Source of the DNA: Pirellulales bacterium
GTDB lineage: Bacteria > Planctomycetota > Planctomycetia > Pirellulales > DATAWG01
Assembly: GCA_035939775.1 (NCBI GenBank)
Contig: DASZFO010000360.1
Location: forward strand, 1 to 45,315
Direction: 5' to 3'
Length of the DNA stretch: 45,315 nt
Shown here: positions 1-45,315 of the stretch, one piece after another
How positions within the stretch are numbered: the stretch's first letter is position 1
Layout: every line of letters begins with the position of its first letter
The notes under the pieces: model-generated
What the model was told of the DNA's origin: nothing
The model's database searches: none
What the model saw: only the letters and a program-made list of their open reading frames with translations
Made by a program: the position numbers and the translations under genes

Positions 1-70
1 ACAATCCTTCGCGCATCGTCATCGCCACGCATGCCGCGAAGATCACTAGCAGCACCAGATTAAACCACAT
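1..70 (-). CDS. N-terminus of a CvpA-like membrane protein (partial)
   Basis: A minus-strand ATG at 70 opens a frame that stays open to the window edge, so only about 23 residues are visible. They begin MWFNLVLLVIFAACVAMTMR, a hydrophobic helix followed by charged residues. This start resembles planctomycete CvpA-family membrane proteins, but the piece is too short to prove it. The gene follows hisF, pilT and the PilB-like gene on the same strand and would be the last visible member of that unit. A dispersed palindrome (98-173) separates it from the PilB-like gene. No strong Shine-Dalgarno sequence is visible. Confidence 0.4.
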   Translation of the reverse strand, partial: MWFNLVLLVIFAACVAMTMREGL

Positions 71-97
71 GGCAATTATCTCTTTGTGCGCTTCACA

Positions 98-173
98 AAT
101 CCGGCCGGGAGAACGGGACAGTCCCCGTTTTGCTCCGCGGACTGCGCAAAAGGGGGACAGTCCCCGCCGGATT
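98..173. repeat. Dispersed palindrome, family A copy 1
   Basis: Inverted repeat with outer arms AATCCGGC/GCCGGATT and inner arms built on GGGACAGTCCCCGTTTTGC and its near-complement. The loop carries a form of the sequence GCAGTCTTCGGA seen in other copies. It sits between the PilB-like gene and the CvpA-like start. Related copies lie at 3997, 17791, 30964 and 34781. Confidence 0.8.
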
Positions 174-185
174 GGTTAAGCATTT

Positions 186-1979
186 TTACCCTTTCAGCAC
201 GCGCGCCAATTCGGCATGCGACGTCGTCCCTTTCACCACCAACACGGTGCCTTCCTCTTGCAGCGTGCGCATCCCGGCCTTCCGCGCTGCGGCACGGACG
301 GCGTCGAGCTTCGGCGTCGTTTTCAGCGCCTGCCGCACGCCATCGTCGACGACCAACAACTCGAAGACCGCGGTCCGTCCCTTGTAGCCCAACCCAAGGC
401 ATTCCGGGCATGGCGGCGGAGGCTGCTGGCCGGCGGGGGGCGGCGAAGGCGGACGATACAGCTCCGGCACCCGACCCGCCGGAATGCCGAGCTGCGCGAG
501 CGCTTCCGGCGCAGGCGCGTAGGCCTCCTTGCAGGCCTCGCACAGCTTGCGGATCATCCGCTGATTGACGACCCCGGTCACCGCCGGGGCGAACGTCGCC
601 GCCGGCACCTTGAGCATCAACACCCGCAAGAGCGCCTCGGCGCACTCTTTGGCGCGAATGCCGCTGATCACCAGCCGGTCCGAGCCGACCTCGTCGCACA
701 GGAAATCGACCGTTTGGGCGTCGGCCATGTCTCGCAACACGATCACGTTCGGATAGCTGCGAACTACCTTAGTCAGCGCTGTGATTACCGTTTCGCCCGC
801 TTTGCTATCGAAGGTGGTCACCTGCACGTTCTGGATCTCGTGCTCGCGCCGGGCAGCGTCTTCCACCGCCACCACGTCGCGCATGAACCGATCGAGCGAG
901 CGGATCGAAGTGTCGAGCGTGGTCGTCAGCCCGCCGGCGGGCAACGCCGAAAAGAGGACAAACCCCTTCGGGCGGCCGAGCACCTCGCCGAGCTGCTCGA
1001 CGACCTTATTGCGCATGCCCAACTCGTCGAAAGTCCACATGCGATCGATGGGGTCGGTCAACTGGATCACGGCGCGTTCGCCGGTTTGCACCCCTTGACT
1101 GACGATCCGGCAATTGCGCTTGGTTCCCTGATACTCGACGGCAAACGTGCCTTCCTGCTTCGCTTGCCGCTGGTTGGCGTTGAGCGCGGCGACCGTCTTG
1201 AGAACGGCAAGCATCGGGTCGCCGCCGATCCGATCGAGCGGCTCGTAGACGTGCCAGACGCCGTCGATCTGATAGCGCACGCCGACGGCCGCCTCCGTGT
1301 AGTCGAGCATGACGGCGTCGGCCCGATGCTCGATCATGTCGGCAATCAGCTCGCGCGCGACGGGAAAGCCGGGGGATTGCTTGGCCAAGAGGGAATTGGC
1401 CGTGTTCTCGCGATCGGTTTTGCCTCCTTGCCCCGTGAAATTGACCGGCGGGCCCTCTTTCTTGGCCTTCTTTTTTGCCGGATCGACTTTAACGCCGAAC
1501 TGCTTGATCCGATGCTCGTACAGGTGCCGCAAATGGTCGGGCGTCAGGATCCGCTTCTCGGCGGAGACGGCCGAATTGCGAACGATGATGTACGTGGCCA
1601 GCGGCCCGACATAAGCCAAGATCAGCAGAAAGAAGCCGATCGCGAACAACGGAATCATCCACAGCAGCAAGAACGCCGCCACGAAACTGAAGAACACGAC
1701 GGGATTCCAGAGCGCGTAGTTCAATCGCATCCGCTGGCAATCCTGGTTGACAAAATCGGTCGTCTTGACCCACAGCAGAAACACCAGCCAGCAGAGGATG
1801 ATCTTCGGGAGGCTGAGATAGCCCCCCGCCCCGCGAGAAAACGACCCTGGCATGTTGGGCCAGTTGCCCGGCGAATCCGCCCAGGCGGTTTGCGCATTGG
1901 CCAGCACCACGAGCGCCGCAAACGGAATTGCCGTCGCTCGAGCGGTCGCGGCGCCGAGCGCCTTGCGGATGCCAGCCAT
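186..1979 (-). CDS. Membrane-anchored PilB/GspE-like protein with degenerate P-loop
   Basis: A 597-residue relative of the type II secretion/type IV pilus assembly ATPases. Residues 1-36 look like a signal or anchor segment, and further hydrophobic helices lie near 58-74 and 95-134. Normal PilB/GspE proteins are soluble and lack these. The C-terminal half follows the family layout, including the paired CxxC zinc site (LCEAC near 480 and CPEC near 525). The Walker A position reads SALPAGGLTTTLD instead of GPTGSGKSTTL, so the lysine is gone. The Walker B position reads PNVIVLRDMAD instead of DPDxIxxGExRD. ATP hydrolysis is therefore unlikely, and a structural or regulatory role is inferred. The ATG overlaps the pilT stop as TGATG, so translation is probably coupled. 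A TTG one codon upstream is the alternative start. Confidence 0.85.
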   Translation of the reverse strand: MAGIRKALGAATARATAIPFAALVVLANAQTAWADSPGNWPNMPGSFSRGAGGYLSLPKIILCWLVFLLWVKTTDFVNQDCQRMRLNYALWNPVVFFSFVAAFLLLWMIPLFAIGFFLLILAYVGPLATYIIVRNSAVSAEKRILTPDHLRHLYEHRIKQFGVKVDPAKKKAKKEGPPVNFTGQGGKTDRENTANSLLAKQSPGFPVARELIADMIEHRADAVMLDYTEAAVGVRYQIDGVWHVYEPLDRIGGDPMLAVLKTVAALNANQRQAKQEGTFAVEYQGTKRNCRIVSQGVQTGERAVIQLTDPIDRMWTFDELGMRNKVVEQLGEVLGRPKGFVLFSALPAGGLTTTLDTSIRSLDRFMRDVVAVEDAARREHEIQNVQVTTFDSKAGETVITALTKVVRSYPNVIVLRDMADAQTVDFLCDEVGSDRLVISGIRAKECAEALLRVLMLKVPAATFAPAVTGVVNQRMIRKLCEACKEAYAPAPEALAQLGIPAGRVPELYRPPSPPPAGQQPPPPCPECLGLGYKGRTAVFELLVVDDGVRQALKTTPKLDAVRAAARKAGMRTLQEEGTVLVVKGTTSHAELARVLKG

Positions 1980-3148
1980 CAAAGAATCCCAGGTTGCGTA
2001 ACGTCGATGCCTTTGAGCGCCATTTTGAGGGCCTCGGTGTTCGGGGCGACCTCCAGGGCGACTGCGCGGTCGATCAAGTCCCGATCGACCAGGTCCTTCA
2101 AGCTGAGCGTGAAATCCTGCATCCCATCCTTGCTCGACATCCGGATCAGGTCGGAGAGCTTCTCGTCGCGGGCTTCGAGAATCAGCTTCTTGACCGACGG
2201 GCTGAAGGTCATGATCTCGACGGCAGGAACGCGTCCGACGCCCGGCTTGATCGACGGCAAGAGTTTTTGCGATACGATCGCCTTCATGTTGAACGCGATC
2301 GCGCTGCGCAGCGACGGGTGCAACTCTTGGGGAAAGAGATCGAGGATGCGGCCGATTGTCGTGGGGGCGCTCGATGCATGGATCGTGCCGAACACGAGGT
2401 GCCCCGTCTCGGCCGCCTGGATGGCCGTCAAGAACGTTTCGCGATCGCGCATCTCACCGACGACCATCACATCAGGGTCTTCGCGGACGGCGTGCTTCAT
2501 CCCCAGTCCGAAATCCCTCACGTCGATGCCGATCTCGCGCTGGTTGATCAGGCATTTGTCTTCCGTGAACGTGAATTCGATCGGGTCTTCGAGCGTCAGG
2601 ATGTGCTTGCGATAGTGGGCGTTGATCCAGTTGAGCATCGAGGCGATCGTGGTCGATTTGCCCGAACCGGTCACGCCGGAGAGCAAAACCATCCCCTGAT
2701 CGAACTTGCACAGCTCCTCCATGATCGGCGGCAGATTGAGCTTCGCGAAATCGGGGATGAAGCGATTCACGCGCCGTGCAACCAACCCCAAATGTCCTTG
2801 CTGCTGCAAGACGTTGACGCGGAACCGCCAGGCATTGCCGTCGACGTCGATGATGTGCGCGAAATCGACGCCACCATCCTCGTCCAAGAGCTTGCGGAGA
2901 CGGGTGTCGAGCATCGGCATGATCAGCCGCACGGCCTCCGCGTTGTCCAGCGGCCCGCGGTTCATCGGCCGCAGCGAGCCGTTCACCCGCACATAGGGCG
3001 GGCGATCCACTTTCAGGTGCAGGTCGCTTCCTTCGAGCTTCACCACGGCGCGGAATATCTTGTCGATATCCAATTCCTGGCGCTGCATCAGGAATCGATC
3101 TTCAACTTCGTCCGTGACGACCGCGTTATTGGCTTTGTGGGGGTTCAC
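1979..3148 (-). CDS. pilT: Type IV pilus retraction ATPase PilT
   Basis: A 389-residue hexameric retraction ATPase that powers pilus depolymerisation at the inner membrane. The core begins IDKIFRAVVKLEGSDLHLKV, the usual PilT N-domain. Walker A is GVTGSGKS (about 158-165), Walker B is PDVMVVGEMRD (about 225-235), and the His box is ETGHLVFGTIHASS (about 247-260). All catalytic motifs look intact. The chosen start is GTG at 3148, preceded by AAGAAGGAAG; an ATG at 3088 would also leave a complete N-domain. A longer upstream ATG would run into hisF. It lies 31 bases after hisF and overlaps the degenerate PilB-like gene, so an active and an inactive ATPase of the same superfamily are co-expressed. 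Confidence 0.95.
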   Translation of the reverse strand: MNPHKANNAVVTDEVEDRFLMQRQELDIDKIFRAVVKLEGSDLHLKVDRPPYVRVNGSLRPMNRGPLDNAEAVRLIMPMLDTRLRKLLDEDGGVDFAHIIDVDGNAWRFRVNVLQQQGHLGLVARRVNRFIPDFAKLNLPPIMEELCKFDQGMVLLSGVTGSGKSTTIASMLNWINAHYRKHILTLEDPIEFTFTEDKCLINQREIGIDVRDFGLGMKHAVREDPDVMVVGEMRDRETFLTAIQAAETGHLVFGTIHASSAPTTIGRILDLFPQELHPSLRSAIAFNMKAIVSQKLLPSIKPGVGRVPAVEIMTFSPSVKKLILEARDEKLSDLIRMSSKDGMQDFTLSLKDLVDRDLIDRAVALEVAPNTEALKMALKGIDVTQPGIL

Positions 3149-3179
3149 GTGGGCCGCTTCCTTCTTCTCTTTGAAAATC

Positions 3180-3968
3180 TCAGGCCGCGGTTCGGCTAGC
3201 CGTGCCGCGGACCGGGATGCCTCGCTCGTGCATGTGCCGCTTGACTTGTGCGATCGTGAATTCGCCGAAATGGAAAATGCCGGCCGCCAGCGCCGCGTCG
3301 GCGTGGCCGAGCAGAATGGCATCGGCGAAATGCTCGGGCCGGCCGGCGCCGCCGCTAGCCACCACCGGGATCGAAACGGCTCGGCTCACGGCCGCGGTGA
3401 TTTCGAGATCGAAACCGTTCTTCGTGCCGTCAGCGTCCATGCTGGTGAGCACAATCTCGCCCGCCCCGAGTTGCTCGACCTCTTTCGCCCAGGCGACCGC
3501 TTCGAGTCCCGTGCCGATCCGCCCGCCGTTGATGTGAACTTCCCAGACCTCGCGGCCATCTTTGCGCACGCGCTTGGGGTCGATATTCACCACGATGCAC
3601 TGGCTGCCGAACCGCCGGGCCGCTTGGCGGATGAACTCATGATCGCGGACGGCGGCCGAATTGATCGAGACTTTGTCGCTCCCGGCGTTCAGCAGGTCGC
3701 GGATATCGTCGATGGTGCGGATGCCGCCGCCGACAGTGAGCGGCATGAACACGACCTCGGCTGTGCGGCGAACCACGGCGAGCATGATCGCCCGACCTTC
3801 GTGGCTGGCCGTGATGTCGAGGAACACGAGTTCATCGGCCCCTTCGCTCTCATAGCGGGCGGCAACTTCGACCGGGTCGCCCGCGTCGCGGAGGTTGAGG
3901 AAATTCGTCCCCTTCACGACGCGGCCGCGATCGACATCCAGACAGGGAATAACGCGCTTGGCGAGCAT
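3180..3968 (-). CDS. hisF: Imidazole glycerol phosphate synthase, cyclase subunit HisF
   Basis: A 262-residue (beta/alpha)8 barrel that, with the HisH glutaminase, turns PRFAR and ammonia into imidazole glycerol phosphate and AICAR in histidine synthesis. The start [20 protein letters not shown] is diagnostic. The two catalytic aspartates fall at D11 (CLDVDRG) and D130 (VVNIDPK), the positions known for the family. Phosphate-binding loops LTVGGGIR and ASGGAG are present. Length is normal. No other his gene is in the window, so the pathway is dispersed. pilT begins 31 bases after its stop. Confidence 0.97.
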
Positions 3969-3996
3969 GCAACGACCACCGGGAATCAGGGACTAT

Positions 3997-4076
3997 GAAA
4001 AAGGGGACTGGCTCCGAGCACCCTCCGAATATCGCTCGCCAGAGCGGATCAAAGCGAGGTGCCTGTCCCCTTTTTC
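3997..4076. repeat. Dispersed palindrome, family A copy 2 (divergent)
   Basis: Arms GAAAAAGGGGACTGGC and GCCTGTCCCCTTTTTC pair across a 48-base centre. The core differs slightly from the GGGGACTGTCCCC consensus. It lies between the divergent hisF and DUF1080 genes. Confidence 0.7.
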
Positions 4077-4303
4077 ACAGGCCCGCTTTTTTTATGGTCC
4101 CGCAGTCCTGCGAGCACAGTCCTGACGAGACGAGACCGCCGAACTTTTCTGTCCATTCCGATCTACCGCTCGGCCGTTAATCGCCGAGCAAACCTACACT
4201 TTAAGTCCCGCCGGGCCCCCGGTCAACCCGCCCGTTTTTCTCCGTTTCGCCCGCCGGTTTTCGCCCTAGAGCTGGAAAACTAGCGAGCGCGCTCCGCAAC
4301 GGG

Positions 4304-4309
4304 TATACT
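4304..4309 (+). promoter_or_regulatory. Possible -10 element for the DUF1080 gene
   Basis: TATACT lies 52 bases before the ATG at 4362 in the otherwise featureless part of the 393-base gap 3969-4361. No convincing -35 was found, so this is a weak call. Confidence 0.25.
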
Positions 4310-4361
4310 CGCGACTTGGAATCTGGCAACCCAACTACCAATTCTTTCCGGAGCGACATCG

Positions 4362-5138
4362 ATGCCGTCATTCAGAACTCGACTTTGCACCGCCGCCGTG
4401 CTCGTTTTGTTGTTTGTGCCTTCACTCCGCGCGCTGCATGCCGACGAGGCTTCGGCCAAAGCAGGGGCGGCCGACGAGACCTCCGCGCCGAACACCCTCA
4501 GCGAGAGCGAGAAGGCGGCCGGCTGGAAGCTGCTGTTCGATGGCAAGACGACTGACGGCTGGCACACGTTCAAGCGAAAAGACGTTCTTCCCGGCTGGCA
4601 GGTCAAAGACGGCACACTGGCCTGCATCGATCCGCACAACGCCGGCGATATCTGCACCGACGGCAAGTACGACTGGTTCGAGTTGCGGCTGGAGTACAAC
4701 ATTTCCGAGGCGGGCAACAGCGGCATCATGTATCACGTGACCAATGCCGGCGGAGCGGTCTGGGCGACCGGGCCGGAATTTCAGCTTGAAGACAACGAGA
4801 AGGCCGCCGACCCGATCCGCTGCGGCTGGCTCTACGCTCTCTACAAACCGCCGAAGGATCCGACGACTGGCAAGACGCTCGATGCGACCAAACCGGTCGG
4901 CCAGTGGAACCAGGTCCGGCTTGTCCTCAGCCCCGAGAAATGCGAGCACTACATCAACGGGGTGAAGTATTTCGAATACGTGCTGGGGAGCGACGATTTC
5001 AAAGCCCGCGTGGCCAAAAGCAAATTCGCGAGCATGCCGAACTTCGCCAAGGCTGACACGGGCTACCTTGCCCTGCAAGGGGACCACGGGCAAGTGGCGT
5101 TCCGCAATATCAAGCTCTTGCCTATTGCGGCGAAGTGA
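4362..5138 (+). CDS. Secreted DUF1080 (3-keto-disaccharide hydrolase-like) protein
   Basis: A 258-residue exported protein with a Sec signal peptide (about residues 1-28, ending near LHADE). One DUF1080 concanavalin-type beta-sandwich follows. Family hallmarks are GWKLLFDGKTTDGWHTF, YDWFELRLEYNISEAGNSGI, a GPEFQLEDN segment and C-terminal GYLALQGDHGQVAFRNIKL. DUF1080 proteins are abundant in Planctomycetes and some hydrolyse 3-keto-glycosides; the substrate here is unknown. The SD-like CCGGAG sits just before the ATG. It is monocistronic: hisF diverges on the left and a membrane protein converges on the right. Confidence 0.93.
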   Translation: MPSFRTRLCTAAVLVLLFVPSLRALHADEASAKAGAADETSAPNTLSESEKAAGWKLLFDGKTTDGWHTFKRKDVLPGWQVKDGTLACIDPHNAGDICTDGKYDWFELRLEYNISEAGNSGIMYHVTNAGGAVWATGPEFQLEDNEKAADPIRCGWLYALYKPPKDPTTGKTLDATKPVGQWNQVRLVLSPEKCEHYINGVKYFEYVLGSDDFKARVAKSKFASMPNFAKADTGYLALQGDHGQVAFRNIKLLPIAAK

Positions 5139-5182
5139 AGAGTGGGAGGTCGCAAGCGGGGTGACGAGAGCGTTGCTCTTCG

Positions 5183-5956
5183 TTAGCCGCGGTCGGCCAA
5201 GCGCTCGAGTCGCGATTCTTTGGCCAATACGGCCTTGCGTAAGCGGTGGATGAAAACTGCTTGGACCAGCTCGAACGTCAACCAGAGGATCAGCTCAACG
5301 CGAATACCGGTCGTATCGGTGGCGAGGTCGAACTTTGGCTTTCCGAACAACGGTTCCCTCTGCCAGAAACTGAATCCGCTTATGGCGACGCAGACGGCGC
5401 AAAACGCCAGGAGCCTCGATGACCAAACAATCAATGCGCGGCGCCGAACGTAGAGCGACAACCGTTGGTTGTAAACGATGAATGCTAGCGCCCCGGCCGA
5501 TGCAGCTAGGTACCGGGCGAGCCCGAGTCGTGGTGCCCACTCGTGAATAATCAGCAGACGCAAGAATACGGAATTGAGTGATACGAGGATCTCTAGCGCC
5601 AACGCGATGGCCGCGGCCGCCACTGCGATTCGTAGCGGCCATTTGGTTCGGACTTCTTCGGGCGTGGCAAGACACGCCATGACTCCCACCAATTTGATTA
5701 GCCTGCCAACAAGCAGGAGCAGCGCGGTCAAAACAAAAATCTCGAATCTGAAATCCGCATTCTTCCAAATATCGGACGCCGCCGACACCACGAACACCGT
5801 GTCCCCAACAATCATTGCGACGAGGCCGAACACGACCAGCCGCAGCCCGAACGCAACGCGCGCGAGCGAGCCGGGATTCATCGCGATCGATGGCTCGGCA
5901 TTCACCGGCCGATCGGTTGAAGTGGGCGAGGCGTAAGGATTCGAAGGGGCATTCAT
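5183..5956 (-). CDS. Multi-pass membrane protein with NPYASP N-terminus
   Basis: A 257-residue integral membrane protein of unknown function. The start MNAPSNPYASPTSTDRP carries the NPYxSP motif that often opens planctomycete membrane proteins and is followed by a polar cytoplasmic stretch. About six hydrophobic helices follow, for example near 32-60, 72-95, 108-128, 145-163, 180-196 and 222-240. No catalytic motif or known transporter signature was seen. It is convergent with the DUF1080 gene, 44 bases away. The 240-base gap to the PIN/TRAM gene shows no structure. Confidence 0.7.
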   Translation of the reverse strand: MNAPSNPYASPTSTDRPVNAEPSIAMNPGSLARVAFGLRLVVFGLVAMIVGDTVFVVSAASDIWKNADFRFEIFVLTALLLLVGRLIKLVGVMACLATPEEVRTKWPLRIAVAAAAIALALEILVSLNSVFLRLLIIHEWAPRLGLARYLAASAGALAFIVYNQRLSLYVRRRALIVWSSRLLAFCAVCVAISGFSFWQREPLFGKPKFDLATDTTGIRVELILWLTFELVQAVFIHRLRKAVLAKESRLERLADRG

Positions 5957-6196
5957 GCTTCACGGCCTATCGCGATCTCCCTTTGAAACCCTTCACGCCT
6001 TGGCACTCTCAATCCTCAAAAACCGATCCGCCTTCGGCGCCATCATCCTTGTGCGCCGGTCAGGATCGCCGTGCGAGTATTTGCCAACAGGATGAGATAG
6101 CGAATGAATGTTACCAGAGTTACGACGACGGCAATCGGCGGCTAAGCCGCAAGCGGACGTTTCCGAGCCAGACTTCCGAGCCCCGAGCCCCGCTCC

Positions 6197-7234
6197 TCAC
6201 GCTTTCGCCGGGCCGTCGCAGCGGCCGAAGACCATCCGGCCGGCGCTGGTTTGCAGGACGCTCGTGACAGCGATCCGCACGCTGCGGTTGATGTGCTCGC
6301 GGCCCCCTTCGACGACGATCATCGTGCCGTCGTCCAAGTAGCCCACCCCTTGCCCGACCGATTCCCCCGGCTTGACGATCTTGACCTCGACCAATTCGCC
6401 GGGCAAGAAAACCGGCTTGAGCGCGTTGGCCAAATCGTTGAGATTCACCACGCCGACGCCGTGGAGCTTGGCCACTTTGTTGAGATTGTAGTCGTTCGTG
6501 ACCACGCGGCCATTCAGATGTTTGGCCAACAGGACCAGCTTCAGATCGACCGCCTGGCCGCTGAACTCGGGCAATTCGCGGTCGAAGATCGTCAGCTCGA
6601 CGCGCTTGTTTGACCGGAGGCGATTGAGCACATCCAGCCCGCGGCGGCCGCGGCTACGGCGGAGCTTGTCGCCGCTGTCGGCGATGTTTTGCAGCTCGCT
6701 GATGACGAATTGGGGCATGATGAGTTCATTGTCGATCAGATCGGTCTCGACGACGTCGGCGATCCGGCCGTCGATCACCACGCTGGTGTCGAGCACGTAT
6801 GGCGCCCGCCCTTTTACCTCCTTGGCGAACTCGACGTAGGGGATGATAAAGCGGAAGTCGTTCTTGGTCTGAATCAGAAGGCTGATGCAGGTGTAACAGA
6901 GCACGGTCCCCATCGAGAGGAAGATCAGGTCGACGATCTCCTTGCTCGGAATCGTGGCCAGGAGCGGATTGAGCGCCAGCCGCAGCACATAGGTGAGAAA
7001 TAGGCCAACGATCAGGCCAAAGTAAACTGCCGAGATCGTATCGAGCTGCTTTCGCGGCAAGAGCGCATCGGCGGCTATCACCAGCCCCGCCAAGAGGATA
7101 CAGCCCACGATCACCAACCAGGGGATCCAAATCGGCTGCTCGGGCAACACCTTGGAATTAATTAGCACAACGCCCAAGCTGACCGCCACCAAGACAAAGA
7201 TCGAGCGCACGACGAAAAGAGCAACATTCGACAT
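6197..7234 (-). CDS. Membrane-anchored PIN and TRAM domain protein (YacL-like)
   Basis: A 345-residue protein with four N-terminal transmembrane helices (about 5-25, 38-57, 68-87, 101-122), a PIN nuclease-type domain (about 145-265) and a C-terminal TRAM RNA-binding domain (about 276-340). This is the layout of Bacillus YacL/PilT N-terminus-type proteins. PIN acidic residues are visible in YVLDTSVVIDGRIAD (D149, D155), MPQFVISEL (E180), the AVDLKL segment (D230) and VVTNDYN (D248). The fold implies RNA cleavage or binding at the membrane, but the physiological target is unknown for this family. Length is normal. It is transcribed alone. Confidence 0.9.
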   Translation of the reverse strand: MSNVALFVVRSIFVLVAVSLGVVLINSKVLPEQPIWIPWLVIVGCILLAGLVIAADALLPRKQLDTISAVYFGLIVGLFLTYVLRLALNPLLATIPSKEIVDLIFLSMGTVLCYTCISLLIQTKNDFRFIIPYVEFAKEVKGRAPYVLDTSVVIDGRIADVVETDLIDNELIMPQFVISELQNIADSGDKLRRSRGRRGLDVLNRLRSNKRVELTIFDRELPEFSGQAVDLKLVLLAKHLNGRVVTNDYNLNKVAKLHGVGVVNLNDLANALKPVFLPGELVEVKIVKPGESVGQGVGYLDDGTMIVVEGGREHINRSVRIAVTSVLQTSAGRMVFGRCDGPAKA

Positions 7235-7419
7235 TTGCAGTCACCGCACGAAAACCAAATGAATAATACCGCTAATAGGATCATTTCATTCTAACACAAT
7301 CGGGCTGGGTTAATAATGACCCTTGTCGCACGACGAGTCGCAAAACGATGTCGAAGATGCGCCGCGGCGAGGCGAATGTCCGAAGGACGAGTCGCGGGCA
7401 AAGGTTTCAAACGGCATCG

Positions 7420-8406
7420 CTACCGCGATTCGGGCCGAGTCGCCAGGCGTCCGGGCTGCCCGCCCTCGTAGATACTAAACTCAGCCCAGATCGGCAGATG
7501 GTCGGAGACTTGCAGGGCTTGGGGCATGGTGAGACTGCACTCATGCATCAGATCGAGCACCCCCGCTCGGCCGGTGAATTCGATCGTGGCCTCGCGATTG
7601 AAGAGGATGTTGTCAACCATTTTCGTGCCCCGCGTGTTCGTGGGGGCCGCGGTGAGCGCCGAGGTCATGTTCGGCAGTTGGCCCAGCAGGCCGAGCCGCC
7701 GATCGTCGGCGCCGAGATTGCCCAAGAGAATAATGTCGTCCTCGCCGAGGCCGTTGTTGCGGACCGCGCGATAGACGTCCGCAAGAGCATCGAGTTCGCT
7801 GCTGGCCCGCTGAGCGTCGACGTGTACATTGACCAGCGCGAAGGTGAATGCGTCTTTTGGCTCCGGACCGCGGACGCGGAACGTCGCCACCAGCGGATCG
7901 CGGCGCAACAGCCGCGCGGGATCATCGACCGTGTACATCGTGCTTCGATCCACCTCGACACTGGCGGCGTCTAAGATGAAGGCAAGCTGCTCGGGCGCGG
8001 CATCGCCCCCCGATCGCGGACCAATGACATAGTCGAAGTGCCGGCCGTTGTAGTTGAGCTGCTCGATCACCACCGCCATCAGATCGTCGCGCGGAGTGGA
8101 GATGCCCTGGATGGCGATCACATCGAAACGACGGACCACGTCGAGCACGGTTTTCATGACCTCCGGCCGGCCGAGCTTCGCAGCGTCAAACTTCTGAACG
8201 TCGAACGAAGCGATGCGGATCGTCTGCGTTGGTCGTTGCGGGGGGGACGCGGCGTCGGCTACCGTATTCTCGAACGCCGTCGAATCGGCGACCGTGCCGC
8301 GCGGCTTGAGCGACACCCGATCGATCCCGTCGATCCGGTATTTCTGGAAGAAGAACCAACTCCCGCCGGCGCCGGCCAAGAGCAGCAATATGAACAGCCT
8401 TCGCAT
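7420..8406 (-). CDS. Secreted DNase I-fold (EEP) protein with catalytic residues replaced
   Basis: A 328-residue protein with a short N-terminal anchor (residues 3-20) and an endonuclease/exonuclease/phosphatase fold. The scaffold matches the family: LVNVHVDA near 192, a TNTRGTKMVDNILF segment, and VSDHLPIWAEF near 300 with the expected SDH. Several active-site positions differ from the family pattern. The usual Asn of FNIQ is Asp (D69), the metal Glu of IQE is Gly (G101), and the GDxN motif reads GNLG (N230, G232). Hydrolytic activity is therefore doubtful and binding is more likely. It is single-gene, and the ATG is followed by charged then hydrophobic residues as in an export signal. Confidence 0.85.
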   Translation of the reverse strand: MRRLFILLLLAGAGGSWFFFQKYRIDGIDRVSLKPRGTVADSTAFENTVADAASPPQRPTQTIRIASFDVQKFDAAKLGRPEVMKTVLDVVRRFDVIAIQGISTPRDDLMAVVIEQLNYNGRHFDYVIGPRSGGDAAPEQLAFILDAASVEVDRSTMYTVDDPARLLRRDPLVATFRVRGPEPKDAFTFALVNVHVDAQRASSELDALADVYRAVRNNGLGEDDIILLGNLGADDRRLGLLGQLPNMTSALTAAPTNTRGTKMVDNILFNREATIEFTGRAGVLDLMHECSLTMPQALQVSDHLPIWAEFSIYEGGQPGRLATRPESR

Positions 8407-8463
8407 GAACCTCTCCGTGGGTTTTCGACGCGGACTTATGTCGAACGCTGGTCAGCGTCCGCG

Positions 8464-8482
8464 CCGACGCTGGCAGCGTCGG
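8464..8482. repeat. Short dispersed palindrome, family C copy 1
   Basis: CCGACGCTGGCAGCGTCGG, a near-perfect hairpin. The same core recurs at 26908-26926 and, in complementary form, at 34672-34690, always followed or preceded by GGCCAC or GTGGCC. Confidence 0.7.
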
Positions 8483-8603
8483 CCACGTTCCAAGGAACGG
8501 ACTCGCCCCAAAGCCAATTCCGGCAAGCTGGGCGGAATAGAATAGCCCGATCGCGATAACCGCTCCAGGTCAGTTAGGAACGGGAAGATCGAAAGAACGA
8601 AGG

Positions 8604-8793
8604 TTTTTTATGAGGAGGCCAGGAAGACAGGAGTAGGAGCCGGAAATGAATGGGAATAAACGCAAATTGAGATATGGTGAGATCGATTCGTTGGCGAGGT
8701 ACTCGACTCCACTCATAATTCGCGTACATTCCCGTTCATTTCCGGCCATTCCAACTCCCTCTTCCTCCTGCCTTCCTGGTCTCCTCATAGAAA
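8604..8793. repeat. Long inverted repeat, family B copy 1 (MITE-like)
   Basis: Outer arms TTTATGAGGAGGCCAGGAAG and its near-complement ending CTCCTCATAGAAA enclose a second pair of arms built on CCGGAAATGAATGGGAATAA. Each side is roughly 70 bases with a short unique centre. Open frames inside it are by-products of the repeat and are not called. It fills most of the 396-base gap 8407-8802. A second copy with the same outer core is at 21502-21724. Confidence 0.75.
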
Positions 8794-8802
8794 CTGCTTT
8801 CT

Positions 8803-9312
8803 TCATTTCCGGGCTTCGCGGACAAGATGGCCGAGTTCCGGGAGAATCAGCTTTTCCATAGCGAGTTGGACGGCCGCCGGGGAGCCGGGCATGGTGAGCA
8901 GGATTTTGCCGGCCATCAGGCCGCCGATCGCCCGGCTGAGCATCGCCGCGGCGCCGACCTGCTCGAAACTGAGCATGCGGAATAATTCGCCGTAGCCGGG
9001 GAGAATCTTGGATAGCAGGCCGCTGACGGTCTCGAAGGTTTGGTCGCGGCTGCCGATCCCCGTGCCCCCGGTCATCAGAATGGCATCCAGGTCCGCCTGC
9101 CCGCCGAGCTTCGCCAGCAGCGCTCGCATCGTTGCCGGCTCGTCGGGAATGATCTCGCGGGCGGCGACGTCGTGGCCGGCCGCGGCGAGCAGTTCGGCAA
9201 TCAGCAATCCCCCCCTGTCAGTGGCAAGCGTCCGCGTGTCGCTCACGGTAATCACGGCGCAGCGGACGCGCCTCGGCGCCTCGGCCCGATGTTCTTGTGT
9301 GGATTGGCTCAT
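8803..9312 (-). CDS. MoaB/MogA-family molybdopterin protein
   Basis: A 169-residue cytoplasmic protein of the MoCF-binding family, which adenylylates molybdopterin before molybdate insertion. The core VRCAVITVSDTRTLATDRGG, the binding loop MTGGTGIGSRD (about 80-90) and the end LLTMPGSPAAVQLAMEKLI are all family hallmarks. The ATG at 9312 gives the family length; longer frames would cross the divergent HEAT-repeat gene. No strong SD is visible. MoaB and MogA cannot be separated by eye. No other moa/moe gene is nearby. Confidence 0.92.
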   Translation of the reverse strand: MSQSTQEHRAEAPRRVRCAVITVSDTRTLATDRGGLLIAELLAAAGHDVAAREIIPDEPATMRALLAKLGGQADLDAILMTGGTGIGSRDQTFETVSGLLSKILPGYGELFRMLSFEQVGAAAMLSRAIGGLMAGKILLTMPGSPAAVQLAMEKLILPELGHLVREARK

Positions 9313-9342
9313 GGACTTGCCGACAAACCGCGGAATGGTTGA

Positions 9343-9372
9343 TTGCCCGTCAGCGATTGGCGAACTTATACT
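9343..9372 (+). promoter_or_regulatory. Candidate promoter for the HEAT-repeat gene
   Basis: TTGCCC (9343-9348), an 18-base spacer and TATACT (9367-9372). It lies about 94 bases upstream of the ATG at 9466, between divergent genes. Confidence 0.4.
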
Positions 9373-9465
9373 ATGAATACGGCGGTCGTTTAACCTGGAG
9401 CGCCGCAGGCACGATCGTAAACGAGCACCTGTCGCGGAACAATACCCGGGGCCGGAGAGAGTTCG

Positions 9466-10683
9466 ATGAAACGAATCTTCGCAGCCCTCATCGCCGGCGC
9501 GGCACTCGCGGCAAGCGGCTCGATTCTCATCGATGCTCGCGCGGCGCGGGCCGACATCTTCGTGCTCACCAGCGACGGCCAAATCCAAGGGGAGGCCGTC
9601 AACTCGCCCGACACTCCGAAAGACAAGACCGTGATCCGCACCCTGGCAGGCGGGGAGATCACGCTCGAAAAGAAGCAGATCAGGCAGATCATTCCGCAAA
9701 GCGCAGCCGAATTGGAATACGAAAAGATTCGGCCGACCTATCCCGACACGGTTGAAGGGCAATGGCAATTGGCCGAATGGTGCCGCGATCATTCGCTCTC
9801 GAAGCAGCGGCAAGTTCATCTCGAGCGCGTCATCGCCTTGGACGCCGGTCACAAACAGGCTCGGGCCGTGCTCGGCTATTCGATGATCGACGGGCACTGG
9901 ATTCGTCGCGACGATTTGATGAAGGAGCGCGGCTACGTGCTCTACAAGGGGAAATGGGAATTGCCGCAACAGGTCGAAATCGATGAACAGAGGCGAAAGG
10001 AAGACGCGGCCCAGCGCGATTGGTTCGCGACACTCAAGCGCTGGCGGGCACGCCTGGACGCTGACGAGCTTCACGAAAAGCTGCTCGCCACGACCGATCC
10101 GACCGCGATCCCGGCGATCTCGCTGATGCTCAAGAACGAACCGGTGCAGAAGATCAAAATCTACCTGATCGAATCGCTCATCCATCTTGGCACTACCGGC
10201 GCGCTCAAAACCGCGGTCAGTCTCACGCTCGACGATCCGGACGAAGAGGTGCGGTGGTCCGCGCTCGACCTCCTAGCGGCAACGAAACATCCCGAACTCA
10301 CATCAATCTATATTGGGGCACTCCGCAGCTCGGACAACACGCGGGTGAATCGAGCGGCGTACTGTCTGGGAAAGCTTGGCGACAAGTCAGCCGTCCTCGC
10401 GCTCATCGACGCCCTGCAAACTCGACACAAGACCGTCGAGGGCAACGGCCCGCCGGGCCAGATGTCCACGACGTTCGGCAGCGGGCCGGGCGGTAGTATC
10501 GGCGGCCTGTCCATCAACGGCGGCACCCAGAAGGAGATCAAGGTCTGGTTGCAGAACCCGGAAGTTCTCAAGGCGCTCGACGCGTTGACGAACGCGGATT
10601 TCCAGTACAATCAGGCGGCCTGGAAAAGCTGGTACGCCAGCCAGAAGAAACCGGTGAACGTCGACGCCCGACGCGGCGAGTGA
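9466..10683 (+). CDS. Secreted HEAT-repeat protein
   Basis: A 405-residue protein with a signal peptide (about residues 1-30, ending RAARAD). A small beta-rich domain follows (FVLTSDGQIQGEAVNS, then LAGGEITLEKKQIRQI). The middle is a charged, Trp-rich helical segment (about 90-200). Alpha-helical HEAT-type repeats run from about 205 to 325, for example PAISLMLKNEP, DPDEEVRWSALDLLAAT and NRAAYCLGKLGDKSAVLALI. A Gly-rich stretch near 335-355 precedes the end. This is a planctomycete-type secreted scaffold protein of unknown role. GGAGAGAG before the ATG supports the start. The next gene on this strand is also secreted, 218 bases on. Confidence 0.85.
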   Translation: MKRIFAALIAGAALAASGSILIDARAARADIFVLTSDGQIQGEAVNSPDTPKDKTVIRTLAGGEITLEKKQIRQIIPQSAAELEYEKIRPTYPDTVEGQWQLAEWCRDHSLSKQRQVHLERVIALDAGHKQARAVLGYSMIDGHWIRRDDLMKERGYVLYKGKWELPQQVEIDEQRRKEDAAQRDWFATLKRWRARLDADELHEKLLATTDPTAIPAISLMLKNEPVQKIKIYLIESLIHLGTTGALKTAVSLTLDDPDEEVRWSALDLLAATKHPELTSIYIGALRSSDNTRVNRAAYCLGKLGDKSAVLALIDALQTRHKTVEGNGPPGQMSTTFGSGPGGSIGGLSINGGTQKEIKVWLQNPEVLKALDALTNADFQYNQAAWKSWYASQKKPVNVDARRGE

Positions 10684-10901
10684 ACGCGCCGCGGAACGCC
10701 CCGCCGCGGCGGATGCCGTTCCGAATCCGCTGGATTTCGGCCTCGGTTTTGTTGCTTTACGACGCCGGGCAAATTACCATCAATGAAGGAAGGGCTGGCA
10801 ATCGGCTGCCCCGTGGCGTCGCCCATGCGCCAATTCGAGGCGGTGGCCGCGAAGAAAAGCCGGAGCAGATTTCTCACCTTTGATGCAGGAGTCAGTGAAT
10901 C

Positions 10902-12305
10902 ATGCGTGTCACGCCTCGGAACAATCGCCGAATTCTGGCCCTGGCCGTTGCCGGCTTGCTGACCGCGTGGCTGCCGTTGGCCAGCCGCTCGCCAGCGCAG
11001 ATCATCAACCAAGCGCCGCTGGTCGCCGGTGTCTCCGTGGATGCCAACGGCGTGCTGAAGATGAACGTCAAAGCCGATCCGACGGGGCAATTGAGCAAGC
11101 TGCGACGAGAGCAGGCTCGCGGGGCGCTCGATTCCAAGGTCGCCACGCCGAGCAAGCTCCGTAAGGTCTCAATCAATCGGCTGGAAGAAGCGGTTAAGAA
11201 TCAGATCGCGGCCGGCAAACGGCCAACCGAGGAGATGATGTTTCTGGCGGGGCTCACCCGCGTGCAATACGTCTTTTGCTATCCCGACTCGAAAGACATC
11301 GTCCTTGCCGGACCCGCTGAGGGCTGGGGCCGCGATCTGACGGACCGCGTCGTTGGCATCCAAACGGGCCGGCCCGTCATCGAGCTGCAAGACTTGATCG
11401 TCGCCTTGCGTTTGTTTCCGCCGGGAGGCCGCGCCACGCCGCTGATCGGTTGCTCGATCGATCCGACGAAAGAGGGCTTGGCGCGGCTGCAGGACTACAT
11501 TCACCGCGCGCCGCCGAACGGCTCCGGGCCCGACACCGAGCGGTTCGTGGCCGGGATGAAAGAGACCCTGGGTCTGCAAAACGTGACCGTCAACGGCGTC
11601 CCTTCGGACACGCACTTCGCTCACGTGCTGGTCGAGGCCGATTATCGAATGAAGCTGATCGGCATCGGCCTGGAACGGCCGCCGATCAGTCTCAAGAGCT
11701 ACGTCGATCGAGCCAACCCGAACATGGTCAGCCGCAACGCGCTCGAGCGGTGGTACTTCGTGCCGGATTATCAATGCGTGCGGGTCAGCGACGACGACTT
11801 GGCGATGCAGCTCGTGGGGGAAGGGGTCAAGCTGGTCGGCGCGGATGAATTGGTCGGGGCCAACGGCGAGCGCCAGCAGACCTCGGGCCGGGGGAATCCG
11901 GCGGCCAAGGCATTTGCCGATGAGTTCACGAAGAAGTACCCTCAGCTTTCCGCCGCGCTACCGATCTATGCCCAGTTGCGAAATCTGATCGACTTGTCGG
12001 TCGTGGCAGCCTTCATGCAGCAGCGCGACTTTTTCAGCAAGGCCGAATGGCGAATGGAGGGCTTCGGCAACGAAGCCACGATGCCGGTCAAGACGGAGAA
12101 CGCCCCGAAGCAAGTGGAAACGGCCGTCAATGCCGTCTGGCGCGGCTCGCACTTGATGACGCCAATCGGCGGCGGGGTACACATCAGCCCACACGAGGCG
12201 ATTTCGACCTCGAATTTGCTGCCGGACGACGGCGGCAAAGTGAGCCAGGCCCGCGACAAGGTTGAAATGAAGAACTTGTCGCCGGGGCAGTGGTGGTGGG
12301 ATTAG
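10902..12305 (+). CDS. Secreted DUF1598-like protein
   Basis: A 467-residue exported protein with a signal peptide of about 33 residues (the Ala/Leu-rich stretch before AQIINQAP). The body is one long domain with planctomycete DUF1598-like sequence: GLTRVQYVFCYPDSKDIVLA near 115, PVIELQDLIVALRLFPPGG near 160, CSIDPTKEGLARLQ near 185, and WYFVPDYQCVRVSDDDLAMQ near 285. Function is unknown, and no catalytic motif is recognisable. Its stop is 7 bases from the end of the convergent macB-type gene. Confidence 0.8.
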   Translation: MRVTPRNNRRILALAVAGLLTAWLPLASRSPAQIINQAPLVAGVSVDANGVLKMNVKADPTGQLSKLRREQARGALDSKVATPSKLRKVSINRLEEAVKNQIAAGKRPTEEMMFLAGLTRVQYVFCYPDSKDIVLAGPAEGWGRDLTDRVVGIQTGRPVIELQDLIVALRLFPPGGRATPLIGCSIDPTKEGLARLQDYIHRAPPNGSGPDTERFVAGMKETLGLQNVTVNGVPSDTHFAHVLVEADYRMKLIGIGLERPPISLKSYVDRANPNMVSRNALERWYFVPDYQCVRVSDDDLAMQLVGEGVKLVGADELVGANGERQQTSGRGNPAAKAFADEFTKKYPQLSAALPIYAQLRNLIDLSVVAAFMQQRDFFSKAEWRMEGFGNEATMPVKTENAPKQVETAVNAVWRGSHLMTPIGGGVHISPHEAISTSNLLPDDGGKVSQARDKVEMKNLSPGQWWWD

Positions 12306-12312
12306 GCCGCCG

Positions 12313-14688
12313 CTACTCGTATCGCAGGGCCTCGATCGGATCGAGTCGCGAGGCTTTCCAGGCCGGATAGAAGCCGAACACCAGGCCGACGGTGAACGAG
12401 ACCGCGACCGCGGCGATGTTCACGGGTAGCCAGAATTCCGTCGGCAGGTGCCCGAATCGGTGCGCCAAGAGCGAAAACACCCGAGCCAGCGCGATGCCGA
12501 CCGCCCCGCCGAACAAGCAGATGATGACTGCCTCGGTGATGAACTGCCAGAGAATGTCGCGCGGCCGAGCGCCAACCGCCATCCGCAGGCCGATCTCACG
12601 GGTCCGCTCGGTCACGGACACGAGCATGATATTCATGATTCCCACTCCTCCGACGATCAGCGATCCCGTCGCGACGACCAACAAAAAGATCGTCATCGTC
12701 GTGGTGAGCTGCATCAGCGTGTTGCTCACCTCGGTCATGTCGCGGATGCTGAAGTCGTCGGGATCAGTCGACTTGATCCGATGCCGCTCGTGCAGCAGGG
12801 CCGTAATCTGATCGATGGCCGTCGGAATCTCCTCGGGCGACCGGGCCTGAGCCATGACCTGATCGACGTTGGCGAAGCGGATCGGCTGCGGCGTGTCGGC
12901 GGTCTCCGTGGCGGACATGGCCGGATACAGCGCCGTGGCCCCGCTCGGATAGAGCTGATTGAGGCTGTTGACGGCCGTCGACGTCGAACCGGAATTCGCT
13001 TGCGCGGCCGAGGCGCTTTGATTCACATTGCCGAGCGACGAGCCGCTGACACGGTATTTGATCGTCGTCCAGGGGGCGAGCACAAAGTCATCCTGGTCCA
13101 TGCCGAACGTGTTGGCCCCCTTGCGACTGAGCACGCCGACCACGCGGAATGTGACGTTCTGCATCCGCACGTCCTTGCCGACCGGCGATTCATCGCCGAA
13201 CAAGTTCTTCACCACCGTTTGGCCAAGCAGACAGACCGCGGCGCTGTTGCGGACGTCGCGATCGGTGAACGTCGCTCCTTGGGCCAGGTTTTCCCAGTCG
13301 CGGATTTTGAGGAACTCCCCTGTGCTGCCGTTGATGTTCATCGGCACCCAGTTGTGGTTGCCGTAGACGACCTGGCAACGGGCACGAACCACCGGGGCCA
13401 CTGCCGAGACGGCGGGGCATTCGCGTTCGATCGCGTCGGAGTCTTGGGGCGTAAGCGTCATGCCGCTGCCGCCGCCAAAGCTGACGCCGCCGCTCGTGGC
13501 GGTGCCCGGCATGATCAGCAGCAAGTTGGCCCCCATGCTGGCCATCGATTGCTTCATCGCCGCCGCCGAACCTTGGCCGATCTCGACCACCGCGATCACG
13601 ATCGTGATTCCGATGATGATCCCGAGCGCCGTCAGCGCGGAGCGAAAAATGCTTCGCCACAAGGCGATCAACGCCGTAGTGAGCGTTCGCGGCACCAGCC
13701 GAACCGCGCCGCCGGTTTTCGGCAGAACGGATCGCCGAACGACCGGTGAGGCTAAAGCCAGTTCCGCCACGGGTTCCGCCAAGACGGCCGTGCTCGGCTG
13801 TGATGGCGCGGCCAAATGCGGCGCGGGTTCATACCCCCCCACCGTCGCCGCGGCAGGCGCGGCTGCCAGTTCAGCCGCGTACACCGGATGACCATTGCCC
13901 ACTTCAGGGCCATGTCCCGCGGCCCCATTACCGTGAGCGGCGCCGTTGCCATTTGCCGAACCATTGCCGCTGGGGACATCTTCGGCCAATTCGTGACCCG
14001 CCGCTGCCGGCTGATGGGCGATCAATCCGTCCTTAATGAAGATGATCCGATCGGCATGCCGGGCAACGTTCATATCGTGAGTAACGAGGATCACGGTGAT
14101 TCCCTGCTCCCGATTGAGCCGCCGGAACATTTCGAGGATTTCGACGCTCGTTTTGGAGTCCAGGTTGCCGGTGGGCTCGTCGGCCAGCAGGATCGGCGGG
14201 TGATTCACCAGCGACCGCGAAATGGCCACGCGCTGCTGCTGCCCGCCGGAGAGCTGCGAGGGTTCGTGATCGTGCCGGTCGCCGAGACCAACCTCGCCCA
14301 GCAGCTCGATGGCCCGCTCGCGCTCATGGCGGTTCGACATCGAATGGACCGAGTAGGTCAAGGGCATCCGCACGTTTTCGAGGGCGCTGGTTCGGGCCAG
14401 CAGGTTGAAGCTCTGAAAGACGAACCCGACGTTGCGATTTCGGACCTGGGCCCGCTTGTCGGACGAAAGCTGCGAGACCTCTTGGCCCCCCAGCCAGTAG
14501 TGCCCCGACGTGGGGCGGTCGAGCAGACCGAGGATGTTCATCAAGGTCGATTTGCCGGACCCCGAGGCCCCCATCAGCGCGACCATCTCGCCTTGCTTGA
14601 TGACGAGCGAGACCCCCTTGAGCACGGGCACGTCGACCTCGCCCAGGAAGTAGGTCTTATACAGATTCTCGATGCGGATGAGTTCCAT
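12313..14688 (-). CDS. macB: MacB-type ABC exporter (ATPase-permease fusion)
   Basis: A 791-residue inner-membrane protein. N-terminal ABC ATPase: Walker A GASGSGKS (about 40-47), signature LSGGQ (146-150), Walker B ILLADEP (166-172), H-loop LVTHD. A long low-complexity linker (about 225-330) is first Gly/Asn/Ala rich and then Ala/Pro rich. The MacB permease has one helix near 340-370, a large periplasmic domain, and three C-terminal helices with the FtsX-type segment MLVSVTERTREIGLRMAVGA. MacB proteins act by mechanotransmission with a MacA adaptor and an outer-membrane channel. The ATG at 14688 fits the family start MELIRIENLYKTY; longer frames overlap the adaptor gene. Substrate is unknown. 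No TolC-like gene is in the window. Confidence 0.93.
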   Translation of the reverse strand: MELIRIENLYKTYFLGEVDVPVLKGVSLVIKQGEMVALMGASGSGKSTLMNILGLLDRPTSGHYWLGGQEVSQLSSDKRAQVRNRNVGFVFQSFNLLARTSALENVRMPLTYSVHSMSNRHERERAIELLGEVGLGDRHDHEPSQLSGGQQQRVAISRSLVNHPPILLADEPTGNLDSKTSVEILEMFRRLNREQGITVILVTHDMNVARHADRIIFIKDGLIAHQPAAAGHELAEDVPSGNGSANGNGAAHGNGAAGHGPEVGNGHPVYAAELAAAPAAATVGGYEPAPHLAAPSQPSTAVLAEPVAELALASPVVRRSVLPKTGGAVRLVPRTLTTALIALWRSIFRSALTALGIIIGITIVIAVVEIGQGSAAAMKQSMASMGANLLLIMPGTATSGGVSFGGGSGMTLTPQDSDAIERECPAVSAVAPVVRARCQVVYGNHNWVPMNINGSTGEFLKIRDWENLAQGATFTDRDVRNSAAVCLLGQTVVKNLFGDESPVGKDVRMQNVTFRVVGVLSRKGANTFGMDQDDFVLAPWTTIKYRVSGSSLGNVNQSASAAQANSGSTSTAVNSLNQLYPSGATALYPAMSATETADTPQPIRFANVDQVMAQARSPEEIPTAIDQITALLHERHRIKSTDPDDFSIRDMTEVSNTLMQLTTTMTIFLLVVATGSLIVGGVGIMNIMLVSVTERTREIGLRMAVGARPRDILWQFITEAVIICLFGGAVGIALARVFSLLAHRFGHLPTEFWLPVNIAAVAVSFTVGLVFGFYPAWKASRLDPIEALRYE

Positions 14689-14714
14689 GGTGGGATGACC
14701 GGTGAGGCCGAGGA

Positions 14715-14747
14715 CGCGCGGGGCCGATGTTGGGCCAGCCCCGCGCG
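14715..14747 (-). other. GC-rich hairpin between macA-type and macB-type genes
   Basis: Ten-base arms CGCGCGGGGC and GCCCCGCGCG with a 13-base loop, in the 76-base space between the adaptor and exporter genes. No T-run follows, so it is not a standard terminator. It may set the expression ratio or stabilise the upstream mRNA. Confidence 0.5.
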
Positions 14748-14764
14748 CCGGGTGGTGTGATTGC

Positions 14765-16087
14765 TTATCCCTTTTTGCCGCCGCCGAATTTCGGAGCAAA
14801 CGGGTTGACGTCCGCCGTGGCGGCGGCGTCGTTGTGCGCTTCGCCGGTCACAACTTCGTCCCCTTCTTTAACGTCGCCCGAAGTGATTTCCGTCGTGACG
14901 CCGTCCGAGGCGCCGATCTTCACCGGCACCGGGCGAACGAATTCTCCGTCGCTGACCCACAGCGTCCCGCGTTCGCGGCGATTTTTCTCCGCCTTCGGGT
15001 CGGGGGCCTTGGTCGTACCGCCGGCGGGCGCGGGTTGCGCAGCCTGGTTGCGGGGCTTCATTTTCGCCGCAAACGCGTCGCGGTCTTCGGGACGAACCTG
15101 CTGCAACTGCGTCGGCCGCCACCGCAGGGCGATGTTCGGCGCCATCAGCACGTCGTCGTGCTTGCCGGCATTGAATTGCACGTTGGCGGTCTGATAGGGG
15201 AGCAGTTTGCCGTCGGAATTGTCGACTGTGATGACGACCGTGTACGTCACGACGTTCTGCGTCATCTGGGCGTTGAGTCGCTGTTGCGTCACCTTTCCCT
15301 TGAAGGTCCGATCGGGGTAGGCGTCGACGGTGAATTGCACGTCCTGATCGGGATAAATCTGGCCGATGTCGGCCTCGTTGACGCTGGCCCAAATTTGCAT
15401 CCGCTTCAAATCGCGGGCGATGAGAAACAAGCTCGGCGTGTTGAGGCTTGCAACAACCGTCTGCCCGACGTTCACGCGGCGGTCGATGATCGTGCCTTTG
15501 ACGGGAGACTTGATGACCGTGTAAGCAAAGTTGATGTTCGTCTGATCCAACGCGGCCTGGGATTGGCTGACCTCGGCATTTGCGAGCGCGAGGGAGGCGA
15601 CGGCCAGTTTCTGGTTCGCGACTGCGGCATCGTAATCGCTCTGGCTAATCGCCCTCTTTGGCAATTCTGCTTTGGCCCGTTCTAAATCGGCGTTGGTTTG
15701 GTCGATCTTGGCCTGTGCCGAGAGCACATCAGCCTGAGCGTGCTGCAGATTCGCTTTCGCGGCGTCCACTTGGGTTTGATACAGTCTCTGATCGATGTGC
15801 GCGAGCACCGTATCCTCCTCGACGCGCGAATTGTAATCGATCGGTTTATCCGGATGGTCGAGGTCCTTGCCGAAATCCGTGATCAATCCGGCGACCTGGG
15901 CCCCCACGTCGACGACTTCTTCCGGCTCGAGCGTGCCCGTCGAGCGGATGACGAGATCGAGATTTCCGCGCTCGATCTTCGCGGTGGCGAAGCCGGCTTG
16001 CGGCGAGCCCCCGTACGCATGGTAGAGATACAATCCGCCACCGGCCGTCAGGGCTAGAAAAATCAATAAATAGAGTCCGGTTTTCAT
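14765..16087 (-). CDS. macA: MacA/HlyD-type periplasmic adaptor
   Basis: A 440-residue membrane-fusion protein anchored by one N-terminal helix (about residues 4-22). The lipoyl half-motif TGTLEPEEVVDVGAQVAGLI is followed by an alpha-helical hairpin (about 100-190) rich in Ala, Gln and Asp heptads. The second lipoyl half is FAYTVIKSPVKGTIIDRRVN, and beta-barrel and membrane-proximal domains follow. A Pro/Ala/Lys-rich stretch lies near 355-375. It should link the MacB-type exporter encoded 76 bases downstream to an outer-membrane channel. The C-terminus ends in a short Gly/Lys tail. Confidence 0.92.
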   Translation of the reverse strand: MKTGLYLLIFLALTAGGGLYLYHAYGGSPQAGFATAKIERGNLDLVIRSTGTLEPEEVVDVGAQVAGLITDFGKDLDHPDKPIDYNSRVEEDTVLAHIDQRLYQTQVDAAKANLQHAQADVLSAQAKIDQTNADLERAKAELPKRAISQSDYDAAVANQKLAVASLALANAEVSQSQAALDQTNINFAYTVIKSPVKGTIIDRRVNVGQTVVASLNTPSLFLIARDLKRMQIWASVNEADIGQIYPDQDVQFTVDAYPDRTFKGKVTQQRLNAQMTQNVVTYTVVITVDNSDGKLLPYQTANVQFNAGKHDDVLMAPNIALRWRPTQLQQVRPEDRDAFAAKMKPRNQAAQPAPAGGTTKAPDPKAEKNRRERGTLWVSDGEFVRPVPVKIGASDGVTTEITSGDVKEGDEVVTGEAHNDAAATADVNPFAPKFGGGKKG

Positions 16088-16173
16088 GGGTCAACTTCTT
16101 GGATTATGATGAGCGGGTTCGGAACGGTGCTGCTTCCAGATACGGCCTGGATCCGAAATTCGTTCAGCCCTGC

Positions 16174-16179
16174 ATTATA
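16174..16179 (-). promoter_or_regulatory. Possible -10 element for the macA-macB unit
   Basis: A perfect TATAAT on the minus strand, 86 bases before the adaptor ATG. The region at the expected -35 is not a good match. The rest of the 290-base gap 16088-16377 shows no repeat. Confidence 0.35.
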
Positions 16180-16364
16180 TACGGTTTTTGCTTTTCCACC
16201 CTATAGAAACCACGGCGATCAATCAGGGTTTCTCGGAAAATGGGTTCCGTCGCAAGTTTTTTCTTGTTCATGGCTTAGGGCGATGGGCCGGCAACCGCTC
16301 GGCGCGAATCCCAAGCCATTCAACCATAAGATTGCCATTGCTCGCTTCGAGCGGACAGAAATCT

Positions 16365-16370
16365 TAGAAT
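16365..16370 (+). promoter_or_regulatory. Possible -10 element with almost no leader
   Basis: TAGAAT ends 7 bases before the ATG at 16378. If used, transcription would begin at or next to the start codon. No SD is present in the intervening CCTTTCC. No clear -35 was found. Confidence 0.25.
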
Positions 16371-16377
16371 CCTTTCC

Positions 16378-17205
16378 ATGAAATTCGCGATCTGCAACGA
16401 GACGTTTCTCGACTGGCCGCTCGAGCGGGCACTCCGTTTCGCCGCCGAATGCGGGTACACCGGGATCGAGTTTGCACCGTTCACGCTCGGGCCATCGGCC
16501 GGCGAGATTTCGCCAGCACGGCGCGCGGAGGTGGCTCGATTGGCGCGCGGAGCGGGGTTGGAAACGGTTGGCCTGCATTGGCTCTTGGCCAGGACCCAAG
16601 GATTGCACCTTACCTCTCCGGACGCGAGCGTTCGCCGTCGCACCGCGGACTATCTGGCCGATCTAGCGCGCCTCTGCCGCGATCTCGACGGCTCGATCCT
16701 GGTGCTAGGCTCGCCGCAACAGCGCAATCTCGCGCCGGGGATCTCATCTGCCGACGGCATGCGCTACGCCGCCGAGGTGATACAAGCGGCGCTGCCCGCG
16801 CTCGAAGCGACCAACGTCGTGTTGGCGATCGAACCGCTGGGACCGGCGGAAGGAGATTTCTTGCTCACTGCCGCCGAAGGGACTCGGCTCGTCGAAATGG
16901 TCGGCTCGCCGCATTGCCGCCTGCACCTGGATTGCAAGGCGATGTCGAGCGAAGCGACGCCGAGCACGGACTTGATTCGCCGGCATCGCGAGCAACTCGT
17001 GCATTTCCATGCCAACGATCCCAATCGGCAGGGACCGGGCTTCGGCGAACTGAAATTCGAGCCGATTCTGTCCGCCCTCGAAGAAACCGGCTATCGCGGT
17101 TGGGTCTCCGTCGAGGTATTCGACTACAGCCCCGGCGTCGAACAACTCGCGCGGCGAAGCGTCGAATACCTGCGCGCGTGCCTCGCGCGAATCGCCCAGA
17201 CGTAG
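16378..17205 (+). CDS. Sugar phosphate isomerase/epimerase-like TIM barrel protein
   Basis: A 275-residue protein of the xylose isomerase-like (AP endonuclease 2) superfamily. The barrel start MKFAICNETFLDWPLERALR and strand-2 signature GYTGIEFAPF are typical. Candidate metal ligands are visible: a Glu in VLAIEPLG (about 145), His and Asp in CRLHLDCKAM (about 186), His in LVHFHANDP (about 208), and Glu in WVSVEVFDY near the end. It probably isomerises or epimerises a sugar or polyol; the substrate cannot be told. The TAG stop lies within the left edge of a dispersed palindrome (17202-17272). Confidence 0.88.
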   Translation: MKFAICNETFLDWPLERALRFAAECGYTGIEFAPFTLGPSAGEISPARRAEVARLARGAGLETVGLHWLLARTQGLHLTSPDASVRRRTADYLADLARLCRDLDGSILVLGSPQQRNLAPGISSADGMRYAAEVIQAALPALEATNVVLAIEPLGPAEGDFLLTAAEGTRLVEMVGSPHCRLHLDCKAMSSEATPSTDLIRRHREQLVHFHANDPNRQGPGFGELKFEPILSALEETGYRGWVSVEVFDYSPGVEQLARRSVEYLRACLARIAQT

Positions 17206-17272
17206 CGGAATTCACCAGAATTCCGGGGATGTAAGCGAGCGAGCGACACTGAATTCTGGCGAATTCAGCTAC
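17202..17272. repeat. Dispersed palindrome with GAATTC arms (family E)
   Basis: GTAGCGGAATTCACCAGAAT at the left pairs with TGAATTCTGGCGAATTCAGC and a terminal CTAC at the right. The first TAG serves as the stop codon of the isomerase gene. Confidence 0.65.
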
Positions 17273-17310
17273 GCGTAGGTTCAGCGGCGGGCATGCGCCG
17301 GAAAAGCCGC

Positions 17311-17706
17311 TCAACCCGTGCTGGCCTTCAGCTCAGCCAGATGCTGGGCTGTACCCACCAGCCGGTCCCAGTTGTCGTAGATATATTGCGGCGGGCCGCC
17401 GATTTGGGCCACTGTCTGGGCGACCAGTTCCGTAGGGACCATTTCAATCGCGTCCCACGGGCAGACGGTCAACTCATAGGGATTGCTCTTCTTCTGCGGG
17501 ATATGCACGCAAACTTCGCACCCCACACAGCGCTCCAGGTCGATCTCGCACCAGCTCTGCATCCCCGGCATATTGCCGAACTGCTGGATTTTCACGATGC
17601 AATCGACCGGGCAGACTTCGAGGCAGGCCTCGCAACCGGTGCAGTTGTCGGCATTGATTACGGCAAGTTCTTTGGGAAGCTTCTTGCGCGGGCCCTGTTT
17701 GGCCAT
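17311..17706 (-). CDS. Ferredoxin with two 4Fe-4S motifs
   Basis: A 131-residue soluble electron carrier. The first cluster motif is canonical, CTGCEACLEVCP (C22, C25, C28, C32). The second starts CVGCEVC (C60, C63, C66), but its fourth cysteine is C82 in TVCPWDA, because about twelve residues (HIPQKKSNPYEL) are inserted where three are usual. An extra C53 precedes it. The Lys-rich start and C-terminal helix are outside the clusters. No obvious redox partner gene is adjacent, so its donor and acceptor are unknown. Confidence 0.9.
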   Translation of the reverse strand: MAKQGPRKKLPKELAVINADNCTGCEACLEVCPVDCIVKIQQFGNMPGMQSWCEIDLERCVGCEVCVHIPQKKSNPYELTVCPWDAIEMVPTELVAQTVAQIGGPPQYIYDNWDRLVGTAQHLAELKASTG

Positions 17707-17790
17707 CTTCTTGTTCCTCTAGTTCGCCTGAAAAAGCGGCCTACGCAATCATAGTGAGCAATCGGCCGTTCGCCAATCGCCAATTCAGGC

Positions 17791-17867
17791 AGAACCGCCG
17801 GGGACTGTCCCCTTTTGTGGAGTCTTCGAAACAAAAGGGGACTGTCCCCCTCCCCGCAGGCGGTTCT
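17791..17867. repeat. Dispersed palindrome, family A copy 3
   Basis: Outer arms AGAACCGCC/GGCGGTTCT and inner arms CGGGGACTGTCCCCTTTTG and CAAAAGGGGACTGTCCCC, with a loop containing GAGTCTTCGAA. It sits in the 297-base gap 17707-18003 between divergent genes. Nothing else was seen in that gap. Confidence 0.85.
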
Positions 17868-18003
17868 CGGCGGCGTAAATCTCCCCTTGACGAGTGGCTG
17901 CGGCCTGCCGTAAAGTCCGCCCATTCTTGGGCGTCGCTCCCGAGTAAGAGCGGGACGATGTCGTGCCCCCACCCGTATTGGCCATCACCCTCCGGAGCAA
18001 GCC

Positions 18004-18456
18004 ATGATCCAGGTCCTCAACCGCATCGCCAGACGTTTTGCTCTTCGTAGAAGGTGGCTTTTCGCCGCGGCGCTCGTGGCGGTCGGCTGTATCGCGGGCA
18101 TCGCGTCCAATCGAGCCGCCGCACAAGCTCCATTTCCGGCCCCGGTGCAGACCGACGTGCCGCGCGTTGTCGGCCGCTGGAGCGGGAAGACTGAAGACGA
18201 TGGCATCCTTACTCTGGTCGTCTTTCCCGCGCCGGGCAGGCAGCTTGTGTACGAATTCAGCGGCGGATCCAAGGAGCATGCCGACGGCACCTTCACCCTC
18301 CGCGGCGCCAACGAGCTGGACTTCACCCCGAAAGGCGAAAAGGAAGCCGAGAAGTGGACTTACTCGTTCGACGAAAACGGCAAGCTCCATCTTAAGATGG
18401 AAGAAGAGAAGCCAGAGGACGAGGAAGAGTATGTCCTGAGCCGGGCCGGGCAGTGA
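18004..18456 (+). CDS. Small secreted protein of unknown function
   Basis: A 150-residue protein. The basic start (RRFALRRRW) and hydrophobic stretch to about residue 40 (ASNRAAAQAP) form a signal peptide. The mature part has repeated short beta strands, for example VVGRWSGKTEDDGILTLVVF and LVYEFSGGSKEHADGTFTL, suggesting a small lipocalin-like or beta-sandwich fold. The C-terminus is very acidic (EEEKPEDEEEY). No family was recognised. It converges on the delta-prime gene 11 bases away. Confidence 0.65.
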   Translation: MIQVLNRIARRFALRRRWLFAAALVAVGCIAGIASNRAAAQAPFPAPVQTDVPRVVGRWSGKTEDDGILTLVVFPAPGRQLVYEFSGGSKEHADGTFTLRGANELDFTPKGEKEAEKWTYSFDENGKLHLKMEEEKPEDEEEYVLSRAGQ

Positions 18457-18467
18457 AAAGGGCGCGA

Positions 18468-19529
18468 TTAGACGCGGCTGAGGGGTGCGGAAAGCGCCGC
18501 CAGGTCGTCGAACCAGCTTTCGACCATCGTCGCCTGGTTGGCGTTGCGATCGACGTGCGATAGGGCGTCCAACGAGCGCTCCAGCGCTGCGACCGCCGCC
18601 GATTCGTTCCAGCCGTTGCGGATCGCTTGCTCGACGAGTTCGGCCAGCTCGGCATGCTCGACCGCCGCATGGCCGTGCAGCCGGCGCACGAGCGCTCGAA
18701 AGAAGTCCAGCCCAAAGCCAATCAACAGCCGCGAGCGAGCGCGGCGCGGCGCGGCGTCCTTGCCTGCCTCGTTGATGAAATCGTTCACGGATTGGGCCGT
18801 TCGATAACCTTCGACCGGCCAGCGAGCGAGCGATCCGAGCAGGTCGCCGCGAAAACTCCAGAGCGCAGCGTCGGCCAACTCGACTGCCTGCTCCAAGCTG
18901 CCGCCGCTGTAGGATGCCAGCCGCCGCGCCTCGGCCGGATCGGCCGCGATCTCGCGCTCGACGAGCAGCTTAGCCACAATCTCCTCCGCGAGTGGCTGGA
19001 AGCGAATAATCTGCGCCCGCGAGCGAATCGTCGGCAACTGCTTATCGACGCTGGTGCCGATTAGGATCAGGACGGAACGTGGCGGCGGTTCTTCGAGCGT
19101 TTTCAACAGCGCGTTGGCTCCCTCCTGATTGAGATAATCGGCATCGTCGATGATCGCGATCTTGCGCCCGCCCATGAACGGCTTCAGCCCGATCCGGTGG
19201 CAAAGCCCTTCCTGCATCCGATGCTCGGGGTCGCCGATGAAAGCGGCCAGGGGAATGAAGCTCTTATCCGCCGGCTTGCTCACGGTCTCGAGATCGGGGT
19301 GCGTCCCCGCGGCGACTTGCACGCAGGCCGGGCAGCGCTCGCATGGATCGAGCTGCGCTGCTTCGCGCTGTTCGCAAAGTAGAGCCTGCGCGAGTTTCAT
19401 GGCAAATGTCCGCTTGCCAATCCCCGCCGGCCCGACGAATAGAAACGTGCTCGCCAGCCGCCCGCGGGCAAGCGCGTTACGGAAGCGCTCAACCATCGTG
19501 TCGTGTCCTTCGATATGGTGCCAAGACAT
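18468..19529 (-). CDS. holB: DNA polymerase III delta-prime subunit
   Basis: A 353-residue clamp-loader AAA+ protein that helps load the sliding clamp. The start MSWHHIEGHDTMVERFRNAL is the usual one; longer frames would cross a dispersed repeat. Walker A is GPAGIGKRT (33-41). The zinc module cysteines are C52, C63, C66 and C69 (CERCPAC). Walker B/sensor region IAIIDDADYLNQEGANALLK and LLKTLEEPPP are typical. The C-terminal collar domain is present. It is the last gene of a dapL-tmk-holB unit, 91 bases after tmk. Confidence 0.93.
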   Translation of the reverse strand: MSWHHIEGHDTMVERFRNALARGRLASTFLFVGPAGIGKRTFAMKLAQALLCEQREAAQLDPCERCPACVQVAAGTHPDLETVSKPADKSFIPLAAFIGDPEHRMQEGLCHRIGLKPFMGGRKIAIIDDADYLNQEGANALLKTLEEPPPRSVLILIGTSVDKQLPTIRSRAQIIRFQPLAEEIVAKLLVEREIAADPAEARRLASYSGGSLEQAVELADAALWSFRGDLLGSLARWPVEGYRTAQSVNDFINEAGKDAAPRRARSRLLIGFGLDFFRALVRRLHGHAAVEHAELAELVEQAIRNGWNESAAVAALERSLDALSHVDRNANQATMVESWFDDLAALSAPLSRV

Positions 19530-19562
19530 GAGAGTGTGAAAAGTGGCGAGTATAGTGTATTC

Positions 19563-19607
19563 CTCACGCTCCGCGTGAGGATTGTCATCACGACGGAGCG
19601 TGATGAC
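19563..19607. repeat. Two small hairpins, family F copy 1
   Basis: CTCACGCTCCGCGTGAG (19563-19579) and TCATCACGACGGAGCGTGAT continuing to 19607 form adjacent hairpins between tmk and holB. The text CTCACGCTCCGCG recurs at 39273. Confidence 0.55.
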
Positions 19608-19620
19608 TACACTGATCAGG

Positions 19621-20232
19621 TCAGCGGCCGGATTCAAGCCGCTCGGCCGCGCGGCGGATTTCGGCTTGAATTGCATCAATTGGGCGGTCGGCGTCGATGA
19701 GCAGAATCTTGTCTGGCCGGCGCGCGGCCTCGTGTCGAAACCCATCCCGCAGCTTTTGGCAGAATTCGTCTCCCTGAGACTCCATCCGATCGAGTTGGCG
19801 ATTCATGCGCTTGGTCGCAACCTCGGGCGCCAGGTCGAGGACGAACGTCAGATCGGGTTCCAGTCCGCCGGTCGCCATTTGGCCGATTCGCCACAGTTCA
19901 TCGACATCCAGCCCGCCGGCGTGCCCTTGATAAACCACATTGGCCAGCAAAAAACGATCGCAGACGACCGTATCGCCTCGCTCGAGCGCCGGGCGAATGC
20001 ACTGCTCGACGAGCTGCGCTCGAGCGGCCATGTACAAAAAGGCCTCGGCCGGGCGACCGATCGCCAACTCGTGTCGATCCAAGAGCAGCGAGCGCACGGC
20101 ATCGCCCAGCGGCGTGCTTCCCGGATCGCGACAGGCGACGACACGCTGCCCATGCTCGATAAGCCAAGCGCGAAACAGCTCGATCTGCGTCGATTTGCCA
20201 GAACCGTCAATGCCGTCGAAACTATAGAACAT
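19621..20232 (-). CDS. tmk: Thymidylate kinase
   Basis: A 203-residue kinase that phosphorylates dTMP to dTDP. The P-loop is FDGIDGSGKST (about 5-15). The dTMP-binding motif reads RDPGST where REPGGT is common. The DR-Y/F motif is CDRFLLANVVYQG (about 92-104). The lid and C-terminal helices are present and length is normal. The ATG is one base after the dapL stop region, and holB follows, a pairing (tmk with holB) common in bacteria. Confidence 0.94.
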   Translation of the reverse strand: MFYSFDGIDGSGKSTQIELFRAWLIEHGQRVVACRDPGSTPLGDAVRSLLLDRHELAIGRPAEAFLYMAARAQLVEQCIRPALERGDTVVCDRFLLANVVYQGHAGGLDVDELWRIGQMATGGLEPDLTFVLDLAPEVATKRMNRQLDRMESQGDEFCQKLRDGFRHEAARRPDKILLIDADRPIDAIQAEIRRAAERLESGR

Positions 20233-20233
20233 T

Positions 20234-21469
20234 TCAGGCGAATTCGAGTTTCAGCGGCTTGAGCCGTGCTTCCGTTTCGGCCATCAAGGCATTCTCCGCG
20301 GCTTCGTCGGGGGCTTCGTACGTTGCCGAAAAGCGGAGAAACGCGCCGGCATCATCCCACGGGACCGTGCAGATCGAATGCTCGGCGATCAAATACTGGC
20401 TCGCCGCTTCGGCATTCTCGAATCGCTGCCCGCCGGCGAGACCCTTCGGGCTGGCCGCGTAGAGGAAGTAAGTGCCGCCTGGCATTTTGCAAGTGAAGCC
20501 GCAGCGGCTGATCGCGGCGACGAGTTTTTGCAGTCGGCGGCGATACTTCTCGCGGACCATCGCGGGGATCGAGGCGTCGTCGAGCGCCGCGGCGGCCGCC
20601 TTTTGGATCGCGATGAATTGGCCGGAGTCGCTGTTGTCTTTGATGTCGGCCAGTGCCCGCACGATTCGCTCGTGTCCGCACACCCAGCCGAGCCGCCAGC
20701 CGATCATGTGGAAGCCTTTCGACATGGAATGGACCTCGACGCCGACTTCCTTCGCCCCCGGCACGGAGAGAAAGCTGAGCGGCGGGCTGTCGTAGCTGAG
20801 CATGATATGGGCCGCGTCTTGCACGACGACGATCCGATTTCGCTGGGCGAACTCGACGACCCGGCGATAGAATTCGCGTGTGGCGACGCGCCCCGTCGGG
20901 CTGTTCGGATAGTTGAGCGCCAGCAGCTTCGCTCGCCGCAGCACGTCGGCCGGAATCGAATCGAGATCGGGAAAGAAATCGTTCTGGGCCAACAGCGGCA
21001 GCCGATGCACCTCGCCGCCGTAGTATCGCGTGTGCGTTCCAGCGACCGGGTAGCCGGGCACGGTCATTAGCGTCACATCGCCCGGATTGATGAACGCCGC
21101 GGGGAGCATTGCCAGTGCCGGCTTCGAGCCGATGCAGTGATTCACTTCGCTCACGGGGTCCAGCTCGACTCCGAAATTCCGCTGCATGAACCGTGCGGCG
21201 GCTTCCTTGTAGGCCGCGATGCCGTTATCGGCGTAGCCGCGGTTCTCGGGACGATTGATCTCGCGGGCCATCACTCCCCGCACGCTCTCGGGGGCCATCT
21301 CGTCGTTCTCGCCGATGCCGAAATCGACCAGCCGCCGCTCGGGATGCTCGGTCAGCGCCTTCCGCTTGGCGCGCTTGATCTTTTCAAACTTGTAAATCTC
21401 AGTTCCCTTGCCGTAATTAGCGCCGCCAATCCGCTCGGCAAAGAGCTGCTGAAAATAAGGATCGCTCAT
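20234..21469 (-). CDS. dapL: LL-diaminopimelate aminotransferase
   Basis: A 411-residue fold-type I PLP enzyme that makes LL-diaminopimelate from tetrahydrodipicolinate for lysine and peptidoglycan. The start ANYGKGTEIYKFEKIKRAKR and the segment LVDFGIGENDEMAP are typical of DapL. The PLP lysine is K251 in HSMSKGFHMIGWRLGW. NYPNSPTG (about 186) and the Asp of VVVQDAAH bind PLP. It heads the unit with tmk one base downstream. A long inverted repeat (21502-21724) lies just upstream. Confidence 0.92.
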   Translation of the reverse strand: MSDPYFQQLFAERIGGANYGKGTEIYKFEKIKRAKRKALTEHPERRLVDFGIGENDEMAPESVRGVMAREINRPENRGYADNGIAAYKEAAARFMQRNFGVELDPVSEVNHCIGSKPALAMLPAAFINPGDVTLMTVPGYPVAGTHTRYYGGEVHRLPLLAQNDFFPDLDSIPADVLRRAKLLALNYPNSPTGRVATREFYRRVVEFAQRNRIVVVQDAAHIMLSYDSPPLSFLSVPGAKEVGVEVHSMSKGFHMIGWRLGWVCGHERIVRALADIKDNSDSGQFIAIQKAAAAALDDASIPAMVREKYRRRLQKLVAAISRCGFTCKMPGGTYFLYAASPKGLAGGQRFENAEAASQYLIAEHSICTVPWDDAGAFLRFSATYEAPDEAAENALMAETEARLKPLKLEFA

Positions 21470-21501
21470 AGAATCAGGTCTTTAAGAAGACGACGAGGAG
21501 G

Positions 21502-21724
21502 ACCGCAGATGGACGCGGATTAACGCCGATTTTCGCAGATGATAAACTCTTGTTTCTTATGAGGAAACCAGGAAGCCAGGAACGGGATTTGGTTTTGGGC
21601 CGATTCGCGACTGCTAATCCTACGAAACTGATTGGAGTACTTATACTTGGCCACATCCTCCTGCCTTCCTGGTTTCCTCATAAAACTCCGCCGTAATCCG
21701 CGTTCATCTGCGTCCATCTGCGGT
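21502..21724. repeat. Nested long inverted repeat, family B copy 2
   Basis: Outer arms start ACCGCAGATGGACGCGGATT and end with the near-complement CATCTGCGTCCATCTGCGGT. Inner arms are TTATGAGGAAACCAGGAAG and CTTCCTGGTTTCCTCATAA, the core shared with 8604-8793. The right end runs into the radical SAM gene and contributes its last codons and stop. It fills the 234-base gap 21470-21703. Confidence 0.8.
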
Positions 21725-22600
21725 TTCTTCTTCCATGTGTCCGTAATACGCGGCGGCCGGCACGCCGGTGCGGCGGCGGACGAGTTCGACTAGAGCATCG
21801 ACCTCGGCGTTCGTCAACGGGGTGACGAAGCTCTCGGCGGGGCGGCGGGCGACCGTGTAAATTTGCACGAGCTTGATCCGCCCGCCCGCGGCGGTGATCT
21901 CAGCCAGCCGATCGCAAAACGCCGCTTGCTCGGCGGCCGAGGGTGGCTCGCCGGCGATCCGCATGAACAGGGACTGAATCACGAGCGGGCGGACGCAAGC
22001 GGCGGCCGTGATGTTGTCGAGAATCTGCCGGAAGGGGATTGGGGTGCGCTCGACGAGCCGGTAGTATTCGTCGGTCCCCGCTTCGAGCTTGGCCCAAATC
22101 TCCCCCTGGTTCTCGTCGAGTATTTCGAGGCCCCGTTGAACGTGTGGCCGGTGGAACATGCTGGCGTTGGTGATCAGAACCATCTTGACGTCGGCGAGCC
22201 CGCGCCGCCGCTTTGACTCCGCACAAGCGGCGATGATCTCGTCGAAGTTGCGGTAGGTGGTCGGCTCGCCGTCGCCGGAGAAGGCGATGTCGTTCAATCG
22301 CCGCAGCGGTTCGGGCACGGCCGCAAACTTCTCAGTGGTGAAAATCTGCCCAGACGCGGCGAGCGACAGCATGGAATCCAGCTCGGCCAACAGCGCGGGC
22401 GTTTCCACGAACGTCGTCTCGCTCTGCCGAGTCCGATCGACCTGGCAATAGATGCAATCGAAGTTGCAAATCTTGTCGGGATTAAGATTCACCCCGATCG
22501 AAATCCCGCCGGATCGGCGGCTGAGCACGGGATAAACGAAGCGAAACTGCTCGAAAAGACGTTCGTGCCGGGCAAAAAGTGGATTAGAAGAGATGGACAT
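21704..22600 (-). CDS. Radical SAM protein
   Basis: A 298-residue radical S-adenosylmethionine enzyme. The cluster motif CxxxCxxC is CNFDCIYC (C45, C49, C52). AFSGDGEPT (SAM-binding GGE-like motif) and VLITNASMFHRP follow in the standard order. ELDSMLSLAASG and the partial barrel fit the short wybutosine/Spo-like radical SAM group, but the substrate is unknown. The ATG at 22600 is used; a TTG three codons upstream is possible. The last codons (after YYGHMEEE) and the TGA are encoded by the edge of a dispersed repeat, so the native C-terminus may have been replaced. It diverges from the HEPN operon. Confidence 0.85.
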   Translation of the reverse strand: MSISSNPLFARHERLFEQFRFVYPVLSRRSGGISIGVNLNPDKICNFDCIYCQVDRTRQSETTFVETPALLAELDSMLSLAASGQIFTTEKFAAVPEPLRRLNDIAFSGDGEPTTYRNFDEIIAACAESKRRRGLADVKMVLITNASMFHRPHVQRGLEILDENQGEIWAKLEAGTDEYYRLVERTPIPFRQILDNITAAACVRPLVIQSLFMRIAGEPPSAAEQAAFCDRLAEITAAGGRIKLVQIYTVARRPAESFVTPLTNAEVDALVELVRRRTGVPAAAYYGHMEEETADGRR

Positions 22601-22608
22601 ATGTTGCA

Positions 22609-22614
22609 ATTGTA
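22609..22614 (-). promoter_or_regulatory. Possible -10 element of the radical SAM gene
   Basis: TACAAT on the minus strand ends 8 bases before the ATG at 22600, so a transcript would have almost no leader. No SD is present. The -35 region is weak. Confidence 0.25.
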
Positions 22615-22638
22615 TGCATCGGTTTCGTCCGGGCAGAA

Positions 22639-22667
22639 TTGCCGACTTCGCCGATCCATCCTATATT
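22639..22667 (+). promoter_or_regulatory. Promoter of the HEPN operon
   Basis: TTGCCG (22639-22644), a 17-base spacer and TATATT (22662-22667), about 45 bases before the HEPN ATG. This is one of the best sigma-70-like matches seen by eye in the window. Confidence 0.5.
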
Positions 22668-22712
22668 AGTCTTTGGAACGAGCAATCGACAATTTGAACC
22701 CGCGGACATTTC

Positions 22713-23129
22713 ATGAGTTTGCCACGCGGGAAGAACGCCCGGACGTTTTACCGCGCCGCCAAGCAACGTTTTTCGGATGCGGAGTTGCTCTTGGAGCACA
22801 ACCGAACGACCAGTGCGGTTTATCTGGCGGGATACGGCGTCGAGTGCATGTTAAAGGCGCTCATGCTGGAGTCGGTTCCAGAATCTCGACACGATACCAT
22901 TGGCGATCTGTTCCGCGGACAGCTTGGCCATAATCTGATTCTATTGATGCGTGAACTAAGAACGCACTTGCGCGGCTCGCTGCCGTCCATAATCGAGCGA
23001 ACTCTCTTGCGGGTGAATACGTGGACCACGAATCTGCGATATATGCCCGGCAATATCAAGTCGTCACTTGCGACTGAATACATCCGCGACGCTGCACAAA
23101 TCATTCAGTGGACTGACGAAAGGATTTGA
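22713..23129 (+). CDS. HEPN domain protein
   Basis: A 138-residue all-helical protein. The segment FYRAAKQRFSDAELLLEHN followed by SAVYLAGYGVECMLKALML is the classic HEPN helix pair. A candidate catalytic Rx4H motif is present as RGQLGH (R68 to H73). Many HEPN proteins are RNases acting as toxins beside an antidote, commonly an MNT nucleotidyltransferase; none is here. Instead a 103-residue gene starts 4 bases downstream. GC content is lower than in neighbouring genes. Toxin activity is inferred, not shown. Confidence 0.8.
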   Translation: MSLPRGKNARTFYRAAKQRFSDAELLLEHNRTTSAVYLAGYGVECMLKALMLESVPESRHDTIGDLFRGQLGHNLILLMRELRTHLRGSLPSIIERTLLRVNTWTTNLRYMPGNIKSSLATEYIRDAAQIIQWTDERI

Positions 23130-23133
23130 ATTT

Positions 23134-23445
23134 ATGGACCACGTCACAAATGACACCAACGTCGGGCAAATCGAGCGGGCGCTCGCGCCTTACCAAGAAC
23201 GCCACCCGGTTGCAGACATAAAGGTCCGCCGCGAGAATTCGGCATCCGTTCGAATCCGCATCATTGATCCGGCATTTCGAGGACGTGGCTTGGCGGAGAG
23301 GGAAGACGAGATTTGGCCGGCGATCGAAGCGCTTGCGCCGGATGTCAGAGAGGAAATCACGATGCTATTGCTCTTGGCGCCGGAGGAAGCCGCTAACTCT
23401 CTGGTCAACACTGAATTCGAGCACCCCTTACCTTCGCGAATCTGA
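23134..23445 (+). CDS. Small BolA-like/KH-like protein paired with HEPN
   Basis: A 103-residue protein starting MDHVTNDTNVGQIERALAPY. Predicted order is helix, strand (ADIKVRREN), strand (SVRIRIIDPAF), helix (AEREDEIWPAIEAL), strand (EITMLLLLAPEEA). The stretch FRGRGLAEREDEIW has the spacing F-x-G-x5-R-x4-aromatic that matches E. coli BolA FTGERFLNRHRMIY, although the BolA His is Glu here. The BolA relation is inferred from this pattern and strand order. It follows the HEPN stop by 4 bases, so the two are surely co-translated. It may be the HEPN antidote or RNA-binding cofactor. Confidence 0.7.
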   Translation: MDHVTNDTNVGQIERALAPYQERHPVADIKVRRENSASVRIRIIDPAFRGRGLAEREDEIWPAIEALAPDVREEITMLLLLAPEEAANSLVNTEFEHPLPSRI

Positions 23446-23456
23446 GCCTCTCTAGC

Positions 23457-23738
23457 TCACAGCTTCCGCATCTGCGTGTATTCATCCATCGTGACGGTTG
23501 TCAGTTCCCCGTCGTCGCGGGCGAGGATGAGTAGGTCGCTGTAGACCTTGTCGTCCGGATTGCGGCGGAAGTGCAGGCCGTGGCGGCGGCGCTCGGTGCG
23601 GACGACCGTGCCGACGGTCTTCGTTGTCCAATCGGCGCTCGAGCCGATCTTCACGTCGTGGACGACTTCGACGCGGTCCCCCCGCTTGAGTTCGGAGAAC
23701 AATTGGCTGGAAGCGGAATTGGCGGCGCTCGTGGGCAT
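23457..23738 (-). CDS. Small conserved SH3-like protein
   Basis: A 93-residue protein. After a disordered Ser/Ala start, the body LFSELKRGDRVEVVHDVKIG, TTKTVGTVVRTERRRHGLHF and a DDGELTTVTMDEYT end suggests a small SH3-like beta barrel with a basic RTERRRHG loop. That shape fits nucleic-acid or ribosome binding. The function is unknown. It starts 6 bases after the ilvC stop on the same strand and is probably co-transcribed with ilvN-ilvC. Confidence 0.75.
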   Translation of the reverse strand: MPTSAANSASSQLFSELKRGDRVEVVHDVKIGSSADWTTKTVGTVVRTERRRHGLHFRRNPDDKVYSDLLILARDDGELTTVTMDEYTQMRKL

Positions 23739-23744
23739 GAGCGA

Positions 23745-24749
23745 TTAAACTTCCTTCGACTTAATCCACGGCATGAGGCGGCGCAGCCGGCGGCCGACTT
23801 CTTCGATTGGATGGTTGCGCTCGGCGCGCCGCGTGGCCTTGAACATCGGGGCGTTCGCCTTGTTCTCGAGAATCCACTCGCGGGCGAATTGGCCGCTGCG
23901 GATTTCGCCGAGGATCTTCTTCATCTCGGCTTTCGTTTGCTCCGTGACAATTCGCGGGCCGCGCGTATAGTCGCCGTATTCGGCCGTGTTGGAGACGCTG
24001 TAGCGCATGTAGTTCAAGCCGCCCTGATAGAACAAGTCGACGATCAGCTTCAACTCGTGCATGCACTCGAAATAGGCCATCTCCGGCTGATAGCCGGCCT
24101 CGACGAGCGTCTCGAAGGCCGCCTTCACCAGCGCGCTCACGCCGCCGCAGAGTACCGTCTGCTCGCCGAACAGATCGGTCTCGGTCTCCTCGGCGAACGT
24201 GGTCTCAATCACGCCCGCTCGCGTGCCGCCGATCCCCTTCGCGTACGCCAGCCCGAGTTTCTTCGACTGCTCGCTCGCGCCGACGTTGAAGGCGATGAGG
24301 CAAGGCACGCCGCCGCCGCGCTCGAATTCGCTCCGCACCAAATGCCCTGGCCCCTTCGGGGCGACGAGCACCGTATCGACGCCTTGCGGCGCTTCGACCT
24401 GACCGAAATGCACGTTGAATCCGTGCGAGCACATCAGCACGTTGCCGGCGATGAGATGCGGCTTGATGTGGTGCCGGAATACATCCCCCTGCACTTCGTC
24501 GGGCAAGAGGATGTTGATCAGATCGGCCCGCTTGGCGGCGTCTTCGACGGTGCTCGGTTGGAACCCGTGGCTCAGGGCCAGCTCGTAGTTCGCGCTGCCG
24601 GGACGTTGGCCGATGATCACCTGGCAGCCGCTGTCGCGCAAGTTCTGGGCCTGGGCATGCCCTTGGGAGCCATAGCCGAGAATGGCGATGGTTTTGCCTT
24701 TAAGCAGCGACAGATCGGCGTCGGAATCGTAATAGATTTTGGCGGACAT
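23745..24749 (-). CDS. ilvC: Ketol-acid reductoisomerase
   Basis: A 334-residue class I enzyme that isomerises and reduces acetolactate to dihydroxyisovalerate with NADPH in valine, leucine and isoleucine synthesis. The nucleotide loop is [10 protein letters not shown]. Catalytic residues fall in [27 protein letters not shown] (metal Asp and Glu) and [14 protein letters not shown]-terminal [15 protein letters not shown] is a family hallmark. Length is standard. ilvN lies 75 bases upstream. A hairpin GGCACGCTGCGCGTGCC (24792-24808) stands in that space, along with a degenerate GGGGCTAGGG repeat. Confidence 0.96.
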
Positions 24750-24791
24750 CGGGAAGGGGCTAGGGACTCGGGATTAGGGGCTAGGGAAGTC

Positions 24792-24808
24792 GGCACGCTG
24801 CGCGTGCC
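24792..24808. repeat. Hairpin between ilvN and ilvC
   Basis: GGCACGCTGCGCGTGCC, seven-base arms and a three-base loop. Beside it (24757-24787) is a degenerate run of GGGGCTAGGG/GGGACTCGGG units also found at 34632-34657. No T-run follows, so it is not a strong terminator. Confidence 0.55.
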
Positions 24809-24824
24809 GGCATCGGTCGGCGGC

Positions 24825-25373
24825 TTAGGTTTGTTGGGCCGGTTCGGAATTGGGGCTGGGTTGGGGCTGCGAGTTCTGCGGGCCGTTGCGGCGGGCAGCG
24901 CCGCGAACCATCGCGATCCGGCCGGTGCGCACGAGTTCAATGATCCCGAACGGCCGGATCATATCGACAAACGCTTCAAGCTTTCGCTCCTGACCGGAAA
25001 TCTCGACGATCACCGTTTCGGACGCCACGTCCACGATTCGCCCGCGAAAGATATCGGCCAGCTCGCGCAGCTCGCTCCGCTTGCCGCCGGCCGGGGCTTG
25101 CAGCTTGATCAACATCAGATCGCGCTCGACGTAATCCTGCGAACTCACATCGTCCACTCGCACGACCGTGACGATCTTTTCAAGCTGGCGGCGGACTTGC
25201 TCGAGCACCCGATCGTCGCCGACCACCACGAAGGTCATCCGCGAGAAGTGCGAGTCTTCCGTCTCGCCGACCGCCAGGCTGTCGATGTTATAGCCGCGCG
25301 AGGCGAGCATGCCCGAGATGTGGGCGAGCACGCCCGGCACGTTCTGAACCACAGCGGAAAGCACGTGACGCAT
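24825..25373 (-). CDS. ilvN: Acetolactate synthase regulatory (small) subunit
   Basis: A 182-residue regulatory subunit that activates acetolactate synthase and confers valine feedback. The N-terminal ACT domain is evident: SAVVQNVPGVLAHISGMLAS, then RGYNIDSLAVGETEDSHFSR, with the Gly/Asn loop for valine. The C-terminal domain carries GRIVDVASETVIVEISGQ. The last 20 residues are a Pro/Gln/Ser tail that looks unstructured. The large subunit gene is not adjacent. The gene is named ilvN or ilvH in different species. Confidence 0.93.
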   Translation of the reverse strand: MRHVLSAVVQNVPGVLAHISGMLASRGYNIDSLAVGETEDSHFSRMTFVVVGDDRVLEQVRRQLEKIVTVVRVDDVSSQDYVERDLMLIKLQAPAGGKRSELRELADIFRGRIVDVASETVIVEISGQERKLEAFVDMIRPFGIIELVRTGRIAMVRGAARRNGPQNSQPQPSPNSEPAQQT

Positions 25374-25487
25374 CGCAACTCCCTATCGGAAAAGGCAATT
25401 CAGCATGATAGCCCGGCATGGGTGCGGTCGCAAGGTGCAGTCGCGTTCGGCAGCGATGTTGCAGGAGAATTGCCCAGGGAGAAATGG

Positions 25488-25580
25488 CTAGCGGCGAAAC
25501 GACCGAAGAGCGGCAAGGACGAGAGGCAATCTGTTCCCGATGATGAGAAGCACGATGACCCCGATAATCAGCCAGTCCAT
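25488..25580 (-). CDS. 30-residue TatA-like membrane peptide
   Basis: A 31-codon frame beginning MDWLIIGVIVLLIIGNRLPL and ending LAALRSFRR. It resembles the membrane helix and hinge of TatA/TatE proteins, in which a hydrophobic helix is followed by GxxRLPE. The amphipathic helix of a real TatA (about 30 more residues) is missing; only a short basic tail follows. It follows the 63-residue membrane protein 51 bases upstream on the same strand. No good SD is apparent. Either a genuine micropeptide or a decayed tatA. Confidence 0.4.
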   Translation of the reverse strand: MDWLIIGVIVLLIIGNRLPLVLAALRSFRR

Positions 25581-25631
25581 AGTTTACTGAGGACGCGAAC
25601 ATCGCCGCACTATACCAGCGCATGGAACTGG

Positions 25632-25823
25632 CTACCGCGTGCGGCGTTGTCGCCTTTGCGCGTCTCGCAAGGCGGATCGGAAACAGACCCAGAGCCCGAT
25701 TAATATGATGCCCGTGCCGAGGATGAATTTAGCGGCCTCGAACGAGATGCCTAACCACTCCGCGACAATCGCGAGGATGACAAGCGCGATGAGCTCCAAA
25801 AGCGCTTCAAGCATGGTCAGCAT
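25632..25823 (-). CDS. Small membrane protein
   Basis: A 63-residue protein with two likely helices (about 3-22 and 30-50, including LGTGIILIGLWVCF) and a very basic tail (ALRDAQRRQRRTR). No family was recognised. It precedes the 30-residue TatA-like frame and follows the ExeA-like gene on the same strand, about 100 bases downstream of it. Its composition supports a real gene but nothing indicates its role. Confidence 0.5.
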   Translation of the reverse strand: MLTMLEALLELIALVILAIVAEWLGISFEAAKFILGTGIILIGLWVCFRSALRDAQRRQRRTR

Positions 25824-25926
25824 TATACCAGCTTGCGAAACGCCCGGCGGGAGCGAATTCTCGCATTCCGCAGCCTTTCAGGCAGAAGGCAACGCGCTGG
25901 CTCCTGGCCCCTGGCCCCGCGCCACC

Positions 25927-26760
25927 CTACGCGGCCGCGTCGATCACGCCGAGTTCGTGATGGATCGATTCGACAGTTTCGGCGTCGATGAGAGGGGTTT
26001 GGCGGGCCGCCCCAGCCACCAGCGCCAGGCTGGCCAATTGGTTCACGCGGCGCGGAATACCCTCCGAGAGAGCGTGCAGACGGATCATCGCCTCTTCGGA
26101 GAAGGCGGAGGTCTTCCGCCCCGCCTGGGCCAACGACCAACTGAGATAACCCAGCGTATCGGGCTCTTCCCAAGGCTCGACGTCGATCCGCAGCTCGGCC
26201 AGTTCCAGCAGACGCGTCTCGAGTGCGGCGGCGCGGCCGGTCGCCAGCGCCAAGACCACCGTCAGCCGCGAGTGCGCTCCCCGATCCGCTTCCGCCAACC
26301 GAGCGACGTGCTCGAGCACTTCGCGCGACCCGTCATGGGCGTCGTCCAAGAGGATGATCGTTTCCAAGTGCTGATAGCGGTTTTCGGTCAGCCGATCCAG
26401 TACGCCGCGCCACAAGCGGAACGCATCGTCGCGGCCGTCGGGATTCAATCCCAGCTCGGCCGCGATCAGCCAGAGGAATTCTCGTAGATCGGCGCCCAAC
26501 AAGCTCACATTGGCCACCTGGCTCCCGCCGCGGCGCAAATGCCGGGCGAACACTTCCAGTAGCATCGACTTGCCTGTGCCCGATTCGCCGATCAGCAGCC
26601 CGAGCCGCTGCCTCTCCTCGACGAGAAAGTGCAGCCGGGCGAGCGCCTCTTCGTGCGTCGGGCTTTCAAAAAAGAACCGCGGATCCAAGCCGCCGCGAAA
26701 GGGCGTTTCGCGAAGACCCCAATGCGCGCGATACGTCGGACTGGGCGCCGATGCGTTCAT
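25927..26760 (-). CDS. ExeA/TniB-like AAA ATPase
   Basis: A 277-residue AAA-type ATPase. The N-terminus YRAHWGLRETPFRGGLDPRF is the ExeA/GspA-type entry sequence. Walker A is GESGTGKS (58-65) and Walker B is IILLDDAH (135-142). The arginine-rich C-terminal lid ends with GIPRRVNQLASLALVAGA. Relatives assist type II secretion, MSHA pili or transposition. No peptidoglycan-binding or transposase domain is attached, and no transposase is adjacent. With pilT and a PilB-like gene in the same window, a secretion or pilus role is a guess. Confidence 0.85.
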   Translation of the reverse strand: MNASAPSPTYRAHWGLRETPFRGGLDPRFFFESPTHEEALARLHFLVEERQRLGLLIGESGTGKSMLLEVFARHLRRGGSQVANVSLLGADLREFLWLIAAELGLNPDGRDDAFRLWRGVLDRLTENRYQHLETIILLDDAHDGSREVLEHVARLAEADRGAHSRLTVVLALATGRAAALETRLLELAELRIDVEPWEEPDTLGYLSWSLAQAGRKTSAFSEEAMIRLHALSEGIPRRVNQLASLALVAGAARQTPLIDAETVESIHHELGVIDAAA

Positions 26761-26826
26761 TATTGAGAATCCAAAGCTGAGAAGTGCTTTAGAGACATGA
26801 CCGATTCCTAACTTTTGAATGATCGG

Positions 26827-26832
26827 TATAAT
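26827..26832 (+). promoter_or_regulatory. Possible -10 element upstream of rsmE
   Basis: TATAAT on the plus strand in the 197-base space between the divergent ExeA-like and rsmE genes. No convincing -35 was found at the right distance. Confidence 0.3.
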
Positions 26833-26907
26833 CGGGACGCGACTTGAAGCTAGTAGACTGTCAGGGGCGAGTTCGCCGGTTCGTCGCGGATGCTGCTAGC
26901 GTCTGCA

Positions 26908-26926
26908 CCGACGCTGGCAGCGTCGG
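26908..26926. repeat. Short dispersed palindrome, family C copy 2
   Basis: CCGACGCTGGCAGCGTCGG, identical to 8464-8482, followed by GGCCAC. It lies just before the chosen rsmE start and would be translated if an upstream ATG (26844) were used. Confidence 0.7.
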
Positions 26927-26957
26927 CCACAAGCTTTTCCACAAGGGCCCTGCTTGC

Positions 26958-27698
26958 TTGCCCGACCGCTTCTTCCACCCTTCGCTCGCCGGTCACGGTT
27001 CCATTTCCATCGAGGGAACCGAAGCCCATCACTTGATTCACGTCTTGCGGGCGAAGCCGGGGCTCGAGGTGATTCTGTTCGATGGTAGTGGCGCCGAGTT
27101 TTTGGCGCGGGTCGAGCGAGTCGAGCGTTCGACCGTGCGGCTGGCGGTGGTGGAGAGCCGCGAAGTGGATCGAGAGTTGCCAGTGAGCGTTACGCTTGGC
27201 GTCGCGCTTCCCAAAGGAGACCGGCAGCGATGGCTGGTCGAGAAAGCGACCGAGTTGGGCATCACCCGCCTGACGCCGCTCGTGACGGCCCGCGGCGTGG
27301 CGCAGCCGACGCGGGAAACGCTGCGGCGACTCGAGCGAGCGGTGATCGAAGCGTCGAAACAATGCGGGCGAAATCGGCTGATGCAGATCGCTGTGCCGGT
27401 TTGCTGGAGCGACTTTCTGCTGGCCGCCGGCAGCGCGACCAAACTTTTCGCCGATCCTGGTGGATCGGCGCTCTCGATCGACCTGCTCTCTCAGTTTAGC
27501 GCCGCCCTCGAGATCCTTCTGGCGATCGGTCCCGAAGGAGGCCTAACCGACGCGGAAGTAGACGAAGCCGTTGGCACCGGCTGGCAGGCAGTCGATCTCG
27601 GCCGCCGCATCCTCCGTATCGAAACGGCCGCCATCGCGCTCGTGGCCGCCGTCACATTGCCGATCCCTCGTCCCTCGCCCCTCGTCCCCGGCGCCTAG
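26958..27698 (+). CDS. rsmE: 16S rRNA (uracil1498-N3)-methyltransferase RsmE
   Basis: A 246-residue SPOUT-class enzyme that methylates N3 of U1498 in the 30S subunit using SAM. The start is placed at TTG 26958, giving LPDRFFHPSL, which matches the family M-x-RFF. An ATG at 26844 would add 38 residues encoded partly by a dispersed palindrome. EGTEAHHLIHVLRAKPG, LVEKATELGITRLTPLV and ASKQCGRNRLMQI are RsmE hallmarks. The trefoil knot is IGPEGGLTDAEVDEA and DLGRRILRIETAAIALVAAV. The TAG stop overlaps the desaturase stop on the other strand as CTAG. Confidence 0.9.
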   Translation: MPDRFFHPSLAGHGSISIEGTEAHHLIHVLRAKPGLEVILFDGSGAEFLARVERVERSTVRLAVVESREVDRELPVSVTLGVALPKGDRQRWLVEKATELGITRLTPLVTARGVAQPTRETLRRLERAVIEASKQCGRNRLMQIAVPVCWSDFLLAAGSATKLFADPGGSALSIDLLSQFSAALEILLAIGPEGGLTDAEVDEAVGTGWQAVDLGRRILRIETAAIALVAAVTLPIPRPSPLVPGA

Positions 27699-28798
27699 CG
27701 AGCCATTTCCGGCTCTTCGGTGGCGGCTTGGATCGTCTGCGAGCTAGTCGGCTCGCCAGCCCAGTTGGTCCAGCGATGGGCGCGATAGTCGTAGAGCTGA
27801 CAGACACTCAGCATATAACGGAACGAACGCCAACTGAATTTGTGCTCGACCACGTCTTCGGGAAAGGCGCGGGTGAGGCTCTCCTGGGCCTCGGCCAAAT
27901 GATACAGCGGAATCCGTGGATCGGCATGATGCGCCGTGTGCTCCATGATGTTGTGGATGATCCAGTTGATCGGCCCCGGAAACTGCACGTGCGCCGTGCC
28001 TTGAATCTGTCCCTTGTAAAACGTCCATTCTTGTTGATCGTCGAACCAGGGGATCCGCGGATGGGTATGGTGCAGGCAAATCAGGAACGCGATCAGCCAA
28101 TTCCAAATCGCGAACGGCAGCCATTGGCCGAAGAAGAGCGACTCGACCAACGGGCTCGAGCTTCCGAACCACCGCGGGGCGAGAATCAAAAAGGCCGTTT
28201 GCGCGGCGATGAAGGCAACCACCAGCAAGCAATCGCCAACGAAGCGCGGCATGTTCATGCGGCCGCGGAATTGCCGCCCGGGGAAAATCGTCCGCCGCAG
28301 GTACACGTCAAAGAAATAGTAAGCGCCCAATCCGAGCGGTGTGCGATAGAAGCGCTGCATTGCCCGGCGCCACGCGGGCAGCCGATCGTAATCCTCTTTG
28401 GTGAGCGGCGCCCAGGCGTAATCCTTCTGCCGCAGATTCGTCCAGGCGTGATGGACGTGATTGTGGGCATGCTCCCAGCCGGCATACGGATGCCACGAGG
28501 GCAAGAGCGCGATGCGCCCGAGAATCGCATTGAGCCGCGCCGACGGAGTCAGCGCTCCGTGACAAGCATCATGCCCGATCACGAACAGAATCGAGAGGAA
28601 AAAGGCGTTCGCGAGCGAGAACAGCAGCTTCAGCGGCCACCAAGGCGCCGCCACCCCGGCGACCACGGCTCCCAGATACAGAGCCAGCGCTGCGCCAAAC
28701 AGCACGAGAGCATGAATGGTCGAGCGATTGCCAACACTTGCGGGCATCGTCGCGCGCACGTCCCCCGCATTCGGCCCTTTGGAACGGGATGTGGACAT
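27695..28798 (-). CDS. Membrane fatty-acid desaturase/hydroxylase
   Basis: A 367-residue di-iron membrane enzyme. Three histidine boxes are present: HDACHG (76-81), HNHVHH (112-117) and HTAHH (287-291), with a further HHTHP (243-247). Hydrophobic pairs lie near 28-75 and 190-245. The layout is of the DesA/alkane-hydroxylase-like group, which uses ferredoxin or a similar donor to insert a double bond into acyl lipids. Which carbon is oxidised cannot be read from the sequence. Stop codons overlap with rsmE. Confidence 0.92.
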   Translation of the reverse strand: MSTSRSKGPNAGDVRATMPASVGNRSTIHALVLFGAALALYLGAVVAGVAAPWWPLKLLFSLANAFFLSILFVIGHDACHGALTPSARLNAILGRIALLPSWHPYAGWEHAHNHVHHAWTNLRQKDYAWAPLTKEDYDRLPAWRRAMQRFYRTPLGLGAYYFFDVYLRRTIFPGRQFRGRMNMPRFVGDCLLVVAFIAAQTAFLILAPRWFGSSSPLVESLFFGQWLPFAIWNWLIAFLICLHHTHPRIPWFDDQQEWTFYKGQIQGTAHVQFPGPINWIIHNIMEHTAHHADPRIPLYHLAEAQESLTRAFPEDVVEHKFSWRSFRYMLSVCQLYDYRAHRWTNWAGEPTSSQTIQAATEEPEMAR

Positions 28799-28920
28799 AA
28801 CAAGACCTTCAATCGACGCTGCACGGAATGACCGGCGCGATTGCTTCCGGGCAATCCTGAACCATCAATACTAGTCGGTTTCGCCTGGGTTTTGAAGTGA
28901 CTGAAATCGGCGGGCGTGGC

Positions 28921-29112
28921 TTAGATCGCATTCGGCGGCAATTGCCACGCGAACGTAGTCTCTTTTCCGCAGACCTTACAGCGAAAGTGTGCCAGGCCGC
29001 CGAGCATCGGATGCCGTTCCGTTCGCGTGAGTTCAAGGGCGAACCACTTGCCGCATGCTGGGCATGGGCGCAGGAATCCGGGACGAGGCGGCCGAGCAAG
29101 TATTCTGTCCAT
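28921..29112 (-). CDS. Small zinc-ribbon protein
   Basis: A 63-residue frame with two CxxC pairs, CPACGKW near 17-23 and CKVCGKETT near 45-53. These are typical of a zinc ribbon. The middle LELTRTERHPMLGGLAHF is polar. No family was recognised. The codon pattern and intact cysteines support it, but it is short and lies alone between the desaturase and membrane genes. Confidence 0.5.
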   Translation of the reverse strand: MDRILARPPRPGFLRPCPACGKWFALELTRTERHPMLGGLAHFRCKVCGKETTFAWQLPPNAI

Positions 29113-29173
29113 AGGTTCCCGGTCTAAAGCAACCGAATGGAAACTGGCTTAACCAATCTGGTCGCCCGCGTTG

Positions 29174-29851
29174 TTATTTCTCGCCACGAATGCTCAGGCC
29201 GTTAGCTGTGAGATGCTTGCGGAATATGACGAGAAATTGCAGCGCCAAAATCAATGCCAAGCCGAGCGCCAACCACCAAGGCACCTTTGAGTGAATCGCT
29301 AAGATCGTGGGAAAGATCACCGCAAATGCCAGCAAGGCCATCAACTGCACGTTTCGCGGGAGAGGCCGATTGGCCCTGGCCCACCATCCAGTTGCAATTG
29401 AAGGCGCGCCGTTGCTAACCCCGCCATCGTCGCTCAATTCGAAATCCGCAAAAATCTCACCGTAATCCATTGCGAGGTCCACGACGAAGATGGTTATTTT
29501 CGCCGTCACGAGGCCCAAGAACGAAGCCGCCAGCCCAGCCAACGGTCCGCAAGCGAGACCCACGACTATCGCCCCCGCGAAAAGCCAGGAAAACGCAGGA
29601 ATCGAGACGGCCACGAACAAGGGCGTTGAAAGTTTCGGATTCAACGGCGATTGCGTTCCCGCTAAGGCTGCATCGCGCTTTCCCCGTCGCGCACAGCGGG
29701 CGAGCGCGCTTGTCCACACCGCCGTCCACCAGATCGGCAAAACCAGCGCCAATGAACCCGATGTCTTCAGCAGGAACACAACGCAGGCGATGATGGCCAA
29801 GTACGCTAGAAAGCTCCGAAACCAACGCCAGATTCTCGATTTTCGGTCCAT
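29174..29851 (-). CDS. Membrane protein of unknown function
   Basis: A 225-residue protein with about five or six hydrophobic helices, for example near 12-35, 70-95, 100-122 and 175-212. A polar loop of about 40 residues (FADFELSDDGGVSNGAPS and what follows) lies between the last two pairs. ATG 29851 is preceded by TTAGGAGC at good SD spacing; an upstream start six codons earlier is less likely. It follows the next membrane gene by 10 bases, and the two form a unit. No family was recognised. Confidence 0.6.
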   Translation of the reverse strand: MDRKSRIWRWFRSFLAYLAIIACVVFLLKTSGSLALVLPIWWTAVWTSALARCARRGKRDAALAGTQSPLNPKLSTPLFVAVSIPAFSWLFAGAIVVGLACGPLAGLAASFLGLVTAKITIFVVDLAMDYGEIFADFELSDDGGVSNGAPSIATGWWARANRPLPRNVQLMALLAFAVIFPTILAIHSKVPWWLALGLALILALQFLVIFRKHLTANGLSIRGEK

Positions 29852-29861
29852 CACTTCGCTC

Positions 29862-30323
29862 CTAACCACGGCCGCGCAAAGCGAAGAGTAGTGCGAAGTA
29901 TAGCGCCGCGTCCAAGCCGACTCCGACAGGACACGCTACCGAAATAAAAATGGACCGCGCCGGCATCTTGTCGCGCCACCGCCGCACAAGCACCCAGCCA
30001 ACCAGCAAGACACAAACGAACGGCAATACTTGAAAAACGGCGATGACGCCGGCGAGCCAGAGAAGCTGCCAGATCAGCCAGAACGGTGATTCGATTCGAA
30101 GCCATGCGAGAAACACAAGCCCGATAACTGACACTCCCGCGAGGATCGCGCATAAATACAAAAATGACCTCGCAGCAGCCCAGCACAAATCCGGTTTTGG
30201 GTCCGGTCGCAATCCGTCTCGAATCCGCAAAACCGCGGTTCCAATGCCGAGCCAGACGATCACCGATGCCCAGGTGATCACGACGTCAATCGGGCTCGAA
30301 AACAACGCACTGTATGGGTTCAT
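29862..30323 (-). CDS. Membrane protein with NPY N-terminus
   Basis: A 153-residue protein beginning MNPYSALFSSPIDVVITW; the NPY start is shared with many planctomycete membrane proteins. About four helices follow (near 12-30, 50-72, 78-95 and 98-118) and a C-terminal helix ends LFALRGRG. The start is chosen for the upstream AAGGA; a frame 14 residues longer is possible. It is the first of a two-gene unit with the 225-residue protein. Function unknown. Confidence 0.6.
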   Translation of the reverse strand: MNPYSALFSSPIDVVITWASVIVWLGIGTAVLRIRDGLRPDPKPDLCWAAARSFLYLCAILAGVSVIGLVFLAWLRIESPFWLIWQLLWLAGVIAVFQVLPFVCVLLVGWVLVRRWRDKMPARSIFISVACPVGVGLDAALYFALLFALRGRG

Positions 30324-30431
30324 CTTGCCGTCCTTCGGGCGGTTCGGTTTGCTCGGCCGCATCAAACGGCGCCACCATCCCGCCGCAAGCGGCGGGGCTA
30401 ACGAACGATCTTTGACCTCCCAGCCCGGTCT

Positions 30432-30935
30432 CTAATGCTTGACCACGCGGCCGTAGAGTTCGCCGCGGTGGTTGCCGCCGCTCCACATGCCGGCGAAGCT
30501 GCCGTCGTAGATCAGCACTCGGGCGGAGAATGTGCCGAATCCCGGCACCGGGGCCTTGTCGAGCGTGATCACCGGCGTGTCGCCCGCCCAGCGCACGGCC
30601 AGCGGGATCGGGATCGTTAGATCGTGGTCGCCGTATTTGATCTGCGCTTCGAAGAGCCAGAGGTCATCGCCGAGTTTCGACACCTTATTGATCACGTACT
30701 TCGATTCGCGCGGCTTCGCTTCGTCGCCGGGCGTTTCCGTGAAGAAGCCGTCGAGCGTCGCGCCCGTGAGAGTTTCGGAAAACTTCTTTTCAAGATCGGC
30801 TTTGTCGGGGACCTTGTTGGCCGCCTGCGGGGCGGCGGGTTTATCGCCCGGTGCGTCCGCGGCACAGGCCAGCGAGGAACCGATGACGGCCGCCAATGCG
30901 GCTGCAATCGCGAGCAGAATGATAATGCGTTTCAT
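30432..30935 (-). CDS. Secreted protein of unknown function
   Basis: A 167-residue protein with a signal peptide to about residue 26 (SLACAADAP). The mature part is beta-rich: ETLTGATLDGFFTETPGD, KLGDDLWLFEAQIKYGDHD, PIPLAVRWAGDTPVITLD and GFGTFSARVLIYDGSFAGMW. It ends in a GGNHRGELYGRVVKH motif. ATG 30935 is preceded by GGAGG; an ATG six codons earlier is possible. It resembles small planctomycete exported proteins of unknown role and is single-gene. Confidence 0.65.
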   Translation of the reverse strand: MKRIIILLAIAAALAAVIGSSLACAADAPGDKPAAPQAANKVPDKADLEKKFSETLTGATLDGFFTETPGDEAKPRESKYVINKVSKLGDDLWLFEAQIKYGDHDLTIPIPLAVRWAGDTPVITLDKAPVPGFGTFSARVLIYDGSFAGMWSGGNHRGELYGRVVKH

Positions 30936-30963
30936 AGCATCCTCCGTTTCCAAGTAGTCGCCA

Positions 30964-31061
30964 GAAGCAGTTCCAAAACCCCGGGGACTGTCCCCATTTT
31001 ACGCAGTCTTCGGAGTAAAACGGGGACTGTCCCCTTCTCCCGGCGGTTTTGGAGCTGCTTC
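30964..31061. repeat. Dispersed palindrome, family A copy 4
   Basis: Outer arms GAAGCAGTTCCAAAACC and GGTTTTGGAGCTGCTTC. Inner arms CGGGGACTGTCCCC occur on both sides, and the loop carries GCAGTCTTCGGAGT. Its right end abuts the stop codon of the downstream isomerase gene. Confidence 0.85.
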
Positions 31062-31843
31062 TACAAACTCCGCAAGTATTCTACCGCGGCGCCGATCTCG
31101 ACCAGCGGATCGTCGGCCGTCCGCCGCTGAATCGTAAGATACCCACGATAATTGTGTTCTTCCAGCTTCCCCAGCAGATTCGGGAAATCCGCGACGCCGC
31201 GCCCCAGGGCTGTTTCCACGCCACGGCCGCGGGCCAAATCGCGGACGGCATCGGTCGCGTGCACGTGCAGGATGTGCGGCCCCAGCGCGTCGATCGCCTC
31301 CGGCGGAGAAAAGCCGTTCACGATCAGATTCGCTGGATCGAGATCGACCCCCAGCGATCCGCCCGGCAGCGCGGCGATCAGGCGGGCCAAATCCGGGCCG
31401 CTCTCCGTTCCGGTCTGAGCAGCCAATTGTGCGCCGGCCCGATGCGCGAATCGTCCCAAGTCGCTGAGCACCTCGATAAGCTGACTCCATTGGGATCCCG
31501 TCGGTTCGGCGGGAACTCGCCCCACGTGGTTGACGACGACTGAAGCGCCGAGCTGGTAGGCCAGCTTGATCGCGTCCTTCGTGCCGGCGATTCGTTCCTC
31601 GATATCCTCCGCGACATCGTAACCGCGGCGAGTGGGAAAGCTGACCGCCGCGACCCGCAGGCTGTAATCCTCGAGCAGCTTGCGAATCTGGCGCAGGGCG
31701 GTTTGCGTCATCTGCGAGGGGCGCAGCTCGCCGCGGGCATCGAGTTCCACTCCCTGCGCGCCCAAGCGGTGGGCAGAAGCCAAGGCCTGCCGGAGCGGCT
31801 GCCGCAAGCTGGCGATCTGAATCCCAATCTTTAGCGCTGGCAT
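31061..31843 (-). CDS. Second TIM-barrel sugar isomerase-like protein
   Basis: A 260-residue protein of the xylose isomerase-like superfamily. The start MPALKIGIQIASLRQPLRQA and GAQGVELDARGE are typical. Candidate metal ligands lie in VVVNHVGRVP, TGTESGPDLARL, LGVDLDPANLI and LHVHATDAV. It shares only fold-level similarity with the 16378 protein, so the two are not simple duplicates. Substrate unknown. The TAG stop lies at the edge of palindrome 30964-31061. Confidence 0.85.
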   Translation of the reverse strand: MPALKIGIQIASLRQPLRQALASAHRLGAQGVELDARGELRPSQMTQTALRQIRKLLEDYSLRVAAVSFPTRRGYDVAEDIEERIAGTKDAIKLAYQLGASVVVNHVGRVPAEPTGSQWSQLIEVLSDLGRFAHRAGAQLAAQTGTESGPDLARLIAALPGGSLGVDLDPANLIVNGFSPPEAIDALGPHILHVHATDAVRDLARGRGVETALGRGVADFPNLLGKLEEHNYRGYLTIQRRTADDPLVEIGAAVEYLRSL

Positions 31844-31872
31844 GGGTTACCTAAAGGCAATTGGCGAGGATT

Positions 31873-31946
31873 GTAGGGTGTGTCGAGCGAAGCGAAGACA
31901 CACCGGGTGTGATTGGTGCGTCAGCGCTTCGCTTGACGCACCCTAC
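31873..31946. repeat. Dispersed palindrome with GTAGGGTG ends (family D)
   Basis: GTAGGGTGTGTCGAGCGAAG at the left and the near-complement GCTTCGCTTGACGCACCC with terminal TAC at the right. It lies in the 179-base gap between the divergent isomerase and large secreted gene. Nothing else is seen there. Confidence 0.7.
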
Positions 31947-32022
31947 ATCTCTAGCGCTGGCATGGGATAGGTCGATAGGTTTTCTGGCTTGTCGCTGCCG
32001 ATATGCTTCGAGAATTCCGATC

Positions 32023-34629
32023 ATGCAGACTTTGCTGACTGTTCTTATTCTAGCGGCGGGAGTCGCTGCGCCCACCGATGTTCGCTATCCGGACGCGGTG
32101 AAGGTGTTTGACTGCGACTTCGGCCCGCAATGGGACCAGCGCTTCGACCGCTGGCCGGACCGCTGGATTCGCCAGCGCTCGGCTGCCTATCCGGCGTATT
32201 TGCCGGTCCGAATTATCGACGACACGACGGCCGCCAACGGACACTGCCTGCGGATCGATCTCGACGGCGGGGCAGCCGCCATCTACAGCCCGCCGATCAA
32301 GGTCAACGCGATTTTCAGCTACGTGATCGAGGCGCGGCTGAAGACCGAGGGTCTCGTGAACGACGAAGCGCACATCAGCGTGACGTTTTACGACGGCAGG
32401 CACAAGGCGCTGGAGAAAATCGTTTCCGAGCAAGTTCGCGGAACGAGCGATTGGGTCAAGATGCGAATCGACCCGATTGCCCCCGCCCACAACGAAACCG
32501 AGTATGCCGTCGTCGGCTTGCACCTCGAGCCAACCGTGCGGGCCGACGTGCATGGCTCGGCTTCGTTCGCCGATGTTTGGGTCGGCCGCCTGCCGCGAAT
32601 GACGCTCACGACGGATCGCCGCGACAACGTCTACGTCGAGCCGGCGCGGCCGAAGGTGACCTGCACCGGCAGCGGTTTTGCCGAAGAGAACTCGCGTGTC
32701 CGGTTCGAATTGCTCGACCTTTCGGGCAGTGTCATCGCGACCGAAGAGCAACAATTGGTCGTCGCCAGAAAATCCAGCGCTCCGCGGCCGGAAGCTGATG
32801 CGGGCGAGACGGCGCGCGGAGCGGGAATCGTCGGCGCCGCGACTTGGGTTCCGCCGATGCCCGACACGGGGTTCTATCGCGTCCGCGTGCAAATGTTGGG
32901 GCGCACCGGAGTCGTGCATCAGCGCGAACTATCGCTGGCCGTCGTCCATGCGCAAGCCAACCCGGCCAGCGGCGAATTCGGCTGGACTCTCCCCGACGGC
33001 GAAGGTCCGTTGACTCTTGGCGAGTTGCCGGAGCTGCTCGGGCAGGCCGGGGTGAACTGGGTGAAATTCCCGGTCTGGACGAGCGGCCAAGACAACACCC
33101 GCGGCGACCGGCTGGTGTGGTTTGCCGAGCGGCTGCACTTCCAGCACATCGAGATGGTCGGCTTGCTGCACCAGCCGCCGCCGGACGTGCGGAAGCGGCT
33201 AGGCGATGCCGACCGCCCTCCGGCCGCGCAGGTCTTCTCCACCGAGAAGGAGTTGTGGTATCCGTCGCTCGAGCCGGTGCTGACTTCGCTCTCGCTGAAG
33301 GTGCGGTGGTGGCAGTTGGGGTCGGACAAAGACACCAGCTTCGTTGGTTATCCCAACGCGACCGAGAAAGTGACGCAAATGCGGAAGCTCGCGGCCCGCT
33401 TCGGCCAACAGGTGTCTATCGGCATCGGTTGGTCGTGGTTGCACGAATTGCCGAGCCAGCCGCAGGCCTGGGATTTTGTCGCGCTCTCCTCCGATCCGCC
33501 GCTCACCTGGGAAGAGCAATCGACCTATTTGAAGCTCTCCGCCGGCGCGAAGACGCGCCGCTGGGTCGTGCTTGAGCCGTTGCCAAAGGACGATTACTCG
33601 GCCGAGATCCGCGCCGGCGACCTCGCCCGCCGAATGCTCTCGGCTAAGATCGAAGGGGCCGACGGGATTTTCGCCCCCGAAGTGTTCAGCACAACCCGCG
33701 GCTTGATGAACGACGACGGCACGGCTGGCGAATTGCTGCTCCCCTGGCGGACGACGGCGCTGGCCCTGGCCGGGGCCACGTATCTCGGCAGCATCAATCT
33801 GCCCAACGGCAGCGTCAATCACGTTTTCGACCGGAACGGCGAGATCGTGATCGTCCTCTGGAACGATCGCCCCACGGAAGAGCGAGTTTATCTCGGCGAC
33901 GACGTGCGGCAGATGGACCTTTGGGGCCGCGCGACGAAACCACCCACCGACAAATCGGAGCAGGTGATCCAAGTCGGCACGCTGCCGGTCTTCATCACCG
34001 GGTTGAATGCGCCCGCGCTGCGCTGGCGGATGTCGGTCAAGCTGGCCGAGACGCAATGGCCGAGCGTATTCGGAATCACGCACGGCAATTCCTTGATCGT
34101 GAAAAACTCGTTTGGCCAGGGGATCAGCGGACAAATCAAGATTGTCACTCCCGAAGGCTGGCGGATCGCGCCTCCTGAAGTGGGTTTCAAGCTGGCTTCG
34201 GGCGAAACGCTAAACCAACCGTTCGACGTGGTCCTGCCGCTCGACGCTGCCACGGGACGGCAAGATATCCGCTTCGATTTCGACATCATGGCCGACCGCC
34301 GTTACCAGTTCAACGTTCGGCGAGAAATCGACGTGGGGCTGGATGACGTGATGATCGCGGCCAGCACGCGGCTGAACGATCAAGGGGAGTTGGAAATCGA
34401 GCAGCGGCTCACCAATGAGACCGACAACGTCGTCAGCTTCAAATGCTTTCTCTACGCCCCCGACCGATTGCCGATCGTCACCCAAGTGGTCGAGCAAGGC
34501 CGCGGGACCGACACCAAGAACTATCGCATTCCCAACGGAGCGGAACTCGTCGGCAAGACGCTGCTCTTGCGGGCCGACGAAATCGCCGGCCAGCGGATTA
34601 TCAACTGTCGGTTCACGGCGCAACCTTAG
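32023..34629 (+). CDS. Large secreted beta-sandwich/GH-like protein
   Basis: An 868-residue exported protein. A short signal peptide (about 1-15) is followed by a carbohydrate-binding-like sandwich (about 25-200) and an Ig-like segment. A barrel-like domain (about 320-600) resembles clan-A glycoside hydrolases: NWVKFPVWTSGQ, FAERLHFQHIEMVGLLH, KVRWWQLGSDKDTSFVGYPN, GQQVSIGIGWSWLHELP. C-terminal sandwich and NPCBM-like parts follow (IVIVLWNDRPTEERVYLGDD, and a final KNYRIPNGAELVGKT end). The usual acid/base Asn-Glu of clan-A enzymes is Ser-Asp in LGSDKD, so it may bind rather than cleave. The start is ATG 32023; longer frames run through a repeat. Confidence 0.75.
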   Translation: MQTLLTVLILAAGVAAPTDVRYPDAVKVFDCDFGPQWDQRFDRWPDRWIRQRSAAYPAYLPVRIIDDTTAANGHCLRIDLDGGAAAIYSPPIKVNAIFSYVIEARLKTEGLVNDEAHISVTFYDGRHKALEKIVSEQVRGTSDWVKMRIDPIAPAHNETEYAVVGLHLEPTVRADVHGSASFADVWVGRLPRMTLTTDRRDNVYVEPARPKVTCTGSGFAEENSRVRFELLDLSGSVIATEEQQLVVARKSSAPRPEADAGETARGAGIVGAATWVPPMPDTGFYRVRVQMLGRTGVVHQRELSLAVVHAQANPASGEFGWTLPDGEGPLTLGELPELLGQAGVNWVKFPVWTSGQDNTRGDRLVWFAERLHFQHIEMVGLLHQPPPDVRKRLGDADRPPAAQVFSTEKELWYPSLEPVLTSLSLKVRWWQLGSDKDTSFVGYPNATEKVTQMRKLAARFGQQVSIGIGWSWLHELPSQPQAWDFVALSSDPPLTWEEQSTYLKLSAGAKTRRWVVLEPLPKDDYSAEIRAGDLARRMLSAKIEGADGIFAPEVFSTTRGLMNDDGTAGELLLPWRTTALALAGATYLGSINLPNGSVNHVFDRNGEIVIVLWNDRPTEERVYLGDDVRQMDLWGRATKPPTDKSEQVIQVGTLPVFITGLNAPALRWRMSVKLAETQWPSVFGITHGNSLIVKNSFGQGISGQIKIVTPEGWRIAPPEVGFKLASGETLNQPFDVVLPLDAATGRQDIRFDFDIMADRRYQFNVRREIDVGLDDVMIAASTRLNDQGELEIEQRLTNETDNVVSFKCFLYAPDRLPIVTQVVEQGRGTDTKNYRIPNGAELVGKTLLLRADEIAGQRIINCRFTAQP

Positions 34630-34671
34630 GAAGGGACTCGGGGCTAGGGGCTGGGAACGAAGGAGACGTGG

Positions 34672-34690
34672 CCGACGCTGCCAGCGTCGG
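34672..34690. repeat. Short dispersed palindrome, family C copy 3
   Basis: CCGACGCTGCCAGCGTCGG, the complement form of 8464 and 26908, preceded by GTGG. A degenerate GGGACTCGGGGCTAGGGG run lies just before it at 34632-34657. Confidence 0.65.
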
Positions 34691-34780
34691 CGATGACTAC
34701 ATCGCTGCGTTTATCTCCGCGGTCTCAGCGCCCTCCGCGTTTCAAACTCCGGGCTCAAGCCTTATCTGAGCGGCTGACCG

Positions 34781-34880
34781 ACAAATCCGGCGGACACTGT
34801 TCCGATTCCGCGAACCGGCCACCGTCGCCGCGATGGTCGGCGGCAAAATGGGACGATTCCCCTCTCCCGGCCGAATTTGT
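34781..34880. repeat. Degenerate palindrome, family A copy 5
   Basis: Arms ACAAATCCGGCGG and CCGGCCGAATTTGT, with damaged inner arms (CACTGTTCCGATT against GGGACGATTCCCC). Family features remain recognisable, so it is an old copy. It lies upstream of the SDR gene. Confidence 0.6.
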
Positions 34881-34924
34881 TGGACGCTCTAATGGAGTCA
34901 TCCCGGTACAGTGAGCAGCCATTC

Positions 34925-35692
34925 ATGCAAATCCCTTCCCACACATTTCTCATCACCGGCGGCAGCTCGGGCTTGGGCGCCGCCTGCGCGCGACTCTTGG
35001 CGTCGCTGGGTGCGAACGTCGTGATCGCCGATTTGAATGAACCGGCCGGCGAGCGGGTCGCCGGCGAACTCGGCGCGAGTGCCCGGTTCGCGAAGACCGA
35101 TGTGACGGACGAGGCGCAGGTCAGTGCGGCGATCGAAGTCGCGGTCAGCAGCTTTGGCCGGCTCGACGGCGCGGTGAGCTGCGCCGGCATCCTCGGGGCG
35201 GCGCGGATCGTCGGCAAGAGCCGCCCGCACGATTTGCAGCTTTTCTCCCGGATCGTGCAAGTGAATCTGATCGGCACGTTCAACGTGCTCCGGCTGGCGG
35301 CGGCCGCGATGGCGGCGAACCCACCCGCGGCCGACGGCGAGCGCGGCATCGTCATCAACACCTCATCGGTCGCGGCCTTCGAAGGACAAATCGGCCAGGC
35401 GGCTTACGCGGCAAGCAAGGGAGGCGTCGCCTCGCTCACTCTGCCCGCCGCCCGCGAGCTGGCCCGTTTCGGGATCCGCGTGATGGCGATCGCTCCGGGC
35501 ATGTTCGACACGGCCATGATGTCCGCCGCCCCCGACGAAGTCCGCAGCTCCCTCATCGACCGAATCCCTTTCCCCTCGCGCCCCGGCCGCCCCGAAGAAT
35601 TCGCCAGCCTCGTCCGCGAAATCATCGAGAACCGATTTCTCAACGGCTCCGTGATCCGCCTAGACGGCGCGCTGAGGATGGCAGCGAAATAA
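34925..35692 (+). CDS. HSD10-like short-chain dehydrogenase
   Basis: A 255-residue NAD-dependent SDR resembling type II 3-hydroxyacyl-CoA dehydrogenase (HSD17B10-like). The cofactor loop is TGGSSGLG (about 11-18). SCAGI binds the coenzyme. The active-site Ser and YxxxK appear in [14 protein letters not shown] and [25 protein letters not shown] is the family C-terminal segment. The ATG at 34925 gives the standard length. The next gene starts on the base after its stop, giving a unit with YjbQ. A beta-oxidation role is inferred from the FadB-like gene nearby. Confidence 0.9.
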
Positions 35693-36115
35693 ATGAAATC
35701 TCTCACCGAACATCTCACGTTCAACATCCCGGCCCGGATGGAATTCCGCAACATCACGCCCGAGGTCGCGGCTGCCGTGAAGCGGAGCGGAATTCAGGAG
35801 GGGCTGTGCCTGGTAAATGCCATGCACATCACGGCCAGCGTGTTCATCAACGACGACGAGCCGGGATTGCACGAGGATTACAAAAAGTGGCTGGAAGGGC
35901 TAGCCCCGTTCGACGCTTCGCCGCAGCGCTACCGCCACAACCGCACGGGCGAAGACAACGCCGACGCCCATCTCAAGCGGCAAGTCATGGGGCGCGAAGT
36001 CGTCGTGGCGATCACCGGCGGCAATCTCGACTTTGGACCCTGGGAGCAAATCTTCTACGGCGAATTCGACGGGCGAAGGCCGAAGCGAGTGTTGGTGAAG
36101 GTGATCGGTGAATAG
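35693..36115 (+). CDS. YjbQ family protein (UPF0047)
   Basis: A 140-residue homotrimeric protein with the family hallmarks [48 protein letters not shown] and [14 protein letters not shown]. coli YjbQ has thiamine-phosphate synthase-like side activity and its main role is unclear. It starts immediately after the SDR stop, so it is co-transcribed and probably translated by reinitiation. Confidence 0.92.
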
Positions 36116-36208
36116 ACCGGCGGCTCCCAAAGACCGCGCCGAGTTAGCACAGGAAGAATTTGATCGCGAATCTCGCACGTTGGCATGGCGGTGGATATGA
36201 TCTAGGGC

Positions 36209-36907
36209 ATGGCCGATGATCCGCTCGACTTCTTGAACGATCTGGATGCGCGAACGCCGCGCCCTGGGCCGCCCATGCCCCCGCCGCTTCCGCCGCCACC
36301 ACCGCTTCTCGCGACACCAGTGCCCGACGATCCACTTGGCTTTCTCGAAGGGCAATATGATCTGCCGTCACAAACTAGCGGCGGCATGACCAGGCCCCTG
36401 ACGCTTCAGCAACAACGGCAGCAATGGCTACTGCGCATGGCGTCGTTGATTCGCGCGGAAGAACTCTGTCCCCTAGCCATTTCGGTTTATCAACATTTGC
36501 TTGCAATTGACGCTAGGCTGCGCATCGGATTTGAGACAAACGTGTTTCCGGCAGCGGCTCTATGCGACCTTTTGGGCGCATCCTTGGTGAACTTGGAGCA
36601 GCTTGCCGCCCAAGGTAGCTGCCCGGCCTTCAGCGAGGTTGCCAAGACGGCTCATAATCTTTACCGAGAGATCGTCCGTCTGATGCGGACATTCCCGCAG
36701 CAGAGGCCGTACTTGATCGGCGGCGGCTTCGGAATTCGCGGTGCGGTGAAAGGGATTGCCGTTGCGACCGGGATTAATTGGATGCTAAACCACCCGACAC
36801 GACAGCGCCAAAGTCACGCAGCTCAGTCCCTTGCGGAGAACGTACAGAACGCCCATGTGTTACTTCAGTTGTTGCGAGACCGGTGCGGCGCAGTTTCTAA
36901 TCCGTGA
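36209..36907 (+). CDS. Pro-rich protein with duplicated DDPLxFL motif
   Basis: A 232-residue protein of unknown function. The first half is disordered: a first motif DDPLDFLND (3-11), a polyproline run (about 18-35), and a second motif DDPLGFLEG (40-48). A helical region (about 65-175) follows, then a Gly-rich hydrophobic stretch GGGFGIRGAVKGIAVATG (about 178-195) that might insert in membranes. GC is lower than in surrounding genes, consistent with transfer. The TGA stop at 36905 is followed in frame by 83 more sense codons. Confidence 0.6.
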   Translation: MADDPLDFLNDLDARTPRPGPPMPPPLPPPPPLLATPVPDDPLGFLEGQYDLPSQTSGGMTRPLTLQQQRQQWLLRMASLIRAEELCPLAISVYQHLLAIDARLRIGFETNVFPAAALCDLLGASLVNLEQLAAQGSCPAFSEVAKTAHNLYREIVRLMRTFPQQRPYLIGGGFGIRGAVKGIAVATGINWMLNHPTRQRQSHAAQSLAENVQNAHVLLQLLRDRCGAVSNP

Positions 36908-36988
36908 GATTCAAGGTGGCGAAGCCTTCCAGCGCTCCCGCCCAGCATACGCCCGAAAGACCCGCACGGCTGGCGCGGCGGCCCGATT

Positions 36989-37159
36989 ATGTGCGGGCTT
37001 CTAGCAAGGCGGCAGATAGCTGGTACCATCGCGGGCAAGGCTCAATTGCTTTTCACACTGAACCGTCTGGCCATTCTCTGTGTCAACGACAAGGACGTTA
37101 CCGACATTCTAGGCGCGCCCACAATAAGGCGATTGACAGAACATGTCCATGAACTATGA
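36989..37159 (+). CDS. Possible 56-residue protein overlapping the next gene
   Basis: A frame beginning MCGLLARRQIAGTIAGKAQL and ending IRRLTEHVHEL. It is in the same frame as the upstream 36209 gene, beyond its TGA, and overlaps the first 17 bases of the 37143 gene. The composition reads like protein, but there is no SD. A GTG frame (36904) overlapping in another register is also possible. Low confidence. Confidence 0.25.
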   Translation: MCGLLARRQIAGTIAGKAQLLFTLNRLAILCVNDKDVTDILGAPTIRRLTEHVHEL

Positions 37160-37796
37160 CGTGGGGAGGCTCCTACTCGAAGCCTCCCGGGACCCGTTCC
37201 ACGCCGTTCGTGGTCTGGCAATCCAATCCCACGCCAGTTTGGAGCAGTCTCTTTGTTCTCTGCTTGCTACGTTTGGAGACATCCGCGAAGACGTCGCGTC
37301 TGTCATCTTTTTCAAGATAAGTAATGCTCGCGCCCGAGACGACATCCTCGAAAAACTTTTGAAAAAGAAGTACGGGGAGAAACACGCAGTTTTCTGGCAT
37401 TCCGTCAAGATCCTAAATGGGCAAGTCACCCAGGTTCGGAACGAAATCGTCCATTGGAATGTCGTGAACTGTGTGGGCGACAATGGCCAGGAATTGCGGC
37501 TGATGCCTCCGGCCTTCTGGGATGTGAATCCAAATAGCCCGTACAAGACCATTGCCGACCTAAACGACTTCCGCGTCAAGTGCGGCTTCATGGGCCGCCT
37601 ATGTAATATGTTCAGGTTTTTTCTGATGCCTGACAGGCCCCCTGTCTGGACCCCGGAGCAACTGCAAACATGGACCGATATATTTCGGCAAGCAGTAGCC
37701 TATCCGCCTCCAGATACTCATCCGCTATGCCAGACGACGACGGCACCCGAACTTCAGCCTCCATCATCAGTGGAGTCACAGCCACCTCAATCGTAG
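37143..37796 (+). CDS. HEPN-like accessory protein with RNEIVHW motif
   Basis: A 217-residue mostly helical protein. The first part, LAIQSHASLEQSLCSLLATF, and a basic middle (DDILEKLLKKKYGEKHAVFW) precede VRNEIVHWNVV (about 99-109). The Arg and His of RNEIVH have the Rx4H spacing typical of HEPN RNases. A Pro/Ser/Gln-rich tail of about 40 residues ends the protein. GC is low compared with the housekeeping genes. The family is not named with certainty; a HEPN-type abortive-infection or toxin role is inferred. Confidence 0.65.
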   Translation: MSMNYDVGRLLLEASRDPFHAVRGLAIQSHASLEQSLCSLLATFGDIREDVASVIFFKISNARARDDILEKLLKKKYGEKHAVFWHSVKILNGQVTQVRNEIVHWNVVNCVGDNGQELRLMPPAFWDVNPNSPYKTIADLNDFRVKCGFMGRLCNMFRFFLMPDRPPVWTPEQLQTWTDIFRQAVAYPPPDTHPLCQTTTAPELQPPSSVESQPPQS

Positions 37797-38070
37797 GCTC
37801 GCTTTGTTTCAATTCGTTAATAATTCGCCGGCGCGGTTAAGGTTCGGTTCACGTTCGGACCACCCTGGTACGTCGCCGCGTTGGCCGATCACCCCAACGC
37901 CCGCAACCACTCGACAAATCGGCTCGGACATTTGGTCTGGGCTCGGAGCGACCTTTCAGGCCGCAGGGCATCGAGTCCGACGGATCACGTTGCGATCTCC
38001 GCCGCTGTGGTGCGATCGTCTTTGATCGTGCCGGCAGTTGAACCGTGGCAATTCTCGTGTATCCTAGTTC

Positions 38071-38085
38071 CCAGGCTCTGCCTGG
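38071..38085. repeat. Hairpin CCAGGCTCTGCCTGG, copy 1
   Basis: Six-base arms with a three-base loop, preceded by GTTC. The same 15 bases recur at 38484-38498. The stretch 37797-38065 shows no gene and no clear structure. Confidence 0.6.
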
Positions 38086-38189
38086 GCTCCGCAATTTGTC
38101 GAGTTTTAGGTCGGTCAGGTTTGATGATTCTCGTCGGTTTTTATTCGGGCTCGGGCGTTGCACGCGATGGATGATCGACGGCCGCGAGA

Positions 38190-38415
38190 GCATCCTGGAA
38201 GGATGCCAGCCATTAGCCGGCGGTCGAGGCCGCAGGCCGATACCGCCGGTTGAACGATGCGCGGGGTGGTCCGACCCTGGCAGGGGTCGCAGCACGCTGG
38301 CACCCTGTCAGGGTGCTACCGTTTTTCATCAACCTTGACGGGGGGTATCGGCCTGACGGCCTCGACCCCCGGCTACCGTCTTGCAACCCTGCCGGGTTCC
38401 AGGAAACCCCCATTT
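38190..38415. repeat. Cluster of dispersed palindromes
   Basis: Successive units: GCATCCTGGAAGGATGC (38190-38206); GTCGAGGCCGCAGGCCGATA (38223) with its inverted partner TATCGGCCTGACGGCCTCGA near 38346; CACCCTGTCAGGGTG (38301-38315); and an AACCCTGCCGGGTT unit at the right. No open frame here is convincing. With flanks this makes the 719-base gene-free gap 37797-38515. Confidence 0.65.
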
Positions 38416-38483
38416 CCATGTGGCGATTTCGGGAACAAGAACACGACTAGCAGGCGCAGTCCGCAGGCCGCGTTTTTCGCAGT

Positions 38484-38498
38484 CCAGGCTCTGCCTGG
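38484..38498. repeat. Hairpin CCAGGCTCTGCCTGG, copy 2
   Basis: Identical to 38071-38085; this copy is followed by GAACGAGAGGGA just before the SDR start. The A/G-rich stretch may act as its SD. Confidence 0.6.
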
Positions 38499-38515
38499 GA
38501 ACGAGAGGGAAGACC

Positions 38516-39265
38516 ATGAATCTCGATCAAAAATCTTGTTTAATCACCGGTGGCACAAAAGGGATTGGCGCGGCGACCGCCGTGGCGCTTGCCGAGCAGG
38601 GGGCGAATCTGGCGTTGGCGGCGCGGAATATCGATGACGAGGCGCGAGCGCTTGGCAAGCGGATTGAAGCATTTGGCCGGCGGTGTTTGCTCATCGCCGC
38701 CGATGTGGGACGGCCGGAGGAGGCGGTGCGGTGCGTCGAGCAAACGGCCGCGGAATTCGGCTCGGTCGATGTGCTGGTTCATTCGGCCGGCGGGCCGGTG
38801 CCGGGAGGACTGCTCGAGGTGACGCCCGAGGAATGGATGCGGGCGTTCGACGTCCATGTCCATGCGATTTATCACCTCTGCCGCAGTGCGATTCCGCTGA
38901 TGCAGAAGAAGCGCGAGGGGGCGATCGTGTTGGTCTCGTCGTCGGCTGGCCGCCGCGGCTGCCCTGGCATCACGGCGTATCAGGTGGTGAAAGGGGCGCT
39001 GCCGCAGTTCGCGCAGGCGATGGCCCGGGATTTCGCGGCGGACAATATCCGCGTGAACGTCGTCGCCCCCGGCGTGATTCGCACTCGGTTTCACGAAAAG
39101 ATGACCGAGGCCACGCGGAAGAACAACCTGGAAAACCGGATCCCGCTTCGCCGCGAAGGAACTTCCGAGCAGGTTGCCACTCTTATCCGCGAACTGGTCA
39201 CGAATGACTACATCACGGGCGAGACGTTCGGCATCGACGGCGGGCTGACGATGCGGATCGCGTAG
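38516..39265 (+). CDS. Short-chain dehydrogenase/reductase (FabG-like)
   Basis: A 249-residue SDR. The cofactor loop is TGGTKGIGAA (about 11-20), HSAGG binds cofactor, and the active site has VSSSAG with YQVVKGAL providing YxxxK. IRVNVVAPGVIRTRF and GETFGIDGGLTMR close the domain. The ATG at 38516 fits the family; the frame extends upstream into repeats. It is not closely similar to the 34925 SDR. Substrate unknown; lipid or polyketide-like oxo groups are possible. The TAG stop is within a palindromic repeat edge. Confidence 0.9.
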   Translation: MNLDQKSCLITGGTKGIGAATAVALAEQGANLALAARNIDDEARALGKRIEAFGRRCLLIAADVGRPEEAVRCVEQTAAEFGSVDVLVHSAGGPVPGGLLEVTPEEWMRAFDVHVHAIYHLCRSAIPLMQKKREGAIVLVSSSAGRRGCPGITAYQVVKGALPQFAQAMARDFAADNIRVNVVAPGVIRTRFHEKMTEATRKNNLENRIPLRREGTSEQVATLIRELVTNDYITGETFGIDGGLTMRIA

Positions 39266-39297
39266 TGTACTCCTCACGCTCCGCGCGAGTAGTAACA
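39262..39297. repeat. Dispersed repeat, family F copy 2
   Basis: GTAGTGTACTCCTCACGCTC followed by CGCGCGAGTAGTAACAC. The core CTCACGCTCCGCG matches 19563. The first TAG is the SDR stop codon. Confidence 0.5.
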
Positions 39298-39404
39298 CTC
39301 TCCCTCTCCCTTGACGGGAGAGGGCCGGGGTGAGGGTGAAGGACTTCCGGCAGCGCCGCCCATCACCCCCGACCCCTCTCCCGCAAAGGGGAGAGGGGAG
39401 AAAT
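39298..39404. repeat. Dispersed double hairpin of CCCTCTCCC/GGGAGAGGG type
   Basis: CCTCTCCCTTGACGGGAGAG and CCCTCTCCCGCAAAGGGGAG, the two hairpins of a repeat widespread in bacterial genomes. A partial family A arm (GGACAGTCCCC) follows near 39463. These fill the 275-base gap 39266-39540. Confidence 0.75.
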
Positions 39405-39540
39405 CGTTGCAAACGTACTGCGTGAGCACGTCCTGCACGAGAGCGATCTGGGTTTACGCGGCGGACAGTCCCCTTTATGCTGGCGGTAGAATTACGCCGG
39501 CAACCCGCCCATCCGCACGACTGTCTGGAACCGCCCGACT

Positions 39541-41691
39541 ATGCCCGCCGCGCCGACGATTCAGCTTTCATTTCCCGAGCCGGACATCGCCCAGCTCACG
39601 CTGGATGATCCGAGCAAAGGGGCCAATGTGCTATCGAGCGGCGTGCTCGCGGAATTCGCGGCCCATCTCGATCAGCTCGAAAAGCGTTCGGGGCTGGCGG
39701 GGCTGGTGATTCGCTCCGGCAAGCCCGGCTCGTTCATCGCCGGGGCCGATCTGCGCGAGTTCGTGGCCTCACTCGACGCCCCGAAGGACCAAATCGTGGC
39801 CATGTGCCATCGTGGGCGGCGGCTGTTCGAGCGGCTCTCGAAAGGCCCGTTCGTCACGGTGGCGGCGATCGACGGCGTTTGCCTCGGCGGCGGAGCGGAG
39901 CTGGCAATCTGGTGCGACCGGCGGATCATGGCCGACGATCCCAAGGCCCAGTTCGGCTTTCCCGAAGTGAAACTTGGACTGTATCCGGGCTGGGGAGGCA
40001 CCGCCCGTGCGTCGCGGATCGTCGGGCTGGCCAACGCGGTCGAGTTGGTCACGAGCGGCGAATCGATCGATGGCCGCGCTGCCGCGCTGATGGAATTGGC
40101 GACCGACGTGGTCCCGGCCGATCGGATTGGCGCCGCGGCGATCGCACTGATTCGCGCTGGGCAGCAGGGCAAGCAGTATCTCGAAGATCGCGGGCGCTGG
40201 CGACAGCCGATCGAAATCGACGAGACCGAACTGACTTTCTTGGGCGCGACCGCCTCGGCCCTCATCCAGCAGCAAACCAAGGGGCACTATCCGGCGCCGG
40301 TGGCCGCGCTCGAGTTGATGCTCGAAGCAGCGTCCCTCGATCTAGACTCGGCCTGCACGAAAGAGGCCGAGGGGATGGCCGAATTGTTCGGTTCCCCCGT
40401 GAACCGCGCGCTCATCAATGTGTTCTTCCTCGGCGACCGCAACAAGAAGGACACTGGCATCGCGCGGACCGACATCAAGCCCCGGCCAATCAAGTCGGTC
40501 AGCGTCGTCGGGGCGGGAATCATGGGGCGCGGGATCGCCGCCGCCAATCTCAAACGGAACATCCCGGTGCGCATCACCGACGCCGCGGCTGCCGCGCTTG
40601 ATTCGGGCATCGAGCAAACGCTGGAAGAAGCCTCGTTCGACCGGCAAACCAAGCGGCCCGATCCGAAGCGAGCCGTGCATTTCGCCTCGCTCCTGCACGC
40701 CACGACGAGCGACGATGAGCTGGCGGCCAGCGATCTAGCGATCGAGGCGGTGGTCGAAATCCCGGACGTGAAGCGCGCGGTCTTTGCTCGGCTCGAGCCG
40801 CGGCTTGGCCCCGAGGCGATCTTGGCGACCAACACCTCCACGATTCCGATCACTCAACTCTCGCAGAAGCTAACCCATCCCGATCGCTTTTGCGGCATCC
40901 ACTTTTTCAATCCCGTGCGGAAGATGCCGCTGGTCGAGGTGATTCGCGGAGAGCGGACGAGCGACGAGACGGTCGCCACGGCGGTGGCCTATGCCAAGAG
41001 CGTCGGCAAGTCGCCTGTGGTGGTGAACGACGGACCCGGCTTTCTCGTGAATCGCCTGCTTTTCTTTTACATGCTCGAGGCCCTGGAGCTGCTTTCGGAA
41101 GGGGCCGAGATCAAGGCCATCGAGCGGGCGGCGAAGAGCTTCGGAATGCCGATGGGGCCGCTGGCGCTGTACGACGTGGTGGGCTTCGACACGGCGGTTC
41201 TCGCCGGACGCGTGATGTACGACGCGTTTCCCGATCGGATCGTGCTCTCGCCGATTGTTGGGGCGCTGATGAAGGCTGGCCGGTTGGGCCAGAAATCCGG
41301 GGCGGGCTTCTTCTCATACGCGCGCGACAAAGAGCGCGGCGAGCCGGACCCGCGTGTGGTGGAAATCCTCGCCCCGTATCTCCGCGAGCAGGATAAGTTC
41401 ACGCCGGAGCAACTCATTTCGCGGCTGTTTCTGCCAATGCTGCTGGAAGCGACACGCGTATTGCAGGAGGGCCTGGTCCGCGACCCGCGCGATGTCGATC
41501 TGGCGCTGATCTACGGCATCGGCTTTCCGCCGTTCAAAGGAGGGCTGCTGTTCTGGGCCGACACGGTCGGCGTCGAACGAATCCTCAAGATGCTCGAACC
41601 GCTCCAATCGCTCGGCCCAAGGATGGCGCCGACGGGCTTGCTCCTGGAGATGGCGAAAACGGGACGACGGTTTTACCGGCCGGGCGAGTAG
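39541..41691 (+). CDS. FadB/FadJ-like enoyl-CoA hydratase/3-hydroxyacyl-CoA dehydrogenase
   Basis: A 716-residue multifunctional fatty-acid oxidation enzyme. The N-terminal crotonase domain has GSFIAGADL, GGGAE (E120) and FPEVKLGL (E142), the two catalytic Glu. The NAD domain starts GAGIMG (324-329) and has HFFNPVRKMPLVEVI with the catalytic His (454). The C-terminal domain contains GFLVNR and KSGAGFF. Length is normal for the alpha subunit. No thiolase (beta subunit) gene is adjacent. It would hydrate enoyl-CoA and oxidise the 3-hydroxy product with NAD. Confidence 0.94.
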   Translation: MPAAPTIQLSFPEPDIAQLTLDDPSKGANVLSSGVLAEFAAHLDQLEKRSGLAGLVIRSGKPGSFIAGADLREFVASLDAPKDQIVAMCHRGRRLFERLSKGPFVTVAAIDGVCLGGGAELAIWCDRRIMADDPKAQFGFPEVKLGLYPGWGGTARASRIVGLANAVELVTSGESIDGRAAALMELATDVVPADRIGAAAIALIRAGQQGKQYLEDRGRWRQPIEIDETELTFLGATASALIQQQTKGHYPAPVAALELMLEAASLDLDSACTKEAEGMAELFGSPVNRALINVFFLGDRNKKDTGIARTDIKPRPIKSVSVVGAGIMGRGIAAANLKRNIPVRITDAAAAALDSGIEQTLEEASFDRQTKRPDPKRAVHFASLLHATTSDDELAASDLAIEAVVEIPDVKRAVFARLEPRLGPEAILATNTSTIPITQLSQKLTHPDRFCGIHFFNPVRKMPLVEVIRGERTSDETVATAVAYAKSVGKSPVVVNDGPGFLVNRLLFFYMLEALELLSEGAEIKAIERAAKSFGMPMGPLALYDVVGFDTAVLAGRVMYDAFPDRIVLSPIVGALMKAGRLGQKSGAGFFSYARDKERGEPDPRVVEILAPYLREQDKFTPEQLISRLFLPMLLEATRVLQEGLVRDPRDVDLALIYGIGFPPFKGGLLFWADTVGVERILKMLEPLQSLGPRMAPTGLLLEMAKTGRRFYRPGE

Positions 41692-41706
41692 AATCGAAAC
41701 TGGAGT

Positions 41707-41854
41707 AATGACGAATGCCTAATGACGAATGTCTAAAGAATGACGAAGCACGAAGCTCGATTTGTCAATTGTCAGTTGTGCATCGTCAGTTGCTAAGCAC
41801 AACGGACGACGGACCACTTTCGACGTTACATTCGTCATTCGACATTCGTCATTT
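41707..41854. repeat. Inverted repeats of AATGACGAATG type
   Basis: Tandem AATGACGAATG units on the left (41707-41733) are matched by CATTCGTCATT units on the right (41827-41854). They flank an ordinary centre and lie between the FadB-like gene and ald. Confidence 0.7.
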
Positions 41855-41872
41855 TCCCCGGAGGGAGTTCGC

Positions 41873-42982
41873 GTGATTGTCGGCGTCCCGAAGGAAATCA
41901 AGCGCGACGAATACCGCGTTGCCATCTTGCCGGTCGGCGTCGAGGAATTGACCCGTGCCAAGCACAAGGTCATCGTGCAGCGCGGGGCGGGAGTCGGCTC
42001 GGGGCTTCCCGATCAGCGGTATGAAGAGCAGGGAGCGCGGCTGGTCGATACGGCCGAGGAAGTTTTCGCCGAGGCGGAGATGATCCTCAAGGTGAAAGAG
42101 CCGCTCGCCGCGGAACTGCCGCTAATTCGCGCGGGGCAAATCGTATTCACTTATTTTCATTTCGCCGCCGATCGGCATCTTACCGAGGCATTCCTCGCCA
42201 CTGGGGCGACCGCCGTCGCCTACGAGACGCTCCGCGATGATCAAGGCCGGCTGCCGCTCTTGACCCCGATGAGCGAAGTCGCCGGACGGATGAGCATTCA
42301 AGAGGGGGCGAAGTATCTCGAACGCCCGCAGATGGGGCGCGGCATATTGCTCGGCGGCGTGCCCGGCGTCGCCCCTGCCCACATCACGATCCTCGGCGGC
42401 GGGATCGTCGGAGCGAACGCCGCGAAAGTGGCCGCCGGCTTCGGGGCCGACATCTGCCTCTTGGACGTCAACATGGATCGGCTCCGCTATCTCGACGACG
42501 TGATGCCGGCCAATGTCGATGTGCTGTTCAGCGATCGCCACATCATCCGCGAGCAGTTGGCATTGGCCGATCTCGTGGTCGGCGCCGTGCTCATCCCCGG
42601 CGCGAAGGCCCCGCGGCTCATCGAGCGCGACGATTTGAAGCTGATGAAGCCGGGGAGCGTGATTATCGACGTGGCCATCGATCAGGGAGGCTGCGTGGCC
42701 ACCAGCCGGCCGACCACGCACAGCGAGCCGGTCTATCTCGTCGACGAAGTGCTGCACTATTGCGTCACCAATATGCCCGGCGCAGTCGGTCGCACGAGCA
42801 CCTATGCCCTGTGCAACGTGACGCTCCCCTGGGCATTGCAAATCGCAAGCCGCGGCTTGATCCGCGCCGCCGAAACCCTCGCGCCGATCGCGCGAGCCAT
42901 CAACATCATCGACCAAAAAGTGACCAACCGCGCCGTGGCCGAGACCTTCGGCATGACCTACCATCCGCGCTTTCCGCAATGA
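41873..42982 (+). CDS. ald: Alanine dehydrogenase
   Basis: A 369-residue NAD-dependent enzyme that interconverts pyruvate and L-alanine. GTG 41873 is chosen because a strong GGAGG sits just upstream and the family start is (M)IVGVPKEIKRDEYRV. Active-site residues R15, K75 (KVKEP) and H96 (YFHFA) fall on the known family positions. The NAD loop is LGGGIVGANA and the C-terminal VTNMPGAVGRTSTYAL segment is diagnostic. Length is standard. Monocistronic; an inverted repeat lies directly upstream. Confidence 0.95.
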   Translation: MIVGVPKEIKRDEYRVAILPVGVEELTRAKHKVIVQRGAGVGSGLPDQRYEEQGARLVDTAEEVFAEAEMILKVKEPLAAELPLIRAGQIVFTYFHFAADRHLTEAFLATGATAVAYETLRDDQGRLPLLTPMSEVAGRMSIQEGAKYLERPQMGRGILLGGVPGVAPAHITILGGGIVGANAAKVAAGFGADICLLDVNMDRLRYLDDVMPANVDVLFSDRHIIREQLALADLVVGAVLIPGAKAPRLIERDDLKLMKPGSVIIDVAIDQGGCVATSRPTTHSEPVYLVDEVLHYCVTNMPGAVGRTSTYALCNVTLPWALQIASRGLIRAAETLAPIARAINIIDQKVTNRAVAETFGMTYHPRFPQ

Positions 42983-43111
42983 TCCGAGAGTTCAAAGCTG
43001 AGATCTCAAGTCTCGGTGGTGGTCCAAAAATGTGTTGTTAGTGCGGTGAGCCGATTCGCCTCAGAAATCAACATGAGCCTGGTCGAAGCGGCACCTTCGC
43101 CCGCACCCTGT

Positions 43112-44254
43112 TCATGCCGCTATCTGGTAGTTCAGTGGCGGTTTCTCCCGATTGATGAAGTGATTCAGCCAAAGCAGACGATCTTTGGCCGAAAACTTCG
43201 GCAACGAGAAAAACTTCAACTCCAGATTACTTTCGCATCCGAGTTCCAGCCAACTCGGCAAGAATTGATGATTCGCGTGCTCAAGGTGTAGTCGAATTCT
43301 ATGGCGAAGGTGCGCTGTCTCGCCCGCGTAAATCGGTCGAACACCACTTTCGTAGAAAGCGTACATCCCCGGAAACTCTGGCAGGTCACCGAGCTTCACG
43401 TTGCCGACCTTTCCCGCCATAATCAAGTCGTACGAGGGGGCCAAGGCTTCCTGCGGCGACAAGCGATGTGTCTTTCTTAGATAGAGAGCGCCCATTCTCA
43501 GCTTGAATGGCGATTGCTCAGGCGATAGCCGCTGTGCTATCGCGTCAAACTTCGCTCTGAATTCGGAATCGCAAAGGACTCGATCAAGGGTTACGGAATC
43601 CCTTCGCTGCAAATACCTGAATGCGATTTCGCTCGCGAAAAGGAAGTCGTCATAGTCAGTAATCTTTGGCTTCTTGGTGGCCGGCGGAAGGACTGCCTTG
43701 CCGCTCTTTCGGATGTCAAACAGGATGTGGTTGAGTTCGTAATCACTTTGAGTGAGCCCAACCTTCCGGCACTTGTCCAAAAATCTCTTGTTGAATTCCG
43801 GGTCCACGATGACTCTGTCAGACGAATAGCCATCGCACACTTGCCGATATGCCTCGACGATTAGAGAAGTTGTAAGATCGGCCGCATCTTTCAGCCGGAC
43901 AGACAGCTTCGTAAGAGCAAGCTGATTTAGGCTAACGCCCTCTTCACTGGCCTCGACTTCGAGAACTGAGTGAATCGTCTTTGGTACTCGCACAATGAAT
44001 TTGCCGCTCTTCTTTGGGGCGGCACCGTCCGCAACTCCAAATCGCTTAATCAGACTGAGAAAGATCTCATTGACCTCTGCGTATTGAACCATGTCATAAA
44101 ACGACTGACGTTCTGTCATCCTTGGGAAGGTCTTTGCAACATAGCCGTCATCCTGAGAGAACATTTGATTTGAGAATTCGGTCCACGACTTTGCTCGCCG
44201 CGCCAACTGACGCGCGTGGTCAATGATCTGATTGGCTTTTTCTTCGATTGACAT
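43112..44254 (-). CDS. RHH (HicB-like) plus GIY-YIG nuclease fusion
   Basis: A 380-residue protein with two recognisable parts. Residues 82-121 (SGKFIVRVPKTIHSVLEVEA and then EEGVSLNQLALTKL) look like the ribbon-helix-helix DNA-binding domain of HicB-type antitoxins. Residues 296-380 are GIY-YIG: GMYAFY, IYAGET, an Arg in LRHRIRLH, and a final PPLN. The expected catalytic Glu, three before the FI of NHFINREKPPLN, is Leu. The middle (about 125-290) is unassigned. ATG 44254 follows a strong AAAGGTGA. It is encoded 21 bases after the 108-residue partner and diverges from a DNA adenine methyltransferase. Confidence 0.8.
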   Translation of the reverse strand: MSIEEKANQIIDHARQLARRAKSWTEFSNQMFSQDDGYVAKTFPRMTERQSFYDMVQYAEVNEIFLSLIKRFGVADGAAPKKSGKFIVRVPKTIHSVLEVEASEEGVSLNQLALTKLSVRLKDAADLTTSLIVEAYRQVCDGYSSDRVIVDPEFNKRFLDKCRKVGLTQSDYELNHILFDIRKSGKAVLPPATKKPKITDYDDFLFASEIAFRYLQRRDSVTLDRVLCDSEFRAKFDAIAQRLSPEQSPFKLRMGALYLRKTHRLSPQEALAPSYDLIMAGKVGNVKLGDLPEFPGMYAFYESGVRPIYAGETAHLRHRIRLHLEHANHQFLPSWLELGCESNLELKFFSLPKFSAKDRLLWLNHFINREKPPLNYQIAA

Positions 44255-44275
44255 GGTTCACCTTTCCTCAACTCG

Positions 44276-44602
44276 TTAGTCTTCTTCGCGCCCGCTCTCA
44301 ACGTCGATGATTTCCACCGATGGCGCAGGAGCGTCAAAATACATAGCGTGCTGTCCGAGCCTCTTTCCGATTGCGATCACGACTTCCCTCAACTCTGGGA
44401 TTTGTTTCGGCAGAACAGTCACTTCGATTTCGTGTGTTTCTTCCACCTGGCCGTGCCACGATCCCTCGGTCGGCGAAAGCATTTTGTAACCGCCGAAACG
44501 ACGATCTAATGCCATTTTTATTTCGAGCATCACCTCCGGTTCGACTAACCTGCCGTCGTTGTATCTGACAGGGACCAGGAATCGACAGCGTGACTTAGCC
44601 AT
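44276..44602 (-). CDS. Small protein in unit with the RHH/GIY-YIG gene
   Basis: A 108-residue soluble protein. It opens MAKSRCRFLVPVRYNDGRLV and contains FGGYKMLSPTEGSWHGQVEE, VTVLPKQIPELREVVIAIG and GQHAMYFD before an acidic end (DVESGREED). The FGGY-x-GxW-x-E pattern resembles small proteins of the DUF3574 type, but this is tentative. The short upstream leader (7 bases from the -10 box) and lack of an SD point to leaderless translation. It is first in the unit, so it may be a regulator or partner of the fusion protein. Confidence 0.7.
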   Translation of the reverse strand: MAKSRCRFLVPVRYNDGRLVEPEVMLEIKMALDRRFGGYKMLSPTEGSWHGQVEETHEIEVTVLPKQIPELREVVIAIGKRLGQHAMYFDAPAPSVEIIDVESGREED

Positions 44603-44609
44603 GCCAATA

Positions 44610-44637
44610 ATGATATCGCCTGTAGTATCATAGTCAA
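44610..44637 (-). promoter_or_regulatory. Promoter of the 108-aa/RHH-GIY-YIG unit
   Basis: On the minus strand: TTGACT (44637-44632), a 16-base spacer and TATCAT (44615-44610). Both boxes match five of six consensus bases. Only 7 bases separate the -10 box from the ATG at 44602, so the transcript would be leaderless. Confidence 0.5.
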
Positions 44638-44678
44638 TACAGTTTCTTCCGGCCTAATTCAAATGCGCGGCGCAAATC

Positions 44679-44709
44679 ATTTGATGCAAATATGTTACGT
44701 ATTTACAAC
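44679..44709 (+). promoter_or_regulatory. Palindrome and possible promoter of the methyltransferase
   Basis: ATTTGATGCAAAT (44679-44691) is a perfect ATTTG/CAAAT palindrome with a three-base centre. TTGATG inside it could be a -35, with TACAAC (44704-44709) as a weak -10 after 17 bases. An operator overlapping a -35 would allow the RHH protein to repress the gene; this is inference. Confidence 0.3.
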
Positions 44710-44774
44710 CTGGTCGGTTGAGCGTATCATTTCGCTGGCGATCCACCCTCATATTCATTACCACGGAGAGCCAA

Positions 44775-45315
44775 ATGGCGATTCGTCCCCCAGTTAAGTG
44801 GCATGGCGGCAAACGTTACCTTGCAATCAGGATCATTGAGAACTTCCCGGCTCATCGCGTTTATTTAGAGCCCTTTGGCGGCGGCGCATCGGTCTTGCTC
44901 AACAAGGCTCCCGTCGAAGTCGAGACTTACAACGATCTCGATTTGCGGATTTCCCGACTCTTCCGCGTTCTGCGGGATCGCGGAGAAGAGTTTCTCGCGA
45001 AGGTCCGACTGATCCCGTACTCACAGGTGGAATTCGACGGCGCGGCGACTTATCCACAGAGTGCTGCCGAGGCGGAAATGGCCGTTTGCGACTTTGTTCG
45101 TTGGCGGCAGTCCTTCGGAGGAAAGGGCCGAAACTGGAGTTACACCACTGGTCGCGCGAGAGGAGGCATGGCTGGCGACGTAAACGCGTGGTGGACCGCG
45201 ATCGAAATGCTGCCGCAAATCATTGATCGTTTAAGGCGAGTCCAAATCATCTGCCAGTCAGCGTTCGACGCAATCCCTCGTTTCGATCACAAGGATGGGC
45301 TGATTTACTGCGACC
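44775..45315 (+). CDS. D12-class DNA adenine N6-methyltransferase (3' truncated)
   Basis: A Dam-like methyltransferase, 180 residues of it before the window ends. MAIRPPVKWHGGKRYLAIRI contains the SAM-binding KWHGGK of class D12. EPFGGGASVLLNK is the second SAM motif. YNDLDLRISRLFRVL and an FVRWRQSFGGKGRNW region follow. The last visible residues GLIYCD are the start of the catalytic DPPY motif, which lies off the end. GGAG precedes the ATG. It is divergent from the RHH/GIY-YIG unit and could be its cognate modification enzyme. Confidence 0.92.
   Translation, partial: MAIRPPVKWHGGKRYLAIRIIENFPAHRVYLEPFGGGASVLLNKAPVEVETYNDLDLRISRLFRVLRDRGEEFLAKVRLIPYSQVEFDGAATYPQSAAEAEMAVCDFVRWRQSFGGKGRNWSYTTGRARGGMAGDVNAWWTAIEMLPQIIDRLRRVQIICQSAFDAIPRFDHKDGLIYCD

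Follow-up and report, generated by a model that had tools for sequence, protein, structure and literature searches.

The window analysed here, a 45,315-nucleotide stretch of DNA from a Pirellulales bacterium, encodes a membrane-anchored pseudo-ATPase variant of the PilB/GspE fold family which, judged by its sequence, is neither PilB nor GspE. We refer to this protein as Q (597 aa; start ATG at 1979-1977; coordinates of all features in Table 1).

A PilB/GspE-type fold with a degenerate ATPase site

Residues 205-593 of Q match T2SSE (PF00437; E 1e-46), the sole Pfam domain above cut-off in the protein, and the nearest solved structure by sequence is Thermus PilF. The predicted structure is closest to PilB (Z 39.7, rmsd 2.5, 378 residues), and the two matches together assign Q the N2D-CTD traffic-ATPase fold of PF00437, as a predicted fold. 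Under NCBIfam, Q stays below the curated cut-offs for both GspE (196 vs 630 bits) and PilB (159 vs 676 bits). Pfam, which reports T2SSE only, finds no N1/MshEN domain at the N-terminus; a membrane module is found there instead.

When Q is aligned to Thermus PilF, the Walker A motif GPTGSGKS of PilF becomes ALPAGGLT, with Lys replaced by Leu351 and the preceding Gly and following Thr retained. At Walker B, VGEIRD corresponds to LRDMAD (Glu replaced by Asp417, Gly by Arg416, and the Arg lost), and the His box LHTND reads IRAKE. Q therefore lacks all three of the ATPase hallmarks of PilB and GspE: a Walker A of the form GxxxxGK[S/T], a Walker B GE with its catalytic Glu, and the His box. The CxxC pairs at 480/483 and 524/527 are intact, and with them the putative tetracysteine zinc site of PilB/GspE is retained. 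It is this combination, with fold and zinc site present while the ATPase motifs, the N1 domain and the curated cut-off scores are missing, that leads us to class Q as a pseudo-ATPase variant. A search against a defence-system library gave no match.

An earlier note, made from the letters of this DNA, had described Q as a relative of PilB/GspE anchored in the membrane, with destroyed Walker motifs, and the fold match, the predicted helices and the lost motifs bear out that description. Its reading of a Walker A motif without Lys is likewise borne out by Leu351.

Table 1. Features of the cassette in the window.
Feature	Position	Strand	Basis
Q: signal-like N-terminus, three predicted TM helices, PilB/GspE-type N2D-CTD, putatively dead ATPase site	186..1979	-	Pfam, alignment, predicted structure
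Membrane module of Q, residues ~1-152: signal-like segment and predicted TM helices	1524..1979	-	predictions; profile A2
Pseudo-Walker A ALPAGGLTTT, residues 345-354, Lys replaced by Leu351	918..947	-	Lys 0/67, Gly350 67/67
Degenerate Walker B LRDMAD, residues 415-420	720..737	-	alignment
Tetracysteine zinc module (putative, by sequence), Cys480, 483, 524, 527	399..542	-	invariant 67/67
pilT, intact; probable GTG start at 3148, GGAAG upstream; stop overlaps Q start	1979..3148	-	NCBIfam pilT_fam E 5e-114
hisF, conserved upstream neighbour	3180..3968	-	67 loci
Start of CvpA-like (PF02674) gene, MWFNLVLLVIFAACVAMTMREGL, cut by contig end	1..70	-	score vs cassette CvpA-like proteins

The loss is fixed and Q is maintained across the order

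The earlier note had proposed aligning homologues to see whether the losses are fixed, and had named homologues that keep the Walker residues as an outcome that would count against it. We compared 67 sequences of the order, drawn from genomes of about 20 families and from records titled Pirellulales and other planctomycetes (Thermus PilF was left out of this set). None has the Walker A Lys, which is replaced by Leu in 60, Tyr in 3, Met in 2 and Phe in 2; the loss is thus fixed across the order, and absence in 67/67 aligned sequences is far beyond chance. Gly350, the four zinc Cys, Arg477, Glu540 and Glu590 are invariant in the same set, in keeping with what the note had said of the CxxC pairs.

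The remainder of the site is eroded less uniformly. An acid occupies the Walker B position in 57/67 sequences (Asp in 45, Glu in 12), while the Gly that should precede it is found in none. The claim of a Walker B without Glu is accordingly right for the window, which has Asp417, and too strong for the family, in which the acid is weakened and not always absent. Ser or Thr is kept at position 352 in 57/67 and Glu373 of the Asp box also in 57/67; the second His of the His box survives in only 2/67. Since many members keep Glu373 and an acid at the Walker B position, weak nucleotide binding by Q is possible. In the N2D, positions 291 and 306, which align to conserved Arg of PilF and GspE, vary freely in Q.

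The reading frames of Q are open throughout the order and the gene is retained across it. Between closely related pairs, dN/dS is 0.04-0.24 overall and 0.025-0.235 in the stretch of the pseudo-active site. The overall values indicate that Q is not in decay; it is a maintained protein with no recognisable ATP site.

The membrane anchor preceded repeated loss of the site

Q is predicted to begin with a signal-like helix (residues 2-27), followed by TM helices at 57-84, 88-108 and 112-137. Many positive charges follow the third helix, which suggests that the ATPase-like part is cytoplasmic. A profile of the membrane module (profile A2) matches 115/149 class genomes and 24/199 phylum genomes, with one marginal match among 145 genomes outside the phylum (in the phylum of L072). 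Folded alone, the module has no PDB match at E 0.001, which does not in itself make it a new fold. There are also short Q-like relatives (L095, L096, L098, L101, L118) that have neither the membrane module nor the CvpA-like gene described below, several of them away from pilT.

Relatives in other orders carry the same membrane module, usually with the same pilT neighbour, and mostly have an intact ATPase site (GPTGAGKST, GEIRD). Within the class but outside the order, Lys is kept in 27/28 and the Walker B Glu in 24/28; among relatives from other classes, Lys is kept in 4/12 and Val, Arg or Gln stands in its place in the other 8. Because relatives with an intact site carry the same module, the predicted anchor is older than the loss of the site. 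The earlier note took membrane helices to have been added; such helices are indeed predicted, but they predate the loss of the site. Intermediates also exist, in which Lys is retained and GEIRD and the His box are altered (L182, L185, L188, L207). L185 has lost Walker B, the His box and the zinc Cys and still retains the Walker A Lys. In one assembly, a degenerate cassette (L103, G008:C1) occurs alongside a membrane-anchored copy that is intact and has a CvpA-like ORF after it (L104, G008:C92), although contamination of the assembly is a possible cause.

The Q tree groups the degenerate members together, possibly through long-branch attraction, and we therefore counted losses on a tree of the neighbouring PilT proteins, which is free of the trait. 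On that tree, the state of the Lys changes at least three times, and a single clade of losers is rejected (p-AU 0.0001). We thus take the Walker A Lys to have been lost independently at least three times, a lower bound that carries the caveat of a quick tree.

A conserved cassette with PilT and a CvpA-like protein

The pilT gene immediately upstream of Q ends in a TGA (1981-1979) that overlaps the Q start codon as TGATG, and many pilT-Q pairs show this -1 overlap as well. Its product exceeds the NCBIfam pilT_fam cut-off (381 vs 319 bits), and all 95 PilT proteins gathered from these loci retain the Lys of Walker A, the Glu of Walker B and the His. The translational coupling to an intact PilT noted earlier therefore stands. 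This PilT belongs to a separate lineage, with 41% identity to the PilT of the pilB-pilT-pilB cluster that the same genome carries, intact, on another contig. A further PilT paralogue in this genome (L007, on G000:C187) is 46% identical to the cassette PilT. One family of the class (f22; L179, L180, L189, L208) has an intact Q with the CvpA-like gene after it, and pilT is mostly not adjacent.

Clustering of neighbouring ORFs gave hisF-pilT-Q-CvpA-like as the usual gene order, with hisF in 67 loci and the CvpA-like ORF in 82; behind the latter there is often a membrane protein weakly similar to DUF4190. The pilT-Q-CvpA-like part occurs across the phylum. The position of Q beside pilT had been recognised from the start, but this third conserved gene had been missed. 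hisF is probably chromosomal context, outside the machine. Among the cassette CvpA-like proteins, PF02674 scores above its gathering threshold in three of four tested (L042, L105, L054) and below it in the fourth (L178). The 23-aa fragment in the window reaches a best score of 61 to cassette CvpA-like proteins, where 200 shuffles gave at most 46; no match to the remainder of the gene was found in the same genome. CvpA itself is a predicted inner-membrane protein with 4-5 TM elements (PMC6705877). In the literature searched, we found no description of a link between PilT and CvpA, nor of a dead PilB/GspE in planctomycetes; the P. limnophila essential-gene paper mentions a type II secretion cluster.

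Comparison with known systems

With PilB/PilF and GspE, Q shares the N2D-CTD fold, the DG motif and the tetracysteine zinc module, but it is without Lys, GEIRD, His box and N1/MshEN, and has its own signal-like segment and three predicted TM helices. In type II secretion, GspL holds GspE at the inner membrane (GspE-GspL complex, 4pht), so that there too a protein of PilB/GspE type is kept at that membrane. In Q, however, the anchor is part of the same chain, and the conserved neighbourhood showed no GspL gene. In the PilT-PilU pair of type IVa pili there are likewise two PF00437 proteins, and one acts solely by way of the other: PilU needs PilT, even a catalytically inactive PilT (PMC6762196). 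PilU, however, is an active PilT-type ATPase, whereas Q is of PilB/GspE type, membrane-anchored and apparently dead, and its PilT is the active partner.

Possible functions of the cassette

The reading we favour, although we hold it with no better than even confidence, is that Q is an inactive, membrane-fixed scaffold of PilB/GspE type to which a dedicated PilT is docked at the inner membrane, along with the CvpA-like protein. Q would sit in the inner membrane by its own helices, probably as a ring, and it and PilT would be translated in a coupled manner from one mRNA. Through contacts that we infer, Q would dock this catalytically active PilT onto a complex in the membrane, of which the CvpA-like protein would be one member. 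The work of ATP hydrolysis would then fall to PilT and its position would be supplied by Q, which may perhaps also couple the movement of PilT to the membrane partner, presumably in that direction. An anchoring role for PilT is plausible given the translational coupling and the conserved synteny. A further step, which we offer tentatively and regard as rather doubtful, is that the pilT-Q-CvpA cassette constitutes a separate PilT-powered inner-membrane machine and not a pilus, the PilB/GspE-type part having become a fixed stator in several lineages. If true, the motor family of type IV filaments would have been put to a purpose other than a filament in Planctomycetota.

The cassette also provides a natural experiment, in which one membrane-anchored protein occurs with an active or a seemingly dead site, the loss having occurred at least three times, while the adjoining PilT never loses its own. 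Whether a PilB/GspE-type protein can have a role without catalysis thereby becomes open to direct test, and PilT is joined with the CvpA family, itself poorly understood, in a single conserved membrane cassette.

The earlier note had suggested that Q may act as an anchor or a brake for the pilus motor. A pilus is possible as the thing that is moved, but the neighbourhood does not indicate it: the cassette PilT is of its own lineage, and clustering of neighbouring ORFs revealed no pilin, PilC or secretin gene conserved beside the cassette. Q could still act on the assembly side of a type IV filament that it and PilT both serve, with the platform, the pilins and the remaining components of that machine encoded elsewhere in the genome. 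GspF/PilC-type proteins do occur in all 26 cassette-bearing genomes tested, and an intact PilB-PilT-PilB set is available on another contig here; however, presence of PF00482 says little in genomes that carry several filament systems, and with no filament gene kept beside the cassette we consider this explanation unlikely.

The brake fares worse than the anchor, and we found no support for it. Here, Q would form a mixed ring with PilT, or stack on it and, as a regulator, hold back its ATPase cycle. Coupled translation, a fixed gene order and the shared PF00437 fold would all suit such an arrangement, but the free variation at positions 291 and 306 makes Q look unfit to complete PilT sites, its zinc module and anchor set it apart from PilT, and the intact relatives suggest descent from a motor in its own right. 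We judge a mixed ring or brake distinctly unlikely.

That Q is instead an ATP sensor, binding nucleotide through its changed P-loop without hydrolysing it, seems more improbable again. Such a role would draw on the invariant Gly350 and on the frequent retention of Ser/Thr352, Glu373 and an acid at 417, yet every member of the order has a bulky hydrophobic residue in place of the Lys, position 416 has gone from Gly to Arg or Pro, both His are mostly lost, and in other classes the Lys has given way to Val, Arg or Gln instead.

Finally, the idea that Q is in decay and persists because of the structure of its operon is hardly credible: its catalytic residues are gone, but neutral decay is rejected on dN/dS, and the frames are open, the zinc Cys and Gly350 invariant and the gene kept across the order.
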